This document shows positions 1-64,000 of a stretch of 64,000 bases of DNA, one piece after another. The stretch is from NCBI GenBank assembly GCA_019637805.1, contig JAHBVB010000001.1, positions 261,875-325,874 of the forward strand. Direction: 5' to 3'. The notes beneath the pieces were generated by a model. It was not told where the DNA came from. It did no database searches and saw only the letters and a program-made list of their open reading frames with translations. Numbering within the stretch: the first letter of the stretch is position 1; every line of letters begins with the position of its first letter. This stretch comes from Anaerolineales bacterium. Lineage in GTDB: Bacteria > Chloroflexota > Anaerolineae > Anaerolineales > UBA11579. Made by a program: the position numbers and the translations under genes.

Positions 1-648
1 CCAGATCATGCCGATGTGGAGGCCCAAATTGCCGATCTGCAACAGCAGCTGGCTGCGCAGGCGGCGGCAGATGGCCTGCTCTTCTTCGATGATTTCTCTG
101 ACCCCGGCAGCGGATGGTATACCAATGGCGACCCATCTTCCCCGGGTTTATATGCAGGCGATGGCTATGTGTTGCGCGTGACCCAAGGGGTCAGCGGCGG
201 GGCCACCGGCGTATGGGCCATGCCCGGTCGCCTGTTCAGCGACACACGCGTGCAGGTAACGGCCCACAAGCAAACCGGCACGGACAACAACTTTTATGGG
301 GTGCTCTGTCGCATTCAGGGCACCAGCGTCACGGCAAGTTTTTACGCCTTCCTGATCAGCAGCGATGGCTATTACGTGATCGCCAAGCGCATCAACCAAG
401 GCCAACTGGAAGGCATTGGCCAAAGCCAATTGTTGCCCAGCGGGCAAATTCGTCTGGGGACTGAGGAGAACTTGATCGAAGCTGTCTGCGATGGCCCCCG
501 CCTGGCTTTGTACGTGAATGGGGAACTGGTCTTTGAAACCCAGGACAACGCCCTCACCAATGGGCAGGTGGGGCTGATCGCGGGGACTTATGAAAGCACC
601 ACCAGCATCTTTTTTGACGACTTTTCGGTCTTTTCCACCGGAAATTAA
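1..648 (+). CDS. Partial secreted/surface protein with C-terminal concanavalin A-like (DUF1080/LamG-type) domain
   Basis: The frame is open to the left edge of the window, so this is the 3' part of a longer gene; the internal GTG at 16 is probably not the true start. The first ~20 residues are Gln/Ala-rich and look like the end of a coiled coil. The rest (about 180 residues) begins with FFDDFSDPGSGW and ends with IFFDDFSVFS, the paired F-x-D-D-F strands typical of jelly-roll lectin-like domains of the 3-keto-disaccharide hydrolase/LamG kind. Such domains usually bind glycans or decorate extracellular proteins. No catalytic motif is visible and the N-terminal domains are outside the window, so the function is unknown. 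A strong terminator follows directly. Confidence 0.7.
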   Translation, partial: PDHADVEAQIADLQQQLAAQAAADGLLFFDDFSDPGSGWYTNGDPSSPGLYAGDGYVLRVTQGVSGGATGVWAMPGRLFSDTRVQVTAHKQTGTDNNFYGVLCRIQGTSVTASFYAFLISSDGYYVIAKRINQGQLEGIGQSQLLPSGQIRLGTEENLIEAVCDGPRLALYVNGELVFETQDNALTNGQVGLIAGTYESTTSIFFDDFSVFSTGN

Positions 649-660
649 CCGGGCCTAGGA

Positions 661-692
661 ACAGAAAACCCGCCTGTTGGCGGGTTTTCTGT
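661..692. terminator. Bidirectional rho-independent terminator
   Basis: A perfect 14-bp stem (661-674 with 679-692) with a TGTT loop. A-rich and T-rich tails inside the stem make it usable from both sides. It lies between the partial lectin-like gene on the plus strand and the cold-shock gene on the minus strand. Confidence 0.85.
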
Positions 693-714
693 TCTTAGGC
701 TTCAAAAGGCTTGC

Positions 715-924
715 TTAGATCAGGGTTACGTCTTGGGCCTGAGGGCCCTTGTCGCTGTCGCCAACGACAAACTCAACACGCTGGCCTTCTTTCAAAGAAC
801 GAAAGCCATCCATGTTTATCGCGGAAAAATGGACAAAAATGTCGCCGCCAGAATCGCGCTCGAGAAAGCCGTAACCCTTTGCGCTATTGAACCATTTGAC
901 CGTTCCTTGTTCACGTTCTGCCAT
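715..924 (-). CDS. Cold-shock protein (CspA family)
   Basis: A 69-residue single cold-shock domain (OB fold) protein, full length for the family. RNP1 is visible as KGYGFLERD and RNP2 as DIFVHFSAI, preceded by the hallmark [11 protein letters not shown]. It binds single-stranded RNA/DNA and is expected to act as a cytoplasmic RNA chaperone. The start is supported by a GAGGAGA ribosome-binding site a few bases upstream. It is monocistronic, with a terminator downstream and a candidate sigma-70 promoter upstream. A close paralogue lies at 5432-5650. Which copy is cold-induced cannot be told from the sequence. Confidence 0.95.
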
Positions 925-981
925 GTTTCTGAAAATCTCCTCTCAACTGCCGGGCAGCCAACCCGGCCACAGCCTGTGCCG

Positions 982-1009
982 ATTTTACATAGGATAACCA
1001 TTTCTGCAA
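982..1009 (-). promoter_or_regulatory. Candidate sigma-70 promoter of the first cold-shock gene
   Basis: On the minus strand TTGCAG (1004-1009) is separated by 16 bp from TAAAAT (982-987). This places the transcript start about 50 nt upstream of the start codon at 924. Confidence 0.45.
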
Positions 1010-1076
1010 GCAAATGCCTACACCATGTTCATGCAGCAAATCGCCACTGTGGACTACAATGTCCGTGGGGCCAACA

Positions 1077-2759
1077 ATGATCGAGCGTTTACGCAAAGCG
1101 TATATTCCTCTTTTCACGCAAATTACCGTCCCCTACATCCTGCTGGCGCTCTTGATCGCGGCTGGGGGGACTTATGTGGTCACGCGGCTCATTTTCCAAT
1201 CGCTGGAGGAGCGTTTCCTCAACGAGCTTATTCAGACCACCATCATTTCCAAACAAAGCCTGGTGCGCACCGAGGAGAACCTGCTGGCAGCGCAGCGTCT
1301 GGCCGGCAACACTGTCGGTGTTGCCCAAGCGATCAGCGCCGGCGATACAGAGTTGCTGCGCGCGCTGGTGGAACCAGGCGCCTTCAACACCGGCTTAGAA
1401 GCTTTTGCCATCCTGCAGGCAGACGGGCAGGCATTGCTATCGCTCGGCTTGGATGACGCCGGCAACGGTTATCAGGAGCTGCCGACCCAATCAGCTTACA
1501 GCCAGCAGGATTTTGTACGCAAGGCTTTGACCGGCGCTGAGGACACGGCTGGGGATAAGTTCGTGGGCTTGGTGCCCACCCCGGCGGGGCAATACCTTTT
1601 TGTCAGCGGACCCGTCTACTCAGCCAACGGGGAGCTGGTGGGGGCGGCGCTGGCGGGCATCTCCCTGAACACTTTGAGCGCTCAGGTGCGCGCCGAGACA
1701 TTGGCTCAGGTCAGCTTCTATAACGAAAACGGCTTCCCGCTGAGCAGCTCCTTTGAAGAAGCAATGCCTCTTGACCTATTCCAGCTCAATGACCTGCGCA
1801 CCCACCCGGAAGATGGCGTTTCCCGAAATTTGGGCAGTGCACAATCCGGCCAAAATGAGTTGATCAGCGTTTGGCAGGTCAGAGACACACAGGCTTTAGG
1901 CTACCTGGGCGTGGCTCTGGCGCCGCGTTTCCTGGTGCAGGCCAGTCAATTCACCCGAGAAAACACTTTGGTGCTGATGGTGGCCTCGCTGCTGTTGGTG
2001 ATTCTGATCGGCCTGCTGATCGCCAATTACATCAGCCGCCCAATTCAAGAGCTAAAGCTGGCCGCGCAGCAGATCGCGGCAGGCAACCTGCAGGTCAGCG
2101 TGCCCGAGCAGGGCCAAAACGAGATCAGTGTCCTCTCGCAGTCATTTAATGCCATGGCCAAAAGCCTGCGCGGGTCCCGCCGGCAATTGTTCAAGGCCTA
2201 CAACGAAACCATCGAGGGCTGGGCGCAAGCCACAGACATGCGTGACCACGAAACCGAGGGCCACAGCCGCCGGGTGGCAGACCTGTCAGTGGAGCTGGCC
2301 AAAAGCCTGGGGTTGCACGGCTCTGACCTGGTGCACCTCTATCGCGGCGCACTGTTGCACGACATTGGCAAAATTGGCATTCGGGACGAGATACTGCTGA
2401 AGCCCGGCAAACTGGACGCAGAAGAGCTGGTCCAGATGCAAAAGCATCCGGTGCTGGCCAAGGATTTCCTGGAAAAGATCGAATTCCTGCAGCCTGCCAT
2501 GGATGTGCCTTACGCGCACCACGAACGCTGGGACGGCAGCGGCTATCCGCGTGGCCTAAAGGGCACGGAAATTCCGCTGCCTGCGCGCATCTTTGCGGTG
2601 GTGGATGTGTGGGATGCGCTGACCAGCGACCGGCCCTATCGCCGAGCCTGGAGCCAGGCTGAAACCTTGGCCTATATTAAAGAACAAAGTGGCAAACACT
2701 TTGATCCCGCTATGGCGCAAGCTTTCTTGGAATTGATGGAGCCTACGTCAGGGAAATAA
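1077..2759 (+). CDS. Membrane sensor HD-GYP cyclic-di-GMP phosphodiesterase
   Basis: About 560 residues. A first membrane helix (~10-32) is followed by a ~260-residue extracytoplasmic CACHE-like sensor region, a second helix (~295-317), a HAMP linker (NYISRPIQEL...) and a C-terminal HD-GYP domain. The catalytic HD pair is in LLHDIGKIG (~427) and the GYP motif in HHERWDGSGYPRG (~480), followed by ARIFAVVDVWDALTSDRPYR. These features predict hydrolysis of c-di-GMP under an external signal. The family's HPxxG element reads HPVLA here, a small deviation. I chose the ATG at 1077 because the helix then begins near the N terminus; an in-frame ATG at 1014 would add an unlikely Cys/Pro-rich leader. 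Its last 12 bp overlap the convergent gene at 2748. Confidence 0.88.
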   Translation: MIERLRKAYIPLFTQITVPYILLALLIAAGGTYVVTRLIFQSLEERFLNELIQTTIISKQSLVRTEENLLAAQRLAGNTVGVAQAISAGDTELLRALVEPGAFNTGLEAFAILQADGQALLSLGLDDAGNGYQELPTQSAYSQQDFVRKALTGAEDTAGDKFVGLVPTPAGQYLFVSGPVYSANGELVGAALAGISLNTLSAQVRAETLAQVSFYNENGFPLSSSFEEAMPLDLFQLNDLRTHPEDGVSRNLGSAQSGQNELISVWQVRDTQALGYLGVALAPRFLVQASQFTRENTLVLMVASLLLVILIGLLIANYISRPIQELKLAAQQIAAGNLQVSVPEQGQNEISVLSQSFNAMAKSLRGSRRQLFKAYNETIEGWAQATDMRDHETEGHSRRVADLSVELAKSLGLHGSDLVHLYRGALLHDIGKIGIRDEILLKPGKLDAEELVQMQKHPVLAKDFLEKIEFLQPAMDVPYAHHERWDGSGYPRGLKGTEIPLPARIFAVVDVWDALTSDRPYRRAWSQAETLAYIKEQSGKHFDPAMAQAFLELMEPTSGK

Positions 2760-3269
2760 CGGCGGCAAGATAGGCAGCAAGGTCGGGATAATGCCCACCA
2801 CTGTCGGGATCACATTGACAACAGTAGGGACCACATTGACCACCGTGGGCACAACGCCAATCACCGTTGGAACCACGCCGGCAATTGTGGGTACGGCACC
2901 CACCAAGGTGGGAACCACGGGCAGCACGCTGCCACTGGTCTCAGTCGGCTGACCAGGGGGCAAAGGCGTCGCCGTGGCGGTGGCCGCAGCCAAATTAGGC
3001 GTCTCGCTTGGGGCGAACCCGCCAGCCTCTGCATCGCGCTGAGCTTCTTCAATAATGCCCGGGTTGATGGCCGGAAAGTTCAGGCCCGGCATATTCCGGC
3101 CATAGTTTGCGGTGTAGCCTGCCTTGATCGAGATACCCGAGACGCGCCCTAGGCGCAAGTGAGGCGGTTGGGTAATGGCCAGGTTTAACAGCGCCCCCAA
3201 CACCACAAAAATCGGCACCAGGTAGCCGAAACGAACCTCCAGCCGCTTTCCCCTATTGGACTGGCTCAT
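2748..3269 (-). CDS. Membrane-anchored protein with degenerate V-x-x-V-V-P-T heptad repeats, third gene of a sigma-factor operon
   Basis: A 173-residue protein of no family I recognise. It has one N-terminal membrane helix (~14-32), a short middle region rich in Ala, Thr and Pro, and a C-terminal tail of about seven 7-residue repeats of the type (V/I)(V/A/L)x(V/I)(V/I)PT, encoded by a degenerate 21-bp DNA repeat. It ends in Pro-Leu-Phe-Pro. The ATG overlaps the stop of the DUF5667 gene by 4 bp (ATGA), so the two are probably translationally coupled and belong to the sigma-factor operon. The tail could form an extended hydrophobic surface structure; this is inference. It overlaps the HD-GYP gene tail to tail. 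Confidence 0.7.
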   Translation of the reverse strand: MSQSNRGKRLEVRFGYLVPIFVVLGALLNLAITQPPHLRLGRVSGISIKAGYTANYGRNMPGLNFPAINPGIIEEAQRDAEAGGFAPSETPNLAAATATATPLPPGQPTETSGSVLPVVPTLVGAVPTIAGVVPTVIGVVPTVVNVVPTVVNVIPTVVGIIPTLLPILPPLFP

Positions 3270-4195
3270 TTTTTGGTGCCGAAAAGACCTTTGATAATGT
3301 CTAAAGTGGTGTCTAAGGTGTCATCCACTGCATCACTTAGAATCGGAAGAACCCCCCGATTTGCGGGGGTCTCTTCTTTCGGAGAAGCAAGGATGGGGAA
3401 CACTGTCGGGATGATCTCGCGCAAAGGACCGGCAGTAGCGGTGGCGACTATAGCCTTGTCTGCCGGGGCAGCACCGGAGGCCTCAGGCGTTGCGGGTGTG
3501 GGGGTGATGGCCGGCGCAGGGTTAGTGTTGTTCAACGGCTGGAAAAGAAGCTCAAACAGCTTTTCACGCAAATCTGCCTCAGAATTCACCAGTAACTTTT
3601 CCAGAGTATCTTGCTGCACCAGCAATACCTGATTCAACCAAGCAGTCAGTTGAGGATCGTCTTTGGCCGCGCTGCGCAGCTGCTGCACCGTTTCGGCGTA
3701 CAGATTAATGCTGATCTCTTCCAACTCAGCCTGACCTTGAACGGCCACGAGCTCTTGGACACGGCGGTTGGCCAAGGCTGCATCCGCTCGCACAGGGTCG
3801 CTCTGCAGGTTGCGCCACACCTGCTCCGTGGTTAGTTTCACAGGATACAGAGGGTCACCTGGCAAAGCCGATTGGGCCAGCGCCGCCCCGGTGCTCACCA
3901 ACGCGAGGACAACCACCCCCAGGCTGGTTGCCAAACGCAAGAACCCTGAAGAGAACGCGGGGCGACGCCGCGGGCTGGCGCGCATGTATCCATGCAGCAT
4001 GGCGCGGGTCTGCATGCGGAATTCTGGGCGGGGTTTAAACTCGCCGAGCTCCTGCACTTGAGCCGCGGCCGCCAGCATGGGTCGCAATTGCTCTTGCAGC
4101 TCGGGGTGGCGCTGCAAGCATTGCTCCACAGTGGCTTCGCCTGTGCGTAATTGCTCCAAACATTCTTCCAGAGCAATATCCAGCTTAGTTACCAT
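3266..4195 (-). CDS. DUF5667-type membrane protein, candidate anti-sigma factor
   Basis: About 309 residues. The first ~80 residues are cytoplasmic and helical (LEECLEQLR, LQEQLRPML), followed by one membrane helix (~84-104, ending LAQS) and an extracytoplasmic segment starting PGDPLYPVKLTTEQV, the signature of the DUF5667 family. The tail is rich in Pro, Thr and Ala. Such proteins are common next to ECF sigma genes in Chloroflexota and actinobacteria, where an anti-sigma role is suspected rather than shown. The ATG at 4195 follows a GGAGAAG site and lies within the last 11 bp of the sigma gene, so the genes are coupled. An upstream in-frame start at 4255 would intrude further into the sigma gene and is less likely. 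Confidence 0.8.
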   Translation of the reverse strand: MVTKLDIALEECLEQLRTGEATVEQCLQRHPELQEQLRPMLAAAAQVQELGEFKPRPEFRMQTRAMLHGYMRASPRRRPAFSSGFLRLATSLGVVVLALVSTGAALAQSALPGDPLYPVKLTTEQVWRNLQSDPVRADAALANRRVQELVAVQGQAELEEISINLYAETVQQLRSAAKDDPQLTAWLNQVLLVQQDTLEKLLVNSEADLREKLFELLFQPLNNTNPAPAITPTPATPEASGAAPADKAIVATATAGPLREIIPTVFPILASPKEETPANRGVLPILSDAVDDTLDTTLDIIKGLFGTKK

Positions 4196-4742
4196 TCTTC
4201 TCCAATAGTTTTGCCAGGGCTTGTAAACCGCGCATTTGAAGAGCCCGTACTGCACCCTGGCGTTTACCCAGGCTCTTAGCGATTTCTTTTGTACTTAACC
4301 CATGAACGAGTTTCAAGGTCAGCACGTTACGCTGATCCCGGGTTAGCTCTTGCATGCAATCCATAACTTGCTGCACTTCAATACGCAGGCCAACTTGCTG
4401 CGAAACGGGAATAGCGCTCTCGTCGTGTGTGTTAACCACCGCCTCAAGCGGCGCGGTTTCCTTGCGGGTGCGGTAGTGGTCAACCACAGCATTGCGTGCG
4501 ATGCGGAACAGCCAAGCTCTAAAGGGTACCCCGCGGAACTGATAGCTGCCCAGTTTTTCCCAGGCGCGCATAAAGACGTTCGCAGCGATATCTTCTGCAG
4601 TTTGCTGATCTTCAACCCGCAAAAAAATAAAGCGATAAATGCTGTCTATGTACTCGTCATAGAGCGCGGCAAAGGCTTGTTCGCCGCCATTCATCGCCTC
4701 GCGTACCAGCTGGTCTTCCTGGATTTGTGGTGTCTCTTGCAA
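4185..4742 (-). CDS. ECF-type RNA polymerase sigma factor
   Basis: 185 residues with sigma region 2 at ~23-90 (YDEYIDSIYRFIFLRV...AEDIAANVFMRAWEKL) and region 4 at ~125-175 (LTRDQRNVLTLKLVHGLSTKEIAKSLGKRQGAVRALQMRGL), the helix-turn-helix that reads the -35 box. Regions 1 and 3 are absent, as in extracytoplasmic-function sigmas. It heads a three-gene operon with the DUF5667 membrane protein and a heptad-repeat membrane protein, which suggests membrane-gated release of the sigma factor in response to an envelope signal. I could not identify a matching ECF promoter in the window. Confidence 0.92.
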   Translation of the reverse strand: MQETPQIQEDQLVREAMNGGEQAFAALYDEYIDSIYRFIFLRVEDQQTAEDIAANVFMRAWEKLGSYQFRGVPFRAWLFRIARNAVVDHYRTRKETAPLEAVVNTHDESAIPVSQQVGLRIEVQQVMDCMQELTRDQRNVLTLKLVHGLSTKEIAKSLGKRQGAVRALQMRGLQALAKLLEKNGN

Positions 4743-4853
4743 GCTTTCCTTCTTAACCTAACGTTAGCCTGCGCAGTATACCTGTTTCGCCATAAATGAA
4801 CGAACGATTAATTAACAGGCATCTCCCCGCTCTGAACGCGCACATAGTCGCCG

Positions 4854-5222
4854 CTAGACTAAGGATAATTGTTCCTCAACCACTTGCATAAACGCACTAA
4901 GCCGGTAAGGCTTAAAGATGTAGGCGTGGAATTGCTGGCCTTGCAGACCCTGCTCGATCACTGCGCGGGGTGCGGCCGTGCAGGCCACCACCCGAATGCC
5001 AGCCGATGCGTTCTGCGCCCCCAAGCGGCTCAGAAAGGTGCGAGCGTCCATGTCTGGAAGCCAATAATCATAGAGAATCAGCTCAGGCGAAAATTGAGCC
5101 ACCAGTTCCAACCCCTCATGCGCGCTCTGCGCCAGGCAAACCTCATGGGCATAATTCCGCAAAATTTGGGCCGCGATTTCAGCGCTGTCGGGCATATCTT
5201 CCACTACCAGAACTCTAGCCAT
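4854..5222 (-). CDS. Single-domain response regulator (receiver only)
   Basis: 122 residues forming one CheY-like receiver. The acidic pair is Glu8-Asp9, the phosphoacceptor is Asp52 (LILYDYWLPDMD), the switch Thr is at 81 and the conserved Lys at 103 (IFKPYR). There is no output domain, so it should act by protein contact or as a phosphorelay intermediate. It has no adjacent kinase; the kinase at 13.7 kb and the GAF-PAS kinase at 34.1 kb are the nearest without an obvious adjacent partner. It stands alone between the sigma operon and the second cold-shock gene. Confidence 0.88.
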   Translation of the reverse strand: MARVLVVEDMPDSAEIAAQILRNYAHEVCLAQSAHEGLELVAQFSPELILYDYWLPDMDARTFLSRLGAQNASAGIRVVACTAAPRAVIEQGLQGQQFHAYIFKPYRLSAFMQVVEEQLSLV

Positions 5223-5312
5223 CCCTCACCTATTCAAGAACTTGACGGTAGCACATTCAAGTACAGCAAGAGCTAACAACTTTATTAGGCTGACTTGGAG
5301 GTTATGCGCGCG

Positions 5313-5341
5313 TTGACACGCAAATCTGCGCATGCTAGAAT
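5313..5341 (+). promoter_or_regulatory. Strong sigma-70 promoter of the second cold-shock gene
   Basis: TTGACA (5313-5318), a 17-bp spacer and TAGAAT (5336-5341). Transcription would start near 5348, giving an ~85-nt 5' leader before the ATG at 5432. Long structured leaders are usual for cspA-type mRNAs and can act as temperature-responsive elements. Confidence 0.8.
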
Positions 5342-5431
5342 TTTTGCGGTGCTAGCAGCTCTCCTTTGCGCAGTAGCTGTTCCAACTGATCAGGACCTCT
5401 AGCAGAATTTGAAGAAAGGAGGACCGAGATC

Positions 5432-5650
5432 ATGGCGGAACGCGTTACCGGCACGGTAAAGTGGTTTAATGCCACCAAAGGCTTTGGCTTCATCTCACCC
5501 GATGACGGCGAAGATGTCTTTGTGCATTTCAGTGCGATCGTAGGCGATGGATACCGTAGCCTGGATGAAGGACAACGGGTGGAATTTGTGATCGTCCAGG
5601 GACAAAAAGGTCCCCAGGCTCAGGACGTCACTCCAGTAATGCAAATGTAA
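5432..5650 (+). CDS. Cold-shock protein (CspA family)
   Basis: A 72-residue cold-shock domain protein with [15 protein letters not shown] (RNP1) and DVFVHFSAI (RNP2), close to the paralogue at 715-924. The typical C-terminal sequence [11 protein letters not shown] completes the five-stranded OB fold. A strong AAGGAGG site lies 9 nt before the ATG, and the gene has its own consensus promoter, a leader of about 85 nt and a terminator, so it is a well-expressed single-gene unit. Predicted role: RNA chaperone and antiterminator in the cytoplasm. Confidence 0.96.
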
Positions 5651-5654
5651 CTTT

Positions 5655-5682
5655 AAAAGCGCAGCCCAATGGCTGCGCTTTT
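5655..5682 (+). terminator. Rho-independent terminator after the cold-shock gene
   Basis: A 12-bp stem (5655-5666 with 5671-5682), CAAT loop, followed by a T-run. It lies 5 nt after the stop codon. Confidence 0.9.
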
Positions 5683-5897
5683 TTTATTCAATTGGAAGTC
5701 CGCTGGGCAAGCCAAAATGGGCTCACTGCTGGTGATGCGAGAGAGGTTTTCCCGACATATGAGTAAAAGATTATACAAACTCAGGGCATTTACATTTACA
5801 TTGACATCTGCTTTTGCAGAAGCTATTATCAGCTCGCTCAGCCCTGGCAGGTGCCCTGGCGCCGCCCACCCCTGAAAGCGATCGGAGTTTGCCTGAG

Positions 5898-6704
5898 ATG
5901 AAGAAAACCTGGATTGTATTGCTTACTGTATTTGCCCTGACCCTGGGTGTGGTTACCCCGGTTATGGCCGCGGCCACCTATGATCTAAACGTGCACAACG
6001 ACACGGAAGGCACCGTAAAGATCACCCTGACCGGCCCCAAGAACTATAGCTTTGATGTGGAGCCCGGCAAGCTATTAAAGACCGTGGAAGAGGGCACCTA
6101 TAAGTACACCTATACGGCCTGTGGCGGCGAGAAGGTGAGCGGTGAAATCACCGTAAATTCCTCGCTGCAGTGGCTGGTGATCCCGCCCTGTTCCGCTCCT
6201 TTGGAGTATGCCAAGTTCACAGTCAGCAGCCGCATCCCGAGCCAGGTAACTGTCAAGTTGACCGGGCCGGCAAGCTACGACTTGGCTATCTCTCCTCTTG
6301 AGAACAACCGCTTCCTTAGCCTGGCAGTCGGCAACTACGCCTATTCCTATGAGGCCTGCGGCGGCACCTATGGTGGCGAGGTTCGTATCCTCAAAAACGG
6401 CACCGGCAACCTGATCATCTACCCCTGTGAAGTGGTGGATGTGAAGCTGGCCCAGTTGGCCTCGGATCCTGACCAATTTGGCAGCAGCAATCTGCGCATT
6501 GGCAGCCATTACAGCTTCCCCATCCGCATCACGCTGATTGGCCCCACCAGCTATTCGGTGGTGGCGTCTCTGGGTATGAACCGCTTCAATGTGTTCCCGG
6601 GCACCTATGATTACTACTATTCCGCTTACGGTATCGCCCGCAGCGGTACGGTGACCGTCGGTGAATCCGGCGCCTGGGTGACCATCAGCCCGCTGCGTCC
6701 CTAA
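5898..6704 (+). CDS. Secreted protein with three copies of an undescribed ~75-residue repeat
   Basis: 268 residues from the ATG at 5898, which directly begins a signal peptide (MKKTWIVLL...PVMAAA); the upstream in-frame ATG at 5814 would bury this signal. The mature part contains three copies of one module, each with a TLTGP-x-x-Y core, a turn with a Lys or Asn-Arg, a GTY-x-Y-x-Y strand and, in copies 1 and 2, an ACGG motif, then a short beta strand. Copy 3 has lost the Cys. A second protein with two such modules is at 7928-8539. The pattern of alternating hydrophobics suggests small beta-sandwich domains with a conserved Cys that may pair with the later PC motif (VIPPC, IYPC). No known function; probably an extracellular or cell-surface protein. 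Confidence 0.78.
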   Translation: MKKTWIVLLTVFALTLGVVTPVMAAATYDLNVHNDTEGTVKITLTGPKNYSFDVEPGKLLKTVEEGTYKYTYTACGGEKVSGEITVNSSLQWLVIPPCSAPLEYAKFTVSSRIPSQVTVKLTGPASYDLAISPLENNRFLSLAVGNYAYSYEACGGTYGGEVRILKNGTGNLIIYPCEVVDVKLAQLASDPDQFGSSNLRIGSHYSFPIRITLIGPTSYSVVASLGMNRFNVFPGTYDYYYSAYGIARSGTVTVGESGAWVTISPLRP

Positions 6705-6720
6705 TCCCCTCACCAACTCC

Positions 6721-6750
6721 AAAGAGGCGCCCAAGGCGCCTCTTTCTTTT
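6721..6750 (+). terminator. Rho-independent terminator
   Basis: An 11-bp stem (6721-6731 with 6735-6745), CAA loop and a T-rich tail, after the three-repeat secreted protein. Confidence 0.88.
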
Positions 6751-6768
6751 TAACCCTAAACCAGCGCA

Positions 6769-6774
6769 TATAAT
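6769..6774 (+). promoter_or_regulatory. -10 box of trmB, probably leaderless
   Basis: A perfect TATAAT ends 9 nt before the ATG of trmB at 6784, and no ribosome-binding site fits in between. The upstream terminator ends just before it, so trmB needs its own promoter here. The -35 box is not recognisable. Confidence 0.55.
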
Positions 6775-6783
6775 CTGTTTGCC

Positions 6784-7458
6784 ATGGCCCGCGGACGCCG
6801 TCTTTTTCGACTTAAGCACATCACTCTGGACCCACAAACCGCGGCCAAATATTTGCTCGACCTGCCTGCCGAGAGCCTGCGCCATGATCCCCTCGCCCAC
6901 CCGCCCCTGAGCGCTGAAGCGCTCTTCGGTGACAGTCGGCCGCTGGCGGTAGACGTAGGTACAGGCACCGGGGAATACGTGGTGGAGCTGGCCGCTGAGG
7001 ATCCGGGCACGAACTTCGTGGGCATCGAGGTCTCGCACCGGCTGGCGACCTATGCCGCCCATCTGGCCGCCCGGCGCCGGCTGGACAACCTGCGCATTGT
7101 ACGCGCCAACTTCAGCCTGCTGCGGCCGTTGCTGCCCGCAGCAGGCTGGCAGCGCGCCAGCCTGCACTTCCCAGATCCGGAACACAAGCGCAGGGACCAA
7201 AAGCGCAGCCTGTTCCGCCTGGGGTTTTTGGATGCCATGGCGCACGTTTTGACGCCCGGCGGGGAGCTGAGCATTGCCAGCGACAAACACGACTACTTCT
7301 TAAGCATGCTGGCTGAGGTGGAACAAGACCAACGCTTCGTGAAGACGCATCCCGAAGCCTACTTGCTTGGGGTGCAGGGCCTGCACAAATCTCGCTTCCA
7401 GCAATTCTGGGAGCGCAAGGGGGTTACACCGGCCCAGGTGATCTTGCGCAGGGTGTAG
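6784..7458 (+). CDS. trmB: tRNA (guanine-N7-)-methyltransferase
   Basis: 224 residues. It should methylate N7 of G46 in the variable loop of tRNAs using S-adenosylmethionine. The SAM motif I is VDVGTGTGEYVVELA (~55-69), the acidic end of motif II is in NFVGIEVSHRL, and the family hallmark appears as HFPDPEHKRRDQKRSL, a variant of the usual FPDPWPKKRHHKRR with Trp-Pro replaced by Glu-His. The length matches the family. It is monocistronic with a TATAAT box very close to the ATG. It lies between two genes of the same secreted repeat family, with no evident functional link. Confidence 0.88.
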   Translation: MARGRRLFRLKHITLDPQTAAKYLLDLPAESLRHDPLAHPPLSAEALFGDSRPLAVDVGTGTGEYVVELAAEDPGTNFVGIEVSHRLATYAAHLAARRRLDNLRIVRANFSLLRPLLPAAGWQRASLHFPDPEHKRRDQKRSLFRLGFLDAMAHVLTPGGELSIASDKHDYFLSMLAEVEQDQRFVKTHPEAYLLGVQGLHKSRFQQFWERKGVTPAQVILRRV

Positions 7459-7460
7459 GT

Positions 7461-7496
7461 TAAAAACCAACAGCGCAGCAATGCTGCGCTGTTGGT
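7461..7496 (-). terminator. Terminator for the convergent 65-residue gene
   Basis: A 15-bp stem (7466-7480 with 7482-7496). On the minus strand it is followed by a T-run (complement of AAAAA at 7462-7466), so it mainly ends minus-strand transcription; it may also stop trmB transcripts. Confidence 0.75.
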
Positions 7497-7514
7497 GTGC
7501 TGCGGCCTAAAAAG

Positions 7515-7712
7515 CTAAGAGCTCTTCTTAAGCACGGGCAGGCCAGTGGCCATTTCCGCTACGGTATAGCCGGCGGGCACGGCGTCAATTGCGCCTTCCT
7601 TGATCTCCTTGGAGAAGAAATGCAGCGTGCGCGGCTTGCCGTTCTTACTGGTGCGCGTCTGGGCGTGCAAGTAATACTTCTGTCCCTTGGAATTTGTAAA
7701 TTCGTATGCCAT
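7515..7712 (-). CDS. Small conserved protein of unknown function (65 residues)
   Basis: A 65-residue basic protein beginning MAYEFTNSKGQKYYLH and ending GLPVLKK. I recognise the pattern (YEF-x-N-SKG-x-KYYLH, then FF-KEIKEGA-DAVPAGY-V-E) as a small conserved protein that recurs in Chloroflexota and some candidate phyla, but no function is known to me. No Cys, membrane segment or signal is seen. An AAGGAGT site lies 8 nt before the ATG, and a good terminator follows, so it is a real single-gene unit. Confidence 0.82.
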   Translation of the reverse strand: MAYEFTNSKGQKYYLHAQTRTSKNGKPRTLHFFSKEIKEGAIDAVPAGYTVAEMATGLPVLKKSS

Positions 7713-7927
7713 GCTAGTACTCCTTATAGAGGTTATAGAGCTGAGTACTGATTAACCCAACATACGCGATTCTAGCACCCTAAACAAACGAACTGCAATC
7801 AAATTTGAAAGCGAAAAAGTTCGCCTTTTAGGCGCGACTAAATCTTCACGGGTTCAGCTTGACATTCCAAATTCAATGCAATAGGATTCAAGCTGGATTT
7901 CCCCAGACCCCAAAGGAGAACGACCCT

Positions 7928-8539
7928 ATGAAACCCGCGAGCTTCCTACGGAAACTGTTTTTAGCGCTGATGGCGATGGTGCTTCTGTCTGCCGCCCTGC
8001 CGAGTTCCGTGTTTGCCCAGTCCAACTTGATGCGTTTCATCATAGAGAACAAGTCGAACCAAGCTGTGACGGTGCGCTTGTATTCCAGTGATGGCGCCGG
8101 ACGGGCGTATTACATGAGCGTGAGCTCCCAGCAAACCAAGTTCATGACCCCTGAACGCGGTCAATACAGCTATCACCTGACTGCCTGCGGTATTACCACT
8201 CGTGGACAACTGGATCTGAGCAAGCATCAGTTCAAGTGGATGGTCCCCAAGTGCGGTGACAAGGGTGGCCCCGGCAGCAAGGCCCCCAACACTCAGGACG
8301 TGGGCAGGATCTTGGCGCTGACCAAAGTGACCCTGGTGAACAAGACCGGGGCGCGCCTGGTGCTGACCCTGCGCGGCCCTCAGACCTATGTCTTCACCAT
8401 CCCTGCTGGCAGCGAAAAGGTGGTCAGCATCACCCGTGGTGAATACACTTGGGGTCACTTCGCCTGCAATAACGGCGAGTATCAGCGTGGCAACTTGACC
8501 GCCTCTGCCAATCGAGTGCGTGAAATCAGCTGCAAGTAA
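7928..8539 (+). CDS. Secreted protein with two copies of the TLTGP/ACG repeat
   Basis: 203 residues from the ATG at 7928, preceded by AAAGGAGAA. A signal peptide (residues 1-30, ending SVFAQS) leads into two modules related to those in the protein at 5898-6704. Module 1 has VTVRLYSSDG, a GQYSYHLTACG strand and a closing MVPKCG; module 2 has LVLTLRGPQTYVF, a GEYTWGHFACN strand and a final ISCK. The paired Cys residues per module (one in the ACG motif, one near the module end) suggest a disulfide or metal site outside the cell. Function unknown. The gene shares a long bidirectional terminator with the convergent gene downstream. Confidence 0.78.
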   Translation: MKPASFLRKLFLALMAMVLLSAALPSSVFAQSNLMRFIIENKSNQAVTVRLYSSDGAGRAYYMSVSSQQTKFMTPERGQYSYHLTACGITTRGQLDLSKHQFKWMVPKCGDKGGPGSKAPNTQDVGRILALTKVTLVNKTGARLVLTLRGPQTYVFTIPAGSEKVVSITRGEYTWGHFACNNGEYQRGNLTASANRVREISCK

Positions 8540-8540
8540 A

Positions 8541-8605
8541 CCAACCGATAGACAAATAAAAAAAACGCCTGGAAATCCAGGCGTTTTTTGTTGTCTATCG
8601 GTTGG
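8541..8605. terminator. Unusually long two-stage inverted-repeat terminator
   Basis: An outer perfect 15-bp arm pair (8541-8555 with 8591-8605) encloses an inner stem with A- and T-runs (about 8560-8573 with 8576-8589). The inner hairpin is a bidirectional intrinsic terminator; the outer arms extend it to more than 25 bp. The right outer arm contains the stop codon and last codons of the minus-strand gene ending at 8595. Confidence 0.85.
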
Positions 8606-9593
8606 GGAAGAGGATGGGCGGCCGGGTGTCCATTTGCCAGTCTGTAGTGTAGACCGGCTGGCCTGCTGCGTTAAGGTACTGAAGCAGCACCCAGCCTTCA
8701 TCTATGCGGCCCCAGACATCGCTGCCCTGCGGTAGATATTCGCGAATGCTAAAGCTCTGACCCGCAGCCAGGGTGGCGAGCTGCTTGGCCAAACCGTTGG
8801 TATCGTTCAGGACTTGCAAGTCACGCTTGGCCGTGGCGCAGTAAGGCAACTGCGGGAAGAACTCCACGCGCTTCAGGTCCACCCAGTAGCCTTCTTTCTG
8901 TTTGGACAAATTGGGGAAATAGACATCAATCCCGCCCGCATTGCCCAGGTCGCCGTCCATGGACACCGAGGTAAATTTGGTCACCAACCAGGGGAAGTTC
9001 TGGTAGTTCATGTACTCAGCCTCTGGCGGGGTGTCTTTAAAGTAGATCATCTCAATGCGGCCCGATCCATTGCGCGTCTCCAGGATCCTGACGACATTGC
9101 CGCCCGAGGAAATGCTTTCAGCCACCGGCTCCTGCTTTAGCTGCTCCAGGTTCAAGATCGGGATAGGCACATTCCCGTTGCGGTTGAACAAGCCGGCAGC
9201 AATCCGCGCGATCCAAACAGCCGTGGCATCATCCGGCTGCAGGTCACGCAAGTACTGCAACCAAGCGCGGGTGTAAGCGAAACGGCCGTCGCCAGACTTG
9301 GGGTTGACAAGGAGTTGAACCGTCTGCGGGTACCAATCATAGTGAAAGCCCGACGGCCAGTCGGGCGCAGCCATGCGTGACGGATATTCCATCCATTGGG
9401 GGTCGTGCATCAGGCGCGCGAAACGCGGGAAGGCGGCGTGGCGGGTTTGGTTGTCGCATTGGGTGTTTACCTGCACGAGGCTGGCTTCCTCTGCAGGCTG
9501 TTCGCTGAGCGTCTCGGCCTGGGCGTGGTAGACAAGCACCAAAGCCAACAGACCTGCAACAATCCCCAAGAAAAGCGGAATTCGAATCTTCAA
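8595..9593 (-). CDS. Exported protein with C-terminal SH3-like domain
   Basis: 332 residues starting at a TTG (9591-9593) placed 7 nt after a strong GGAGG site, so the TTG start is well supported. Residues 1-26 form a signal peptide or anchor (ending YHAQAE). The central ~220 residues, rich in aromatic residues (FHYDWYPQTVQLL, MEYPSRMAAPDWPSG), match nothing I know. The last ~70 residues (LQVLNDTNGLAKQLATLAAGQSFSIREYLPQGSDVWGRIDEGWVLL, given here only as landmarks L267 to L313) look like a bacterial SH3 domain, which often binds cell-wall peptides. Likely an extracellular envelope protein. Convergent with the repeat protein at 7928. Confidence 0.72.
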   Translation of the reverse strand: MKIRIPLFLGIVAGLLALVLVYHAQAETLSEQPAEEASLVQVNTQCDNQTRHAAFPRFARLMHDPQWMEYPSRMAAPDWPSGFHYDWYPQTVQLLVNPKSGDGRFAYTRAWLQYLRDLQPDDATAVWIARIAAGLFNRNGNVPIPILNLEQLKQEPVAESISSGGNVVRILETRNGSGRIEMIYFKDTPPEAEYMNYQNFPWLVTKFTSVSMDGDLGNAGGIDVYFPNLSKQKEGYWVDLKRVEFFPQLPYCATAKRDLQVLNDTNGLAKQLATLAAGQSFSIREYLPQGSDVWGRIDEGWVLLQYLNAAGQPVYTTDWQMDTRPPILFPNR

Positions 9594-9677
9594 AGGTTCA
9601 CCTCCGTGAGTCTATGAGGAAGGACGAGCAGCGATTCTACCGGCTGAATACCCCAGACCAGGACCTGGGCCTAAAAA

Positions 9678-11186
9678 TCAAATGAGAGTCTCATCCGCTT
9701 GGCGAAAGATCTCCACCCGGTTCTTGCCTTGATGCTTGGCAAGATACAAGGCTTTATCCGCTTGGGCAAACAACTCGTTCAAGCTGGTCTCATCTGCGGC
9801 GCGGCCCGAAAACACAGAGATGCCAATGCTTAGGTAAGGCTGCAAATGCAGGACGACCCGGTTGCGCTCTTCCAAAGCCACGTATTCGTTGCGCAGGCGC
9901 TCAGCCACCTGCCCGGCGTCACTGAGGCTGGTGCCGGGCAAGATAAGCAAAAATTCGTCGCCGCCCCAGCGACCTGCCCAGTCGTAGCGGCGCAGACAAG
10001 ACTGGATCACTTGGGCAGCCTGGCGGATGACTTTGTCGCCCTCCAGGTGGCCCACGGTGTCATTCACATTCTTGAAGTTATCCAGATCGACGAGCATGAT
10101 GCACATAGGTCGATGTTCACGCCGTGAGCGATGCCATTCGGCCTCAGCGTGTTCCATGATCGCTCTGCGGTTGAGCAAGCCCGTCAATGAATCCTGCATG
10201 GCCAGCGATTCCATTTCGCCCAGCGAGAGGCGCAGATCATCTTCCAGGCGCTTGCGCTCTGTAATATCGCGGATTACGGCCTGGTAAAAACGCGGCGCTC
10301 CCTTTTCGTCGGTGACCATGCTCAGGGTGGTCTCCACCACACGGCGGCTTCCATCTGCGCGTGCCAGCGGTCGCTCAAAGGGCGCCAGGCTGCCTTCGCT
10401 TTCGAGGCGATCAAAGTGTCCTTGCAAGATCTTCGACTCCTCTTGAGTGGTCACATCAAACAGCGAGCGGCCGGCCAGGGTTTCTTTTGAGACCCCCAGC
10501 AGTTCTTCTGCTTGCTGGTTAACTTCCAGAAAGCAGTAGTCCTTATCAATCAGCAGCACCGCGTCGGTAATGTTATCGAACAGGGAACGATAGCGGCCTT
10601 CACTCAATTGATTCTGGCGCACGGTTTCACGCAAGACGATATCGGTCAGGTGAAAGATGAGCAAAACAAAGAACAAGCTGCTGGCAATCGCCAGCCCTTC
10701 GTTTTGCAGAGCCATACCCCCCAGTCCATTGGGCAAGAAGCGATACAACTGAAACTGATAAACTGCTAAGTCGATCAGGGCGGTCAGCACACCCAATACG
10801 GTGGCGACGCGTCCGGTCAATACGAACCGCGCAAAGACCACGATCAGGAACTGGGGCAACATCCAAATGCCGGTGCTGCCGCCTTCGCTGATGATCATGG
10901 TGGTCACGATCAGCCAAACGCCCCAGACCATCAGGAAAAGCGCGGCATAGGTCCGGCGCAGGGCATACAAAGCCCAAACGAGTATGAGCAGGGCAATACA
11001 CGTGATTCCGGCAATTTGAGCTGCAAGGTCACCACCCATCAGGGCGCCGGACAGAAGCAGACCAAGCACGATCAATACGGCTACGCCGCCAAAGGCCCTC
11101 AGAAACAGCCGCTCTCGCAGCTCTGCGGAAATACCGTCTATTTGGTTAAATTTGATGGCGCGAGTAAGCAAATTTGGGGAATGCAC
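9678..11186 (-). CDS. Membrane PAS-GGDEF diguanylate cyclase
   Basis: About 502 residues. Five or six membrane helices (~28-185) are followed by a PAS domain with PAC (~205-325, ending VIRDITERKRLEDDL) and a GGDEF domain (~335-500). The active-site signature RWGGDEF is intact (~407) and the inhibitory RxxD site (RRYD) lies five residues before it, so the enzyme should make c-di-GMP and be product-inhibited. I chose the GTG at 11186, which has AGGGA nine bases upstream; the longer frame to 11372 runs into the preceding gene. It sits 61 bp downstream of a second diguanylate cyclase with the same GGDEF core, so the pair probably arose by duplication. Confidence 0.88.
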   Translation of the reverse strand: MHSPNLLTRAIKFNQIDGISAELRERLFLRAFGGVAVLIVLGLLLSGALMGGDLAAQIAGITCIALLILVWALYALRRTYAALFLMVWGVWLIVTTMIISEGGSTGIWMLPQFLIVVFARFVLTGRVATVLGVLTALIDLAVYQFQLYRFLPNGLGGMALQNEGLAIASSLFFVLLIFHLTDIVLRETVRQNQLSEGRYRSLFDNITDAVLLIDKDYCFLEVNQQAEELLGVSKETLAGRSLFDVTTQEESKILQGHFDRLESEGSLAPFERPLARADGSRRVVETTLSMVTDEKGAPRFYQAVIRDITERKRLEDDLRLSLGEMESLAMQDSLTGLLNRRAIMEHAEAEWHRSRREHRPMCIMLVDLDNFKNVNDTVGHLEGDKVIRQAAQVIQSCLRRYDWAGRWGGDEFLLILPGTSLSDAGQVAERLRNEYVALEERNRVVLHLQPYLSIGISVFSGRAADETSLNELFAQADKALYLAKHQGKNRVEIFRQADETLI

Positions 11187-11247
11187 AATGTCTGGTCCCT
11201 TACCCACCAGAAACAACTCTTGAAGAAAACTAATTATATATGGAATG

Positions 11248-13335
11248 TTACTCACCAGCCAAGGCGACCTGATCCCGCCCTTTCTGCTTGGCGAGATAAA
11301 GTGCTTGATCTGCCTGGGTGAGCAGTTGTTCCAGGTCCGGCACTTTGTGCTGCGCATCCCGGCTGGCCACACCGAGACTGACCCTTACCTGCAAGGTGCT
11401 CCCGTCCGACAAGGAGAAGGAGTTCACCTTGCTGCGCAGCCGTTCGGCTATCATGGCGGATTCGCGGCTGTCTGCGCCAGGCAGGATCAGCAGGAATTCA
11501 TCCCCACCCCAGCGGCCGGCCCAATCGTAGCGGCGCATGCTGCCGTGCATGACAGAGGCAATATAGGAGATGGCCTGGTCGCCCGCCAGGTGGCCATAGG
11601 TGTCATTCACTTTCTTAAGGTTATCCAGATCGACCAAGATCAAACTAAGCGGGCTTTTCTCCCGGTCTGAGCGCTGCCACTCTGCCTCGGCGTGCTCCAT
11701 GATGGCCCGGCGGTTCAGTAACCCGGTCAGAGCATCGGTCATCGCCAGGTTTTCCGTACGCGCCAGGTTCTCTTCCAGCTGCTTGCGCAGGCGCATCTCC
11801 TGGTCGATATCACGGCCGACAGACTGCACTTCCTGCAATTGGCCATTGTGGTCAAAGACTCCGCGCTCGGTCCAGTCCATCCACACCATCACACCGTCGC
11901 CGCGGCGCGTCAGGATGTGATTGGCCAGCACCGGACGCTGCTGGCTGAGCGAGGCAATCCGCCGGCGCAATGGTTCATGATGTGTCGGCTGCACATAGCT
12001 CCAGACATTCAACGTAGACAAGTCCTCCCGGCGCAAGCCAAAAAAGCGCAGGTAGGCATCATTGGCAAAGACCAGTTTCCCGTCTGGGCTGAAACGACAG
12101 ATCAGATCGAATTGGTCTTGCAAAATGCCCAAATAGCGCAGTTCGCTCTGGTTGAGTTCGGCCTGCATATTTCGGCGCTGAAGCGCCCCGCCCAAGATGC
12201 TTCCCGCACCCCGCAATGCATCTTCTTCCAACGGTCCCCACTCTCGCTCCCAGCGGGTCTGCTGGAAGCCGATAATGCCCCACCAGGTCTCTCCAGAGAA
12301 TATCGGAGCCGCCAGCACAGACTGCACGCCACATTCGCGCAGTAAACCAGCCACCGGTTCTGGAGCATTGCTGGCCTGCAACCGTACCACCAGATCTTTC
12401 CGTAAAATCTCTGACCAGTCTGCAAAACCGATTTCCTCAAGACGTGCATTGGCGTTAGCCCGTTCTGATGGCAGCCCAGCCAGGTCGCCCACCCATTCAT
12501 GCTTGAGCCGAATGCTCAGTTTGCCCTGCGCGTCTTGATAATTTTCGTACAGGTACACCCGGTCCACATCTGTGGAGGCGCCCAGATCCGCCAGCAGGCC
12601 CAGGATGGCCGCCTCCAGCGATTCGTCCCGCAGCAAAAGCTCGGCGGCGTCACGGATGGCGGCCAAAACGCCTTCACGCCGCCTGAGGTTGCGTTCGCTG
12701 ATCTCCAATTGGGCCTTGGCCACGCTCAGTTCATCCAGGCGCTCCAGCAGATCATCTTCATTGTTTTCACGCTCGGCCGTGGCGGCCTGGCCACTGCGCG
12801 CCAGCAGCATGACCAACCCCACAGCCAGCAGCAAATAGCCGGCTTGCAGGGCCCAATGCGATGCCAGCGAAGGCAAACCTGCGCCGAACAGCAGCCCGGG
12901 ACCGCTTTCGAGCAGCGCGGCCAGGTAATTCGCCAAAATCGAAAGCACCGCCAAGAGTATGGCGGTGCCTTCGGCGACCAGCACTCCACTAAGGAAGACG
13001 ACTAAGAACTGACCAAATACCGTAGAGCCTCGGACGCCTTCTACCGTCAGGATGAAGACTGTGATCACTATCCAAAGGCCATATACCAGGATGCGGCGGG
13101 CATTTTGAATGCGTGCGGTTTTAAGCTGCTGAAAAGCCAGCAGTTCCACAAAGAGGGCGGTCAAAATAAAGCCCAGTTGGATTGGGCCTGAAAATATATA
13201 GAAGTAATTCAGGAAAAAAAGAACTGAAGTCAACCCCAAAAGAATAATAGTGATACTGTGAAGCAGCTTGGTGGTGGAGCTTAGCCGTTCTTCCCCAAAT
13301 TCCGGCGCTTGTAGCAAAACACGGAGTACTTGCAT
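11248..13335 (-). CDS. Membrane GAF-PAS-GGDEF diguanylate cyclase
   Basis: 695 residues: six or so membrane helices (~25-185), a short coiled coil (~190-215), a GAF domain (~225-380, with LAAPIFSGETWWGIIGF), a PAS domain (~395-515, GRDIDQEMRLRKQLEE at its end) and a GGDEF domain (~525-690). RWGGDEF is intact near 610 and the upstream RRYD forms the inhibitory site. Cyclase activity is therefore expected, with at least three sensory inputs. It is followed on the same strand by a second cyclase whose GGDEF domain is nearly the same around LTGLLNRRAIMEHAEAEW, which points to tandem duplication with different sensor fronts. Confidence 0.9.
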   Translation of the reverse strand: MQVLRVLLQAPEFGEERLSSTTKLLHSITIILLGLTSVLFFLNYFYIFSGPIQLGFILTALFVELLAFQQLKTARIQNARRILVYGLWIVITVFILTVEGVRGSTVFGQFLVVFLSGVLVAEGTAILLAVLSILANYLAALLESGPGLLFGAGLPSLASHWALQAGYLLLAVGLVMLLARSGQAATAERENNEDDLLERLDELSVAKAQLEISERNLRRREGVLAAIRDAAELLLRDESLEAAILGLLADLGASTDVDRVYLYENYQDAQGKLSIRLKHEWVGDLAGLPSERANANARLEEIGFADWSEILRKDLVVRLQASNAPEPVAGLLRECGVQSVLAAPIFSGETWWGIIGFQQTRWEREWGPLEEDALRGAGSILGGALQRRNMQAELNQSELRYLGILQDQFDLICRFSPDGKLVFANDAYLRFFGLRREDLSTLNVWSYVQPTHHEPLRRRIASLSQQRPVLANHILTRRGDGVMVWMDWTERGVFDHNGQLQEVQSVGRDIDQEMRLRKQLEENLARTENLAMTDALTGLLNRRAIMEHAEAEWQRSDREKSPLSLILVDLDNLKKVNDTYGHLAGDQAISYIASVMHGSMRRYDWAGRWGGDEFLLILPGADSRESAMIAERLRSKVNSFSLSDGSTLQVRVSLGVASRDAQHKVPDLEQLLTQADQALYLAKQKGRDQVALAGE

Positions 13336-13391
13336 GGCATTTGATTTTAATGGGTTTTTGACAAGCGTTCAGGACAAGTTTTGCCTTTCAC

Positions 13392-13718
13392 TTATGAAAG
13401 GCGCCGAATACTCCAGCCTAAGACCAAACCCGCCAACAGGGTGTAGGGCGCGGCATACAAGATGGTCAAGATTTGATGTACGGTGAAGTCTGGAAAAGCA
13501 TGGCCGTGCAGCCCACCTTTAAAGGCCATCAGCCCCACAGCGAAAAGCGGCATGGCTAAGCCCAACAAGGCGCCGCGTAAGGGCGTCATGGTGTGCCAGC
13601 GCAGGGCCAGCCAGCCGGCCGCTGCGGCTGCTAGACTGAGCACGAAGCCTATATGCGTATCTTCAACGGGGATCCAGACAAAGAAGGCGAAGAACCAGAG
13701 CGCCGCCCAAACTTTCAT
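13392..13718 (-). CDS. Small integral membrane protein coupled to a histidine kinase
   Basis: 108 residues with three to four predicted membrane helices ([69 protein letters not shown]). I do not recognise the family. Its ATG overlaps the stop of the upstream kinase gene by 4 bp (13715-13718), so the two are translationally coupled. Because the kinase has no membrane part of its own, this protein may be its membrane sensor subunit; this is inference from the arrangement. Confidence 0.7.
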   Translation of the reverse strand: MKVWAALWFFAFFVWIPVEDTHIGFVLSLAAAAAGWLALRWHTMTPLRGALLGLAMPLFAVGLMAFKGGLHGHAFPDFTVHQILTILYAAPYTLLAGLVLGWSIRRLS

Positions 13719-14449
13719 GCTTCGTTGTTCAGCCGCCCGCGGGCGGCCAGCAGCGCCACGCGCAGCTTGCTGCCCTCCCCAGCTTCGCTGGCGATCGAAA
13801 GCTCGCCGGGCAGCAGCTTAACCCGCTCGTACAAGATGGCCAGGCCGTACTTGCGTTTCTCCTCGCCGGTTTGCAACATCAGGTCCGCATCGAAACCTTG
13901 TCCGTTATCACTGACTTCCAGCAGCACGACGTCCGCCTCGGGCCAGCTGAGGCTGAGTCCGATCTGCGAGGCGCGAGCATGCCGGCAGCTGTTCTCCAGT
14001 GCCTCGGCGCTGATGTAGTACAAGAGCTCTTGCTGCTGCGGGGTCAGCGCCCGAACACCGCGTTTGTCCACATCCATGATCAGATCCTGGCCATAGCGTT
14101 CCTTCAACTGGCTGGCCAGGTCTTCCCAAGCCGTCTCCAGCCCAGCCACGGCCAGTGATTGGGGGATGAGCAAAAATTGCATATAGCGCAGTTCGGCGGC
14201 GGTTTGGCGGGCCAGGGCTTCGAGCTTGGCCAGTTCATCTTGCGCCACCTGGGGGTCAGCCAGCTGGCGGCGGGCGATGTCCGCCCGCATGGCCAGAGCC
14301 GAAACCGACTGGGTCGGCCCGTCATGCAGGCGGCGGGCCAACTGGCGGCGCACCAGCTCTTCAATGCGCCGGATGCGCTGACCGTATTCGTCGAGCTGTC
14401 CTGTGGGCGAGGGGCGTGGGCGTAGCCACATGCCGCCATGATAACGCAT
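13715..14449 (-). CDS. Soluble NarL/DegS-type sensor histidine kinase (HisKA_3)
   Basis: 244 residues from the ATG at 14449. A HisKA_3 dimerisation domain carries the phosphorylated His42 in [13 protein letters not shown], followed by a HATPase_c domain with the N-box region [14 protein letters not shown] and the G1 box DNGQGFD. The sequence of H-box (H-D-G-P/x-x-Q) places it with kinases that partner LuxR-type response regulators. No transmembrane or sensing domain is present, and the coupled small membrane protein downstream may supply it. An in-frame ATG at 14431 is an alternative start. No adjacent response regulator is present; the ComA-like regulator at 23 kb is of the right class but has its own kinase. 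Confidence 0.85.
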
Positions 14450-14474
14450 AAGCCCATTGGGATTTTGGGGCATG

Positions 14475-14480
14475 TATAAT
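14475..14480 (+). promoter_or_regulatory. -10 box of the adenosyltransferase gene, leaderless
   Basis: TATAAT ends 6 nt before the ATG at 14487, placing the expected transcript start on the A of the ATG. The whole space to the divergent kinase gene is 37 bp. Confidence 0.6.
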
Positions 14481-14486
14481 CGCGCC

Positions 14487-15050
14487 ATGCCGCGATTAAC
14501 CAAGATCTATACCCGTACCGGAGACGATGGCAGCACCGCGCTGGGCAGCAAGCAACGCGTGCCTAAGGACCACCCGCGTGTACGCGCCTACGGCGCGGTG
14601 GATGAGGTCAACTCTCTGCTGGGCCTGGCCTTGGCTCAGGGGTTGGCGCCCCGCCTGGCCGAGACCCTGCCGGTGGTGCAGAACCTGCTCTTTCACCTGG
14701 GGGCGGAGCTGTCTTTCCCTGCCGATGAAGGCGCAGAGTACAAGCTGCCCCACATTGCGCAAAAACATATCGAAGCCCTGGAAGAGCTGATCGATGAACT
14801 GAACGCACAACTGGGTCCGCTGGAAAATTTCATTCTGCCGGGCGGCAGCCCCGGCGCGGCCAGTTTACAACTAGCCCGGGCCGTGTGCCGCCGGGCAGAA
14901 CGCCGCCTGGTGACCCTCGGACGCGAGGACGTGGTGCGCCCAGAGGCTTTGCACTACTTGAACCGGCTCTCGGATGCCTTATTCGTGATGGCGCGCTACG
15001 AAAACCAGCAGAAGGGGATTTCTGAACCGCTCTGGGATACCCACGCCTGA
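14487..15050 (+). CDS. Corrinoid (cob(I)alamin) adenosyltransferase, PduO type
   Basis: 187 residues. It transfers the adenosyl group of ATP to cob(I)alamin, giving adenosylcobalamin for radical enzymes. The PduO/MMAB motifs are in order: [14 protein letters not shown] near the N terminus (ATP binding), [30 protein letters not shown] and CRRAERRLV. The ATG at 14487 begins at the conserved [13 protein letters not shown]; an in-frame start at 14457 would overlap the divergent kinase promoter. The next gene starts within the stop codon (TGATG), so both are co-transcribed. No cobalamin riboswitch or other cobalamin genes are nearby. Confidence 0.93.
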
Positions 15051-15472
15051 TGGCCAGGCAAGCCTTGTTTGGCGGGCTGGTGGTGGACGAGTTTGACCAG
15101 CCGGTGGACACCACCAACGTAGGCGAAGAAGCGTTCTACGTGGTCAACGACGCCGGTTTTCGCCGCCATGTGCCTTCAGAGCAAGTGGACCGGCAGGTGC
15201 TGGCCCAGCTGAAGTCGCTGCTGCAAGGCCATGAAGACATTTTGAGCGAGCAAGCGGCCAAAATGTTGGGCCAAGAAGATATCTTCACGCGAGCGGCGAT
15301 AGAAAAACAACTCGAGAACATGGATGAGCAATTCGACCAGGTTCTCGAGTCAGGGCTGCCAGAGGGCAGCCGAGCCTATTTGGGGATGAGCGGCTTCCGC
15401 GTGCGCATTAACCTGCACGGGGAGCTGCTGGAGGTCCAGCAGCCCGGCATGTCTGCCCCGGAAGACGAGTAA
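15050..15472 (+). CDS. Conserved protein of unknown function co-transcribed with the adenosyltransferase
   Basis: 140 residues, acidic, with no signal peptide or membrane helix. The start codon overlaps the stop of the adenosyltransferase (TGATG), so translation is coupled. The N-terminal part (GGLVVDEFDQPVDTTNVGEEAFYVVNDAGFRRHV) looks like a small beta domain; the middle is helical (EKQLENMDEQFDQVLES) and the end returns to strands (MSGFRVRINLHGELLEV). I do not recognise a named family. The coupling hints at a job near cobalamin metabolism, but the link is only positional. Confidence 0.72.
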   Translation: MARQALFGGLVVDEFDQPVDTTNVGEEAFYVVNDAGFRRHVPSEQVDRQVLAQLKSLLQGHEDILSEQAAKMLGQEDIFTRAAIEKQLENMDEQFDQVLESGLPEGSRAYLGMSGFRVRINLHGELLEVQQPGMSAPEDE

Positions 15473-15745
15473 TCAGTCGAGCTTAAGCAAAAAGCGGAAA
15501 GAAGCCCAGGCCGCGCCCAAGCCAGCCAGGATGGGGATCCCCACGAAGGCGCCGCGTATGGCGCTGTTGAGCAGCTGATCGGCAGGCGGATAGATACCGA
15601 ACATTGAGGTCAGGTAATCCACGCCCCAAAAGGTGGCAAAGCCGCCAGCCCAGATTACCGCGCCAATCACCAAGGCGCCGAGCGCAGAGATGAGCACATC
15701 CATCGGAGGCGGACCGTACTCTGGGACATTTGTCGTTTCACTCAT
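15473..15745 (-). CDS. Small membrane protein of unknown function
   Basis: 90 residues with two or three hydrophobic helices (ISALGALVIGAVIWAGGFATF, given in part; and GAFVGIPILAGLGAAWASF) after a hydrophilic Pro-rich N terminus (MSETTNVPEYGPPPMD). No family is recognised. The stop codon abuts the stop of the convergent 140-residue gene with no gap. A GAGGTTT site lies just upstream of the ATG. It is a single-gene unit ahead of rpmH, which is transcribed in the opposite direction. Confidence 0.68.
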   Translation of the reverse strand: MSETTNVPEYGPPPMDVLISALGALVIGAVIWAGGFATFWGVDYLTSMFGIYPPADQLLNSAIRGAFVGIPILAGLGAAWASFRFLLKLD

Positions 15746-15824
15746 AGTTAAACCTCCAGAAATTCGCCGCCATTATAGCAGTCCCGACGGCTGCGCATTC
15801 TCGAAAGAGATCCCAGCTATGCGG

Positions 15825-15830
15825 TATAAT
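15825..15830 (+). promoter_or_regulatory. -10 box of the rpmH-rnpA-yidD operon
   Basis: TATAAT 35 nt upstream of the rpmH ATG, with GTAAGGA as ribosome-binding site between. A convincing -35 box is not seen. Confidence 0.5.
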
Positions 15831-15865
15831 CGCAAAGTTTGATTGCGAAAGAGTAAGGAAATACG

Positions 15866-16042
15866 ATGCCTAAACGAACTTATCAACCCAAGATTCGCCG
15901 TCGCTTGCGTGTGCATGGCTTCCGCAAACGCATGGCCAGTGCAGATGGCCGCGCGGTCCTGAAACGCCGCCGCCTGCGCGGACGCCACAGCCTGACCGTG
16001 AGCGCCAACCAGCACGTCAAAAAGGTCAACTGGAACAGCTAG
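15866..16042 (+). CDS. rpmH: 50S ribosomal protein bL34
   Basis: 58 residues, too short for most ORF lists but unmistakable: [19 protein letters not shown], then [21 protein letters not shown]. This is the Arg/Lys-rich L34 helix that sits in 23S rRNA. Compared with the usual 44-46 residues it has about nine extra residues at the C terminus ([13 protein letters not shown]), which is unusual but also seen in some deep-branching bacteria. An AGTAAGGA site lies upstream. It heads the classical rpmH-rnpA-yidD-yidC-jag cluster, normally next to the replication origin, although no dnaA is visible here. Confidence 0.96.
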
Positions 16043-16068
16043 CCCGGGAGCTTGTACAGCCCACGGGC

Positions 16069-16431
16069 TTGAGCGAGGCGCACCGCCAGGTGGAACGTGG
16101 TTCAAGTCTTCGCAAGAACGATGATTTCAAGCGTGTGCGGCGGCGCGGCCAATCGGCCGCTCACCCCTATCTGGTGTTGTTTTGGCTGAGCAACGAAAAT
16201 TTGGGCCTGCGCATTGGCATTAGTGCCAGCCGGGCACTTGGCGGAGCGGTACAACGCAACCGCGCCAAACGCATCATCCGTGCCGGGTTGCAGCCGCTGA
16301 TCAAGCGGCTGCAACCGGATTTGGACCTAGTGCTGATGGCGCGCACGGGCATTCGGGATGCCAAAAGCACCCAGGTGCAAACAGCTCTGGAGGCCTTGCT
16401 GGGCAAGGCCGGATTGCTAAAGCAAGAATGA
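16069..16431 (+). CDS. rnpA: Ribonuclease P protein component
   Basis: About 120 residues. It is the protein cofactor of RNase P, which trims tRNA 5' ends. The RNR signature is visible as [16 protein letters not shown] and the conserved start as [26 protein letters not shown]. The start is uncertain: the TTG at 16069 has no good ribosome-binding site, and a GTG at 16090, just before the conserved block, is an alternative. The frame is also open back into the rpmH region. It overlaps yidD by 4 bp (ATGA), so those two are coupled. Confidence 0.92.
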
Positions 16432-16727
16432 GCACTCACACCCACCCCCAGGTAGAGATCCAAGAGCACCGTTCGCCGTCGCTCAAATCTCTGCCGCTTT
16501 CCGTACAAAACCTGCCGCGCTTGGCGCTGCTTGCGCCTATCCGCCTGTATCAGAAGACCCTTTCGCACACTTTACCGGCCGACACCTGCCGCTACTACCC
16601 CACCTGCTCGCACTACAGCTATCAGGCCATTTACAAATATGGTGCACTCAAAGGCGGCTGGATGGGCTTTCTGCGCATTTTGCGCTGCAACCCGCTCAGC
16701 AAAGGCGGCTACGACCCGGTACCCTAA
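16428..16727 (+). CDS. yidD: Membrane protein insertion efficiency factor
   Basis: 99 residues. YidD is a small peripheral membrane protein that helps the YidC/Sec insertion pathway. Diagnostic motifs are [15 protein letters not shown], a [19 protein letters not shown] block and the terminal GGYDPVP. An N-terminal extension of ~30 residues ([17 protein letters not shown]) precedes the usual amphipathic start ([13 protein letters not shown]). The start overlaps rnpA by 4 bp. In most genomes yidC follows directly; here a lipoprotein gene intervenes. Confidence 0.95.
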
Positions 16728-16754
16728 CTCCACAGAAATGGATTGATCTACCCG

Positions 16755-17819
16755 ATGAAGAAAACGCATGTGTTTATTTTGCTGCCCCTGATGCTGTTGC
16801 TGGCCGCCTGCGGCACGCCGCAGGACGCGGGCAGCTGGCCTGGCGTCAGCGTGAATGAGGACGCCAGTGTGGCCTATGTGGCCTACAACCAGCACGTCTA
16901 CGCTGTGCAAACCGCAAATGGCGCCGAAGCCTGGCGCTTCCCCGCGGAAAGCGGCTCTTTTAGCAGCTATGCGCCGGTGCAAACCGGCGCGGACGACAAC
17001 CTGCTGGTAAGCGGGTACGACCACGTCTTCTACAGCCTGGATGCGGACACAGGCTCCCAGCAATGGGCGTTTAGCGCCGGCGGCAACCGCTACATTGGCT
17101 CTGCCCTGGCTGTGGGCCAACTGGTGTATGCGCCCAATTCCGACCATAAATTGTATGCGCTGGACAACCGCGGCAGCCTGCAATGGAGCTTCACCGCGGG
17201 CGAGCCCATCTGGAGCCAGCCCACCAGCGACGGCAGCACGCTATATGTCGCCAGCATGGACCATATGCTGTACGCTCTGGATGCCCAGAGCGGCGAAGAG
17301 TTGTGGAGCCTGGACCTGGGCGGCACGACGGTCAGCAACCCGCTGCTCGGCCCCGACGGCATGCTGTATGTAGGCACCCTGGCGCAGAGCGTCGCGGCCG
17401 TGGACACCACCCGCGGGCAGATCACTTGGAGCACGGAAACCGAAGGCTGGGTATGGGGCGAGGCCGCCCTGGTGGATGACCTGCTGGTGATCGGCGACCT
17501 GGAAGGCTACTTATACGCCCTGGATGCCGCCAGCGGCCGCCAAGTCTGGCGCGGTCAAACCGACGGCGCCATTACCGGCGCCCCGACCTGGTTTCAGGAC
17601 AGCCTGTATGTGATCAATGAGGCGGGCAGCTTGTATGCCTTCAGCCTGGATGGCCGTTCTCGCCAGTTGGCTCTGCCGGAAAGCTATGCCGGCGCGCTGT
17701 ATGGCACCCCGGTGGCGGCCGGCGACCTGCTGCTGTTGGGTCTGAACGGCAATGACAGCGTTCTTATCGCCCTGGACAGCTCCGGCTCTGTGGTGTGGAG
17801 CTTTACCCCCGAAAGTTAG
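16755..17819 (+). CDS. PQQ-type beta-propeller lipoprotein inserted between yidD and yidC
   Basis: 354 residues from the ATG at 16755. A lipoprotein signal (MKKTHVFILLPLMLLLAACG, lipobox LAAC) is followed by seven or so repeats of the type L-Y-A-L-D-x-x-(S/T)-G-x-x-x-W, typical of PQQ-like/BamB propellers (for example LYALDAQSGEELWSLD and LYALDAASGRQVWRG). It should be anchored on the outer face of the membrane. BamB itself assists outer-membrane protein assembly, but a BAM system is not indicated here. Its position suggests a role in insertion or folding of exported proteins together with YidC; that is inference. Its last 25 bp overlap the frame upstream of yidC but not the yidC start chosen. 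Confidence 0.85.
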   Translation: MKKTHVFILLPLMLLLAACGTPQDAGSWPGVSVNEDASVAYVAYNQHVYAVQTANGAEAWRFPAESGSFSSYAPVQTGADDNLLVSGYDHVFYSLDADTGSQQWAFSAGGNRYIGSALAVGQLVYAPNSDHKLYALDNRGSLQWSFTAGEPIWSQPTSDGSTLYVASMDHMLYALDAQSGEELWSLDLGGTTVSNPLLGPDGMLYVGTLAQSVAAVDTTRGQITWSTETEGWVWGEAALVDDLLVIGDLEGYLYALDAASGRQVWRGQTDGAITGAPTWFQDSLYVINEAGSLYAFSLDGRSRQLALPESYAGALYGTPVAAGDLLLLGLNGNDSVLIALDSSGSVVWSFTPES

Positions 17820-17833
17820 GCAGAAGGAAGATC

Positions 17834-18598
17834 ATGCTTGAATTTATCATTGTCCCGTTTACCAATGTGCTCGTCTGGATCTACAACCTTCTGGGCGAGA
17901 ACTTCGGTTTGGCGATCATCGTCTTCACCATTCTGATCCGCCTAGTCACCTATCCTTTCAACGCGCAGCAGATCAAGAGCGCCAAGGCCATGCAAGAGCT
18001 GCAGAGCAACCCCAAGTGGAAGGCCATGCAGCAGAAATACAAGGGCGCCGAGCATCGCGAAAAGCTGGCCCAGGAGCAAATGAAGCTCTACCAGGAAATG
18101 GGCATCAACCCCTTTGGGGCCTGCCTGCCCACCGTGCTGCAGCTGCCGCTGCTGTTCGCCATGTATTGGACGGTCATGCGCGCCCTGGCCGCCACCCCGC
18201 TGCAGTTGCTGAACTTTGCGCGCGGCATCTCGCTGCCCAACGCGGCTGAGCTGATCCCACTGAACGCCCAGTTCCTGTGGATGGACCTGGGCCAGCCTGA
18301 ACGGCTGAACATTCCGGGCATCCCCTTCGGCATCCCGGTTTTGGCCATCCTGGTGATGATCACTTCTTACTTCCAGAGCAAGATGATGACCCCCACCAGC
18401 TCGGATGACCAGGGCGCCCAGATGGGCCGTATGATGAACCTGTATATGCCCCTGCTGATGGCTTACATCTCGTACATCTACGCCGCCGGCCTGGCCCTGT
18501 ACTTTGTGACCAGCAACGTGCTGAGCATCGTTCAGTACTACTTTATGCGCGTGCGGCCTGCGGCAGCCAGCGCCAACACGCCCAGCACTGCCAAATAA
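17834..18598 (+). CDS. yidC: Membrane protein insertase YidC/Oxa1 (short form)
   Basis: 254 residues from the ATG at 17834, preceded by AGAAGGA. Five membrane helices are expected: a first helix after LEFIIVPFTNVLVWIYNLL, the ILIRLVTYPFNAQQIKS segment with the hydrophilic-groove Arg in ILIRL, a cytoplasmic loop (AMQELQSNPKWKAMQQKY...EQMKLYQEMGINPFG) and three C-terminal helices. The large periplasmic domain of Gram-negative YidC is absent, matching the form of bacteria without an outer membrane. It inserts membrane proteins alone or with SecYEG. It lies between the propeller lipoprotein and jag. Confidence 0.95.
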   Translation: MLEFIIVPFTNVLVWIYNLLGENFGLAIIVFTILIRLVTYPFNAQQIKSAKAMQELQSNPKWKAMQQKYKGAEHREKLAQEQMKLYQEMGINPFGACLPTVLQLPLLFAMYWTVMRALAATPLQLLNFARGISLPNAAELIPLNAQFLWMDLGQPERLNIPGIPFGIPVLAILVMITSYFQSKMMTPTSSDDQGAQMGRMMNLYMPLLMAYISYIYAAGLALYFVTSNVLSIVQYYFMRVRPAAASANTPSTAK

Positions 18599-18631
18599 GC
18601 AGTTTTGGATTACACTAACCGACAGACGCCT

Positions 18632-19357
18632 ATGGAACATCGCGCCAATTTAGAGATCATTGCCCCCAGCAAAGAAGAAGCGATCCGCAAAGGATTGCAA
18701 GAGTTGGGTCTTTCCGAAGAGCAAGTCCAGATCGAAGTGCTGGATGAAGGCAGCGGCGGCCTGTTTGGCTTGGGTGGGCGCCAGGCGCGCGTGCGCCTGA
18801 CAGTCACCGGTGGTGAAAGACAAGAAACCGCCGCGGCGGCGCCCAGCCGGCGCCAGCCTACCCACAGCGACCTGCCAGTAGACACCGAAAACCTATTGGC
18901 GATCACCCAGGCCACGGTGGAAGAGTTGCTGCATCATATGGACGTGCGCGCCCAGGTGGAAAGCAGCTTGGGGGAGCCCGAAGAGGATGAACCCGAAGCC
19001 CCCGTGATGGTCAATATCACCGGCGGCGACCTGAGCATTCTGATCGGTCGCCAGGCGGAAACCCTGCAGGCTCTGCAGCTGATCACCCGCCTGATCGTCA
19101 GCAAAGAAGTCGGCCACTCGGCACACATCGTGATCGATGTGGAAAATTACCGCAAACGCCGCGAGGACAGCCTGCGCCAGTTGGCGCAGCGCATGGCCCA
19201 GCAGGCGATCAGCAGCGGCCGCCGCCAGAACCTGGAGCCGATGTCGCCCGCCGAGAGACGCATCATCCACATCGCCCTGCGCGACAACCCCGAAGTGACC
19301 ACCGAGAGCACAGGGGAAGAACCCCGCCGGAAAGTGGTTATCGTCCCCAAGAACTAG
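18632..19357 (+). CDS. khpB: RNA-binding protein KhpB (Jag, SpoIIIJ-associated)
   Basis: About 241 residues: Jag_N (1-52, with GSGGLFGLGGRQARVRL), a KH domain (~95-165, SILIGRQAETLQALQLI, where the usual GKxG loop reads IGRQ) and R3H (~170-235, RLIVSKEVGH... through the Arg/His motif region SPAERRIIHIALRD). It binds RNA and with KhpA controls cell-length and division genes in firmicutes. KhpA itself is encoded at 60779-61015, so both partners are in this window. I use the ATG at 18632; a TTG at 18605 is possible. A terminator closes the rpmH-to-jag cluster. Confidence 0.93.
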   Translation: MEHRANLEIIAPSKEEAIRKGLQELGLSEEQVQIEVLDEGSGGLFGLGGRQARVRLTVTGGERQETAAAAPSRRQPTHSDLPVDTENLLAITQATVEELLHHMDVRAQVESSLGEPEEDEPEAPVMVNITGGDLSILIGRQAETLQALQLITRLIVSKEVGHSAHIVIDVENYRKRREDSLRQLAQRMAQQAISSGRRQNLEPMSPAERRIIHIALRDNPEVTTESTGEEPRRKVVIVPKN

Positions 19358-19372
19358 CCCAAAGCCTTTACG

Positions 19373-19402
19373 AAAGCCCCGCCAAAATGGCGGGGCTTTT
19401 TT
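19373..19402 (+). terminator. Rho-independent terminator of the rpmH-jag cluster
   Basis: An 11-bp stem (19373-19383 with 19389-19399), AAAAT loop and a six-T tail, directly after jag. Confidence 0.92.
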
Positions 19403-19545
19403 GTTGTTCTTCCCAGCTATGCGCACAAATTTGCACAAATCTGCCAATTTGGTGGAGCAGCGACAGCCTAGGCTAAAGCTGAGACATTTGCTTACTTAGC
19501 CCAGGCTTCTGCCTACGCAGGCTGCACCTTAACAACCGAATTTGG

Positions 19546-21804
19546 CTATTCGGGGCGCCTCCAAGCCAGGTGCACACGTGTGCCTTTCTTCGGCGCGGTG
19601 ATCACGCTAAGCTTGGCCCCCATCATGGCGGCGCGCTCCTGCATGCCCGCCAAACCAAAATGGCCGTTACCCAGGAATTCGTCCAGGCTGGCGGAGTCTT
19701 TCAACCGGAAGCCGGCCCCATCGTCTGAAACGGTCAAATCCACACCGAGCGCATCAATCTTGCCTTCAATCACCAGGTGGCGGGCGCGTGAGTATTTGAG
19801 GGCGTTGTCAGCCGCTTGCTGCACGATGCGGAAAATATGAACCTCAATCTCCGGGTCAAAGCGGTCCAGGCTTAAGGGTACAGCCAGGCGAACATTCAGT
19901 TTCCGGCCGGCTTTGCGGGCCAACTGCTCAGTTTGCTCCACAAGCGCGAAGTACAGACCCTGGTCCAGCAAAGGCGGCCGCAGGCCGTTGATCATGCGGC
20001 GGATCTGGCCCACCAAACCCTCCAGCTTGGGCGCCAACTCCGCCCCCACCTGGCTTCCGGCCACCTGGCGCACCAAGTCGCCCACCTGGCCCAGAGTGTC
20101 ATCATGCAGCTCACGCGCCAAGTGGATGCGTTCAGCCTCCTGGCGCTGCACATTGGCTTGGTAGAGTGAGCGCAGGTCACTGGCCTGGCCTATGTTGACC
20201 AGGGCGATCGCCATCTGGTTGGCCAGGGAACGCAGCAAACGCAGCTCCGCCTCGCTGTAGTGGTCATCCGGGTCCTTGCGCCCCAGCAGCCACAAGCCGC
20301 GCGGCTCTCCCGCCACCACCAGAGGCAGGCTGACCTTGGCCCACTGCTGCGCCCGGCCAAAATGCACCTGATCGACCAGCGCATTGGCAGACAAGCTAGC
20401 AAGCACTTTTTGCTGGGACTGGTTTGGCAGGTTGTCCGCTTTCACGCCCTGCAAATAGACCACGCGGCCTGTGCTGCGCATGTCGAAATTCATCAGGGCG
20501 GATTGGCGAATGAATAAGGCAGGCAAGACTTCTGTGGTCAGCAATGCGGCCAGATTGGAGTGAGAAAAACTGGTGGAAAGCCGGCCGGCAAATTCCTCCA
20601 GCAGACGCTGCGGGGTTTCCGGGATGCCCAGAATCCTACGTTCGACAAATTTCTGAAACCCTGAAAAGCCGAGGATGCTGAACAAAGAGGCCACCACGGC
20701 TGTGACGACCACCACACCGCCCGCCCCAGTCAGTCCGGGAAACAACAAGGTGGTGGTAGGCAACAGCAGCAGAGAGAATGTCACCATCAGCACGAGGAAC
20801 AGGTACAGGGAGATGGCCCGGTTGGCGCGCACTTCCAAATCGCCCAACCTGCGGCGCATGGCGATGTACAGATAGGCGCCGGGCAACGCCATCATCGAGA
20901 TGACATAACCCGGCAAGGTGGCGGATGCGTTCGGCCGCAGGGTGGTCAGCGCCACCACCGCGGCGGGCAAAAAGGCCACCCCGGCGCCGAAGAGGATCAG
21001 GCCAATTTCCTTGCGCTCTGCCTGGCGCAAGAAGAAGCGGTAAGTGAGCAAAGCTACGCTCCCCAGGACTGCCACCAGGAAAGCCGAAAGGTAGGAATCA
21101 TGCGGAGTATAGCCGAAGAGGTAACCCAATGCCGCCAGGATCGAAAGGCCATACAGGGCAGGCCAAACAAACCGGGGCAATGTGCGGATCTCACGGGGGA
21201 GGACCCAATGAAGATGCAGGTAGATGGGCAGACTGAGCCAAATGCCCATGCGCAGAATAATCGGTGAAAGCAGCACCCCAAAGCGCGAAAGCGTGCCGGC
21301 CATGAACCAAATGGCCGTAACGTAGTTGAAGCCCACCAGCAAGGCCCAGCGCTTGTCCTTGGGGCGCAACAAGACCAGCGAGACGGTGCCCGCCAACCAA
21401 AAGACATAGCTGACCCACCAGGTATTGAAAAAGCGGGAGGAGAACTCACTGGGCGTTGCCCCAGCCACCTGCCAGGTCACTAAGGAAACGGTTTCCCCTT
21501 GGCGCACATCCAAGAGCAGAACATCACCTGGTTGGCTCAACGCCAGCAAGTGCAGCCCCACGCGCGATGTGGCTTCCGGCCAAGCCCGGCCATTGACCGC
21601 CATGATCTCGTCGCCCACCTCCAGACCCATTTCAGGCAAGTGGACCTCGGTGATCTCCCCATTAACGCCGCGATATTCAAACCCCAAGTAGGGAATGCTG
21701 TAAAAGCGCGCGTAGGTAAGGACAAACAGCACCCAGAGAACAAAGGCGGGCAAGAAGATCTCGCCTAAACGGCGGCCCCCGGAAGTAACGCTGCTTTGCA
21801 TCAT
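19546..21804 (-). CDS. ComP-like membrane sensor histidine kinase with PDZ-like segment
   Basis: About 752 residues, close to the ~769 of Bacillus ComP and built the same way. One N-terminal helix is followed by an extracytoplasmic PDZ-like stretch (VNGEITEVHLPEMGLEVGD, then EIMAVNGR and LDVRQGETVSLV), then about eight to ten membrane helices (~130-395), a GAF-like cytoplasmic region and HisKA_3/HATPase_c domains. The phosphorylated residue is His567 in LARELHDDTLGQV; the N box is QQAADNALKYSRA and the G box SDDGAGF. It is divergent from a ComX-like peptide gene and a ComQ-like prenyltransferase, so it should sense the modified peptide. The start is unclear: ATG at 21804 (no ribosome-binding site) or a TTG at 21840, six bases after TATGAT, as a leaderless mRNA. 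Confidence 0.85.
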   Translation of the reverse strand: MMQSSVTSGGRRLGEIFLPAFVLWVLFVLTYARFYSIPYLGFEYRGVNGEITEVHLPEMGLEVGDEIMAVNGRAWPEATSRVGLHLLALSQPGDVLLLDVRQGETVSLVTWQVAGATPSEFSSRFFNTWWVSYVFWLAGTVSLVLLRPKDKRWALLVGFNYVTAIWFMAGTLSRFGVLLSPIILRMGIWLSLPIYLHLHWVLPREIRTLPRFVWPALYGLSILAALGYLFGYTPHDSYLSAFLVAVLGSVALLTYRFFLRQAERKEIGLILFGAGVAFLPAAVVALTTLRPNASATLPGYVISMMALPGAYLYIAMRRRLGDLEVRANRAISLYLFLVLMVTFSLLLLPTTTLLFPGLTGAGGVVVVTAVVASLFSILGFSGFQKFVERRILGIPETPQRLLEEFAGRLSTSFSHSNLAALLTTEVLPALFIRQSALMNFDMRSTGRVVYLQGVKADNLPNQSQQKVLASLSANALVDQVHFGRAQQWAKVSLPLVVAGEPRGLWLLGRKDPDDHYSEAELRLLRSLANQMAIALVNIGQASDLRSLYQANVQRQEAERIHLARELHDDTLGQVGDLVRQVAGSQVGAELAPKLEGLVGQIRRMINGLRPPLLDQGLYFALVEQTEQLARKAGRKLNVRLAVPLSLDRFDPEIEVHIFRIVQQAADNALKYSRARHLVIEGKIDALGVDLTVSDDGAGFRLKDSASLDEFLGNGHFGLAGMQERAAMMGAKLSVITAPKKGTRVHLAWRRPE

Positions 21805-21812
21805 GGTTTTTA

Positions 21813-21825
21813 GAAAGGAGGTGAT
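21813..21825 (+). promoter_or_regulatory. Extended perfect Shine-Dalgarno sequence without an obvious gene
   Basis: GAAAGGAGGTGAT, complementary to the 3' end of 16S rRNA over 13 bases, lies on the plus strand between comP-like and comX-like genes. The plus strand offers only tiny ORFs from it (GTG at 21821, 16 codons; TTG at 21825, 10 codons). It may be a leader peptide signal or a ribosome standby site for the comX mRNA; on the comP mRNA it reads as an anti-SD-like sequence. Confidence 0.4.
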
Positions 21826-21897
21826 TGCTGCAGACACCAACCGCTCATCATACGTAGACCCTATTTCCTAACTATGAACAAGAAAAGGAGATTCTCC

Positions 21898-22044
21898 ATG
21901 AGCATTCAAGCATTTCACGCTTCCCTCTTCGCCCAAGATGAGCAACCCGCTTTGGTGACCGAGCTTTTCAACATCACTGAGGCCTCGCTCAGCGAGGTCC
22001 TGGCCGTTCGTTCAGAGCTGGCCTGGGACGCCTGGACGGAGTAA
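21898..22044 (+). CDS. ComX-like pre-pheromone peptide (48 residues)
   Basis: A 48-codon ORF with an AAAAGGAG ribosome-binding site 7 nt before its ATG. The product starts MSIQAFHASLFAQDEQ and ends ELAWDAWTE. Trp46 is third from the C terminus, exactly where the prenylated Trp lies in ComX of Bacillus (ending Gln-Trp-Gly-Asp), and a second Trp is at 43. The length (ComX precursors are about 55 residues), the helical acidic N-terminal part and the absence of a signal peptide fit a ComX precursor. The gene sits directly before a ComQ-like isoprenyl synthase gene and divergent from a ComP-like kinase. No other sequence similarity to ComX is expected because these peptides diverge quickly. Identity is inferred from context and the C-terminal Trp. 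Confidence 0.75.
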   Translation: MSIQAFHASLFAQDEQPALVTELFNITEASLSEVLAVRSELAWDAWTE

Positions 22045-22053
22045 ACCAACCTT

Positions 22054-22085
22054 CACAGAGGGCGGCTGTTTAGCCGCCCTCTGTG
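22054..22085 (+). promoter_or_regulatory. Hairpin between comX-like and comQ-like genes
   Basis: A perfect 14-bp stem (22054-22067 with 22072-22085) and GTTT loop, 9 nt after the peptide stop codon. There is no T-run after it, so it is more likely an attenuator, processing or mRNA-stabilising structure than a full terminator; it could give more peptide mRNA than enzyme mRNA. Confidence 0.6.
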
Positions 22086-22111
22086 TGTGCCATTGTAATA
22101 GAGGAGGAAAA

Positions 22112-23032
22112 ATGGAAAGGTATTTAAAAGCCGTCAACCTGCTGTTAGAGCATCCGCAAACCTTGCGCTGGCCGCAGCTGCAACAAGCCTGCCAAAGGGC
22201 CCTGACGCACAAGCCGGTGGCCTGGGATTTCCCGCTGCGGGCCTGCCAGGCCACCGGCGGCGATGAGAGCCTGCTGACGCCGGCCCTGGCGGCCATGACC
22301 TGCGCACATATGGGCATCTTGCTGGTCGACGACCTTCTCGACGAGGACCCGCGTGGCCTGCAGCACCAGATCGGCATGGGGCGTGCCGCCAACCTGAGCA
22401 CCGCCCTGCTGGGCATGGCGGCTGACGTCCTGCAAAACGCCCAACCTGAGGTCAGCCAGCCGGCCATCGCCGCCATTGTCCGCATGCAAATGGACACCGC
22501 CTATGGGCAGGAGCTGGATGTGCAAAACCCAAGCAGTGAAGAGGACTATTGGGCGGTGGCCCACGCCAAGAGTTCGCCGTATTTCGCCACCGGACTGTAT
22601 TTAGGCGCCTTGTTCGCAGGAGCGGGCAGGGAAAGTGCAACCCAGTGCTATGAATTTGGGGCCTTATTTGGCGAGATGCTGCAAATCCACGATGACCTGA
22701 ACGACTGCCTTAGCGCGCCAGCCAACGTGGATTGGCTGCAGGGGCGTTCGCCCTTGACGATCTTGTACGCTGAACTGGCGCCCCACGGCCAGCAAACTCG
22801 CTTCAAGGAACTACGCAGCCAGGTGAACGAATCGGCCGCACTGCAAGAAGCGCAAAGCATCCTGGTCAGCAGCGGCGCGATCAGCTACTGTATTAATGAA
22901 CTCATCTTGCGAGAAAAGCAGGCCCGCCAGCACTTATCGCAGATGCAGCTGAAAAACAGCTCGCCGCTTGGCGAGCTGTTGGATCAAATGCTGGCCCCGG
23001 TGCAGCGCCTGTTGGCGCGCGTGGCCATATAA
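22112..23032 (+). CDS. ComQ-like isoprenyl-diphosphate synthase family protein (putative pheromone prenyltransferase)
   Basis: 306 residues (Bacillus ComQ is ~299). It belongs to the trans-isoprenyl diphosphate synthase fold, with the first aspartate motif D73-D-L-L-D77, the second motif D194-D-L-N-D198, a GQELD element at 132-136 and Lys153 in AKSSPYF. ComQ uses these motifs to bind farnesyl or geranyl diphosphate and attach it to the ComX Trp. Here the neighbour peptide gene, only 67 bp upstream, and the ComP/ComA-like genes support that role over an ordinary isoprenoid chain-length enzyme. A strong GAGGAGG site precedes the ATG at 22112. It is convergent with the response regulator, with a 2-bp gap. 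Confidence 0.82.
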   Translation: MERYLKAVNLLLEHPQTLRWPQLQQACQRALTHKPVAWDFPLRACQATGGDESLLTPALAAMTCAHMGILLVDDLLDEDPRGLQHQIGMGRAANLSTALLGMAADVLQNAQPEVSQPAIAAIVRMQMDTAYGQELDVQNPSSEEDYWAVAHAKSSPYFATGLYLGALFAGAGRESATQCYEFGALFGEMLQIHDDLNDCLSAPANVDWLQGRSPLTILYAELAPHGQQTRFKELRSQVNESAALQEAQSILVSSGAISYCINELILREKQARQHLSQMQLKNSSPLGELLDQMLAPVQRLLARVAI

Positions 23033-23034
23033 GG

Positions 23035-23733
23035 TTATTTGCCGGGTTCTTCGGGGAAGATGATCTGCAAGCCCAATTCACGGGCGCGATGAGCCGCCGC
23101 GATCCGGCTATGCACGCCCAGGCGTTTGTAGGCCCGGGACAGCAGATTGCGCGCTGTGGAAGGCGCCACGCTCATACGCTTGGCCAGATCATCCGTGTCC
23201 AGCTCCGGGAAAGCCGTGATTAACGAAATGGCTTCCTGCTGCCGCCGGCTGAGCGTGCGGCTTTCCTCGTTAGAAGTTTGCGCCAGCAAATTGTGCAAGC
23301 GGCCGGAGAGATAGATGCCCCCGGTGCTGACCGAGGTCACAATTTCCGGCAGACGGATGATGGCTTCCTGATCTTCTTTGACAATGTAGCCGGTGGCGCC
23401 TGCTTCCAGCAAAAAGCGGACGAAGGTGGGTTGTTCGTACATGGAGATGATCAGGATGTGGATCTTGGGAAATTTCTCGCGCAGGCGCGGAATGATGTGC
23501 AGAATGGGATAGGGGTTTCGATTTTCCGCCGAATTGGGCACCCCCACATCCAGGATCAGAACATCGACAGCATGCTGGTCGAGCATTTCTTCAAGCTCGT
23601 CGCCAAAGTGTGCGGTGGCTACCACCTCGATGTTCTTGTTGGCAGCCAGGCGCATTTGGTAGCTGTCCAAAGCGCTGATGTGGTCATCCAGAATAGCGAC
23701 CTTGATGTTGTTTGGCTGAGACATTTTGTTCAT
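23035..23733 (-). CDS. ComA-like LuxR-family response regulator
   Basis: 232 residues: receiver domain with Asp16-Asp17 and phosphoacceptor Asp62 (VLILDVGVP), the conserved Lys in GYIVKEDQ, and a C-terminal helix-turn-helix (~165-225, LSRRQQEAISLI...DDLAKRMSVAPSTARNLLSRAYKRLGV). This NarL/LuxR architecture is what HisKA_3 kinases such as the ComP-like protein phosphorylate, and ComA has the same architecture. It lies convergent to the ComQ-like gene. A GAGGTGG site lies upstream of the ATG. Its targets are unknown; I found no copy of the Bacillus ComA box. Confidence 0.88.
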   Translation of the reverse strand: MNKMSQPNNIKVAILDDHISALDSYQMRLAANKNIEVVATAHFGDELEEMLDQHAVDVLILDVGVPNSAENRNPYPILHIIPRLREKFPKIHILIISMYEQPTFVRFLLEAGATGYIVKEDQEAIIRLPEIVTSVSTGGIYLSGRLHNLLAQTSNEESRTLSRRQQEAISLITAFPELDTDDLAKRMSVAPSTARNLLSRAYKRLGVHSRIAAAHRARELGLQIIFPEEPGK

Positions 23734-23867
23734 TTCCCACCTCGTGCTCGTTTTTTGTGTGAATCTGAGTAGTACAAATGTCTACATTTCAAGTACAGCT
23801 GCCTATTTCCAATAGAGACAAACCCAACTATAACAGCAGTCGCGGCACAGTACATCAGGCAAAGCTC

Positions 23868-23910
23868 ATTGCCATCAACCTGAGGGGATTGGTTGATGGC
23901 AATTTTCTTT
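23868..23910 (+). terminator. Plus-strand rho-independent terminator without an assigned gene
   Basis: A perfect 13-bp stem (23868-23880 with 23891-23903), 10-nt loop and TTTCTTT tail on the plus strand. No plus-strand gene ends here. It may end a small RNA starting near 23841, or comXQ transcripts reading antisense through the comA-like gene. Confidence 0.65.
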
Positions 23911-23992
23911 AACCCCCGCCAAAGATTCTAACTAAAGAAACGAAGCGCTGCCGGTTTTGTTGCGCCGGCGTGTTAAAATCGCTTTTCTGTAA

Positions 23993-24064
23993 GCCCCCAT
24001 AGCTCAGTGGATAGAGCACCGCCCTCCGGAGGCGGGGACCTGCGTTCGAGTCGCAGTGGGGGTA
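23993..24064 (+). tRNA. tRNA-Arg (CCG)
   Basis: A 72-nt cloverleaf: 7-bp acceptor stem (23993-23999 with 24057-24063, one G-U pair), D arm GCTC/GAGC, anticodon stem CCGCC/GGCGG with loop CTCCGGA (anticodon CCG), T arm CTGCG/CGCAG with TTCGAGT loop, and discriminator A. CCA is not encoded. It reads CGG arginine codons. Confidence 0.95.
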
Positions 24065-24067
24065 TAC

Positions 24068-24140
24068 GTTCGCCCTGCGGGCGAACTTCGGGAGTTGCTA
24101 GCCTGCTGCGCAGACTAACGCAACTCCATACGTTAGTCTG
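24068..24140 (+). repeat. Three clustered inverted repeats after tRNA-Arg
   Basis: Stem 1: 24068-24075 with 24079-24086 (GTTCGCCC). Stem 2: 24091-24098 with 24120-24127 (GGAGTTGC). Stem 3: 24111-24120 with 24131-24140 (CAGACTAACG). Stems 2 and 3 interlock, so they exclude each other. They could be part of tRNA 3' processing or termination, or a degraded repeat element. Confidence 0.6.
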
Positions 24141-24168
24141 TTGGGCAGACCAAGCTGATACAACAAAA

Positions 24169-24195
24169 AAGAGCCCGCCATGTAGGCGGGCTCTT
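24169..24195 (-). terminator. Terminator of the modA transcript
   Basis: An 11-bp stem (24169-24179 with 24185-24195), ATGTA loop; on the minus strand it is followed by a six-T run. It lies 24 nt after the modA stop. Confidence 0.85.
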
Positions 24196-24219
24196 GTATT
24201 TGGCGCTAGGTCTACGAGG

Positions 24220-25002
24220 CTACGGCCGCGGGCCAAAGCCCCACTTGGCTAAGATGGCCTGGCCGTCTGGGCTCAGCACGAAGTCGATGAACTGCTGCGC
24301 CAAAGCCGGCTGGCCGCCTTCCACTGCCGCGATGGGATAGACGGCGATCACATTGGCTTCGACAGGGATCTCGATCTGCAGCACCTGGCCCGCAATATCG
24401 GGGGTGACGTCTGAGGTATAGATGATGCCCGCGTCGGCCTCGCCCAGGGCGACCTTGGTGGCGACCTGGCGCACATTGGGCTCCTCAGAAACCAGGTTGG
24501 CATACACCGCCTGCTGATAGGCCGCATCCCCTAAAGCGGTGATGGCCTGGTCACTGTACTCACGGATGGGCACGTCCGGCGCCGCCAGCACCAGGCGCAG
24601 ATTGGCCTTGGCCAGGTCTGCCGGGGTCTGGATGCCGGCCGGGTTGTCGGCAGGCACCACGATCACCAAGCGATTGGTAAGGAACAAGACCGGCTCGCCA
24701 GAGATGCGCCCAGCCGCGGCGGCATTGGCCATCTGGGCCTGATTGGCGGAGGCGAAGACATCCGCCGGGGCGCCCTCGGCCAACTGCGTGGCCAGCTGGG
24801 AGGAGCCGCCGAAGTTGAACAGCACTTGGCTGCCGGCGTGCTGCGCTTCAAAGGCGGCGCCTATTTCAGTGAAGGCATCTGTGAGCGAAGAAGCGGCGAA
24901 GACGGTGACCTCACCGCTGGCCGCCGGGGCACAGGCCGCCAACACGGCGGACAAAACCATCAAACCGAGCACAATTGCATGAAGCTTGTCAAATCTTTTC
25001 AT
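24220..25002 (-). CDS. modA: Molybdate ABC transporter substrate-binding lipoprotein
   Basis: 260 residues from the ATG at 25002, with a lipobox (VLAACAPAA), a typical ModA start after it (GEVTVFAASSLTDAFTEIGAAFE) and oxyanion-binding Ser residues in AASSL and NFGGSSQLATQL. Later motifs PADVFASANQAQM and GEADAGIIYTSD are characteristic. It delivers molybdate or tungstate to the ModB permease, encoded divergently at 25608. Its start overlaps the stop of the PadR-like regulator by 4 bp, so regulator and binding protein form one operon. An AGGAGAAG site precedes the ATG. Confidence 0.95.
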   Translation of the reverse strand: MKRFDKLHAIVLGLMVLSAVLAACAPAASGEVTVFAASSLTDAFTEIGAAFEAQHAGSQVLFNFGGSSQLATQLAEGAPADVFASANQAQMANAAAAGRISGEPVLFLTNRLVIVVPADNPAGIQTPADLAKANLRLVLAAPDVPIREYSDQAITALGDAAYQQAVYANLVSEEPNVRQVATKVALGEADAGIIYTSDVTPDIAGQVLQIEIPVEANVIAVYPIAAVEGGQPALAQQFIDFVLSPDGQAILAKWGFGPRP

Positions 25003-25550
25003 TGCTTCTCCTGTATATGTGGGGAACTTGCCAGCATCGCTTCGCAGCGATCCAACCAATCCAGAGCCGCCTCAAGCTGTCCTTGCACAAAGTCCAGAAC
25101 CATCATCTCGCTGGGGGAGCCGGCCCGCTTCAACGCTTCCTGCACCTGCTGCAGCTGGGCCAGGCAGGCCTGTCGCTGCCGGGCGATCAAGTCACCAGCG
25201 GGCCTGCCCAGCAGACCGGCGATGTACAAGCGGCTGATGAACTGCACCCGAATTTGGCGCATGCTGGCAGAAAGCTGGGGCTGCTGCAGCCAGGCATCCA
25301 GCAGGCGCCGGCCATCCTCGGTCAAGGTGTAAACTCGCCGGGTGGGCGAACTGCCGGAACTGAAGTTCTGGCCGCGCACGGCCCCGCTGGCCTCCAGCCG
25401 CTTGAGCACGGCGTAGAGCTGGCTGCGGCTCAGCGTCCATACCCGACCCAGTTCGCTCTTGGCCTCGAAGTGCGCCAAGAGCTGGTAACCGTGCTGCGGG
25501 CTTGCGGCCAGCAAGCCCAGAATGGTTTCATCGGGCAAAGGAATGCGCAT
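24999..25550 (-). CDS. PadR-family winged-helix regulator in the molybdate locus
   Basis: 183 residues from the ATG at 25550. The N-terminal winged helix carries PadR landmarks (ETILGLLAASPQHGYQLLAHFEAK, shown in part; then SRSQLYAVLKRLEASGAV and RRVYTLTEDGRRLLDAWL). The C-terminal part (~95-183) is helical, as in PadR dimerisation domains. Molybdate uptake is usually controlled by ModE; here a PadR-like protein occupies that place, co-transcribed with modA and divergent from modB. A perfect 30-bp palindrome in the shared promoter region is its likely operator. The in-frame sequence upstream of 25550 overlaps modB and is not used. Confidence 0.87.
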   Translation of the reverse strand: MRIPLPDETILGLLAASPQHGYQLLAHFEAKSELGRVWTLSRSQLYAVLKRLEASGAVRGQNFSSGSSPTRRVYTLTEDGRRLLDAWLQQPQLSASMRQIRVQFISRLYIAGLLGRPAGDLIARQRQACLAQLQQVQEALKRAGSPSEMMVLDFVQGQLEAALDWLDRCEAMLASSPHIQEKQ

Positions 25551-25557
25551 GCTCAAA

Positions 25558-25587
25558 AGTCTATCATGGATTATTCCATGATAGACT
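25558..25587. promoter_or_regulatory. Palindromic operator between the PadR-like regulator and modB
   Basis: Two perfect 13-bp arms (25558-25570 and 25575-25587, arm AGTCTATCATGGA) with a TTAT centre, lying between divergent starts at 25550 and 25608. Its placement would block both promoters. It does not match the known ModE operator. Confidence 0.75.
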
Positions 25588-25607
25588 AATTTAGACTCAC
25601 CAGGACA

Positions 25608-26411
25608 ATGATTCCCTTTTGGCAAAAACTGCAATCCAGCCTGAGCGCCGGCCTCGGCCTGCTCTTGGGTCTGCTGCTGGTCCTGCCCATGCTGGCGGTC
25701 GTGCTGCGCGGGGTGGGTGTGGATTGGGGGCAGCTCGCCAGCCCGCAATTGCTGGCGGCCATCGGACTCAGCTTTCTCACCACGGGCCTGGCCACACTGT
25801 GCATCTTTGTGCTGGGCACGCCGATCGCCTATTTCCTAGCCCGGCGCAACTTCCCCTTCAAACGCGCCCTGACCGCCCTGATCGAACTGCCCATCATCCT
25901 GCCGCCTACGGTGGCCGGGCTGGCGTTGCTGCTGGCGCTGGGGCGCCGCGGCCTGTTCGGCGAAAGCCTGGAAGCCCTGGGCATCAGCCTGCCCTTCACC
26001 ACCGCAGCCGTGGTGATTGCCCAGATCTTCGTCGCAGCGCCCTTCTACATTCGGGCCGCGCAGACCGGCTTTCAGAGCGTGCCGCTAAGTGTCGAGGAAG
26101 CCGCCCGCATGGATGGGGCCAGCAACCAGCAAGTCTTCTGGAGAGTGACTTTCCCCCTGGCGGCCAACTCGGTGCTGACCGGCCTGTCGCTCAGCTGGGC
26201 GCGCTCGCTGGGCGAATTTGGCGCCACGCTGATGTTCGCCGGCAATATCACCGGCCGCACGCAAACCATGACCCTGTTCATTTACAACGCGTTCGAAAGC
26301 AACCTGGGAGCCGCCATCGCCGCCAGCCTGATCCTGATGAGTCTGGGATTTTTCACCATCCTGATCTCCCACCGACTGGCCGGTCCAAACAGCCAGCCGG
26401 ACCTTTTCTAG
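25608..26411 (+). CDS. modB: Molybdate ABC transporter permease
   Basis: 267 residues with about six membrane helices and the permease EAA loop visible as EEAARMDGASNQQVFWRVTFP (residues ~163-183). The segment ELPIILPPTVAGLALLLALGRRG (given by position ~87-109) and SLGEFGATLMFAGNITGRTQT are classic ModB signatures. It forms the membrane channel for molybdate with ModA. No ATPase gene (modC) follows: the next gene is gap, 96 bp on, with its own promoter. The ATPase must be encoded elsewhere or shared with another transporter. Confidence 0.94.
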   Translation: MIPFWQKLQSSLSAGLGLLLGLLLVLPMLAVVLRGVGVDWGQLASPQLLAAIGLSFLTTGLATLCIFVLGTPIAYFLARRNFPFKRALTALIELPIILPPTVAGLALLLALGRRGLFGESLEALGISLPFTTAAVVIAQIFVAAPFYIRAAQTGFQSVPLSVEEAARMDGASNQQVFWRVTFPLAANSVLTGLSLSWARSLGEFGATLMFAGNITGRTQTMTLFIYNAFESNLGAAIAASLILMSLGFFTILISHRLAGPNSQPDLF

Positions 26412-26465
26412 CCATAGAGTACGCGCAGGGGTCAAATATCACTTCTCGTTTGCCACAACGAGAAC

Positions 26466-26471
26466 TATAAT
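26466..26471 (+). promoter_or_regulatory. -10 box of gap
   Basis: TATAAT 36 nt upstream of the gap ATG, followed by a GGAGG ribosome-binding site. No clear -35. Confidence 0.5.
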
Positions 26472-26507
26472 TCGCGCAATTACCCACCTGTTTTTTCTGG
26501 AGGAAAC

Positions 26508-27512
26508 ATGGCACGCATTGCAATTAATGGCTTGGGACGCATCGGCCGCGCCGCGCTGCGCCTGATCATGGACACGCCCGAACTGGAAGTAGTGGCGGTT
26601 AACGATATCGCCCCAGCAGACAACATCGCCTACCTGGTCAAATACGACTCGGTGTATGGCCGCCTGGCGCATGAGGTTAGCGTGGACGGCGACACGCTGA
26701 AGGTAGGCAAGCAATCGATCAAGTTCCTCAGCGAGCGCGACCCCGCCCTGTTGCCGTGGAAAGAGCTGAACATCGACATTGTCATCGAAAGCACCGGCCG
26801 CTTCACGCTAAAAGAGGACGCAGGCAAACACATTGAAGCTGGCGCCAAGTATGTGATCATCTCCGCCCCCACCAAGAGCGAAGACGTGCCCACCGTGGTG
26901 TACGGTGTCAGTGAGCCGGTGGGCGAAGCCACGATCATCTCCTGCGCCAGCTGCACGACCAACTCGCTGACGCCGGTGGTGGAGGTGATTGGCCGCCACT
27001 TCGGCATCCAGAAGGCGATCATGACCACGGTGCACGCCTACACCGCCGGCCAGGGCATTGTGGACGGGCCGGATCCCAAGGAAGTGCGCCGCGGACGGGC
27101 CGGGGCGATCAACATCGTGCCCGCCAGCACCGGGGCCGCCAAGGCCACCACGCTGGCCCTGCCGCAGTACAAGGGCAAGTTCGACGGTGTGGCGCTGCGC
27201 GTGCCGGTGCCGGTCGGTTCGGTGTCCGATGTGGTCTTCCTGACCGAGAAGAACACCACGCCGGAAGAGATCAACAAGGTGCTGACGGATGAAGCCAATT
27301 CCAAGCGCTACAAGGGCATCATCCGCACCACCAACGACCCGATCGTCTCCTCCGATATCGTCGGCGATGCGCACGCCTGCATCATTGACATGCAGATGAC
27401 CAAGGTGGTGGACGGCAACCTGGTGAAGATCTTCGCCTGGTATGACAATGAATGGGGCTACACCAACCAAATGATCCGCAAGGCGGCTGAGATCGCCAAG
27501 CAAATGAAGTAA
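26508..27512 (+). CDS. gap: Glyceraldehyde-3-phosphate dehydrogenase
   Basis: 334 residues, full length. It oxidises glyceraldehyde 3-phosphate to 1,3-bisphosphoglycerate with NAD. The Rossmann start is INGLGRIGRAALR, the acidic residue after the second strand (VNDIAP) favours NAD over NADP, the catalytic Cys lies in SCASCTTNSL, and the partner His in TVHAYTAGQ. The C-terminal WYDNEWGYTNQM is conserved. A strong GGAGGAAAC site precedes the ATG and a terminator follows, so it is transcribed alone. The next two glycolytic enzymes (pgk, tpiA) are at 45.8-47.7 kb. Confidence 0.98.
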   Translation: MARIAINGLGRIGRAALRLIMDTPELEVVAVNDIAPADNIAYLVKYDSVYGRLAHEVSVDGDTLKVGKQSIKFLSERDPALLPWKELNIDIVIESTGRFTLKEDAGKHIEAGAKYVIISAPTKSEDVPTVVYGVSEPVGEATIISCASCTTNSLTPVVEVIGRHFGIQKAIMTTVHAYTAGQGIVDGPDPKEVRRGRAGAINIVPASTGAAKATTLALPQYKGKFDGVALRVPVPVGSVSDVVFLTEKNTTPEEINKVLTDEANSKRYKGIIRTTNDPIVSSDIVGDAHACIIDMQMTKVVDGNLVKIFAWYDNEWGYTNQMIRKAAEIAKQMK

Positions 27513-27522
27513 ATGCACAGAC

Positions 27523-27550
27523 AAAAAGGCCCGGGTTCCCGGGCCTTTTT
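27523..27550. terminator. Terminator between gap and the convergent lipoprotein gene
   Basis: A 13-bp stem (27523-27535 with 27538-27550) with A- and T-runs on either side, usable in both directions. Its right end touches the stop codon of the minus-strand gene. Confidence 0.9.
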
Positions 27551-28272
27551 TATTGGATGCCTTCGTACAACTCCGTCAAAGCGGCTTGCCCCAGCGGTCC
27601 TTGCAGGCAAGCCAGCAAAGCATGCGCGGCCCCCTGCGGCGGGGCGTCCGCCAGGGTCAGTACCGGCAGGCGCAGGTCCAGGCTGGCCAAGGAGATGCCT
27701 GGGCTGGCCCAGGCCAGGGGCAGCAGCCCCACCGCGTTGGCATCGGCCGCCACGGCGGCGGCCATTTCAGCCGGCGATGTGGTGAGCCGGGCGTCGCCCG
27801 CCACTTGGCCTTGCAAGATAGCGCGCTCAAAGGCCTGGCGGGTTTCATCTCCGGCAGGCGGCAGGTACAGGTTCACCTCTGCACTAGTCTGGCCCAGTTC
27901 ACTCCAGTTGGCTATCTGCCCCCGGAAGAGCTGTGCGACCTGGACAGCAGACAAATGGAGGAGGCGCTCAGAAGGCAGGGCCAGGGCCAGCTGCTCCCAA
28001 GCCACCTGGGCCACAAAGCCCGGTTCAGACGCGGGCTCGCCGAGTTGGAAATACAGATCCCACTCCGCCAGGTCCACCTGGTTGGGGTAGATGACCTGCA
28101 GATTGGCCGACAGACCCTCGTCGGCGGGCAGGCAGACGCCTATGGCGGCTTGCAGCGGGCGCGCCGCAGGGCTAAGGCCGATCTGCAGCGTGGTGGCTGG
28201 AGCCGAAGCCGGGTTGCAGGCCACTAAAAAGAAGCCCAGCAGTACGACGAAGCGAGACAACAACCCGCTCAT
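27550..28272 (-). CDS. Phosphate-binding-protein-like (PBP-like) lipoprotein
   Basis: About 240 residues from the ATG at 28272, which follows TAGGGAG and starts a lipoprotein signal (lipobox FLVACN). The body resembles the PstS/PBP-like fold: LQIGLSPAARPLQ at the start, the landmark VAQLFRGQIANWSELG (compare IFSGKITNWKEVG of PstS) and late AAVAADANAVGLLPLAWA. It is shorter than true PstS and lacks the usual SGT anion-binding loop, so the ligand may not be phosphate. No permease genes are adjacent; uppP lies 14 bp upstream on the same strand. Probably an orphan extracellular binding protein. Confidence 0.7.
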   Translation of the reverse strand: MSGLLSRFVVLLGFFLVACNPASAPATTLQIGLSPAARPLQAAIGVCLPADEGLSANLQVIYPNQVDLAEWDLYFQLGEPASEPGFVAQVAWEQLALALPSERLLHLSAVQVAQLFRGQIANWSELGQTSAEVNLYLPPAGDETRQAFERAILQGQVAGDARLTTSPAEMAAAVAADANAVGLLPLAWASPGISLASLDLRLPVLTLADAPPQGAAHALLACLQGPLGQAALTELYEGIQ

Positions 28273-28286
28273 CTCCCTAGAATACC

Positions 28287-29090
28287 CTAGCTGAAGTACA
28301 GCACCAGGCTGCCCAAGACAATGCAATAGACCGCGAAGGGCATGAAAGAGTTGCGCGACAAATAACCCAGCAGCCAGCGAATGCTGAAGTAGCCAACGAG
28401 TGCGGCGACCAGGAAGCCGCCCAGCAATGGCAGGCCCAGGGCGCCCGGGTTGGGCAAATGGCCCAGATCCCAAAAACCCACCGCTGCCGCCGCCGGCATG
28501 ACCGGCACTGACATGAGAAAGGCGAAACGAGCCGCATCACGCCGGGTGAAGTTCTGCAGCATGCCGCCGGCCATGGTGGCGGCCGAGCGCGAAACCGCCG
28601 GCAGCAGGGCCGCGGCCTGCGCCAGGCCGACCAAGAGCGCATCGTTCAGGTTGGCGTCCGCCAGCTGGCGGCTGCGCTTGCCCACCCACTCCGCCAGCAG
28701 CATCAGCCCGGCATTGATCAACAAAAAAACGCCAGTGAAGAACAGCCCGCTCATTTCACCGGCCATGCGGTCCTTCAGCGGCCAGCCGATTAAAACCGCT
28801 GGCACGGTGGCCAGCAAGATCATCCAGCCCAGGCGGGCCAGTGGGCCGGGCTGGCCCCGCAGGCCGGCCCACATATCAGCAGCAATGGCGCGGATGTCTG
28901 CCCAGTAATAGATCATGACCGCCAGCCAGGTACCCAGCTGGATAATGACGTCAAAAGTGAAGGCCACTTGGGCCTCCTGCTGAATGCCAAGCAGGTGGCG
29001 GGCCAAAATCAAATGCCCGGAGCTGGAAATGGGCAGAAATTCGGTGACGCCCTGAATTGCTCCAAGCAAAAGGACATGCAAAAATTCCAC
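28287..29090 (-). CDS. uppP: Undecaprenyl-diphosphatase
   Basis: 267 residues with about eight membrane helices. It removes one phosphate from undecaprenyl diphosphate to recycle the cell-wall lipid carrier. The first catalytic motif is intact (QGVTEFLPISSSGHL, with the Glu and Ser-Ser-Ser-Gly-His). The second motif, usually PGxSRSGxT, reads LPAVSRSAAT here: the Arg is kept but both Gly residues are Ala. Such a variant could change activity or substrate. The gene is followed 14 bp later by the PBP-like lipoprotein on the same strand. Confidence 0.9.
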   Translation of the reverse strand: MEFLHVLLLGAIQGVTEFLPISSSGHLILARHLLGIQQEAQVAFTFDVIIQLGTWLAVMIYYWADIRAIAADMWAGLRGQPGPLARLGWMILLATVPAVLIGWPLKDRMAGEMSGLFFTGVFLLINAGLMLLAEWVGKRSRQLADANLNDALLVGLAQAAALLPAVSRSAATMAGGMLQNFTRRDAARFAFLMSVPVMPAAAAVGFWDLGHLPNPGALGLPLLGGFLVAALVGYFSIRWLLGYLSRNSFMPFAVYCIVLGSLVLYFS

Positions 29091-29127
29091 AGCAACTAGG
29101 TTCGCTTTCTATTCGGGATAGTGAATC

Positions 29128-30249
<1,122 letters not shown>

Positions 30250-32619
30250 CTAAGGCGGCCAAACGAGGGGCACCACCAGCACCGCGACCAACATGACCAG
30301 CAGGGTCAGCGGCAGGCCCACTTTAGTGTAATCGCTAAAGCGATACCCTCCGGGGCCGAGCACCAGAAGATTGGCCGGGTGTCCCATGGGGCTGAGGAAA
30401 GGCATGGCCGAACCGAGCGCAATCGTGACCAGCAAGGCCTGCAGTGAAGTGTGCGCAGGCAGCGCGCCGCTGAGCGCCACAGTCGACATCAGCACGGCCA
30501 CGACCGGCGGCGGCACCACCTGAGACAGCAGGTTGCTGAAAAGGAACAGCGCGCCCAGGAAGATGGAGACCTGCCAGGCGCCGGCTTCGCTGAGCACAAG
30601 CTGGCCGAGCAATTCAGCCGCGCCGCTGGTCTGCATGGCGATCCCCAGCGGAAGCATGCCGGCGATCATGAAGACGGCCGGCCAGCGAATGGATCGCTGC
30701 GCCTCCTCCATGGTCAGGCAGTGGGTCAGCACCATGGCGGTCGCCCCAGCCAATGCGGCGATCTCGATGGGCAGCAGGCGCAGGCCGGCGGCCAGCACCA
30801 CGGCCGCCATGATCAGCATGGAAAGCAGGGCCTTTTCGCGGCGCGGCGACTCTTGGAGTTCTTCGGAAAGAATCAGGAAATCCTGCTCTTCGGCCAACAG
30901 TTTGATACGCGTGCGGTCCCCATAGAGCAGCACTGAATCGCCGTGGTGCAGGCGCATCTCGCGCAGGTTGGAGCGATAGGCCCGCCCGCCGTGCCAGATG
31001 GCCAGGATGTTCAAGCCATACTTCTCGCGGAACTTGAGTTCACGCAGGGTCTTGCCATTCAGCCGCGAATGGGGCGAGAGCACGGCTTCGACCAGGCCGA
31101 TTTCCACGCTCTCCAACTCATCCAACTGCGGGGTCAGGACTTCCTTGACCTCCAATTGCTGGATGGCCTGCAGCAGCTCCACATCTTCCAGCTTGCCTTC
31201 GACCACCAATTGATCGCCGGCGCGCAGGCGTTCTTTGGCCTTGGGCATCAGGCGCGTTTTGCCATTGCGCACGATGCCCAGCACCGACAAACCGAAAGCA
31301 TCGGCCAGTTCGCTTTGCGCCAGAGTTTTGCCCTCCAGGGTGGAGCCGGACGGCACGGTCAGCAGGAGCAAACGCTCCTGAAGTTCGTAGGCAGCCACGG
31401 CATTGGGTTCGCCGGGCGTGAAATCTGGCGAGGCACTGAGCCCATTCAGGTGTTTGCGGCTGGCCTGCACCAGAATCCGGTCGCCGGAGCGCAGGGGCAT
31501 GTCCTGAAAGTTGGTGCGCACCGGGCGCTCGCGCCAGATGGCGAGCACATTGGCCTTGTACTTCTTGCGGAAATCACATTGATACAAGCTCTGGCCGATC
31601 ACAGGCGAGCCGGGCGGCACGACCACTTCGGCCAGATCGACCTGGCTGGAGACCAGTTCTTTCACATCCAGTTTCAACTGCTCCTGCGGGGCGCGCTGCT
31701 TGCCATTGTCCAAGTGAAGCTGCTGGCCGGAGAGCAGATCCTGCAGCCAGTCCGATTTGCCCAGAACAAGCAGCTCATCGCCCTGCTGCAGGATGGTTTG
31801 AGAGCTGGGCGCGGTTTGGGTCAGGCCGGCGCGCTGGATGCTGACCACGTTCAGCTTGAGGGCGCTGCCCAGGCGGCTTTCCGCCAGGCGCTTGCCAGCC
31901 AGCGGGCTGCCGGGCGGCAGGCGCAGCACAAACAAGCGCTCTTCCAGGCCAAAGAGCTTGCCCGGTTCAGCGCCGGGCCATTCCAGGTTGCGTTCCCGGC
32001 GAGGCAGCAGATGGCGGCCGATGAGGACCATGAAGGCCACGCCCGCCAGGCTGACCGGCAGGCCGGTCAGCGCAAAGTCGAAGAAGCGGAACCCCTGGCC
32101 GGTGAACTCCTCCAGGGCATTGCTGACCAAGATGTTGGGCATGGTGCTGATCAGCGTGGTGGAGCCGCCCAAAACCGTGCCAAAAGCCAGCGGCATCAGC
32201 AGGCGCGCCGGCAGGAACTGGCGCTTGCGGGCCACCACGCTGATCACGGGCAGGAACATGGCCACGATGGCAGAGCTGTTCATAAAAGCCGAGAGCAGCA
32301 CCGCCAGCAACATGATCAGGGCGATCAGCCCGGCTTCGCCGCGCTGTTTGCTGGCCTGCAAAATGAAGCGGCCCAGCCAGTCCGCCACGCCGGTGCGCGC
32401 CAAGCCCAGCCCCAAAATGAACATGGCCCACACGGTGACTACGCTAGGGTTGCTGAAACCGGAAAGAGCCTCGGCAGGGGTAACCAAGCCAGACAAGGTC
32501 AGACTGAGCAGGACCAGGAGGGCGATCAGGTCGGCGCGCAGCCGCTCGAAAACCAGCAGCAGCAGCGCCACGCCTAAAATGCCCAGGGTTAAGGCAATTT
32601 CAACTGTCATGAATGGCAA
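30250..32619 (-). CDS. SLC13/DASS-family transporter with four RCK_C (TrkA-C) domains
   Basis: 789 residues. Helices at the N terminus (~1-210) and C terminus (~590-789) form the two halves of a divalent-anion/Na+ symporter (landmarks: SSAIVAMFLPVISVVAR, GGSTTLISTMPNILV and, in the second half, PFLSPMGHPANLLVLGPGGYRF). Between them are four RCK_C regulatory domains, each starting with a (P/S)-x-G/S-(S/P)-x-L-x-G-K/Q-x-L pattern (VLRLPPGSPLAGKRL, VVPPGSPVIGQSL, LTVPSGSTLEGKTL, VLSPHSRLNGKTL). Many relatives have two. Substrate may be sulfate, a dicarboxylate or another anion; this cannot be told. It is co-transcribed with tgt without evident functional link. Confidence 0.88.
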   Translation of the reverse strand: MPFMTVEIALTLGILGVALLLLVFERLRADLIALLVLLSLTLSGLVTPAEALSGFSNPSVVTVWAMFILGLGLARTGVADWLGRFILQASKQRGEAGLIALIMLLAVLLSAFMNSSAIVAMFLPVISVVARKRQFLPARLLMPLAFGTVLGGSTTLISTMPNILVSNALEEFTGQGFRFFDFALTGLPVSLAGVAFMVLIGRHLLPRRERNLEWPGAEPGKLFGLEERLFVLRLPPGSPLAGKRLAESRLGSALKLNVVSIQRAGLTQTAPSSQTILQQGDELLVLGKSDWLQDLLSGQQLHLDNGKQRAPQEQLKLDVKELVSSQVDLAEVVVPPGSPVIGQSLYQCDFRKKYKANVLAIWRERPVRTNFQDMPLRSGDRILVQASRKHLNGLSASPDFTPGEPNAVAAYELQERLLLLTVPSGSTLEGKTLAQSELADAFGLSVLGIVRNGKTRLMPKAKERLRAGDQLVVEGKLEDVELLQAIQQLEVKEVLTPQLDELESVEIGLVEAVLSPHSRLNGKTLRELKFREKYGLNILAIWHGGRAYRSNLREMRLHHGDSVLLYGDRTRIKLLAEEQDFLILSEELQESPRREKALLSMLIMAAVVLAAGLRLLPIEIAALAGATAMVLTHCLTMEEAQRSIRWPAVFMIAGMLPLGIAMQTSGAAELLGQLVLSEAGAWQVSIFLGALFLFSNLLSQVVPPPVVAVLMSTVALSGALPAHTSLQALLVTIALGSAMPFLSPMGHPANLLVLGPGGYRFSDYTKVGLPLTLLVMLVAVLVVPLVWPP

Positions 32620-32666
32620 ATCAGGGGCCGTTTGGCGGCGTACCTAGCCATTATACCGTTTGGCTG

Positions 32667-32672
32667 TATAAT
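32667..32672 (+). promoter_or_regulatory. -10 box of the lysine aminotransferase gene
   Basis: TATAAT 44 nt before the ATG at 32717; a GGAG ribosome-binding site lies between. No good -35 box. Confidence 0.5.
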
Positions 32673-32716
32673 GCCGACAACCCCCACCCATGTTCGATTT
32701 TTGGAGATAGAACTCG

Positions 32717-34060
32717 ATGAAAGCTTCTGAAGTTCACGCGCAAATTGAAAAACACCTGCCATCCGGCGCAGAGCCAATCGTGGTGGACTTGGAAAAGTCC
32801 CAGGGCGCCTATTTGCACGATGCGCTGACCGGCAAGGACTATATTGACTTCTATACCTATTTTGCCAGCGCGCCGATCGGCCACAACCACCCCAAGATGC
32901 ACGATGCCGCCTTTATCGAGAAACTGCTTAGCGTGGCGATCACCAAGCCTTCTTCCTCGGATTTTTACACGACCTACATGGCGGAATTTGTGGACACGTT
33001 TGCCCGCATCGCCATGCCGGCCGAGATGAAGCACCTGTTCCTGATCGCCGGCGGGGCGCTGGCGGTGGAAAATGCATTGAAGACCGCCTTTGACTGGAAA
33101 ACGCGCCAGAACTTCGGGCGCATCGGCAAGCCGGCCCCCAAGGGCCAGCCGCACCGCATTGAGGGGATGGGCACCAAGGTGATCCATTTCCGTGAAGCCT
33201 TCCACGGTCGCTCCGGCTACACCATGTCGCTGACCAACACGGATGACCCGCGCAAGTACTTGTATTTCCCCAAGTTCGACTGGCCGCGGGTGCTGAACCC
33301 CAAACTGCGCTTCCCTGTCACCGATGAGGTGCTGGCGGAGGTCAAGCGCGCCGAGGAGATCGCCATCGCGCAGATCGAGGCGGCGGTGCAGCAGTACCCG
33401 GGTGATGTGGCGGCGCTGATCATTGAACCGATCCAGGGCGAAGGCGGCGACAACCACTTCCGTCCCGAATTCTTTGCCGAACTGCGCCGCCTGGCCGATG
33501 AGCACGAGTTCCTGTTCATCGCCGACGAGATCCAGAGCGGTCTGGGCATCACCGGCAAGACCTGGGCCATCGAGCATATGGGCGTGCAGCCGGACATCAT
33601 CGTCTTCGGCAAGAAGACCCAGGTGTGCGGCATCATCGCCGGCCCGCGCATCGACCAGGTGCCTGACAACGTCTTTGAAGAAGAGAGCCGCATCAATTCC
33701 ACCTGGGGCGGTGACCTGACCGACATGGTGCGCTCCGCCCGCTTCCTGGAGATCATCCAGGAAGAGAAACTGATGGAGCACACGGCCAAGATGGGCGAGA
33801 AGCTGATGGGCGGTCTGCACAGCCTGGCGGCTGACTCCAAGGGCGTGCTGAGCAACGTGCGCGGCCGCGGCATGATGGTGGCTTTTGACCTGCCGGACAA
33901 GGCGGCGCGTGACACCACCATCGGCGCCATGAAGGACAATGGCCTGTATGCACTGAAGTCAGGCGAACGCTCCATCCGCTTCCGCGGCATGCTGGACGTG
34001 CCCGCCGAAGTGATCGACAAGGCTCTGGAGATCACCGCCAAGAGCCTGCCGAAGAAGTAA
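32717..34060 (+). CDS. lat: L-lysine 6-transaminase
   Basis: 447 residues of the class III aminotransferase fold. It should move the epsilon-amino group of lysine to 2-oxoglutarate, giving 2-aminoadipate semialdehyde. The PLP-binding Lys lies in IIVFGKKTQVCGI, a sequence typical of lysine 6-aminotransferase rather than ornithine or GABA enzymes. Other landmarks: FLIAGGALAVENALKTAF, HFREAFHGRSGYTMSLTN, FIADEIQSGLG and STWGGDLTDMVR. The gene is alone with its own promoter; no aminoadipate semialdehyde dehydrogenase is nearby. The role could be lysine catabolism or solute synthesis. Confidence 0.9.
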   Translation: MKASEVHAQIEKHLPSGAEPIVVDLEKSQGAYLHDALTGKDYIDFYTYFASAPIGHNHPKMHDAAFIEKLLSVAITKPSSSDFYTTYMAEFVDTFARIAMPAEMKHLFLIAGGALAVENALKTAFDWKTRQNFGRIGKPAPKGQPHRIEGMGTKVIHFREAFHGRSGYTMSLTNTDDPRKYLYFPKFDWPRVLNPKLRFPVTDEVLAEVKRAEEIAIAQIEAAVQQYPGDVAALIIEPIQGEGGDNHFRPEFFAELRRLADEHEFLFIADEIQSGLGITGKTWAIEHMGVQPDIIVFGKKTQVCGIIAGPRIDQVPDNVFEEESRINSTWGGDLTDMVRSARFLEIIQEEKLMEHTAKMGEKLMGGLHSLAADSKGVLSNVRGRGMMVAFDLPDKAARDTTIGAMKDNGLYALKSGERSIRFRGMLDVPAEVIDKALEITAKSLPKK

Positions 34061-34108
34061 ACATCCTTTCGGCCGCGTTTTTGGCTATCATAGGGGGAAG
34101 GTCTGCTG

Positions 34109-35665
34109 ATGCTGCCTGACTTCAGAGTACGCCAACGCGACTACCTGCTGGAAATTGCCCGCGCCATCACCCAGGAGTTGAACCTGGATGATGTCTTGGC
34201 GCGCATCCTGCAGCACGCGGCAGAGCTGCTGGCCGGCCAGGCTGGCCTGGTGGCGCTGCGCGGCAATGAAGGCGGCTGGAATGTAGCCGCCTTCATTGGT
34301 ATTCCGGAGCCGCTGATCAGCTACCTGGACCCGCTGCTGGCTGAGGTGCCCGATTTTGAGGAAGCGGCCCGCTTCGAGATCCCCGAGGTCAACCGTCTGC
34401 TGCAGAACCTGGCACGCGAAGTCAGCCTGGGCCTGCTGAGCGGCGTGGGTCTGCCGCTGATCGTGCAGAATTCGGTGCTGGGCGTTATTTTTGTCTTTCG
34501 CAATTACCACGGCCGTTTTTCGCGTGAGGACCAACTGTTGCTGCAGAGCTTTGCCGACCAGGCCGCCATCGCCGTGCACAACGCGCAGCTGTACAACCAA
34601 AGCCGCGGCCAGGCCCAGCGGCTGGACGGCCTGCTGAATTCCGTGGCGGACGGCATCCTGATCCTGCAACCCAACCACGCCATCGAGCGCTGCAACCCGG
34701 CGCTGGCGCGCCTGCTGGGCAAGACGCCCAGCGAGATCGTGGGCCGGGAGCATGCGCAGGTCATTCTGTGGAAAGAGGTCACCCACGGGCCTACGCTGGA
34801 ACGCGCTGAAGCGGGCGGCTGGCCGTTGACCCCCACGGCCACGCTGTACGTGGAAGGCGACCTGCTGCGCAAAGACGGCAGCACCCTGCCGGTGGGGATC
34901 ACCTACGCTCCGCTGCTGAACCCCGAAGGCCAACTGATCAACATCATCGCCTCGGTGCGGGATGTGAGCCACTTCCGCCAGGCCGAGGAGATGCAAAGCA
35001 CCTTCATCTCGGTGATCAGCCATGAGCTCAAGACCCCGGTGGCGCTGATCAAGGGCTATGTGGGCACGCTGCGCCGTGAAGACGTGCGCTGGGATAGCAA
35101 AGTAGTGCAAGACAGCCTGGAAGTGATCGAGGAAGAGGCCGACCACCTGGCCGAACTGATCGAGAACTTGCTGGACGCCTCCCGCCTGGAGGCCGGCGCG
35201 CTGGCATTGAATGCCAGCGATCTGGCGCTGGGGCGCCTGGCGGAGCGCATTGTAGAGCGCTTCCGCACCCAGACAGACAAGCACAATATCGTGCTAGACT
35301 TCCCCCCGGACTTTCCCATAGTGCTGGGCGACGAGCAGCGCCTAGGGCAGGTGCTGCTCAACCTGCTGTCCAACGCGGCCAAGTATTCGCCGCAAGGCGG
35401 CGAGATCCGCATCATTGGCCAAGTGCGGCCGGAGCATGTGGTAGTGTGCGTACAGGACCAAGGGCCGGGCATCCCGCCGGGCGACATGCCGCACATCTTC
35501 GACCGCTTCTATCGCGCCGGCGAAACCGCCCGCAGCACCAAGGGCGCCGGGCTGGGCCTGTACCTGACGCGCGCCATCCTGGAAGCGCATGGTGGCAGCA
35601 TTTGGGTCGATACTCAGTATAAAGACGGCGCCCGGGTATGCTTCTCGCTGCCGCGTGCGCAATAA
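34109..35665 (+). CDS. GAF-PAS sensor histidine kinase
   Basis: 518 residues without membrane helices: a GAF domain (~15-165), a PAS domain (~170-290, ending SVRDVSHFRQAEEMQ), a HisKA domain with the phosphorylated His in FISVISHELKTPVALI and a HATPase_c domain (N box NLLSNAAKYS, G1 DQGPGIP, G2 GAGLGLYLT). This is a soluble, intracellular EnvZ/PhoR-like kinase. No response regulator is adjacent. A GGGGGAAGG site lies upstream of the ATG, and a TATCAT -10-like box 17 nt before it. The CpXC gene follows 20 bp downstream and may be co-transcribed. Confidence 0.92.
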   Translation: MLPDFRVRQRDYLLEIARAITQELNLDDVLARILQHAAELLAGQAGLVALRGNEGGWNVAAFIGIPEPLISYLDPLLAEVPDFEEAARFEIPEVNRLLQNLAREVSLGLLSGVGLPLIVQNSVLGVIFVFRNYHGRFSREDQLLLQSFADQAAIAVHNAQLYNQSRGQAQRLDGLLNSVADGILILQPNHAIERCNPALARLLGKTPSEIVGREHAQVILWKEVTHGPTLERAEAGGWPLTPTATLYVEGDLLRKDGSTLPVGITYAPLLNPEGQLINIIASVRDVSHFRQAEEMQSTFISVISHELKTPVALIKGYVGTLRREDVRWDSKVVQDSLEVIEEEADHLAELIENLLDASRLEAGALALNASDLALGRLAERIVERFRTQTDKHNIVLDFPPDFPIVLGDEQRLGQVLLNLLSNAAKYSPQGGEIRIIGQVRPEHVVVCVQDQGPGIPPGDMPHIFDRFYRAGETARSTKGAGLGLYLTRAILEAHGGSIWVDTQYKDGARVCFSLPRAQ

Positions 35666-35685
35666 ACTATTTTTTGGAAGAGAGC

Positions 35686-37032
35686 ATGGCTAAAATTCAA
35701 GTACCCTGTCCCAACTGCAAACAACCCAGCGTGACCGAGATCGAGCAGCTATTTGATGTGGCCGCGGACCCGCAAGCCAAGCAGCGCCTGCTGAATGGCA
35801 GCTTCAACGTGATCAACTGCCCTTTCTGTGGTTTTCAGGGCCAGGTACCCACCCCGCTGATCTATCACGACCCTTCCAAGGAATTTTTGCTGACCTATTT
35901 CCCGGCGGAGTTGAACGTGCCGGTGATGGAGCAGGAACGCAGCATCGCCCCGCTGATCAACAAAGTGGTGGACAACCTGCCGCAAGAGCAGCGCAAGGGC
36001 TATCTGTTCAACCCGCAGCAGATGTTCACCCTGCAGAACCTGATCGAAAAAGTGCTGGAAGGCGAGGGCATCACCAAAGAGATGCTGGACGCCCAGCGCA
36101 AGCGGGTAGACCTGCTGCAGCGCCTGATGGCCGCCAGCGATGACGGCCTGGTGGGAATGGTGCAAGCCGCCAGCGAGACGATCGACAGCGAGTTCTTCAC
36201 CCTGCTGAGCCGCATGCTGGAAGCGGGCATGGCCGCCCGCGACGAGGCCAGCGTATCCAAGCTTGGCCGCATTCAGGAAGCGCTGCTGGAGCATACCGAG
36301 ATGGGCCGGCAGATCAAGTCGCAGGCCGACGAGGTGGAGGCCGCCCGCCAAAGCCTGGAAGCGGCCGGCAAAGAGCTCACGCGTGAAAAATTGTTGGACC
36401 TGCTGAGCGAGGCGGCTGGCAACGACATCCGCTTCAATGCGCTGGCCAGCATGGCGCGCCCGGGGCTGGATTACAGCTTCTTTCAGATGCTGAGCGAACG
36501 ACTGGACGCAGCGGATGGGGCCGACAAAGACAAGCTGAACAAGATGCGCGAGGATCTGCTGGAGATCACCAAGCGCGTGGATGAGCAATTGCAGGCCCGT
36601 TTGAATGTGGCCCTGCGCAACCTGGACGCCTTGCTGGAGGCCGAAGATGCGGCCGTGCTGATCCAGGAGAACCCGGCCGTGTTAGATGAATTCTTCATCC
36701 AGGTCTTGAACCAGTCGCTGGGGGAAGCCCAACAGAATAATGACAGCGCCCGCCTGCAGAAACTGCAAGCGCTGACCCAAGTCATCCAGCAGCTGATCAC
36801 CCCGGGCTACAACCCGGAACTATTGGACAAGCTGATGGAAGCCGCGGACGAAGAAACGCTCAAAAAGATCGTGGCCGAGCACAAAGACGAGATCACCCCT
36901 GAGTTCATCGAGAGCCTGTCAGCGATGATGATGCAGCTGGAAGCTACTGAGGATAAAGAGCTAACCGAAAAGATCCGGGCAGCGTACCGCGCCGCGCTGC
37001 GCGTCTCGATGGAAAAGGGTATGCAGGGGTAG
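35686..37032 (+). CDS. CpXC-domain protein
   Basis: 448 residues from the ATG at 35686, preceded by GGAAGAG. The N-terminal ~110 residues form a CpXC domain with zinc ligands in VPCPNCKQP and NCPFCGFQG, a domain found in many bacteria but without a known function. The remaining ~340 residues are almost all helical and acidic (for example VEAARQSLEAAGKEL, DEQLQARLNVALRNLDALLEAEDA), suggesting a long coiled or repeat-helical scaffold. It is probably a cytoplasmic zinc protein. Co-transcription with the upstream kinase is possible (20 bp gap). Confidence 0.82.
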   Translation: MAKIQVPCPNCKQPSVTEIEQLFDVAADPQAKQRLLNGSFNVINCPFCGFQGQVPTPLIYHDPSKEFLLTYFPAELNVPVMEQERSIAPLINKVVDNLPQEQRKGYLFNPQQMFTLQNLIEKVLEGEGITKEMLDAQRKRVDLLQRLMAASDDGLVGMVQAASETIDSEFFTLLSRMLEAGMAARDEASVSKLGRIQEALLEHTEMGRQIKSQADEVEAARQSLEAAGKELTREKLLDLLSEAAGNDIRFNALASMARPGLDYSFFQMLSERLDAADGADKDKLNKMREDLLEITKRVDEQLQARLNVALRNLDALLEAEDAAVLIQENPAVLDEFFIQVLNQSLGEAQQNNDSARLQKLQALTQVIQQLITPGYNPELLDKLMEAADEETLKKIVAEHKDEITPEFIESLSAMMMQLEATEDKELTEKIRAAYRAALRVSMEKGMQG

Positions 37033-37137
37033 CTATAGGCTGTAAGCCATAAGCTCTAAGCAAAGCTTGCGATTTTCTAGGGCTGGGATAAACATTCAGG
37101 TTGCTTCGCTAGGCTTGCTATGTAAGCATCCCTCGCA

Positions 37138-37184
37138 AAAGACGAGTCAAGTTTTCGCGTAGGGGCGAGGCATGCCTCGTCTTT
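37138..37184 (-). terminator. Probable terminator after the FHA regulator
   Basis: Arms 37138-37146 and 37176-37184 (AAAGACGAG) with T-run on the minus strand side, and a perfect 14-bp palindrome inside (37166-37179). The large loop makes it weaker than the other terminators here. Confidence 0.45.
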
Positions 37185-37190
37185 CGCGCT

Positions 37191-37859
37191 CTACAGCTTG
37201 GGATTGTCCAGGCGCAGGCCGTGGCCGCGCACGGTGACAACATATTCGAAGCCCTGGTCGGCTTCGGCCAATCGGTCGCGCAAACGACGTACCAGGGCGT
37301 CGACGGCCTGGTCGGAGATGCCGTAGGCTTCCTCCTGGCCCCAAACCGCCCGCACCATCTCCTCACGCGGCACCACCAAGCCATCACGGCGGTAAAGCAG
37401 GTCGAGCATGGTGAATTGGGCCAGTGAGAGCGGCGGGGCAATCTCCACCTGATTGGCCCACACCCGGCGGGAGCGTTTGTCCATGCGCAGGCGGCGTTCT
37501 TCCAGGCCGCTTTCCACAGGCGGTTCAAATTCCAAGGGGACGGTGGCGTCCGAGCTGATAAAGGCGAACTTTTGGGCGAGGGCGATCTGAACGATGTCGC
37601 CGTCCTTCAGCAAGACCCGGCCGTGCAGCTGCTCACCGTTGTGATGGGTACCGTTCTTGCTGTCCAGATCTTCGAGCACCACGCCATCATCGCTCAGGCG
37701 CAGCTGGGCGTGTTGGCGAGAGATTTTGCGATCAGGAATGACAATGTCGCAGTCCTGGTCGCGACCAATCGTTAGAGGGCCACGGATTGGCCATCGTTCT
37801 CCACTTAATGGCCCACTCTGTGCCAAGAGAACGGGATGGGACTCGTTCTTAGAAGCCAT
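37191..37859 (-). CDS. FHA-domain winged-helix regulator
   Basis: About 222 residues. An FHA domain (~15-105) shows the phosphothreonine-binding landmarks LTIGRDQDCDIVIPD, KISRQHAQL and LEDLDSKNGTHHNG. The C-terminal ~95 residues are an OmpR/PhoB-type winged helix (LSLAQFTMLDLLYRRDGLVV, QAVDALVRRLRDRL, VRGHGLRL). This combination suggests a transcription regulator recruited or controlled by Ser/Thr phosphorylation instead of a receiver domain. It is divergent from a Ser/Thr protein kinase gene 135 bp away, its likely partner. The ATG at 37859 follows GAGAGG. Confidence 0.9.
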   Translation of the reverse strand: MASKNESHPVLLAQSGPLSGERWPIRGPLTIGRDQDCDIVIPDRKISRQHAQLRLSDDGVVLEDLDSKNGTHHNGEQLHGRVLLKDGDIVQIALAQKFAFISSDATVPLEFEPPVESGLEERRLRMDKRSRRVWANQVEIAPPLSLAQFTMLDLLYRRDGLVVPREEMVRAVWGQEEAYGISDQAVDALVRRLRDRLAEADQGFEYVVTVRGHGLRLDNPKL

Positions 37860-37994
37860 CAAACCTCTCAAGTTATAATACCAAAATTCTGGCTACTCAA
37901 TTCAGCGCCTTAGTCAAGACGCTGCCAGACGCCCAGCCGTTACGCCCCGCAACAATTTCGGCTGGAAGGAATTCATTTTGAAAGAAGAGACCAC

Positions 37995-38978
37995 ATGCCC
38001 TTAGAAGTTGGCGAGGTGCTGCGCGAGCGCTATCGCATTGCTCAATTCATCAGCCGCGGCGGTATGGGAAGTATATACCTTGCCGATGATCTGCGTTTGC
38101 AGGGCCGCCAATGCGCGGTAAAAGAAGTGCGCCTGGACCCGTCCTTGTCGCAGGAAACACTGGACCAGACCCGCGCCCAGTTCCTGCGAGAAGCCACGGT
38201 ACTGGCGCGCCTGGACCACACCAACCTGCCCAAAGTCTCTGACTTCTTTTCCGAAGAGCACAGTGACTACCTGGTGATGGATTACATCCCCGGCGAGGAC
38301 CTGCGCTCCTTAATGATGGCCGCCCGCCAACGCGGCGAATTCCTGAGGGAAGAAGAAGTGCTGCTGTGGGCCAGCCAAATCGGCGACGCCCTGCATTACC
38401 TGCACAGCCAGGACCCGCCGATCTTGCACCGAGATGTGAAGCCGAGCAACATCAAGCTGACGCCCAACGGCGTGGTGAAGCTGGTGGATTTTGGGCTGGT
38501 GAAGATCCTGGCCGCGCAGGAGGATACGGTGACCATCGTGCAGGGGCGCGGCACGGCGCTTTACACGCCGCTGGAGCAATATGGCGGCGACACGGGCCAC
38601 ACAGACGCCCGCAGCGATGTATACGCCTTTGGGGCCACGCTGTATCACCTGCTGACCAATACGCCGCCGATCGAAGCGCGCGAACGTTTCCTCAACCCCA
38701 ACAGCATGCCAGCCATGCGCGAACTGAACCCGGAGATCAGCTCGCGCACCGAGCGAACCGCGATCTGGGCGCTGAGCCTGCACCCGGAGGAGCGCCCGCA
38801 GAGCATTCAGGCCCTGCAAGAAGCCCTGCTAGGCAAGCTGGAGCCGAATTCACGCAACAGCGGGCGTTTGCCCAACCCCACCCTGGCCGATATCTTGAGT
38901 TCACGCGCAGAGCGCGGGCTATTGTGGCTGGCGGGCAGCCTGCTATTGCTCAGTCTTATCGCTTCGATTGGACGCTGA
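37995..38978 (+). CDS. Membrane-anchored Ser/Thr protein kinase
   Basis: 327 residues: a Hanks-type kinase domain (~10-275) with glycine loop ISRGGMGSIY, catalytic Lys in CAVKEV, HRDVKPSNIKL loop, DFG in KLVDFGLV and the APE region replaced by YTPLEQYGG, as in related chloroflexal kinases. One C-terminal membrane helix (~308-325) leaves almost no extracellular part, so the signal must be sensed inside or in the membrane. Divergent neighbour: an FHA-winged helix regulator, a probable substrate or reader. Its last 36 bp overlap the convergent GH3-like gene. Confidence 0.92.
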   Translation: MPLEVGEVLRERYRIAQFISRGGMGSIYLADDLRLQGRQCAVKEVRLDPSLSQETLDQTRAQFLREATVLARLDHTNLPKVSDFFSEEHSDYLVMDYIPGEDLRSLMMAARQRGEFLREEEVLLWASQIGDALHYLHSQDPPILHRDVKPSNIKLTPNGVVKLVDFGLVKILAAQEDTVTIVQGRGTALYTPLEQYGGDTGHTDARSDVYAFGATLYHLLTNTPPIEARERFLNPNSMPAMRELNPEISSRTERTAIWALSLHPEERPQSIQALQEALLGKLEPNSRNSGRLPNPTLADILSSRAERGLLWLAGSLLLLSLIASIGR

Positions 38979-41843
38979 GCCGGTCATGGGCCGCGGCATA
39001 TTGGCCACTTCCTGCCACAGCCAGGCGGCTGCCCAACCCAAGCCGGCGCCCATCAGCGCGCACAGCACCACACCCCACTCCCCGCTCCAGTTCAAGATGG
39101 CCTGGCTGCCCGGCAAATCAAACGCCAGGTAACTGCCCACCAACAAGCCGCCAATCAAAGTACACAGCCCGTAACGCACCGCCCAGCGCGTGCGCTGGCT
39201 GTTCAGGCTGGCCTGATAAGCAAAGACTGCGGCCAGGACAGAGATAAGCGTGGTCAGGAACCATTCGACCAAACCAGCCCGGGGGGGTTCCACCTCAATT
39301 GGGGGGGCGTCGGTGACGGCCGGGGGGATGGCCGATGCGGTGGCCATCATCTGAGCCTGGGCCGTCTGAGTGGCCTGGAGCGCCAGCCCCTCCGGATTGA
39401 TGCCCAAGACCTCGAACTGCTGTGCGATAGAAACTGCGCGGGGGTCGCCGCTGACCGCCAGGATCTGCAAGAAACCTTCGGCCTCAATGGAGTAGGAAGC
39501 CGCGGCATAACCCTGGCGGGTAGGGGCGGACAGCTGGCGGCTGAGGCCGGGGCCTTCATTGGTGAGCGAGATCTCGAAAGTGAGTATGGTCCCATCCGGC
39601 ACGATGTGCCCGTTGTGGTCCAATACCGGGCCAGCTTGCAAACTGAGCGAATCGCCTGCCTGGAAAATGGGTGGCGGGGTGGGCTGGGGAGTGACGCTGC
39701 TCTGCGTGGCCTCTGCTTCCGCCGTTTGACTGGGGAGCGGCTCGGGCGGTGAAACCCGCTGTACTTGCAGTGGGATGGTCTGGGCCGGGTTGGGGGCCAC
39801 GGCGGACAACAGACTGTAGCCAATTCCCTCTACAGACACCGGGGAGACCCCGGAAGCATGCAGCTCCTGGAAGAGCAGACGGGCGGCCACCTGCGCCAGG
39901 CCGGTGCGCTTGGCGTACAGACCGTAATAGGCGCTCACACGGGTAATGTCAGTGGCGTCCAGGTAATAGGGGGCGTCCATGGCAAAGACGACCACTTTTT
40001 TGTTTTGCAGCAAGTCCGGCCGCTCGGAAAGCAGGCGGCGCAAGGCATTCGACTCGGGCCGGCTGTCCTGCCGGGTGGGCAGAAAGACCACCCATTCGGC
40101 GATTTGCAGGCTGGCCGTCACGGGGTCCTGGCCGTCCGGCCACAGGCCGTCCAGCGTGCGGGCCAGTTGGGAAAAGGAAAATGAGGTCAGGTTGGCGGTG
40201 GAGATCTGGTTGCCGCCGCGTGGGCCATACAGGTCGGCCACCGCGTCGGCCATGGCGCTGACCGGGAGCGCACTTTCCGGCAGGCAACTGCTGCACTGCA
40301 AGACATTGTAGCTGTCGGTAATGAAGACGATCTGCTCGAAGCGCCCCGGGCTGCTAGGAAGCACGCTGCCCAGCTGGTCCATGTCCGGGCTGAGCAAAGT
40401 GGCGGAGCGGCGCCCCACCTCGAAGATCAGAGCTTGATTTTGTTGCAGCGCCTGCCAGCTATCCACTTCTGGCAGCACCTCATCCAGCGAGAATTCCGGG
40501 TAGAGCTTGAATTTGAGAGCCAGCACGCGCAGGGCAGATTGATCGACGCGCTCGGCAAAAGCTGCATCTTCCCGGTATTTTTGGGCAAAGAATGAGACCG
40601 TGTTGCGGATGCTGGTATAGGCATCCGGGTCGCCAGTCGCCAAGAAGTTGCCCAGGTAGAGCAAGTCGTTGCCGGCCAGAAATGCATCACGCGCCACCAG
40701 GGGCGAATTGAAGGCCTGCTCGGTGGAGTCATAGTTGCGGCGGATGGCGCGGGTGCCGAGATTGTCGCTGATCACCAGACCACCGGCGGCACGCCAATCG
40801 ACAAAAGGCTGCAAGCCCAGCAGCTGGGCAAACGCTTGTGCGTCCAGACTGATGGGGCGTGTGGTGGTGCGAATATTGCCCTGAAAGCCCTGATAGCGAA
40901 TGTGAGCCATCAACATCGCATCGGCCGTGGTTTGGACATCCGGTGCCTCGCCAGTCACGGCGAAGAAGGGCGCCAGTTCGACTTGGGTGAGCTGCTCCAG
41001 CGACTCACGCACGGTGGGCACTTCCTCCCCCACCGGACGGTCGGTGCCGCCATTGCCGGGCAGGTGCTTGGCCACCACGGCGATGCGGCCGTCGCCGCCG
41101 GTGTGCACGCCGCGGATGTAAGCCTGGCCCATTTGGGCGACCCAGAAGGGGTCACCGCCAAAGCTGCGCGCCCCCAGGTCACCCAAACTTTCCGGGCGGG
41201 GGTCTTCCAAGACATCCAGCGAGGGACCCAGGAGCATATTGACGCCTAAGGTGGAGAGTTCGCGACCCAACAGCTCGCCGGCCTGGCGCGCAAGCTCCGG
41301 GTCCCAGGTGGCGCCTAGCGCCATAGCAGAAGGCTGCGGGCTGAGCCCTTCGAGGATCTGGTCGTAGGGGTAGCCATTGCCTTCTTGATTGATGGCCACC
41401 AGCAGGGGAATGTATTGGCCGGTATAGCTCTGGCCGCTGAGCACGTCGGCGCGCGTCTCGCCGGCGTTGGCGGCGGCCGCCTGCTGCAGCGCCCGCGTCA
41501 GGCTGTCCAGGTCAGCCAGCGTATCTGGCAGGCCGGAGAAATTGTCCATATCGCGGCGGAGGACCACGCCGCCGATGTGATAGTTGGCGATCAGATCGTA
41601 GATCTGGCTTTCCGCACTGGCGCCGGCGCCTACGAAGGTGGCCAGAAACAGCTGCCCCACGCGCTGCTCGGGGGTGAGCTCCTGCAGCAGGACGGCCGCC
41701 TTGCTCAGGGGGTCATCCAGCTGGGCGGCGTACGCCGCCTGACTTTGGCGGGGCGCGGCCAACCAGGGCCCCAGCGCCAACGCCAAAACCAACCCTACTC
41801 GCCACATTCTGGGGAATATGCTCTTAAAACTCAAACTGCCCAT
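38943..41843 (-). CDS. Large exported glycoside hydrolase family 3-like membrane protein
   Basis: 966 residues. After a signal peptide (ending RQSQAAYA) comes a GH3/NagZ-like barrel (~50-400): PEQRVGQLFLATF, then LLVAINQEGNGYPY, VVAKHLPGNGGTDRPVGEEVP and GGLVISDNLGTR, whose Asp is the expected nucleophile. NagZ enzymes use a catalytic Asp-His dyad in a KHFPGHGDxxxDSH loop; here that loop reads KHLPGNGGTD-R-P, so the His is missing and activity may be altered or lost. A second Rossmann-like half follows, then a Pro/Thr-rich linker (~690-740), a beta domain and three membrane helices near the C terminus (~855-945). Probably acts on peptidoglycan or surface glycans at the outer face. Confidence 0.82.
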   Translation of the reverse strand: MGSLSFKSIFPRMWRVGLVLALALGPWLAAPRQSQAAYAAQLDDPLSKAAVLLQELTPEQRVGQLFLATFVGAGASAESQIYDLIANYHIGGVVLRRDMDNFSGLPDTLADLDSLTRALQQAAAANAGETRADVLSGQSYTGQYIPLLVAINQEGNGYPYDQILEGLSPQPSAMALGATWDPELARQAGELLGRELSTLGVNMLLGPSLDVLEDPRPESLGDLGARSFGGDPFWVAQMGQAYIRGVHTGGDGRIAVVAKHLPGNGGTDRPVGEEVPTVRESLEQLTQVELAPFFAVTGEAPDVQTTADAMLMAHIRYQGFQGNIRTTTRPISLDAQAFAQLLGLQPFVDWRAAGGLVISDNLGTRAIRRNYDSTEQAFNSPLVARDAFLAGNDLLYLGNFLATGDPDAYTSIRNTVSFFAQKYREDAAFAERVDQSALRVLALKFKLYPEFSLDEVLPEVDSWQALQQNQALIFEVGRRSATLLSPDMDQLGSVLPSSPGRFEQIVFITDSYNVLQCSSCLPESALPVSAMADAVADLYGPRGGNQISTANLTSFSFSQLARTLDGLWPDGQDPVTASLQIAEWVVFLPTRQDSRPESNALRRLLSERPDLLQNKKVVVFAMDAPYYLDATDITRVSAYYGLYAKRTGLAQVAARLLFQELHASGVSPVSVEGIGYSLLSAVAPNPAQTIPLQVQRVSPPEPLPSQTAEAEATQSSVTPQPTPPPIFQAGDSLSLQAGPVLDHNGHIVPDGTILTFEISLTNEGPGLSRQLSAPTRQGYAAASYSIEAEGFLQILAVSGDPRAVSIAQQFEVLGINPEGLALQATQTAQAQMMATASAIPPAVTDAPPIEVEPPRAGLVEWFLTTLISVLAAVFAYQASLNSQRTRWAVRYGLCTLIGGLLVGSYLAFDLPGSQAILNWSGEWGVVLCALMGAGLGWAAAWLWQEVANMPRPMTGSASNRSDKTEQ

Positions 41844-41931
41844 GCAAAAACACCGCCGGTAATGGTCCGAGCCTGCATCCCCTGTGGCTCTGCGGGGATT
41901 ATAGCATGCGGGTTTTTGAGCGCACCCGGCG

Positions 41932-41937
41932 TATAAT
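41932..41937 (+). promoter_or_regulatory. -10 box of the glycosyltransferase gene, leaderless
   Basis: TATAAT ends 7 nt before the ATG at 41945, leaving no room for a ribosome-binding site. Confidence 0.58.
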
Positions 41938-41944
41938 CCGGGCC

Positions 41945-42625
41945 ATGAAGCTCAGCATCGTGATGCCTGTGTACAACGAGGCCCAAACAATTCTGGAGAT
42001 CCTCAAGCGCGTCAAAGCCACCGGCGTGGCAGATGAGATCGTTGTGGTGGACGATGGTTCACAAGACGGCACAGCAGATGTATTGGCGAGCCTAAATGAC
42101 CCTCAAGTGCGCCTGGTCGTGCACCCGCGCAATCAGGGCAAGGGCGCGGCGGTGCGCACGGGCATCCAGGCGGCGCAAGGTGAACTGATCCTGATCCAAG
42201 ACGCCGACCTGGAATATGACCCGCGCGACATCCCGGCGCTGCTCAAGCCGATGGAAGAGGGCATCGCCGATGTGGTCTATGGTTCGCGTTTTATGGGGGC
42301 GCCGCGCCGGCCCACGATGTTCTGGCATATGGTGGCCAACAAACTGCTGACGCTGATCACCAATATCCTGTACAACAACATTCTGACGGATATGGAAACC
42401 GGCTACAAACTTTTCCGGCGCGAGGCGCTGGCGGGCATCACCATCCGTTCCAACAGCTTCAACTTTGAACCCGAGATCACGGCCAAACTGCTAAAGCGGC
42501 GGGCGCGCATTTATGAAGTGCCGATCAGTTTCAACCCGCGCGATTATTCCGAAGGCAAAAAGATCAAGCTCAAGGACGCTTTTGAAGCGTTGTGGGCCTT
42601 GCTGAAGTATCGTTTTGTTGACTGA
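41945..42625 (+). CDS. Family 2 glycosyltransferase (dolichyl/polyprenyl-phosphate sugar synthase-like)
   Basis: 226 residues. The GT-A fold is visible: SIVMPVYNEAQTILEIL, VVVDDGSQDGT (nucleotide binding), QDADLEYDPRDIPALL (DxD-like metal site) and VVYGSRFMG, followed by NILTDMETGYKLFRREAL. These match DPM1-like enzymes that load mannose or glucose onto a polyprenyl phosphate. There is no C-terminal membrane domain, so it should be a peripheral enzyme. It is convergent with recJ, 6 bp apart. The ATG at 41945 starts at the conserved strand, and the TATAAT box is immediately before it. Confidence 0.92.
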   Translation: MKLSIVMPVYNEAQTILEILKRVKATGVADEIVVVDDGSQDGTADVLASLNDPQVRLVVHPRNQGKGAAVRTGIQAAQGELILIQDADLEYDPRDIPALLKPMEEGIADVVYGSRFMGAPRRPTMFWHMVANKLLTLITNILYNNILTDMETGYKLFRREALAGITIRSNSFNFEPEITAKLLKRRARIYEVPISFNPRDYSEGKKIKLKDAFEALWALLKYRFVD

Positions 42626-42631
42626 GCGGGT

Positions 42632-44326
42632 TTAGTCGCTGGGGCGCAGGTCGCGCACGTTGAGCTGCAGCGAGGTGCGGCCGTTGAATTCGTTGGCTTC
42701 AAAGCGATAGAGCAGATCAAGGCGCGGGGGCAAGTTCTGCATCCAATGCCCCTGGCGAAACGCGATCGCATCATAGGTGATCCAGCCATCGCTGACCTTG
42801 AGCTTAAGGTGGGCGCCCTCTTCCCCCACTCCACGCGCATCACGCACGCTGAGGCCGCGGCTGACCAGGTTGACCTGCGGGTTATCCATGCCGGTCGGCT
42901 CGACCTGCTCCAGCAGCCCCAACAACTCTGGCTTGAGGTCGATCAGAGGCAGCTCCGCATCGGCGCGCAGCACCTGGCGCAGCTGCAAGCTGACCAGCTG
43001 CTCACCGACTAAGGCTTGCAAGCGCTGCATGGCTTCGGCATAGTGCTGGTTGGGAACGGTGAAGCCGGCCGCGGCGGCATGCCCGCCAAAGTTGGTGAAC
43101 AGGTCGGCGCAGGTTTGCAGCGCATCGGTAATGTGCAGCTCAGGGATGCTGCGGCATGAGGCGCGGGTAAAGTCCGGGCCGCGGTGGGCCACGATGGCGG
43201 GGCGATAGAACTTCTCCACCAGGCGGGAGGCCACCAGGCCGACCACGCCGGGATTGAACTGCTCGTGGGCGGCGATAAGCAGGAAATCCTGCGGGCTTTG
43301 GGCAGCCACGATCTCTTCGGCCGTGGCGGTCATCTCGCGCGTGAGCGCTTGGCGTTCACGATTCTGGCTGTCCAGATACTGGGCCAGCCGCCCGGCCTCA
43401 AACAAGTCCGTGCTGACCAGCAAATTGAGCGCATTCAGGGCGGTTTCCAGGCGGCCGGCGGCATTCAGCCGCGGCCCCAGCAGGTAGCCGATGTCGCCAG
43501 CGGTGACCTTGGCTGGCTTGACGCCGGAGGCGCCCATCAACGACCAGACGCCCTGGCGGGCTGGCTGGCGCAGGCGGGCTACGCCGTTGCGCACCATCCA
43601 GCGGTTTTCCCCGGCCAGGGGCACCATGTCTGCCACGGTGCCCAGCGCCACCAGATCCAGCAGGCTGGTGTCCGGCCCGGCGCCGGGCTGCATGCTGGAC
43701 TGCACGGCACAGGCCAGCTTGTAAGCCGTGCCCACGCCGGCCAGCTGCTTTTCGGGGTACTCATCGCCCGGCTGCTTGGTGTTGATCACGGCGAAGGCGT
43801 CCGGCATCTCCGGCCCCGGTGAATGATGGTCAGTGATGATCAGGTCGAGCTTGAGGCGGCGCGCCTCGGCGGCTTCTTTCAAAGAGCGGATGCCGCAATC
43901 CACGCTGACGACCAGGTCCGCACCCTCTTCTTTCAGAGTGCGCAGGGCTTCAATATTAAGGCCGTACCCTTCTTCAAAACGATTGGGGATGTAGGGCCGC
44001 ACCTGGGCGCCTAAGCGGCCGAAGCTGTCCAGCAGCAGCGCGGTGGCGGTGACGCCATCGGCGTCGTAATCGCCATAAACCACGATGTGCTCGCCCTTCT
44101 GGATGGCAGCCACCAGGCGGTCAACCGCCAGGGCCATGTCTTTAATCAGGAAGGGGTCATTGACCTCAGGCGGCAGGGCCTGCAGGTAACGTTCGGCTTC
44201 GGCGGCGGTGCGCACGCCGCGGTTGAACAACACCTGGCGCATCAGCGGGTGCTGCGTGCTGAGCTGCTGTTCTGTTTGCGGGTCCAGTTTGGCGGCGACG
44301 CGCCATTCACGTTGGGCGACTTCCAT
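42632..44326 (-). CDS. recJ: Single-stranded-DNA-specific 5'-3' exonuclease RecJ
   Basis: About 564 residues from the ATG at 44326. DHH-family motifs are in order: VVYGDYDADGVTATALL (motif I), VSVDCGIRS, ITDHHSPGP (the DHH) and, in the DHHA1 part, FNPGVVGLVASRLVEKF and FGGHAAAAGF, then a C-terminal OB-like region. It degrades single-stranded DNA in recombination and mismatch repair. The ORF is open further upstream to 44710, but that part overlaps the divergent yvcK gene and looks non-coding. The two genes share a 91-bp promoter region. Confidence 0.96.
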   Translation of the reverse strand: MEVAQREWRVAAKLDPQTEQQLSTQHPLMRQVLFNRGVRTAAEAERYLQALPPEVNDPFLIKDMALAVDRLVAAIQKGEHIVVYGDYDADGVTATALLLDSFGRLGAQVRPYIPNRFEEGYGLNIEALRTLKEEGADLVVSVDCGIRSLKEAAEARRLKLDLIITDHHSPGPEMPDAFAVINTKQPGDEYPEKQLAGVGTAYKLACAVQSSMQPGAGPDTSLLDLVALGTVADMVPLAGENRWMVRNGVARLRQPARQGVWSLMGASGVKPAKVTAGDIGYLLGPRLNAAGRLETALNALNLLVSTDLFEAGRLAQYLDSQNRERQALTREMTATAEEIVAAQSPQDFLLIAAHEQFNPGVVGLVASRLVEKFYRPAIVAHRGPDFTRASCRSIPELHITDALQTCADLFTNFGGHAAAAGFTVPNQHYAEAMQRLQALVGEQLVSLQLRQVLRADAELPLIDLKPELLGLLEQVEPTGMDNPQVNLVSRGLSVRDARGVGEEGAHLKLKVSDGWITYDAIAFRQGHWMQNLPPRLDLLYRFEANEFNGRTSLQLNVRDLRPSD

Positions 44327-44401
44327 GATCAGCCGCCAATCATACCGTGAGATGTAGCCGCAGCTCCAAACCAGCGCGTTGACGCTGCTTCCAAAGACTG
44401 C

Positions 44402-44407
44402 TATCAT
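44402..44407 (+). promoter_or_regulatory. -10-like box of yvcK
   Basis: TATCAT ends 10 nt before the ATG at 44418, too close for a standard leader. Confidence 0.4.
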
Positions 44408-44417
44408 CCCAAGCCTT

Positions 44418-45755
44418 ATGGGTGCACGGCTCTCTAACGGGCTGCGCACAGCCTGGAATGAGGCGTTGCGCATCCTCCGCTGGCTCACTCCAGGCTTGGG
44501 GGTAAAGCGCTGGATTCTCCTGATATTTTTCGGAGCCTTTCTCATCGGCATTGGCGCGGCCATGCTGATCCTGGATGTGTACCGCCAGACCCCAGAGGTC
44601 TGGTGGCTGCAGATCTTCGATCTGTTTTCTTTGCGCTTCCTGGACCGCACCTTGCGCGCAGTGAGCTTCGCCCTGCTGGGTTTTGGTTCAATGGTGTACG
44701 GTGTGATCAAGATGAACCGCTCCTTGATGGCGCCCTACCAGCGCCCGGGGCAGGCCATGGTGGATACGCTGGCGGACCACCGACGCCGCGGCCGCGGGCC
44801 GCGCATTGTGGTGATCGGCGGGGGACATGGTCTGGGCACCCTGCTGCGCGGCCTCAAAGCACACACCTATAATCTGACCGCCATCGTGACCATGGCAGAC
44901 GACGGCGGCTCCTCTGGCCGCCTGCGCAATTCACTGGGTGTGCTGCCCCCCGGCGATATCCGCAATTGTCTGGCAGCGCTTTCCAACGACGAAACCCTGA
45001 TCACCCAGCTTTTCCAATATCGCTTCTCCGGCGGCGAAAGCGGCATGGAGGGTCATTCCTTCGGCAACCTGTTCATCAGCGCCCTAAGCGAGATCACCGG
45101 CAGCTTCGAAGAAGCTATCGCCGAATCCGGCCGGGTGCTTTCGGTGCACGGCCAGGTGCTGCCAGCCACGCTGCACGATGTGCGCCTGGTGGCGGACATG
45201 GCCGTGCCGCTGGCCGGCATGGAAGTGCGTGTGCACGGCGAGAGCCAGATCCCCCATATGCGCGGGTCGGTGCGGCGCGTATGGCTGGAGCCCAATTCGC
45301 CGCCCGCCTACCCGGACGCGATCAATGCGCTGCTCAACGCCGACCTGATCGTGATCGGCCCGGGCAGCCTGTACACCAGCATTCTGCCCAACCTGCTGGT
45401 GCCTGACCTGGCGGCGGCGGTCAAGAACAGCTCGGCGCTGAAGATTTTTATCTGCAACCTGGCCACCCAAGCCGGTGAAACCGACGGCTACCGCTGCGGC
45501 GACCATGTGCAAGCCATTGAGGAACACATTGGCAAGGGCGTCTTTGATATTGTGCTGAGCAACCAGGAGCAGTCCGCCAGGCTGCCGGCCGGCTCGGAGT
45601 GGGTGGTGGCCGAAGAAGGGTTGGAAAAACATTACGCCCTGTACAAAGCTGCGCTGGCAGACCCCAAGAAACCCGGCCACCATGATGCAGCCCGGCTGGC
45701 TCAGATATTGATGGACCTGCTGCAGGAACGCACAGGCCCGCTGGCAGAGATCTAG
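44418..45755 (+). CDS. yvcK: YvcK/GluM-family protein (gluconeogenesis factor-like) with membrane anchor
   Basis: About 445 residues. Two N-terminal membrane helices (~30-52, ~75-98) precede the CofD-like domain ([81 protein letters not shown]). In Bacillus YvcK binds UDP-sugars and is needed for cell-wall growth on gluconeogenic carbon sources; the membrane-anchored form is a variant. It lies just before pgk and tpiA (7-13 bp gaps), so it may be co-regulated with central glycolysis. The start at 44418 leaves room for the divergent recJ promoter. Confidence 0.93.
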
Positions 45756-45768
45756 AGAGGATTTGGAC

Positions 45769-46947
45769 GTGTTCAACAAGAAGACGATTGCAGACATTGA
45801 GCCGCGCGGCCAACGCGTACTGGTGCGGGTGGACTTCAATGTGCCGATTGACAACGGCGTGGTGCAGGACGATACGCGCATCCGCGCCGCCCTGCCGACG
45901 ATCAACAACCTGCTGGAACGCGGCGCAGCGGTGCTGCTGTGCTCCCATCTGGGCCGCCCCAAAGACGAGCCTGACCCGCAATATTCGCTGAAGCCGGTGG
46001 CCGACTACCTGGCGACCCTGGTCAGCGCGCCGGTCAAATTCTGCCCGGAATGTGTGGGGCCAGAGGCGGAAGCCGCCGCGACCGCCCTGCAGCCCGGCGA
46101 GATCCTGCTGCTGGAGAACACGCGCTTCTATCCCGGCGAGACCAAGAACGACCCGCAGATGGCGACTCAACTGGCCAAGCTGGCCGATATTTATGTGAAC
46201 GATGCCTTCGGCTCGGCCCACCGCGCCCACGCTTCGACCGAGGGCGTGGCGAAGCACCTGCCAGCCGTGGCCGGCCTGCTGATGGAGCAAGAGATCCGCT
46301 ACCTGGGCCAGGCCCTGGCTGAACCGCGGCGGCCATTCGTCGCCATTCTGGGCGGCGCCAAGGTCAGTGACAAGATCGGAGTGATCCGCAACCTGCTGAC
46401 CAAGGCCGACCAGCTGTTGATCGGCGGCGGCATGGCCAACACTTTCCTCAAGGCGCTGGGCTATGCGCTGGGCGATTCGCTGGTGGAGGCGGAGGCCGTG
46501 GAGACGGCCAAGGGCTTACTGGCAGAAGACGGCGACAAGCTGCACCTGCCGGTGGACGTCGTCATCGCAGATGCTTTTGACGCCAGCGCACAGCACAAAA
46601 CGATAGCGACCGGCGACGTGCCGGAGGGTTGGCGTATCCTGGACATCGGCGCGCAGACCACGGCGGCCTTTAGCGAGCAAGTCGCCAAGGCGGGAACCGT
46701 GGTGTGGAATGGGCCGATGGGCGTGTTTGAAATGAAGCCGTTCGCCGCAGGCACCTTTGCGCTGGCGCAAGCGGTGGCCGATTCCTCGGCGGACAGCATC
46801 ATCGGCGGCGGCGACTCTGTGGCCGCCGTGCAGCAGTCCGGCCTGGCCGATAAGATCACCCATATCTCCACTGGCGGCGGCGCCTCGCTGGAAATGCTGG
46901 AAGGCAAGCTGCTGCCCGGCTTGGCCGCCTTGCAGGACAAGGAATAA
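45769..46947 (+). CDS. pgk: Phosphoglycerate kinase
   Basis: 392 residues. Landmarks: [11 protein letters not shown] (substrate-binding), [19 protein letters not shown], the hinge region and the C-terminal nucleotide site [10 protein letters not shown] and [14 protein letters not shown]. It transfers phosphate from 1,3-bisphosphoglycerate to ADP. I chose the GTG at 45769, 8 nt after GAGGA; a TTG at 45763 is also possible. It overlaps nothing and is followed 2 bp later by tpiA, so yvcK-pgk-tpiA form one operon. gap is separate at 26.5 kb. Confidence 0.97.
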
Positions 46948-46949
46948 TC

Positions 46950-47714
46950 ATGGCACGCACACCCCTGATCGCCGGCAACTGGAAAATGAACAAGACCTCC
47001 GCCGAGGCGCTGCACCTGGTGGAAGAGATGCTGCCCGGGCTGCAGGCCGTGGCTGGGGTGGACAAGCTGGTCTGTCCGCCCGCCACGGCGCTGATGCCGG
47101 TCTCGGCCTTGCTGCACAACAGCGGCGTGGCTCTGGGCGCGCAGAACTTATATTGGGAAGAGTCCGGCGCTTTCACCGGCGAGATTTCCCCCAGCATGGT
47201 GGCGGAGTTTTGCCAATATGTGATCATCGGACATTCGGAGCGCAGAGCGCTGTTTGGCGAGAGCGACGCAGACGTGCAGCGCAAGGTACGTGCGGCGCTG
47301 GCCGCCGGGCTGCGCCCGGTGTTGTGCGTGGGCGAGACCCTGCAGGAGAATGAAGCCGGCCAGGCGGCCGAAGTGCTCTCGCGGCAGCTGCGCGCCGCGC
47401 TGGACGGCAGCTCGCTCAACTCAGCGGCGGCGTTGGTGGTGGCCTATGAGCCGGTGTGGGCGATTGGCACCGGCAAAGCCGCCACGCCGGAGCAGACCAA
47501 CACGCTGCTGCGCAACGTGGTGCGCCCGACCCTGGCTGGTCTGTACGGCGATGCGCTGGCCCAGGGCCTGCGCGTGCTGTATGGCGGCTCAGTCAATGCC
47601 AGCAACGCGGCCGGCTTCTTTGCCATGCCGGAGATCGACGGCGCGCTGGTGGGTGGGGCCAGTTTGAAGGCGGAGGAGTTCGTGGGGATCACGCAGGCGG
47701 CGGTTGCAAGCTAG
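46950..47714 (+). CDS. tpiA: Triosephosphate isomerase
   Basis: 254 residues. Active-site residues are visible: Asn and Lys in AGNWKMNKT, the electrophilic His in IIGHSERRALFGE and the base Glu in VAYEPVWAIGTGKAATPEQ; the phosphate loop YGGSVNASN and GALVGGASL follow. It interconverts dihydroxyacetone phosphate and glyceraldehyde 3-phosphate. It starts 2 bp after pgk. Downstream is a REP-like inverted repeat and the convergent upp gene. Confidence 0.98.
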   Translation: MARTPLIAGNWKMNKTSAEALHLVEEMLPGLQAVAGVDKLVCPPATALMPVSALLHNSGVALGAQNLYWEESGAFTGEISPSMVAEFCQYVIIGHSERRALFGESDADVQRKVRAALAAGLRPVLCVGETLQENEAGQAAEVLSRQLRAALDGSSLNSAAALVVAYEPVWAIGTGKAATPEQTNTLLRNVVRPTLAGLYGDALAQGLRVLYGGSVNASNAAGFFAMPEIDGALVGGASLKAEEFVGITQAAVAS

Positions 47715-47722
47715 ACTCAACC

Positions 47723-47771
47723 GTCATTGCTTCGTCGTTCAGCGGCATAGCGCTTCACTCCTCGCAATGAC
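47723..47771. repeat. REP-like inverted repeat (GTCATTGC...GCAATGAC)
   Basis: Ends 47723-47730 and 47764-47771 are inverted copies of GTCATTGC. Read on the minus strand the element starts GTCATTGCGAGGAGTGAAG and continues to GAAGCAATGAC, the pattern of a palindromic element scattered in many bacterial genomes. It lies between the stops of tpiA and upp and may also act as their terminator. Confidence 0.65.
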
Positions 47772-47783
47772 AGATAACGCGTC

Positions 47784-48410
47784 TTACCCCGTGCCGAACT
47801 GACGGTCGCCGGCGTCGCCCAGACCGGGCACAATGTAGCCGATCTCGTTGAGGCGATCGTCCACCGCGCCGAGGTGGATCGGCACATCAGGATGCAGGCT
47901 GCTGAGATGCTCAATGCCCTCGGGCGCACCGATGATGCCCATGTACTTGATCTGGGTCACGCCCCAGTCCTTCAAGATGCTGACAGTCGCCGCCGCTGAT
48001 CCGCCAGTGGCCAGCATGGGATCGAGCACCAGGCAGACGCCCACGGTGGGCAGCGTGGGCAGCTTGTTGTAGTACTGCACCGGCTGCAAGGTTTTCTCGT
48101 CTCGATACAGGCCAATGTGCCAGACCTGCGCGTCCGGAACCAGGTCCCAGACACCGTCCACCATGCCGAGGCCGGCGCGCAAAATGGGCACCAGACCCAG
48201 TTCTTTCTTGGTGCTGCGGCCCTGGGCCATGCCCATCGGCGTTTCCACTTGGCGCGCCTCCGTTTCCAGATCAAGAGTGGCTTCATAGGTCAACAGAGCG
48301 CTGATCTCACGCACCAATTCGCGGAATTTGCGCGGCTCAGTGCTTTTGTCTCGCAAAATAGACAGTTTATGGGCAACCAGAGGATGGGGGGAAGCGTGGA
48401 CGTTTTTCAT
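47784..48410 (-). CDS. upp: Uracil phosphoribosyltransferase
   Basis: 208 residues. It makes UMP from uracil and PRPP. The PRPP-binding loop is [20 protein letters not shown] and the uracil-binding C terminus [17 protein letters not shown] is complete; [18 protein letters not shown] is also typical. The ATG at 48410 follows GAGGT at ten bases. Together with the pyrimidine-nucleoside phosphorylase at 57.8 kb it completes pyrimidine salvage. It is divergent from ruvB. Confidence 0.97.
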
Positions 48411-48434
48411 TTTGTTGAATACCTCAGCTAACAG

Positions 48435-48440
48435 GATTAT
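48435..48440 (-). promoter_or_regulatory. -10 box of upp
   Basis: TATAAT on the minus strand (complement of 48435-48440), 24 nt upstream of the upp ATG. Confidence 0.5.
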
Positions 48441-48491
48441 ATGTGGACTTGGCCGGCAGGGCGGCAAAAACCCGGGTCAGACCCGCTCATG

Positions 48492-48497
48492 TATAAT
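48492..48497 (+). promoter_or_regulatory. -10 box of ruvB, leaderless
   Basis: TATAAT ends 7 nt before the ATG at 48505, with no ribosome-binding site between. Confidence 0.6.
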
Positions 48498-48504
48498 CTT
48501 TGCG

Positions 48505-49533
48505 ATGAACCCTGGCCAACCTCGCCTGGTGGACCCCCAACCGCGCAGCGATGACAAACTGGAACCGGCCCTCAGGCCGCGCGCCCTCAACGAGTTGATC
48601 GGCCAGGACAAGGTGCGCGAGAATTTAAGCATCTTGCTGGCCGCCGCCAAACAACGGGAAGAAGTGCTGGACCATGTGCTTTTTTACGGCCCGCCTGGTT
48701 TGGGCAAAACCACCCTGGCTCACATTCTGGCCAATGAAATGGGCGTCAACATCAAAGTCACCTCCGGCCCGGCCATCGAACGCCAGGGCGACCTGGCCGC
48801 CATCCTCAGCAATATGAATTCGGGCGATGTGCTTTTCGTGGATGAGATTCACCGCCTGGGCAAAGCCGTGGAAGAAGTGCTTTACCCGGCGATGGAAGAT
48901 TTCTCGCTGGACATCGTGATCGGCAAGGGGCCGGCGGCGCGCGCCATCCGGCTCAAGCTGCCGCGCTTCACGGTAATCGGCGCCACCACGCGCCTGGCGC
49001 TGCTGACCGCGCCGCTGCGCGCCCGCTTTGGCGCCACTTTCCGTTTGGACTACTATGAGCCGGCCGCCATCCAAGCCATTTTGCAACGCGCCGCCGCCCA
49101 GCTGGGCAGCCCGGCTGACGAAGCCGGGCTGGCGCTGCTGGCCGGCCGCTCGCGCGGCACGCCGCGGGTGGCGCTGCGCATGCTGCGCCGGGTGCGCGAC
49201 TTCGCCGAGGTGCGCGCCGACGGCGCCATCACGGCAGAGGTGGCGCATGCGGCGCTGGACCTGCTGGAAGTTGACGCGCTCGGCCTGGACGATATGGACC
49301 GCCGCGTACTGAGCACCATCATCCAAAAGTTTGGCGGCGGCCCGGTGGGACTAAACACCATCGCCGCCTCGATCAGTGAGGAACCGGACACGATCATGGA
49401 CGTGGTGGAGCCTTACCTGATGCAGCTGGGCTTTATCGAGCGCCGGGCCCAGGGGCGCATGGCCACCCGGCGGGCCTATGAACACCTGGGCCTGCCCTAC
49501 ACGGGCACAGACAACGCCCCCACCCTGTTCTGA
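48505..49533 (+). CDS. ruvB: Holliday junction branch migration ATPase RuvB
   Basis: 342 residues. It is the hexameric motor that drives branch migration with RuvA. Motifs: Walker [15 protein letters not shown], Walker [10 protein letters not shown], sensor 1 [18 protein letters not shown] (with the arginine-finger region) and a C-terminal winged helix ([33 protein letters not shown]). The ATG at 48505 starts at [13 protein letters not shown]; upstream in-frame sequence overlaps the divergent upp gene. It is followed by queA after 2 bp, echoing the queA-tgt-ruvAB association of other bacteria. ruvA and ruvC are not in the window. Confidence 0.97.
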
Positions 49534-49535
49534 GC

Positions 49536-50546
49536 TTGAAAACCGCGGATTTCGACTATATCTTGCCGCCGGAACGGATCGCCCAGCACCCGGTCGAGCC
49601 GCGCGACGCGGCGCGCCTGCTGGTGCTGGAGCGCTCCAGCGGCCAGCGCACGCACACTACTTTTGCCCATTTGCTGGACTACTTGAAGCCTGGCGACCTG
49701 CTGGTAATGAACCGCAGCCGGGTGGTGCCGGCCCGCATTGCGGCGCATAAACTGCCCGGCGGCGGCAAAGCCGAGCTGCTGCTGCTGGAGCGCGTGGACG
49801 AGCTGCACTGGAAGGCCCTGGTGGGCGGCAAGGGACTCGGCCCCGGCAAGCAGCTCCAGCTGCCCAACCGCATTGTGGCGACCGTCGAACAAGACCTGGG
49901 CGGGGCGCAGCGCTTGGTGGCTTTCAGCCAGCCGCTGGATGCGGACCTGCCCGATCTGGGCGTGATGCCGCTGCCGCCTTATATTCACGCCCCGCTGGCC
50001 GACCCGGCCCGTTACCAAACCGTGTACGCGCAGGAATCCGGCTCCGCGGCAGCGCCCACGGCTGGCCTGCACTTCACGCCAGAACTGCTGGATGCGCTGC
50101 GCGCCAAAGGCGTGGGCACGGCCAGCGTGCTGCTGCATGTGGGGCTGGACACGTTTGCGCCGGTGACGGAAGAGAACGCCGAAGAGCATGTCATCCACAC
50201 CGAGTGGTGCCAGCTGAGCGCCGAAACTGCCGCACAGATCACGGCGGCCAAGCAAGCCGGGGGGCGTGTGGTGGCGGTGGGTACCACCTCCGTGCGCACG
50301 CTGGAGACGGCGGCGCGGGGCGGCCGCCTGGCGGCCTACCAGGGCCGCAGCGATCTGTTCATTCGACCGGGATACGATTTCCAAATTGTGGATGCGATGC
50401 TGACCAATTTCCACCTGCCGCGTTCCACCCTGCTGATGCTGGTCAGCGCCTTTGCCGGGCGCGAGTTGATCCTGCAGACCTACCAAGAGGCCATCGCCCA
50501 AGAATATCGTTTTTATTCTTTTGGGGATGCGATGCTGATCTTCTAA
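49536..50546 (+). CDS. queA: S-adenosylmethionine:tRNA ribosyltransferase-isomerase
   Basis: 336 residues starting at a TTG 2 bp after the ruvB stop. QueA transfers and rearranges the ribosyl moiety of SAM onto preQ1 in tRNA, the step after Tgt (29.1 kb). Landmarks: FDYILPPERIAQHPVEPRDAARLL (shown by its first and last parts F6-L28), LLVMNRSRVVPAR, the core AAPTAGLHFTPELLDAL, TFAPVTEENAEEHVIHTEW and the C-terminal DAMLTNFHLPRSTLLMLVSAFAG. Full length for the family. The TTG start is supported by the conserved block beginning five residues later. Its last 4 bp overlap the convergent GAF-HD-GYP gene. Confidence 0.97.
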   Translation: MKTADFDYILPPERIAQHPVEPRDAARLLVLERSSGQRTHTTFAHLLDYLKPGDLLVMNRSRVVPARIAAHKLPGGGKAELLLLERVDELHWKALVGGKGLGPGKQLQLPNRIVATVEQDLGGAQRLVAFSQPLDADLPDLGVMPLPPYIHAPLADPARYQTVYAQESGSAAAPTAGLHFTPELLDALRAKGVGTASVLLHVGLDTFAPVTEENAEEHVIHTEWCQLSAETAAQITAAKQAGGRVVAVGTTSVRTLETAARGGRLAAYQGRSDLFIRPGYDFQIVDAMLTNFHLPRSTLLMLVSAFAGRELILQTYQEAIAQEYRFYSFGDAMLIF

Positions 50547-53500
50547 ACAGCCTGGACTTGTATGACCTTCAAAAAGGCCTGCACCACTTGCGGGTCGAAC
50601 TGCGTGCCACTGTGCGCCACGAGCTCGGCAATGGCTTCTTCATGGCCCATTGACTTGCGATAGACACGATCATCGGTCATGGCGACATAGGCATCAGCCA
50701 CGCTGATAATGCGCGCAATACGGGGGATCTGCTCCCCCTTGAGTTCATCCGGGTAGCCGCGGCCATCGTAACGTTCCTGATGGGCTCGAATGATGGGAGC
50801 AACACCTTCGAGGTATTTGACACCTTCCACGATGTGGGCGCCGATCTCCGGGTGGCGGCGCATGATGGCCGTCTCATCCGGGGTCAGATCGCCGGGCTTG
50901 CGCAAAATCTCATCCGGCACGCCAATCTTGCCAATGTCGTGCAGCAAGCCGGCCCAAAGAATATCGAGCTGTTCGTCCGATGTGCAGCCCAATTCCTGGC
51001 CGGTCAGCACAGCCAGGTCGGCCAACCGGCGGCTGTGTCCGCTGGTGTAGCTGTCACGCACATCAATGGCGCTGGCCAGGGCAGTCACCGTCTGCACATA
51101 AGCTTCCTGGGCGTCTTCGAAGAGGCGCGCATTCTCCAGGGCAATGGCGGCGTGGGCGGCGAAGACAGAGACCAGCTGGGCATCCTTGTGGGTGAACTGA
51201 TTTTCCTGGTAGCCATCCACCGTCAGCATACCAATGCAGCGCCCGCGCGCCACCAGCGGCGCGCCGATCCACGACACGATATTTTCGATGCCCGGCATGA
51301 CGATCCACTCCGGCTGCTGGTGGACGTTGCCATGCAGGATGGTTTCGTGGTCGAAGATGATCGGATGCATTAGCCGGTTTTCTTCCAGGGGAATTTCCAT
51401 GCCGAGCAAGCTCTCATCCAAGGCGCCGGCCAAAGCCTGTAACTTGAGATGCCCATTTTCTCTGATCTGGATGGAGGCGCTCTCAAAGGGCACGACCTGA
51501 TTGAGCTGCTCGAGGATCAGGTTCAAGACCTTGGCCCGGTCGGTCTCGCTGTTGAGGATGGCGGCCACTTCACGCAGGGTTTCCGCCTGCTGGCGCTGGG
51601 CACGCTCAGAGCCGAACAGGCGCAGTTTCTCGATGGCATTGGCCAACTGGTTGGCAATCGTCTCCATCAGGCGCAAATCACGGTCACTAAAAGCATCCAG
51701 CTGGGCGCTCTCGGCATTGATCACGCCGATGACCCGCTGGCTGTTGTTCAGCAGCGGCACGCACAATTCAGAGCGCATGCTGCTGCTGACATTCAGGTAA
51801 TTGGGCTCTTTGCGCACGTCGGGAACCCGCCAGGACGTGCCGCTGCTGGCGACCTTGCCGACCACACCCTGCGACAGGTGGACCCGGCGGCGCTTGATCT
51901 CGTCTGAAATACCGCGATAGCTGCGGTTGACGGTCAGATGCTCACCGTTGGGCTCCAGCATCAGGAAACCAAACTGGTCAGGATAGACGCTGTCGCCAAT
52001 CACTTCCGTGGCGCGTTCGAGCAGCTCTTCTTCGCTCTTGGCGTTTAGCGCCGCCTGGCTAATCGAGTGCAGTACGGTCAATTCTTGCAGTTGTCGTCTT
52101 GTGGAATCGAAAAGATCGATGCCTTCCAAGGCCACCGAGATCTGTTCGCACAGCGTGGTCAGGGCGCCCACTTCGTAAGAGTCGAAAGCGTTAGGTTGGT
52201 CGCTTTCAATATTCAGCAGGGCGACCACGCGTTTGTAGATCTTGATCGGAATGACCAGCTCGGACTGGATGGCTTCATGCCCGTCCACCAGCAGGTAGCC
52301 GGCTCGCTGGTGGACGTTGTTGACCACAATAGGTTTACCGGTAGCCGCCGCCTCGCCCAGCAGGCCGACCCCAAAAGGCTGGCGGTAGCCGCCCCGGGCC
52401 TTCATCAGCGGGGTGAAGCTGCCGGCAGCTTGAGCCACTCTGTATTCCCGGCTGGTCTCGTCCACCAAGGCTATGTCGGTGGAGGTGTACTGCATGTCTG
52501 TGTTCAAGCGCTCGACAACGATCTGGAACAGCTTATCGGTGTCCAGCACGCCGCTCATTTCCCCGGTGAGCTTGTTAAGCACACTGAGTTGGCGGGCGCG
52601 GCGTTCTTCGGCGGCGGCGGTGCGCAGCCGCTCAATGCCGCCGGCCAGTTGGCCCGCAAAGGTAAGCAAAATACGTTCATCTTTTTCGCTGAAATGATCG
52701 GCCTTTTGGCTTTCGGCGTTGATCACCCCTATCACGCGGTCGCCAATCTTCATGGGCACACACAGCTCAGAAAGGGTCTGGGTGTCGTACCCCAGATAAT
52801 TCTTCAGTTTGCGTACATCAGCCACTCGCTGCGCTTTGCCGGTTTTGGCTACCTGGCCGGTGACGCCCTGGCCCAACTCAATCACATTCTGGTGGATGGC
52901 GTCTTCACTCTGATAAGAGGGATGGATCTGCAAACGGTTTTCCGTCTGGTCCAGCATGATCACGCCGAAGTTGTCGGGATACAAACTATCCCGGATGAGG
53001 TCTGTGGCGCGGACAATAAGTTGGTCTTCATCCGTGGCTTCAGTGGCCGCCGTGGATACCTGGTAGAGGATGCTGAGTTCCTGCAACTGGCGGTTGGTGG
53101 CTTCAAAGAGGTGGGCGTTCTCTACAGCCACGGCAGCCTGGTGGCAGAGGGTCTGCGCCAGGTAGATCTCCCGGTCGCTAAACTCTCGTGACAGGCGGGT
53201 CTCATGCAGCTCCACCACGCCCACCAGGCGGTTCTGCGCCACCAGGGGCAGCAGCAGTAAAGCGTGCACGCCGGCTTTTTTCAGCGCCTGTTTTTCCTTG
53301 CGAGATAAGCCCGTGTTCGCCTGGCTTTTTTGGATGGCGCCGCGCTGCTCTGAGACAGGGATGCCCAGTTTGTCGGCCAGCGTATAGTGGGTCCCCTGCC
53401 GGTCAGGCACGGGGATGCCGGGGTTGGTGTAACGCAGCTTAACCTGCAAAGCTTCCGTATTGGGGTGCCATTCAGAGAACAGGCAGACGGGCACATCAAT

Positions 53501-53713
53501 TAAGCGGGTCAGCTGTTGGGCGATAATTTGCAGAACTTTGTCAACTTCCAGGTTGGAAGCGATGCCCGCGCCGGCGATAGCCAGGGCGGCCAATTCTTCG
53601 ACATACTGCAATTCAACGTTCGAAGCAGAGTCTTCGCGAAGTTGGTCAGTGGGGCGTAATTTCATGCTGTTCGCGTCAACAACAGGCAGCTTTATTCGGG
53701 TTAGCGTGGCCAT
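50543..53713 (-). CDS. Five-GAF HD-GYP cyclic-di-GMP phosphodiesterase
   Basis: 1056 residues, no membrane helix. Five consecutive GAF domains (about 40-205, 210-370, 378-540, 545-700, 705-865) share landmarks such as SELCVPMKIGDRVIGVINAES and SELCVPLLNNSQRVIGVINAES (positions ~315 and ~650), which shows internal duplication of a GAF pair. The C-terminal HD-GYP domain is complete: SGHSRRLADLAV, LLHDIGKIGVPDEIL, RRHPEIGAHIV, AHQERYDGRGYPDELKG and VADAYVAMTDDR. It should hydrolyse c-di-GMP under control of several intracellular ligands. The promoter side faces the two small peptide genes on the same strand, with a terminator between. Confidence 0.93.
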   Translation of the reverse strand: MATLTRIKLPVVDANSMKLRPTDQLREDSASNVELQYVEELAALAIAGAGIASNLEVDKVLQIIAQQLTRLIDVPVCLFSEWHPNTEALQVKLRYTNPGIPVPDRQGTHYTLADKLGIPVSEQRGAIQKSQANTGLSRKEKQALKKAGVHALLLLPLVAQNRLVGVVELHETRLSREFSDREIYLAQTLCHQAAVAVENAHLFEATNRQLQELSILYQVSTAATEATDEDQLIVRATDLIRDSLYPDNFGVIMLDQTENRLQIHPSYQSEDAIHQNVIELGQGVTGQVAKTGKAQRVADVRKLKNYLGYDTQTLSELCVPMKIGDRVIGVINAESQKADHFSEKDERILLTFAGQLAGGIERLRTAAAEERRARQLSVLNKLTGEMSGVLDTDKLFQIVVERLNTDMQYTSTDIALVDETSREYRVAQAAGSFTPLMKARGGYRQPFGVGLLGEAAATGKPIVVNNVHQRAGYLLVDGHEAIQSELVIPIKIYKRVVALLNIESDQPNAFDSYEVGALTTLCEQISVALEGIDLFDSTRRQLQELTVLHSISQAALNAKSEEELLERATEVIGDSVYPDQFGFLMLEPNGEHLTVNRSYRGISDEIKRRRVHLSQGVVGKVASSGTSWRVPDVRKEPNYLNVSSSMRSELCVPLLNNSQRVIGVINAESAQLDAFSDRDLRLMETIANQLANAIEKLRLFGSERAQRQQAETLREVAAILNSETDRAKVLNLILEQLNQVVPFESASIQIRENGHLKLQALAGALDESLLGMEIPLEENRLMHPIIFDHETILHGNVHQQPEWIVMPGIENIVSWIGAPLVARGRCIGMLTVDGYQENQFTHKDAQLVSVFAAHAAIALENARLFEDAQEAYVQTVTALASAIDVRDSYTSGHSRRLADLAVLTGQELGCTSDEQLDILWAGLLHDIGKIGVPDEILRKPGDLTPDETAIMRRHPEIGAHIVEGVKYLEGVAPIIRAHQERYDGRGYPDELKGEQIPRIARIISVADAYVAMTDDRVYRKSMGHEEAIAELVAHSGTQFDPQVVQAFLKVIQVQAV

Positions 53714-53763
53714 CGTCGCTCTCTACTTGCCAGGAAAACCACTGGGGCCTTTTAAAAACCACA

Positions 53764-53790
53764 AGCGAGGGTGAGAACCTTACCCTCGCT
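53764..53790 (-). terminator. Terminator of the small-peptide operon
   Basis: A 9-bp stem (53764-53772 with 53782-53790) followed on the minus strand by TGTGGTTTTT. It separates the peptide genes from the five-GAF gene. Confidence 0.75.
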
Positions 53791-53834
53791 CTAAGGTCTA
53801 ATGGGCCAAAAGGCCGAGTATGAGTCCCAAAAAA

Positions 53835-54050
53835 TTAGGCGGCTACCACATTCGGCTGGATCAGACCGCTCAGATGACGGATAAATTGATCCAGATCCAT
53901 CGCTTGAATGGACATCACAGCCGCGACTTCTTCCTCATTCAACTCGAAAGCACGCAGGTGATCCTTGACTTCGCCATTGAGCAGGGCCGCTTTGAATTCG
54001 TTGTCCAACAAGGCTTGGGTAGCGATTGCGTTCAATTTTAGCTTGGACAT
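53835..54050 (-). CDS. NHLP/Os1348-like leader-type small peptide (possible RiPP precursor)
   Basis: 71 residues starting MSKLKLNAIATQALLDNEF, with the pattern A-x-x-D-x-x-F-x-x-x-L-L, then L-x-x-F-x-L-x-x-E-E-x-x-A and D-L-x-x-F, as in the Nif11/nitrile-hydratase-like leader peptides of ribosomally made, modified peptides (Os1348 branch). The tail after the leader is short (SGLIQPNVVAA) and has no Cys, Ser or Thr-rich core except one Ser. No modifying enzyme is nearby. An ACGAGGAA site precedes the ATG. It lies 39 bp downstream of the repeat peptide gene, in the same operon. It could be a precursor, a chaperone-like leader, or a degenerated copy. Confidence 0.65.
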   Translation of the reverse strand: MSKLKLNAIATQALLDNEFKAALLNGEVKDHLRAFELNEEEVAAVMSIQAMDLDQFIRHLSGLIQPNVVAA

Positions 54051-54089
54051 AATTTCCTCGTACGCTTTCTTAACTATGAAAATGCAAAA

Positions 54090-54281
54090 TTAGTGAGCGC
54101 TGGGGCCGGTGCCGATGCCGCCACCGCGGGGCTGGTTGAACAGCGGACCAGTGCCAATACCACCGCCACGCGGCTGATTGAACAGCGGGCCAGTGCCAAT
54201 GCCACCGCCACGCGGCTGGTTGAACAAGGGGCCGGTGCCGATGCCGCCACCACGCGGTTGGTTCATGTGAATGTTAGTCAT
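54090..54281 (-). CDS. Four-repeat Gly-rich precursor-like peptide
   Basis: 63 residues: a six-residue start (MTNIHM), then four units of NQPRGGGIGTGP separated by Leu-Phe, and a tail SAH. The 14-residue unit is encoded by a 42-bp tandem repeat. The units are identical in protein but differ by three to nine silent base changes, which shows selection for the peptide sequence and argues against a random DNA repeat. A strong GGAGGA site lies 6 nt before the ATG. Repeats of this kind are seen in multi-core precursors cut into several copies of a small peptide, or in structural repeats. No protease or modifying enzyme is encoded next to it. I do not know a named family. Confidence 0.78.
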   Translation of the reverse strand: MTNIHMNQPRGGGIGTGPLFNQPRGGGIGTGPLFNQPRGGGIGTGPLFNQPRGGGIGTGPSAH

Positions 54282-54380
54282 TTGTCTTCCTCCGAAGTTT
54301 GTTTGTGTTTTTGATATGCCGGATGATAGAAGATGCCCTATGAACGTAGGTATGAGCAGGTTTCATGCCATTAAAAAACA

Positions 54381-54404
54381 AAAAACCGCCGGGGGGCGGT
54401 TTTT
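54381..54404 (-). terminator. Terminator of the MalT/BTAD regulator gene
   Basis: A 10-bp stem (54381-54390 with 54395-54404), GGGG loop, with long T-runs on the minus strand. Confidence 0.9.
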
Positions 54405-54423
54405 TCTCGAGCATGCGGCTGTC

Positions 54424-57400
54424 TCAGACCTTGATGGACAGCTGCTGATAGTAGGCGTGCAACTCTGGCAGGGGTTCCGCGTTCAGTTCCTCACGCAGCA
54501 AGGCACGATATTTTTTGAAGTGAGCGATGGCGGTGGAGGGGGAGCCAGCCAGGGCCATGCAGTGCATCAAGGCCAGGTGGACATCGTCGCGATATGGATC
54601 GATCTTGAGGATCTTTTCGAACAAGAGCTTGGCTTCGCGATACTGCTTGTTATCTTTTTCGGCGGCGGCCAGCTCCATCAGGGCATCCAAATAGCGGCTG
54701 CGCAATTCTTCGCGGCGGCGGTCTGACCAATCCATGTAAGTGTCGAGCAGGTAATGGTCGTTGTACAAGTCCAGGGCGCGGCGCAGCATCTCGATCCGCT
54801 CCAGCTTGGAACGGTTGGGCTGGCCGGCCTGGGTCAACAAGTCTTCAAACTGCGCCACGTCATACCAGACCTGGAATGAGGGATGCAGCGCGTACTGCTC
54901 ATTTTCAAAGGTGATGGCATCTTTGGAGCCAAGTGCCTGGCGCACGCGCCACAGGGTGGCGTGAAAGTTGCTGCTGATCTTGCCAGAACTGAAGTCCGGC
55001 CAGAACTCCAGGCCGATGGCGTCTTTGCGTACGCTGCCCTTGTCCAGAATAAAGAAGAACAAGGCGCGCGCCCGGCTGGAGCGCCACACAGCCCCGGGGA
55101 TGACCTGGCCATTTTGGCGAATTTCCCCAAGGCCGAAAGCTTTCACCTCCAACAGAGCCGGTTGAATATCTTCGATCTGCGGCTTGCTCTCCAAGGCTGC
55201 TTTGCCAGTGGCAAAGCGGGCCAGACGGTCCAACAACGTTTGCACCTGGCCGGCGGCGCCGTTCTTGGACAAGAACTGGACAAACTCCGGGTGAAAGCGC
55301 AAAACGGGCACCATGAACTGGTCAAAGCCCAGACGCGCCGATCCTTCCAGCGCCCGGTGCAAATACTTTTTGGCGGCGCGCTCATTGCCGGTATAGAAGC
55401 TGGTGCGGGCAGCCAGCAGCGCCGCCAACACCTGTGACTGCTTGGGCAACTTGGTCTTGGGCCAGTCTGCCAGCACTTTGTCAAATTCCGCCATTGCCAG
55501 CGGCTCTTGCCCCATTTCGGCATAGACGTAGCCGAGTTCCGCCAGGTACTCGGTTTCATCAATGCCGGCGCCCGCCGCTTTGCGCAGCCACTTCATCGAC
55601 TCGTTGTAGCGGCCTTCTTTGCGCTCGAAGCGGCCAAGCGCCAGGTAGGTGCCGGAAAGCTCGGGCAGCTCTTCTTGGTCGAGTGACAAGGCCTGGTCCA
55701 GCAGGGATTTGGCCTCTTGCAGTTCATCGACATCCAACAACAACTCGGCCTGGCCATTGAGGATCGAAATTTGCACCGGCGCCTGCCCGGCGATCTGGGC
55801 ATGCTCCAAGGCCAGTCGGTACTCACGCCAGGCCAAGGCATACTCACCCACCTGGTGATGCAGATAGCCAATGTTGTTGCGCGCCGAGGCCAGTGCGCCG
55901 AGATTGCTGCGGATCTCCACATGAATATCGAGTGTTTCCTGGAAGGCTTTCTGCGCCTCCAGCATGCGGCCCTGGGCCAGTTCGATCAGGCCCAGGTCAT
56001 TCAGGCACTCGGCCAGGTCGTAGGCAAACTGTGTGCGGTTTGGCGTGTCTTCCAAGGCCAGCTGACGCAGACCCGCCGCGGCGGTTTCCAAACTGGCCAC
56101 GGCCAAATCCACGCGGCCCTGATAATAGAGCGGCACCGCTTTGAGGCGTTCCGCCTGAAGCCATTTCTGGCGGCTCTCGGGCTTTTGCGATTTCTTATCT
56201 AACAGACCCTGGGCTTCTTCTGCCAGAGCCAAGGCTTGTTTGTGTTTGCCGGTCAGGCGCAGGATCATGCCGCGGGTAACAATGGCGTTAACGTAAGCAT
56301 CGGTGTCGCTCTCGGCCAGGATCGGCTCTGCCATCTCCAGCAGCTTCAAAGAGGCGGCATAGGCACCCTGGTTGCCCAGGATCTTTGCCTGGTAGAGCAA
56401 GAGGTGCGGTGCCAGGGTGCGCTGGTCCGGCGCTTTCTTGAGGCCATCCACCCAGCGGCTGAGCAGCATCTGGCGGCCTGAGGTGTAGAAATCCACCGCC
56501 ACCTGGTCCATCCAGCGGGCGGCCTCAGGCCGCTCGCCGGAAGCCAGCTTGTGGGCGATAGCCCCTTCCCAGTCACGGCGCTGGTGGTGCCAGTCTGCAG
56601 CGCGCCTGTGCAGGCTCTTGAAACGCGCTTTGTGGTGGCGTTCAAAATAGTCCTGCAGAAATTCGGCGAACAACTGATGGTAGCGGTAACTGGGGCCCTC
56701 CGAAGTTTCGGTGCGGCTGACAAACAGATTGCGCTCCTCGAGGGAACGCAGAAAATTGGCCGAATCTTCTATCTCTAGAACATAGTTGCACAGGGCTTCA
56801 TTGAAGTCGCCCAGCACCGAAGTGGCCAGCATAAAATCGCGCAGGTCCTCGGCCAGGCGGTTGACCACTTCTTCAGCCAGGTAGTTGTAGATGTGTTCGA
56901 CCTTGCCGGTCAGCGAGGGCAGGACCCCGTTTTCCATGGTGCGCAGGGCCAGCAAGATGGCCACGATCCAGCCATCGGCCCGCTCGGCAAACTCCCGGGC
57001 CTGCTCATCGCTGAGCTTGACATGGTGGTTCTGCAAAACCAGTTTTTGCAGCTCGTCCGCCCGGAAGCGCAGTTCGTCCGGGCTGATGGTGACCAGTTCG
57101 TCACGAATGTAGAGGCTGGCGGTTGGGATGCCATAGACGCTGCGCGAGCCGATCAGGATGCGCAGACGGTCTGGCAGGTTTTCCAGCAGGTTCTCAATGA
57201 AGTCAACAATGTGCTGGTTTTCGCCCGCCAAATGGTAGTCGTCCAAGATCAGCAGGGAGAAGTCTTGTACCTTTTGCTCGACTTCATTAATGAAGTCGAT
57301 GGCCAGGCTGCCGGCGTCTGGCTGGCCGCCCAGAGAGACCAGTTTTTCTTCCAGCTCTTCGCCAAACCCATCCACCTGCTGCTGAAAAGAAGCCACCAAA

Positions 57401-57636
57401 TGGCGCACAAACTGCACCAGGTCATTGTCCTCGGCGGCGATACGGTACCAAAAGACCAACGCATCCACGTCGGAGGCAAAATCTACCAGTAGTGTGGTTT
57501 TTCCATAGCCCGCGGGGGCCGAGACGAAGGTCAGCTTGCGATGCAGATTCTGGTGGAGCACGTCAATTAGACGCACACGGCGCAAAACATCTTTGCGCCG
57601 TTGCGGTGGACGTACTTTGGTCAGCAGAATGGCCAT
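54424..57636 (-). CDS. MalT-like ATPase transcription regulator with C-terminal BTAD domain
   Basis: About 1070 residues. An N-terminal STAND/NB-ARC-like ATPase has Walker A in VSAPAGYGKTTLLVDF and Walker B in LLILDDYHL, as in MalT (landmarks RLRILIGSR and FAERADGWIVAILLAL). A long helical TPR region (~340-800) probably binds an effector. The C-terminal ~240 residues have a winged helix (VWRSSRARALFFFILDKG, FHATLWRVRQALG) and a bacterial transcriptional activation domain (BTAD, ALDLYNDHYLLDTYMDWSDRRREELRSRY by position), as in SARP activators, instead of the LuxR helix-turn-helix of MalT. It likely senses a small molecule or peptide. It sits directly upstream of the two small peptide genes on the same strand. 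I use the ATG at 57636. Confidence 0.88.
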   Translation of the reverse strand: MAILLTKVRPPQRRKDVLRRVRLIDVLHQNLHRKLTFVSAPAGYGKTTLLVDFASDVDALVFWYRIAAEDNDLVQFVRHLVASFQQQVDGFGEELEEKLVSLGGQPDAGSLAIDFINEVEQKVQDFSLLILDDYHLAGENQHIVDFIENLLENLPDRLRILIGSRSVYGIPTASLYIRDELVTISPDELRFRADELQKLVLQNHHVKLSDEQAREFAERADGWIVAILLALRTMENGVLPSLTGKVEHIYNYLAEEVVNRLAEDLRDFMLATSVLGDFNEALCNYVLEIEDSANFLRSLEERNLFVSRTETSEGPSYRYHQLFAEFLQDYFERHHKARFKSLHRRAADWHHQRRDWEGAIAHKLASGERPEAARWMDQVAVDFYTSGRQMLLSRWVDGLKKAPDQRTLAPHLLLYQAKILGNQGAYAASLKLLEMAEPILAESDTDAYVNAIVTRGMILRLTGKHKQALALAEEAQGLLDKKSQKPESRQKWLQAERLKAVPLYYQGRVDLAVASLETAAAGLRQLALEDTPNRTQFAYDLAECLNDLGLIELAQGRMLEAQKAFQETLDIHVEIRSNLGALASARNNIGYLHHQVGEYALAWREYRLALEHAQIAGQAPVQISILNGQAELLLDVDELQEAKSLLDQALSLDQEELPELSGTYLALGRFERKEGRYNESMKWLRKAAGAGIDETEYLAELGYVYAEMGQEPLAMAEFDKVLADWPKTKLPKQSQVLAALLAARTSFYTGNERAAKKYLHRALEGSARLGFDQFMVPVLRFHPEFVQFLSKNGAAGQVQTLLDRLARFATGKAALESKPQIEDIQPALLEVKAFGLGEIRQNGQVIPGAVWRSSRARALFFFILDKGSVRKDAIGLEFWPDFSSGKISSNFHATLWRVRQALGSKDAITFENEQYALHPSFQVWYDVAQFEDLLTQAGQPNRSKLERIEMLRRALDLYNDHYLLDTYMDWSDRRREELRSRYLDALMELAAAEKDNKQYREAKLLFEKILKIDPYRDDVHLALMHCMALAGSPSTAIAHFKKYRALLREELNAEPLPELHAYYQQLSIKV

Positions 57637-57744
57637 ACGATGGGCAATAAACTGCAATCCTTCCAATCTAGGTCATCGTAGTCTATTGCGAGTGGCGCGG
57701 CTTTGTCAAGCCGCTGAGCGCAAAACTAATGAAACTGCCTGAAT

Positions 57745-57750
57745 TATAAT
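57745..57750 (+). promoter_or_regulatory. -10 box of the pyrimidine-nucleoside phosphorylase gene, leaderless
   Basis: TATAAT ends 6 nt before the ATG at 57757; the expected transcript start coincides with the ATG. Confidence 0.62.
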
Positions 57751-57756
57751 TTTTGC

Positions 57757-59061
57757 ATGCGTGCTACAGACATCATCATTAAAAAGCGTGACAAACAAGA
57801 ATTAACCCCTGAAGAGATCCGCTTCTTCATTAAAGGATACACGGATGGCAGCATCGCCGACTATCAGGTGGCTGCCTGGGCCATGGCGGTACTGCTGAAT
57901 GGCATGAACGCGGCCGAGACCACTGAGCTGACCCTGGCGATGGCCCGATCCGGCGAAACGCTGGACCTGAGCGGCGTGGTGGACCTGGCCCTGGACAAGC
58001 ATTCCACCGGCGGTGTAGGCGACAAGACCACGCTGGTGGTGGAACCGGTGCTGGCCGCCTGCGGCTGCCGGGTGGGCAAAATGTCCGGGCGCGGCCTGGG
58101 CTTTAGCGGCGGCACGCTGGACAAGATGGAGTCGATCCCCGGCTACCGCACTGACCTGAGCCGGGAAGAGTTCCTGCAGCAGCTGAAAGATGTGGGGCTG
58201 GTGCTCACCGGGCAAACTGGCGACCTGGCCCCGGCCGACGGCAAGCTGTACGCGCTGCGGGACGTCAGCGGCACGGTGGACTCGCCAGCCCTGATCGCGG
58301 CCTCGATCATGAGCAAGAAGATCGCCGCCGGCGCGCAGCGCATTGTGCTGGATGTGAAGGTGGGCCTGGGAGCTTTCATGACCAATCTGGACGATGCTCG
58401 GGCGCTGGCCGAGATGATGGTGGCGATTGGCGCCCAGGCCGGCCGCAAAACGGTAGCGCTGCTCTCCGACATGAACCAACCCCTGGGCCACGCGGTGGGC
58501 AATGCGCTGGAAGTGAAAGAAGCGCTGGACACGCTGCGCGGCGGTGGGCCTGCCGACTTCCGCGAGCATGCCCTGGAAGTGGCGGCGCATTTGCTGGTGC
58601 TGGCCGGAGTGGAAAGTGACCTGCCCGCCGCGCGCCAGCGGGCGGCGGCCAGCCTGGCGGACGGCAGTGCGCTGGAGCGCTTCCGCACGCTGGTAGCCGC
58701 CCAGGGCGGTGATGCCAGCTATGTGGACGACCCAGACAAACTGCCGAGCGCGGCGCTGATCGAAGAAGTGCCGGCCCCGCGCAGTGGCTATTTGCAGACC
58801 ATTCACGCCCGCGAGGTGGGCGAGAGCGCCGTAGAATTAGGCGCCGGCCGCGCCCAGAAGGGCGAACCGATCGACCATAGTGTCGGTTTTGTGATCCATC
58901 ACAAAGTGGGCGACCAGGTGCAGGCGGGGCAGCCGCTGTTCAGCGTACACGCCGGTGATGCGGCCAAGCTGGCCGCCGCCAAAGCGCGCGTGCTGGCGGC
59001 GCATCACTGGAGTGATGCGCCGGTGGAGCCGTTGCCGCTGTTTTACGGGACGATCGAATAA
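57757..59061 (+). CDS. pdp: Pyrimidine-nucleoside (thymidine) phosphorylase
   Basis: 434 residues. It splits uridine, deoxyuridine and thymidine to base and (deoxy)ribose 1-phosphate. The family signature S-G-R-G-L-x-x-T/S-G-G-T-L-D-K appears as SGRGLGFSGGTLDKMESIPG; other landmarks: DKHSTGGVGDKTTLVV, SIMSKKIAAGA and DVKVGLGAFM. The C-terminal barrel-sandwich domain (APRSGYLQTIHAREVG through KVGDQVQAGQPLF) is complete. It is followed by its own terminator. Together with upp this gives uracil salvage. Confidence 0.96.
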   Translation: MRATDIIIKKRDKQELTPEEIRFFIKGYTDGSIADYQVAAWAMAVLLNGMNAAETTELTLAMARSGETLDLSGVVDLALDKHSTGGVGDKTTLVVEPVLAACGCRVGKMSGRGLGFSGGTLDKMESIPGYRTDLSREEFLQQLKDVGLVLTGQTGDLAPADGKLYALRDVSGTVDSPALIAASIMSKKIAAGAQRIVLDVKVGLGAFMTNLDDARALAEMMVAIGAQAGRKTVALLSDMNQPLGHAVGNALEVKEALDTLRGGGPADFREHALEVAAHLLVLAGVESDLPAARQRAAASLADGSALERFRTLVAAQGGDASYVDDPDKLPSAALIEEVPAPRSGYLQTIHAREVGESAVELGAGRAQKGEPIDHSVGFVIHHKVGDQVQAGQPLFSVHAGDAAKLAAAKARVLAAHHWSDAPVEPLPLFYGTIE

Positions 59062-59063
59062 CG

Positions 59064-59092
59064 AAAACTGGCGACCCTTGGTCGCCAGTTTT
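59064..59092. terminator. Bidirectional terminator between pdp and degV
   Basis: A 13-bp stem (59064-59076 with 59080-59092), CTT loop, A-run before and T-run after; 3 nt after the pdp stop. Confidence 0.92.
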
Positions 59093-59114
59093 TATTTCGC
59101 TTGAACCTGTGTGC

Positions 59115-59966
59115 TTACTCGATGCCAGCCAGGAAGGCCACGCCGAGGGTGCCGGGGCCGGTGTGGGTGCCTACAGCCGGGCTCACATCGGTGATGGCGG
59201 CTTCCAGCGGCTTGAAGCGATCCTTCACCTCAGCCAGCAAGGCTTCGGCATCGGCCTGGGCATTGGCGTGCAGCACGGCAATGCGCACGGGGCCGCGCCC
59301 GCCGATGCGTTCCTCGGCCAGCTCGACCATGCGCTTGACGGCTTTGCCCTTGGTGCGCACGCGCTCCACGGGCTGCAGCTTACCCTCGACCACTTCAAGG
59401 ATCGGCTTCATGTTAAGCGCCGTGCCCAGGAAGCGCTGCGCGCCGCCGATGCGGCCGCCGCGGTGCAGGAATTCCAGCGTGTCCACCATCAGCATCACGC
59501 CGGTGTTGTCCCGGGCGGCTTCGGCGATCTTGACGCATTCCGCTAGCGACTTACCGGCTTTGGCGGCCGCGGCGGCTCGCAGCAGGGGCCAGCCAGTGCC
59601 CATCGAGGCGGAACGGCCATCGATCACTTCCACCTTCACGCCCGAAGCCATTTCCTTACCCTGCAAAGCAGAGGCGATCGTCCCGGAAAAAGCGGAGGAC
59701 ACAAAGATACCCAGAACATCGAAGCCCTTCTTGCCCAGCTCTTCAAACTTCTCTTTGAAGGCTGCGGGGGTGGGCTGCGATGTGGTGGGGGATTTGGTGG
59801 AGGCGGCCAGGCGTTCGTAAAATTCCTTGGGCTGGATATCTACACCGTCGTACATTTCTTGGTCTCCCCAAATGATCAAAGCGGGGACGACATGGATTTC
59901 GTGACCCTTGCTGAGCTCTTTGGGGATATAGGTCGTGCTGTCTGTAACAATCGCGATCTTAGCCAT
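59115..59966 (-). CDS. DegV family fatty-acid-binding protein
   Basis: 283 residues. DegV/FakB proteins hold a fatty acid for phosphorylation by FakA in bacteria that use exogenous fatty acids. Landmarks: IAIVTDSTTYIPKELSKGH, the fatty-acid loop TSQPTPAAFKEKFEEL, FVSSAFSGTIASAL, DGRSASMGTGW and LEFLHRGGRIGGAQRFLG. The C-terminal EDD-fold part (HTGPGTLGVAFL) is complete. No FakA gene is nearby. A GAGGAGA site lies upstream of the ATG; terminator shared with pdp. Confidence 0.94.
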   Translation of the reverse strand: MAKIAIVTDSTTYIPKELSKGHEIHVVPALIIWGDQEMYDGVDIQPKEFYERLAASTKSPTTSQPTPAAFKEKFEELGKKGFDVLGIFVSSAFSGTIASALQGKEMASGVKVEVIDGRSASMGTGWPLLRAAAAAKAGKSLAECVKIAEAARDNTGVMLMVDTLEFLHRGGRIGGAQRFLGTALNMKPILEVVEGKLQPVERVRTKGKAVKRMVELAEERIGGRGPVRIAVLHANAQADAEALLAEVKDRFKPLEAAITDVSPAVGTHTGPGTLGVAFLAGIE

Positions 59967-60055
59967 AGATTCTCCTCGTCAGGCGGTGTGACGGCCTATT
60001 AAAACACAGAACAATAAGGCAGTTTGCGGCAAAACTTCACGCAACGCAGCTACCC

Positions 60056-60084
60056 TTGACCGCTCCAGACTAGCAAGCTACAAT
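60056..60084 (+). promoter_or_regulatory. Sigma-70 promoter of the rpsP-khpA-rimM operon
   Basis: TTGACC (60056-60061), 17-bp spacer, TACAAT (60079-60084), about 55 nt before the rpsP ATG. Confidence 0.75.
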
Positions 60085-60146
60085 CACACGCTGTTTCCAA
60101 GTACAATAGGGCAGCGTTAATCACTGAATAGGAGTATTTTCAGCAC

Positions 60147-60764
60147 ATGGTTCGTATCCGATTGCGCCGAGTAGGCGGCAAAAAGCAGGCCACTTTCCGT
60201 ATCGTGGCGGCTGACAAAGAAAGCCCCCGAGACGGCCGCTTCATTGAAATCCTTGGCTTTTATAACCCGCGCACTGAGCCGGCCACAATTAGCTTGAAGG
60301 AAGACCGCATTTATCATTGGATTGGCAATGGCGCCGTCCCCAGCGATTCCGCCAGCCAGATCTTCCAGACCGCTGGCTTGCTGGCGCGCTTTGAGCGCTA
60401 CAAAGCCGGTGAGGGCCTGGAAGCCCTGCTGGCCGAGGCTGAAGCAGCCGACAAGACCCGCAACGCCAACACCAAGACCCGCCGCCCGGCTCCCCCAGCC
60501 GGCAGTTCCAAGCGCAAGCAGGCCGCCCGCGACGCAGCTGCGGCGGCCGCCGCCGAAGCCGCCAAGGCTCAGGCGGAGGCCCCTGCTGCAGCCCCGGCGG
60601 CGGAAGAAGCCGCACCGGTGGCAGAAGCTGAGGCCCCAGCGGCTGAGGCCGCCCCGGCTGAAGAAGCTGAAGCCCCCGCCGCCGAAGAAACCCCGGCTGA
60701 GGCTGAAGCCCCGGCAGCTGAAGAAACCCCTGCTGAGGACACCCCGGCCGAAGCCGCCGAATAA
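60147..60764 (+). CDS. rpsP: 30S ribosomal protein bS16 with long Ala/Glu/Pro-rich tail
   Basis: 205 residues, more than twice the usual ~85-90. The ribosomal part (1-~90) is clear: MVRIRLRRVGGKKQATFRIV, DGRFIEILGFYNP and WIGNGAVPSDSASQIF. The remaining ~115 residues are a low-complexity tail, first basic (TKTRRPAPPAGSSKRKQ) and then a long run of Ala, Glu and Pro with short repeats of A-P-A-A-E-E. The tail is probably disordered and exposed on the ribosome. It heads the rpsP-khpA-rimM operon, the common arrangement (without ffh and trmD here). An AGGAG site is upstream of the ATG. Confidence 0.94.
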   Translation: MVRIRLRRVGGKKQATFRIVAADKESPRDGRFIEILGFYNPRTEPATISLKEDRIYHWIGNGAVPSDSASQIFQTAGLLARFERYKAGEGLEALLAEAEAADKTRNANTKTRRPAPPAGSSKRKQAARDAAAAAAAEAAKAQAEAPAAAPAAEEAAPVAEAEAPAAEAAPAEEAEAPAAEETPAEAEAPAAEETPAEDTPAEAAE

Positions 60765-60778
60765 GCCCGGTTCATACA

Positions 60779-61015
60779 ATGAAGGAACTCATCGAGTACG
60801 TAGCCCGTTCGCTGGTGGATGACCCGACCCAGGTGCATGTTCACGAGCGCAAAAAAGGCGACAGCGCAGAGATCTCGCTGCAGGTCGCCAAAGAAGACAT
60901 GGGCCGCGTAATCGGACGCAATGGGCGGGTGGCCAATGCCATCCGCACCCTACTGCAGGTCTCGGCCAGCCGGGATGGCAAGCGCGCCTTCTTGCGTATC
61001 TCCGAACCCCAGTGA
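60779..61015 (+). CDS. khpA: KH-domain RNA-binding protein KhpA
   Basis: 78 residues forming one KH domain: KELIEYVARSLVDDP at the start and the RNA-binding loop in MGRVIGRNGRVANAIRTLL (GRNG in place of GKxG). KhpA pairs with KhpB (the jag product at 18.6 kb) in other bacteria to bind RNAs involved in cell division. It lies between rpsP and rimM as usual, and the rimM GTG start overlaps its stop codon (GTGA). Full length. Confidence 0.95.
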   Translation: MKELIEYVARSLVDDPTQVHVHERKKGDSAEISLQVAKEDMGRVIGRNGRVANAIRTLLQVSASRDGKRAFLRISEPQ

Positions 61016-61608
61016 GCAGCCCCCGCCGGCGCCAAGCCGCCAAACGCAAACAGCACCATACAGGCTCGCCCGTACCCAGCGAGCCTGTATTTGTATGCGT
61101 GGCCGTACTGCGCCGCCCGCATGGGTTGCGGGGCGAAGTGGTGGTCAGCCTGGAAACCGACTTCCCTGAGCGCCTGCAAACCGGCACGCGCTTGTTCCTG
61201 AGTGAAGATTACACCCCGATAACCATTGCCAGCCGCCGCCCGCATGCGGATGGGCTGCTGCTCTCCTTTGTAGAATTTCCCACTCACGAAGCGGTGCAGC
61301 CTTTCCGCAACGAACCGCTCTTCGTATCCATAGAGGATCGCCCACCCCTGCCGGCAGGCGAGTATTACCATCACGAACTGCTCGGCATGGATGTGCTCGA
61401 CAAGGGCGGCGAAAGCCTGGGCCAGTTGGCAGACATCCTGGTGACTGGCGCCAACGATGTGTACCTGGTGCGGGCGGCCGACGGCGAGGAGATCCTGCTG
61501 CCGGCCATCCCCCAGGTGATCCTTGGCGTGGATACGGCCGCCAGGCAAATGCGCGTGCATCTGCTGCCTGGCCTGCGCCAACCCAAGAAACCCAACCCAG
61601 ACGGCTAA
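61012..61608 (+). CDS. rimM: Ribosome maturation factor RimM
   Basis: 198 residues starting at a GTG that overlaps the khpA stop. The RimM start motif is VAVLRRPHGLRGEVVV, after an extra ~28-residue basic N-terminal tail (SSPRRRQAAKRKQ). The PRC-barrel half begins around EYYHHELLGMDVLD and includes the ILVTGANDVYLV and LLPAIPQVILGVD landmarks. It helps 16S processing and 30S head assembly by binding uS19. The basic tail could be translated from the GTG or absent if a later start is used. Confidence 0.94.
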   Translation: MSSPRRRQAAKRKQHHTGSPVPSEPVFVCVAVLRRPHGLRGEVVVSLETDFPERLQTGTRLFLSEDYTPITIASRRPHADGLLLSFVEFPTHEAVQPFRNEPLFVSIEDRPPLPAGEYYHHELLGMDVLDKGGESLGQLADILVTGANDVYLVRAADGEEILLPAIPQVILGVDTAARQMRVHLLPGLRQPKKPNPDG

Positions 61609-61650
61609 CCTTTACGCAACCCGCACAACCAGCTACACTGCCCACAGTCG

Positions 61651-61680
61651 TTGACAGGCGTTAAAGGGCTATGGTATTCT
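61651..61680 (+). promoter_or_regulatory. Sigma-70 promoter of dprA
   Basis: TTGACA (61651-61656), 18-bp spacer, TATTCT (61675-61680). The expected start near 61687 excludes the in-frame ATG at 61671 and supports the ATG at 61710. Confidence 0.72.
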
Positions 61681-61709
61681 CGGCCCGCTTTGCCCTGGGG
61701 GCGGCTGCT

Positions 61710-62825
61710 ATGGATGAAAAGACCTACTGGCTGGCATTGAACCGCATATCCGGCATTGGCGCGGTGCGCTTCCGGGCCTTGCTGGACGCCTTCGGCAGCG
61801 CGGCGGCGGCCTGGGCGGCCAGCCCCAGCGAGCTGAAGGCCGCCGGGCTTAGCCCGGCGGCTGTAGAGCGGCTGCTTGAGGCGCGCAGCGCTGCAGACTT
61901 AGCCAACCTGCCTGCAGAACTGGAACAGCACGGCCTGCAAGCCCTGACCTGGGACGAACCGGGCTATCCGCGCAAACTGCGTGAACTGGAGCAGGCGCCG
62001 CCGGTCTTGTATGTGCGCGGTACGCTGCAGCCTGAGGATGAGTGGGCCGTTGCGATCGTGGGCACCCGCCAGGTGACTGCCTACGGCCGGCAGGTGGCGG
62101 CGGATTTGGCCGCCTTCCTGGCGCGCAACGGCTTGACGGTGGTGAGTGGCCTGGCGCGCGGCGTGGACGCCGTAGCCCACCAGGCGGCTCTCGAAGCCGG
62201 CGGCCGCACCCTGGCGGTGATGGCGCACGGCCTGGAGCGGGTCTACCCGCCGGAGCACCGCAAACTGGCCCAGGAGATCTGCGGCCGCGGAGCGCTGCTC
62301 AGCGACTATGCGGTGGGCACACCGCCGGACAGCGCCAATTTCCCGCCGCGCAACCGCATCATCTCCGGCCTGTCGCTGGCGGTAGTGGTGGTGGAGGCCG
62401 GCCAGCGCAGCGGCGCGCTGATCACGGCCGGTTTTGCCGCCGAGCAAGGCCGGGAAGTTTTTGCGGTGCCGGGTAATATTCACGCTCCGCAAAGCGCCGG
62501 TACAAACTTTCTGATCCAGCGCGGCGCCCACCCTCTGCTGCGCTTCGAGGAACTGTTGGAAGTATTGAACTTGGAAATGATGACTGCTCACCAAACCGCC
62601 GCGGCGGCCCTGCCAGCCGACCCTACCGAGGCGCGCCTGTACACGCTCTTGGGCAAAGAGCCGCGGCATCTGAACGAGCTGGGCGCCCAGGCCGGTCTGC
62701 CGATCGAACAGGTGTCGGCGACCCTGGCCCTGATGGAACTGAAGGGACTGGTGCGCCAGGTGGGCGGCATGAGCTACGTGGTGCGCGAGAGCCAAGCCGC
62801 CTACCAAACCGGGAGCCTGCCCTAG
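61710..62825 (+). CDS. dprA: DNA-processing protein DprA
   Basis: 371 residues. DprA loads RecA on incoming single-stranded DNA in natural transformation. An N-terminal helix-hairpin-helix-like region (LNRISGIGAVRFRALLDAFG) precedes the Rossmann domain: VAIVGTRQVTAYGRQVA, VVSGLARGVDAVAHQAAL, PRNRIISGLSLAVVVVEA, RSGALITAGFAAEQGREVFAVPG and NFLIQRGAHPL. The last ~70 residues form a winged helix (LNELGAQAGLPIEQVSATLALMELKGLVRQVGG by position). The start at 61710 agrees with the promoter just upstream and a GGGGGCGG site. It is followed 1 bp later by the guanylyltransferase gene. Confidence 0.96.
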   Translation: MDEKTYWLALNRISGIGAVRFRALLDAFGSAAAAWAASPSELKAAGLSPAAVERLLEARSAADLANLPAELEQHGLQALTWDEPGYPRKLRELEQAPPVLYVRGTLQPEDEWAVAIVGTRQVTAYGRQVAADLAAFLARNGLTVVSGLARGVDAVAHQAALEAGGRTLAVMAHGLERVYPPEHRKLAQEICGRGALLSDYAVGTPPDSANFPPRNRIISGLSLAVVVVEAGQRSGALITAGFAAEQGREVFAVPGNIHAPQSAGTNFLIQRGAHPLLRFEELLEVLNLEMMTAHQTAAAALPADPTEARLYTLLGKEPRHLNELGAQAGLPIEQVSATLALMELKGLVRQVGGMSYVVRESQAAYQTGSLP

Positions 62826-62826
62826 C

Positions 62827-63918
62827 ATGCCCAACAATTATTACGCCGTGATCATGGCCGGGGGCGGGGGTACCCGGCTGTGGCCGCTCTCGCGCCAGGC
62901 GACGCCCAAGCAAATGCTGCCGCTGATCGCAGACAGCACCTTGTTCCAAACCGCCCTCAAACGCCTGCAGCGCGTATTTTCCCCGGAGCATATTCTGGTG
63001 GTGACCAACCAGCAGCAAGCCGCACGCCTGCAGGAGCAAGCCCCAGAGCTGAAACCAGAAAACTTCCTGCTGGAACCGCAGCCGCGCGGCACGGCCGCAG
63101 CCATCGGCCTGGCGGCCGCCTACCTGCAGGCGCGTGACCCCGGCGCCGTCATGGCCGTGCTGACCGCCGACCATTACATCGGCAACGAAGCCGAGTTTGA
63201 GCGCTACCTGCTGGCCGCCCGCCAGCTGGCGGAACAGGGCCACCTGGTGACCCTGGGCATTGAACCCAGCTACGCCGCCACGCAGTTCGGCTACATTCAG
63301 CTGGGGGCGGCGCTGGCCAAAGTGGACGGCTACACGGCCTACACAGCGCAGCGCTTCAAAGAGAAACCGGCCGCGGCCGAGGCGGAGGCCATGTTGGCCG
63401 AAGGCGGTTATGCCTGGAATTCAGGCATGTTCATCTGGCAGGTGGCGCGCATTTGGCAGGAGTTCCAGCGCCACATGCCGGAACTGCACGAGGCGCTGGA
63501 AAAGATCTCGGCAGCCTGGAACCAGGCGGACTTTGCGACTGTGTTGGCGCATGAGTGGCCGCGCATCGCCGCCCAGACGATAGACTACGGCGTGATGGAA
63601 CAGGCCGCGGATGTGGCTGTGATCCCCGCCCGGGATATGGCCTGGAACGATGTTGGCTCGTGGAGTTCACTGTTCGAGGTGCTGGAGGTGGATGCCAGCG
63701 GCAACCTGGTGCTCAGCGAGCGGCACTTGGATATTGACAGCCGCAACGTATTGATCCACAGCAATGGCCAGGAGCGCATGGTGGTCACCGTGGGGGTGGA
63801 AAACATGGTGGTGGTGGACACCGGCGACGTCTTGCTGATCTGCTCCAAAGAGCGTGCGCAGGACCTGCGCAAAGTGATCGAGTTATTAAAGGAAAAGGGC
63901 CTGCAACAATATCTATAG
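62827..63918 (+). CDS. manC: Mannose-1-phosphate guanylyltransferase
   Basis: 363 residues. It makes GDP-mannose from mannose 1-phosphate and GTP. Signature motifs: IMAGGGGTRLWPLSR (nucleotide binding), TPKQMLPL, LLEPQPRGTAAAIGLAA, LTADHYIG and, in the active site, RFKEKPAAAEAEAML, GGYAWNSGMFIW and DYGVMEQA, then DMAWNDVGSW. There is no C-terminal isomerase domain, so it is the monofunctional short form. It is co-transcribed with dprA (1-bp gap), with no obvious functional link. GDP-mannose would feed the glycosyltransferase at 41.9 kb or surface glycans. Confidence 0.94.
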   Translation: MPNNYYAVIMAGGGGTRLWPLSRQATPKQMLPLIADSTLFQTALKRLQRVFSPEHILVVTNQQQAARLQEQAPELKPENFLLEPQPRGTAAAIGLAAAYLQARDPGAVMAVLTADHYIGNEAEFERYLLAARQLAEQGHLVTLGIEPSYAATQFGYIQLGAALAKVDGYTAYTAQRFKEKPAAAEAEAMLAEGGYAWNSGMFIWQVARIWQEFQRHMPELHEALEKISAAWNQADFATVLAHEWPRIAAQTIDYGVMEQAADVAVIPARDMAWNDVGSWSSLFEVLEVDASGNLVLSERHLDIDSRNVLIHSNGQERMVVTVGVENMVVVDTGDVLLICSKERAQDLRKVIELLKEKGLQQYL

Positions 63919-63961
63919 CAGGCCGTTAACTACAAATAGATTTCACCCAGAGGTAGGAAAC

Positions 63962-64000
63962 TTGGAAGCGTATTGCGTTAAGTGCAAAACCAAACGAGAG
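63962..64000 (+). CDS. Partial small CxxC protein (DUF5679-like), truncated by window end
   Basis: Thirteen codons from a TTG at 63962, preceded by AGAGGTAGG: EAYCVKCKTKRE after the start. This matches the beginning of small (~45-residue) zinc-ribbon proteins of the DUF5679 kind that often lie between dprA-region genes and topA in Chloroflexota. The second CxxC pair would be outside the window. Confidence 0.65.
   Translation, partial: MEAYCVKCKTKRE

Follow-up and report, generated by a model that had tools for sequence, protein, structure and literature searches.

Do four adjacent genes in an Anaerolineales bacterium form a peptide-pheromone system of the ComQXPA kind outside the Firmicutes? 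The 2014 census found ComQXPA-like loci in Firmicutes only, with none outside among 9,590 genomes (PMC4008528), which agrees with the statement of the original prediction that the system was known from this phylum alone. A ComP-ComA kinase-regulator pair was noted in Chloroflexi by KEGG labels (PMC8895600). The open-licence literature yielded no account of such a system in Chloroflexota, though one may have appeared elsewhere. Our analysis supported the view that the locus is a real ComQXPA-like system in Chloroflexota; its prenylation, export and sensing are inferred, and the peptide itself was not seen. The locus lies in the window, by which we mean the whole 64,000-nucleotide stretch of DNA that was analysed. 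An open-reading-frame check indicated that the genes P, X, Q and A are adjacent, with all coordinates, sizes and motifs as predicted, and that longer starts were also possible in the ORF list for the kinase (764 aa), the peptide (56 aa) and the enzyme (315 aa). The features of the locus are listed below.

19546-21804, minus strand: kinase P, 752 aa from ATG, with TM1, an extracytoplasmic PDZ, about 8 further TM helices, a GAF-like part, a HisKA_3-type dimerisation helix (H567) and HATPase
20620-21804, minus strand: sensor region of P (residues 1-395), homologous by hhalign to the sensor of Firmicutes ComP and to that of the type II receptors described below
21898-22044, plus strand: ComX-like precursor of peptide X, 48 aa, MSIQAFHASLFAQDEQPALVTELFNITEASLSEVLAVRSELAWDAWTE, with an AAGGAG ribosome site
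22018-22041, plus strand: probable C-terminal core LAWDAWTE with a W-x-x-W motif, the prenylation target as inferred from the Trp enrichment in tails
22055-22084, plus strand: stem-loop between X and Q, ACAGAGGGCGGCTGTTTAGCCGCCCTCTGT
22112-23032, plus strand: ComQ-like enzyme Q with trans-IDS fold, 306 aa, motifs DDLLD and DDLND
23035-23733, minus strand: ComA-like NarL/LuxR-type regulator A, 232 aa, phospho-acceptor D62
23771-23784, minus strand: TAGACATTTGTACT box upstream of regulator A, largely kept in the genus according to an alignment of upstream regions

The order P(-) X(+) Q(+) A(-) differs from the one-strand Q-X-P-A order of Bacillus, as had been predicted. The peptide ORF and the gene set were sought in related genomes and were present there. 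We scanned 84,980 species genomes and obtained 59 further loci of the Q family, mostly in Anaerolineales and other Anaerolineae, some in Caldilineae and Ardenticatenaceae, four in Acidobacteriota, and Plesiocystis pacifica (Myxococcota); the nearest named records were the Anaerolineales MAGs TGS_CHL2, TGS_CHL7 and ACE_CHL1. The order of the window (type I) was found in its own genus and about 30 Anaerolineae loci, while type II loci had the order X(+) Q(+) receptor(+) with a longer receptor. Among 60 relatives searched, 9 of the 10 other congeneric genomes had close Q homologues, as did a minority of the genomes at family and order level, and a wider draw found the Q family in 21 of 298 genomes of the class at E 1e-30; this patchy spread means that it was gained or lost often. 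Most loci come from metagenome bins, so single phylum assignments need care. The Plesiocystis locus is from a named strain, SIR-1, and not from a bin; each of the four Acidobacteriota loci has a bin of its own. Viral contigs held no relative of Q and none of Anoxybacillus ComQ, and a plasmid search with the P sensor of the window found nothing. Two plasmid records carrying com loci of the Firmicutes kind were seen besides. One, of Priestia megaterium (L136:2358-6197), has X-Q-P-A beside gallidermin-family lantibiotic genes and a peptide ending Trp-Val; the other, filed under Stenotrophomonas rhizophila (L132:4896-8860), has a com locus nearly identical to that of Lysinibacillus fusiformis (L107) and may be misassigned.

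To quantify the peptide ORF, we counted a precursor if it started with ATG, had 40-75 codons, a ribosome site and a Trp in the last 14 residues, and ended no more than 420 nt from Q. Such an ORF lay upstream of Q in 49 of the 56 loci with enough upstream sequence, versus 133 of 4095 random places (3.2%) and 12 of 296 places upstream of other genes (4.1%). One of the 49 (L082) was counted through a wrong overlapping ORF, and its proper precursor is also there; in three of the seven failing loci (L064, L093, L095) a precursor is present with its Trp further in. Comparison with L046 placed X under purifying selection (dN 0.009, dS 0.099), with few sites to judge from. Since gene order and peptide ORF recur in relatives, the ORF is enriched over controls and the peptide is under purifying selection, the locus is beyond chance.

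Trp made up 101 of 686 residues in the last 14 positions and 14 of 1928 in the remainder, a twentyfold enrichment in the tails. The peptide of the window ends W-D-A-W-T-E, and W-x-x-W was found in almost all cores, with a single Trp in L069 and L092. Leaders were conserved and cores variable, and the type I and type II peptides were related (hhalign 96%, E 3e-9). The predicted ComX type holds only in its general trait, a short precursor with a Trp within the last 10 or so residues and the rest variable: X gave no match to PF05952 at E 1, whereas annotated Firmicutes ComX do match, and the comparison of the X profile with Firmicutes ComX stayed below 1% in hhalign, neither type I nor type II being similar to the only four ComX sequences used. 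In Plesiocystis pacifica (L095:5700-5972), a precursor with three repeated GWxxW cores (GWEPW, GWQQW, GWQPW) stands directly before the Q gene, and a multi-core prenylated product is possible there.

Q matched Pfam polyprenyl_synt (PF00348, E 1.5e-17), and its AlphaFold2 model (pLDDT 95) showed a single-domain trans-IDS fold with a fold match of Z about 30 to polyprenyl synthases. Its genome (2.34 Mb, 5 contigs, 95% complete) encodes two further synthases, both canonical, with 213 and 195 bits versus 64 for Q, and Q is thus dispensable for chain-length synthesis. We aligned 67 family members with 7 Firmicutes ComQ and 22 canonical synthases. The residues that hold IPP (GKRxR, the His before DDxxD, RRG and the GK after the second Asp-rich motif, SARM) were in all or nearly all canonical synthases and were lost both in the Q family and in Firmicutes ComQ, while the prenyl-donor motif was retained in the Q family. 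DDxxDxD (mostly DDxxDxS in canonical enzymes), K-S for K-T and an invariant Glu are common to the Q family and ComQ. SARM is intact in the Q family (DDxxD in 66 of 67) and degenerate (N/G-D) in Firmicutes ComQ. A glutamine before SARM, named as a Trp-recognition residue (PMC13290415), was tried as a discriminating residue and rejected, being present in Q but also in all canonical synthases sampled. Q is probably a tryptophan prenyltransferase, an activity that is inferred. Four divergent synthase-fold proteins (L112, L113, L114 and L120; family f10), some without a full DDxxD, belonged neither to the canonical group nor to the Q family.

In the tree, the 22 canonical synthases formed one side of a branch with support 100/96 and the Q family and Firmicutes ComQ the other, which confirmed that Q falls outside the chain-length enzymes. 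The corresponding support in a smaller tree was 93, and both trees had a single attachment. For one Bacillus subtilis ComQ sequence, used as search probe and tree row, the nearest match was an annotated B. velezensis ComQ (63%). Approximately unbiased (AU) tests did not reject trees with the Q family and ComQ attached apart (p 0.51 and 0.58), and the view of the two as firm sisters, taken from the tree alone, was withdrawn after these tests. The label of a ComQ-type enzyme is thus borne out by fold, motifs and the lost IPP site, but not as to descent, where independent recruitment is not rejected (AU p about 0.5).

The PDZ and HisKA_3 parts claimed for the kinase were weak by Pfam alone (PDZ_6 0.095 and HisKA_3 0.099, like GAF below threshold; HATPase_c 7e-11) and became clear by family alignment, model and ComP comparison; NCBIfam gave matches to NarQ/UhpB-type kinases. 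Profiles of the P and ComP sensors aligned over 310 columns (hhalign 98.0%, E 2e-13; reversed controls below 5%), which supports the ComP type, and the kinase parts reached 99.9%; the GAF-like part of P did not match its counterpart in ComP. As single sequences against the ComP profile, 36 of 47 receptor sensors reached 50%, versus none of 22 unrelated membrane proteins, of which none exceeded 0.4%. P and Anoxybacillus ComP share one layout: each has 752 aa, and TM1 is followed by a PDZ region (about 90 aa), 8 more TM helices and the kinase. The sensor occurs in one copy per genome in the genus, and overall once or twice per genome, mostly beside Q; sensor and Q occur together in most genomes that have either. 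Regulator A matched Response_reg (PF00072, 2e-12) and, below its cut-off, GerE (3e-4), and D62 and K119 were invariant in 28 relatives. With a receiver, a NarL/LuxR-type HTH and 232 aa (ComA range 196-245 aa), it fits the ComA type.

The type I and type II receptor sensors were also homologous (hhalign 100%, E 2e-83), and the outputs of the type II receptors, assigned by Pfam, were as follows.

HD-GYP-type HD output: L070, L067, L041, L086
HisKA/HATPase output: L069, L077, L078, L084, L088, L092, L094, L096, L101, L102
Hybrid HisKA-HATPase-receiver output: L033, L091, L089, L097
HisKA_3 output: L082

The same sensor with different output domains beside X-Q suggests a common ligand class. Four loci (L138, L139, L140 and L143) have neighbouring P and A without X-Q and are probable listeners, possibly listener-only strains; L142 has a broken kinase copy. 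Several neighbours were recorded in addition. Many type I loci outside the genus of the window have a gene of about 375 aa beside the kinase (e.g., L055:2084-3211 and L057:1827-2966), with weak HTH_31 matches in these two, which were the ones scanned. In L068:8604-12926 and L098:8655 onward, X-Q adjoins a regulator and a large gene, which in L068 is a KS-AT-DH polyketide synthase and a possible target of the signal. In L087:2421-4400 the receptor frame continues, where the contig ends, into the C-terminal domain of ClpB and is probably an assembly chimera.

In 44 of 50 loci a stem of 9 bp or more lies between X and Q, and its sequence differs from locus to locus; such stems occurred in 48 of 341 gaps upstream of other genes and in 83 of 1000 shuffles. 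Most of the X-Q hairpins were without a U tract. The genome of the window has the TAGACATTTGTACT box only once, even with 1 mismatch allowed; we therefore propose no regulon, and no regulator-binding site common to the upstream regions of X and A was found.

Taken together, we are fairly confident that the locus is a peptide-pheromone (quorum-sensing) system of the ComQXPA kind, with prenylation, export, ligand binding, density dependence and target genes inferred. The sequence itself shows the genes, their co-conservation, the loss of the IPP site and the homology of the sensor to ComP. In the proposed mechanism, X would be made as a leader with a Trp-rich C-terminal core. Q would bind a prenyl diphosphate via its first Asp-rich motif and transfer the prenyl group to a core Trp instead of IPP. 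The prenylated core would then be cleaved and leave the cell, with the cleavage point and the means of export unspecified; no dedicated exporter or protease for X was identified. Once concentrated enough, the core would be detected by P through its extracytoplasmic PDZ and multi-helix region, and P would then phosphorylate A, a putative NarL-type activator. The hairpin probably keeps the precursor in excess over Q, an inference from general knowledge of peptide operons.

Three other readings have to be weighed. Q might be a diverged chain-length prenyl diphosphate synthase, with the small ORF and the two-component genes as unrelated neighbours, and the Pfam and fold matches and both Asp-rich motifs would suit this. 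It is already contradicted by the loss of the IPP-site residues across 67 sequences, the canonical synthases elsewhere in the genome and the co-conservation of peptide ORF and receptor over Chloroflexota and Acidobacteriota, and we give it hardly any credence. A partly convergent origin, in which Q arose by separate recruitment of another isoprenyl synthase and only the ComP-type sensor is shared, concerns descent and is compatible with a ComQXPA-like function. The AU results, the unlikeness of X to ComX, the intact SARM and the different gene order leave room for it, but DDxxDxD, K-S and Glu are shared by the Q family and ComQ and both trees have the single attachment. One origin is simpler, given a homologous sensor beside an X-Q pair in both groups, so we regard convergence as unlikely without dismissing it; common descent of the Q family and Firmicutes ComQ appears likely on the whole evidence but is not demonstrated.

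The remaining reading is that the X-Q product is mainly non-signalling, an antimicrobial or surface-active RiPP that P-A senses as feedback, as in lantibiotic systems. Plesiocystis pacifica combines its three-core precursor and Q with no kinase in the 12.9 kb of its locus that were covered, two loci lie beside large genes (the one that was scanned is a polyketide synthase), the Priestia X-Q-P-A locus adjoins lantibiotic genes, and the non-signalling PalQ/PalX is already known as a chemical relative (PMC10853753). However, most loci had no conserved genes beyond the signalling ones, recurring transporter or immunity genes were not seen, leaders are conserved while cores vary, and receptor-only loci exist. 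We therefore judge this reading improbable, and the pheromone system remains the preferred one.

The set recurs in dozens of related genomes and in two further phyla, and such communication is thus probably far commoner than has been assumed. With some reserve, we also favour the wider reading that prenyl-Trp peptides belong to a signalling system shared between phyla, either old or mobile, whose receptor is modular: one PDZ/multi-helix sensor of a W-x-x-W prenylpeptide is coupled to NarL-type kinases, to HisKA/hybrid kinases or directly to HD-GYP, with listener-only strains that lost X-Q. If the pheromone reading is true, some Acidobacteriota, and Chloroflexota of a type that is common in wastewater and sediments, communicate by prenylated peptides; two genes could be enough to produce the signal in E. 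coli; the diverse X-Q pairs would be a source of new tryptophan prenyltransferases; and receptors ending in HD-GYP, a cyclic-di-GMP phosphodiesterase, would directly link pheromones of this class with cyclic-di-GMP. New here are the W-x-x-W cores, the structure-conserved X-Q hairpin, the swapped receptor outputs (NarL-type, HisKA/hybrid, HD-GYP), the listener-only loci and the three-core Plesiocystis precursor.

Of the systems already known, ComQXPA of the Firmicutes, Bacillus subtilis included, resembles the locus of the window in having four adjacent parts of similar sizes: a ComQ with DDxxDxD and a lost IPP site, a short ComX precursor with C-terminal Trp, a ComP with TM1-PDZ-multi-TM sensor and HisKA_3-type kinase, and a NarL-type ComA. 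The window differs in phylum, in the orientation of P and A, which run opposite to X-Q, in the position of X before Q, in an X without PF05952 match and with a W-x-x-W core, and in the intact SARM of Q; gene-order exceptions with X reversed were already in the ComQXPA census (PMC4008528). The sampled Firmicutes peptides have one Trp, versus two in most cores of the X family, and the loci of the Q family differ further in their conserved X-Q hairpin and in receptor outputs that vary among loci. Canonical trans-isoprenyl diphosphate synthases (PF00348) share the fold and both Asp-rich motifs with Q, but they have the GKRxR, HDD histidine, RRG and post-SARM lysine that Q is missing, and another gene neighbourhood. 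The P domain of ChrPC is likewise a trans-IDS-like peptide Trp prenyltransferase, but ChrPC is a two-domain enzyme with a cyclising domain (PMC13290415). In PalQ/PalX of Paenibacillus alvei, a trans-IDS-fold enzyme also adjoins a Trp-bearing precursor, but PalX, unlike X, carries an NHLP leader, its Trp is strictly C-terminal, and it was described as a RiPP product and no signal (PMC10853753).

Follow-up and report, generated by a model that had tools for sequence, protein, structure and literature searches.

Yeast alpha-factor and the cyanobactins are made from precursors that each carry several copies of one short peptide. In RNPP pheromone systems of Firmicutes (PlcR-PapR, Rap-Phr, NprR, Rgg-SHP), a TPR receptor is encoded beside a tiny precursor gene, the precursor bears a helix for secretion and ends in a short mature peptide, and the circuit activates itself. 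AfsS, a protein of 63 aa, contains three 12-aa repeats thought to be crucial for its activity, the mechanism of which is unclear (PMC2267785), and it is activated by the SARP-NOD-TPR protein AfsR through direct repeats (PMC10936776). Here we analyze a 64,000-nucleotide stretch of DNA from an Anaerolineales bacterium (the window) containing a cassette that comprises, in order, a STAND-TPR-SARP/BTAD regulator gene, a 12-bp direct-repeat promoter, and genes for a small repeat peptide, an Os1348-like protein, and an HD-domain protein. The layout of the cassette resembles AfsR-AfsS and its logic resembles that of the RNPP pheromones; it is a member of neither.

As in AfsR-AfsS, one activator combines a SARP module (winged helix plus BTAD), a NOD/STAND NTPase, and TPRs, and a direct-repeat promoter adjoins the −10 element; the activated neighbor, 63 aa long, carries short tandem repeats. 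Unlike AfsR, which has its SARP module at the N terminus, the regulator has it at the C terminus; the repeat period is 12 bp rather than 11, Os1348-like and HD genes lie in the operon, and a secretion-type helix is present in most relatives. The differing domain order and repeat spacing led us not to file the cassette as AfsR-AfsS, with AfsS compared by size and repeat layout only. Placement of a TPR receptor (putative, by sequence) beside a tiny precursor gene and the self-activation logic are shared with RNPP systems, as are, in most relatives but not in the window genus, the secretion helix and short C-terminal mature peptide. Because the receptor differs, being a STAND-SARP protein rather than an HTH-TPR protein or Rap phosphatase, and because the window peptide has no signal helix, we did not assign the cassette to this group either; tandem copies and a Chloroflexota host further set it apart. 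Like alpha-factor and cyanobactin precursors, the peptide gene holds several copies of one short peptide identical, but the genus peptide has no leader or recognized processing signals, and the hosts and regulators are different. Finally, the second product of the operon is distantly related to Os1348 and the NHLP-clan RiPP precursors, yet it has no core, no nearby modifying enzymes, and no C39 exporter; its score under the family cut-off and the lack of such enzymes near the locus are why we did not file the cassette there.

A tandem-repeat peptide gene

The peptide gene (54090..54281, minus strand) is a 63-aa open reading frame recognized by its conservation across the genus and by the array selection test below. 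Its translation reads MTNIHM-(NQPRGGGIGTGPLF)x3-NQPRGGGIGTGP-SAH. By codons, units 1 (54222..54263), 2 (54180..54221), and 3 (54138..54179), all on the minus strand, are each NQPRGGGIGTGPLF, and unit 4 (54102..54137, minus strand) is the 12-residue NQPRGGGIGTGP, which ends in GP-SAH instead of LF. Tandem Repeats Finder reports the array at 54103-54263 with a period of 42 and 3.8 copies. The first-pass annotation had described four identical 14-residue repeats separated by three to nine synonymous base differences. Three of the units are full length and the fourth is shorter; a codon count bears out that every pairwise difference is silent, with a range that extends from 3 to 10. A ribosome binding site, GGAGG, is seen at 54289-54293 (minus strand). 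Only MTNIHM precedes the first unit, leaving the protein without an N-terminal leader of the kind found in multi-core RiPP precursors. The window unit lacks both Cys and Ser and offers few residues open to modification, and throughout the genus the peptide is hydrophilic, rich in Gly and Pro, and free of a signal helix.

Selection on the repeats within the genus

We compared the window genome with 10 congeners, giving 11 genomes of the genus; the genomes used throughout this analysis appear to be mostly assemblies of uncultured organisms. The peptide locus is present in 10/10 congeners, with four to five units in each except G004, and the whole cassette is kept in 11/11 genomes. Counting the eight codons per unit that encode the core xPxGGG[IV]G, across ten arrays of the genus (G004 excluded), we found 211 synonymous and 0 nonsynonymous pairwise within-array differences; approximately 71% of random single-base changes in one unit would change the protein. 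Between species the core does differ, and it does so in all units of an array at once. The arrays of the window and G010 are built of NQPRGGGIGTGP, that of G003 of NQPLGGGIGTGP, that of G001 of NHPIGGGIGTGP, and that of G002 of SYPIGGGIGSGP; units are HPVGGGIGT(A/G)P in G005, G008, and G009, HPVGGGVGTGP in G007, and RPVGGGVGG(F/Y)P, five times over, in G006. G004 carries a diverged array of ANQPLSGGIGG units and a decayed first copy. In some species the linker after GxG varies between units; the core never does.

Because core differences within arrays are exclusively synonymous and the core shifts in concert between species, we infer that the identity of the units is held by selection, not chance. 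Recent gene conversion was considered as its cause and rejected, since, over the core, the units of G000 stand farther from one another (4 differences per pair) than from the matching units of G010 (1 difference per unit). Judged by these sequences, the window units predate the split from G010, and conversion may have spread core changes across units. The initial proposal that the exact peptide matters is thus upheld, as is the notion of several copies of one small peptide, since the units behave as copies; nonsynonymous variation between the repeats of close relatives, which the first-pass annotation had named as contrary evidence, is absent from the core and confined to the linker in some species.

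Regulator and cassette neighborhood

Directly upstream on the same strand lies the gene for a 1,070-aa regulator (54424..57636, minus strand) composed of a MalT-like STAND NTPase, a TPR superhelix, and a C-terminal winged helix and BTAD that form a SARP module. In profile searches against solved structures, residues 4-411 match MalT (8bob, E 6e-73), residues 822-1068 match the AfsR SARP (8jke, E 1e-33), and the middle part matches TPR proteins that include NprR and Rap phosphatases. These matches to pheromone receptors are generic, with kinesin light chain and others scoring higher, and the regulator does not belong to the Rap/PlcR/Rgg/NprR family. An AF2 model (pLDDT 88) gave MalT and the STAND-TPR protein 6mfv as top Foldseek matches. 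The N-terminal STAND NTPase followed by TPR-like repeats recalls MalT and other LAL regulators, which differ in that a LuxR HTH replaces the terminal SARP module and in the adjacent peptide gene found here.

Within the genus, the regulator varies most in its TPR domain (53% identity vs 79% for the NTPase), which contains conserved Asn residues at N578, N587, and N588. Variable TPRs beside species-specific peptides are the pattern of a receptor-ligand pair, a correspondence that is only suggestive. The regulator is the one BTAD protein in the window genome. Together with the conserved adjacency and the dedicated direct-repeat promoter, this supports the earlier suggestion of a link between the peptide and its MalT/BTAD neighbor.

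The gene that follows the peptide encodes a small helical protein of 71 aa (53835..54050, minus strand) that is likely a distant relative of Os1348 in the NHLP clan. It matches NF038399 at 24.4 bits (E 2e-5), below the curated cut-off of 40 bits, and the Os1348-like profile matches the Os1348 crystal chain 6lk7 (E 0.011). An AF2 model has five helices (pLDDT 80), and a Foldseek search with it gave no significant match. A hairpin 3′ of this gene (53764..53790, minus strand), found by eye and with a loop too long for the rule of our scan, is a possible terminator. The final gene encodes a multi-GAF HD (HD_5) protein of the HD-GYP type (50543..53713, minus strand), which occupies the same position in congeners and many relatives; across the order, the cassette usually ends with this gene.

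The congeners examined share this gene order, apart from G004, in which the peptide and Os1348-like pair is tandemly duplicated (L040; contig C49, ∼18.3-19.5 kb). The first peptide copy there is frameshifted and decayed, the second is intact, and the operator stands at the first only. The flanking genes are housekeeping genes (CofD, PGK, TIM, RuvB, QueA, pyrimidine phosphorylase, DegV, and DprA). Neither RiPP modifying enzymes nor a peptide ABC exporter was found near the locus, and C39 peptidase is absent from the window genome and from 8/8 good congener genomes. A general peptide importer is represented in the window genome by five SBP_bac_5 matches, which are not specific. Elsewhere in the window (60147-60764, plus strand), a ribosomal protein S16-like protein has a long Ala/Glu/Pro repeat tail, with tandem repeats at 60623-60736.

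A direct-repeat operator at the peptide promoter

Between the regulator and peptide genes we found a putative operator, GCTCATACCTACGTTCATAGG (54337..54357, minus strand), a direct repeat with a 12-bp period that is the sole site of its kind in the window genome. A −10-like TATCAT (54323..54328, minus strand) is seen 8 nt past the operator as written, and most congeners have TAnnAT at this place. A sigma-70 scan returned no −35/−10 pair at the peptide promoter, as is usual for SARP promoters. The regulator gene is closed by an intrinsic terminator-like hairpin (54380..54405, minus strand), the one hit of the scan, which is weak by itself given that shuffled sequences average 1.1. In SARP promoters, direct repeats recur at 11 or 22 bp, and 8 bp separate the 3′ repeat from the −10 (PMC10936776). 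The putative operator fits this layout, the 12-bp period excepted.

The spacing recurs beyond the window. Across 39 promoters, self-match at 12 bp averages 7.82 of 9 and reaches at least 8 in 23/39, as against means of 5.3-5.8 and 0-2 promoters at that level for other spacings from 9 to 23 bp. The half-site varies by family (GTTCAT, GTTCAG, TTTGCATCC, TTTGAAGCC), and in most cases the two halves shift together; some class-level relatives have 11-bp direct repeats. The genus operator pattern occurs once, at this promoter, in 10/11 genomes and twice in G004. In relatives, related patterns are mostly confined to the cassette; a few additional operator-like sites occur in G011, G018, G020, and G101, and some of these sites precede signal-transduction genes. 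The second G004 site (C53:2561; L115 / L219) consists of three GTTCAT repeats in 12-bp steps before a LuxR-type HTH gene, a possible regulon member.

Relatives across Chloroflexota

Beyond the genus, the 63-aa protein proved unusable as a search query, returning low-complexity noise in which Gly-rich frames with stops scored equally. We instead used the Os1348-like protein as an anchor for finding loci. Its profile matches 42/301 genomes of the order, and a broader version matches 96/298 genomes in the class and 66/400 in the phylum. Loci of relatives (L037-L046, L076-L213) encode a STAND-TPR-BTAD regulator, a small peptide, an Os1348-like protein, and often an HD protein; in some, a DUF5317 membrane protein lies beside the Os1348-like gene. 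The small peptide of these relatives is typically 35-60 aa long, with a positive N terminus, a hydrophobic helix, and a 7-12-aa Gly-rich tail (for example, GPIPGGIGG, GPSIGGVGS, DGPSPGPVGG, or AGAPSATGSVGG); tails such as the first three stand after small-x-small cleavage-like sites. At 36/52 loci outside the genus, the interval separating the Os1348-like gene from the large gene upstream (in most cases the regulator) holds a small ORF with a hydrophobic helix and Gly-rich tail, whereas the same test gave 0 for the reverse strand and 0.1 for shuffled sequences; a recognizable small ORF was missing at the other 16/52. The relatives' peptides that were tested matched no Pfam or NCBIfam family above chance, and phage records yielded no match.

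Copy number varies among these loci. G021 encodes a helix followed by seven copies of YGPIPGGVGG, whereas G018, of the same genus, has a single GPIPGGIGG, and G011 has two tandem peptide genes. Since G021 carries both the helix and seven copies of the tail, the repeats are best read, from sequence, as copies of the mature peptide. The variable copy number that the earlier annotation proposed looking for is therefore found, with 1, two genes, 4, 5, and 7 among relatives. In a regulator tree, whose root is a drawing choice, the window genus forms one clade (100/100) nested among helix-type lineages, from which the leaderless repeated form is probably derived. Homology of the leaderless repeats to the Gly tails would rest on position and a low-complexity motif.

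A different context was seen in genomes of families f82 and f118 (L201, L203, L204, L206, and L207), where an Os1348-family protein lies directly behind a protein of 1,420-1,450 aa that, in L204, is cyclase-ATPase-like in appearance. These are closer Os1348-family members (88 bits in the one tested), and the arrangement may be a second regulator-Os1348 pairing.

A candidate autoinduction circuit and its alternatives

We propose that the cassette forms a dedicated circuit for peptide autoinduction in which the SARP regulator serves as receptor, a reading to which we give a probability of roughly one half; it builds on what the genomes themselves display, namely the cassette, its unique operator, selection on the repeats, and the secretory form in relatives. 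The regulator would bind the 12-bp direct repeat that immediately precedes the −10 and activate the next operon, whose products are the Os1348-like protein and the short Gly-rich peptide; the HD-domain protein is encoded behind them. The peptide would be supplied as four copies of PxGGGxGxxP here and, in most relatives, as one 7-12-aa tail released by predicted cleavage from a secretion-type helix. Acting as a ligand, it would be sensed by the TPR superhelix, directly or after secretion and uptake, to create positive feedback, with output presumably via the Os1348-like and HD proteins. Near confinement of the operator to the peptide operon is as expected of autoinduction. Against this circuit, no protease for processing came to light, and the lack of a signal helix in the window peptide leaves export unexplained in the window genus.

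That same feature would suit the main rival, an intracellular effector of the AfsS type: the 63-aa repeat protein, neither cut nor exported, would work through the transcription machinery or some partner once switched on by the adjacent AfsR-like regulator. Layout and size agree with Streptomyces AfsR-AfsS, but peptides in the same slot in relatives consist of a secretion-type helix and little beyond the tail, which points to a secreted ligand, and we regard an effector of this kind as rather unlikely. We see less room for a multi-core RiPP, in which the repeats would be enzyme-modified cores and the Os1348-like protein a leader or carrier. Membership of Os1348-like proteins in the NHLP clan and the duplication of the peptide and Os1348-like genes as a unit in G004 are in keeping with it; the repeat ORF lacks a leader, no core follows the Os1348-like protein, and the neighborhood, the missing C39 peptidase, and the composition of the unit, all described above, run against it. 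Neither the modified natural product put forward in the first-pass annotation nor its further suggestion of a surface repeat is supported.

Similarly improbable is a small secreted peptide, antimicrobial or membrane-active, to which the Os1348-like protein would be a partner or give immunity: Pseudomonas Os1348 affects antibiotic activity (PMC7726476) and relatives have small hydrophobic peptides, but the form in the window genus is hydrophilic and helix-free, and the operator distribution is that predicted by autoinduction. Slippage can create Gly/Pro-rich repeats, so that a low-complexity ORF without function might be imagined; the array selection test refutes this, and conservation in 11 genomes and the operator and ribosome binding site in front leave it a negligible chance. 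A signal, one of the roles first suggested for the peptide, is its best reading. More tentatively, and short of an even chance in our estimation, the autoinduction circuit could represent a peptide pheromone (quorum-sensing) system spread throughout Chloroflexota: a MalT/AfsR-like STAND-TPR-SARP activator serves as receptor for a 7-14-aa PxGGxG ligand present in one to seven copies, the peptide operon is the main target, and AfsR-AfsS is the actinobacterial counterpart.

Significance

Communities of wastewater, sediment, and hot springs count Chloroflexota among their major members. Searches of a library of open-access papers found no account of peptide signaling in this phylum, and queries on Chloroflexota quorum sensing, Chloroflexi SARP with peptide, and DUF5317 found nothing relevant. 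The cassette looks like an undescribed self-amplifying peptide signaling circuit used across the phylum, and as a defined set of receptor, operator, ligand, and helper, in their putative roles, it makes the circuit testable now. The parallel in layout may also help explain how AfsS-type small repeat proteins act beside SARP-STAND-TPR activators: because most relatives of the cassette have an overtly secretory version of the peptide, such small neighbors may, by analogy, be ligands or derived from ligands.
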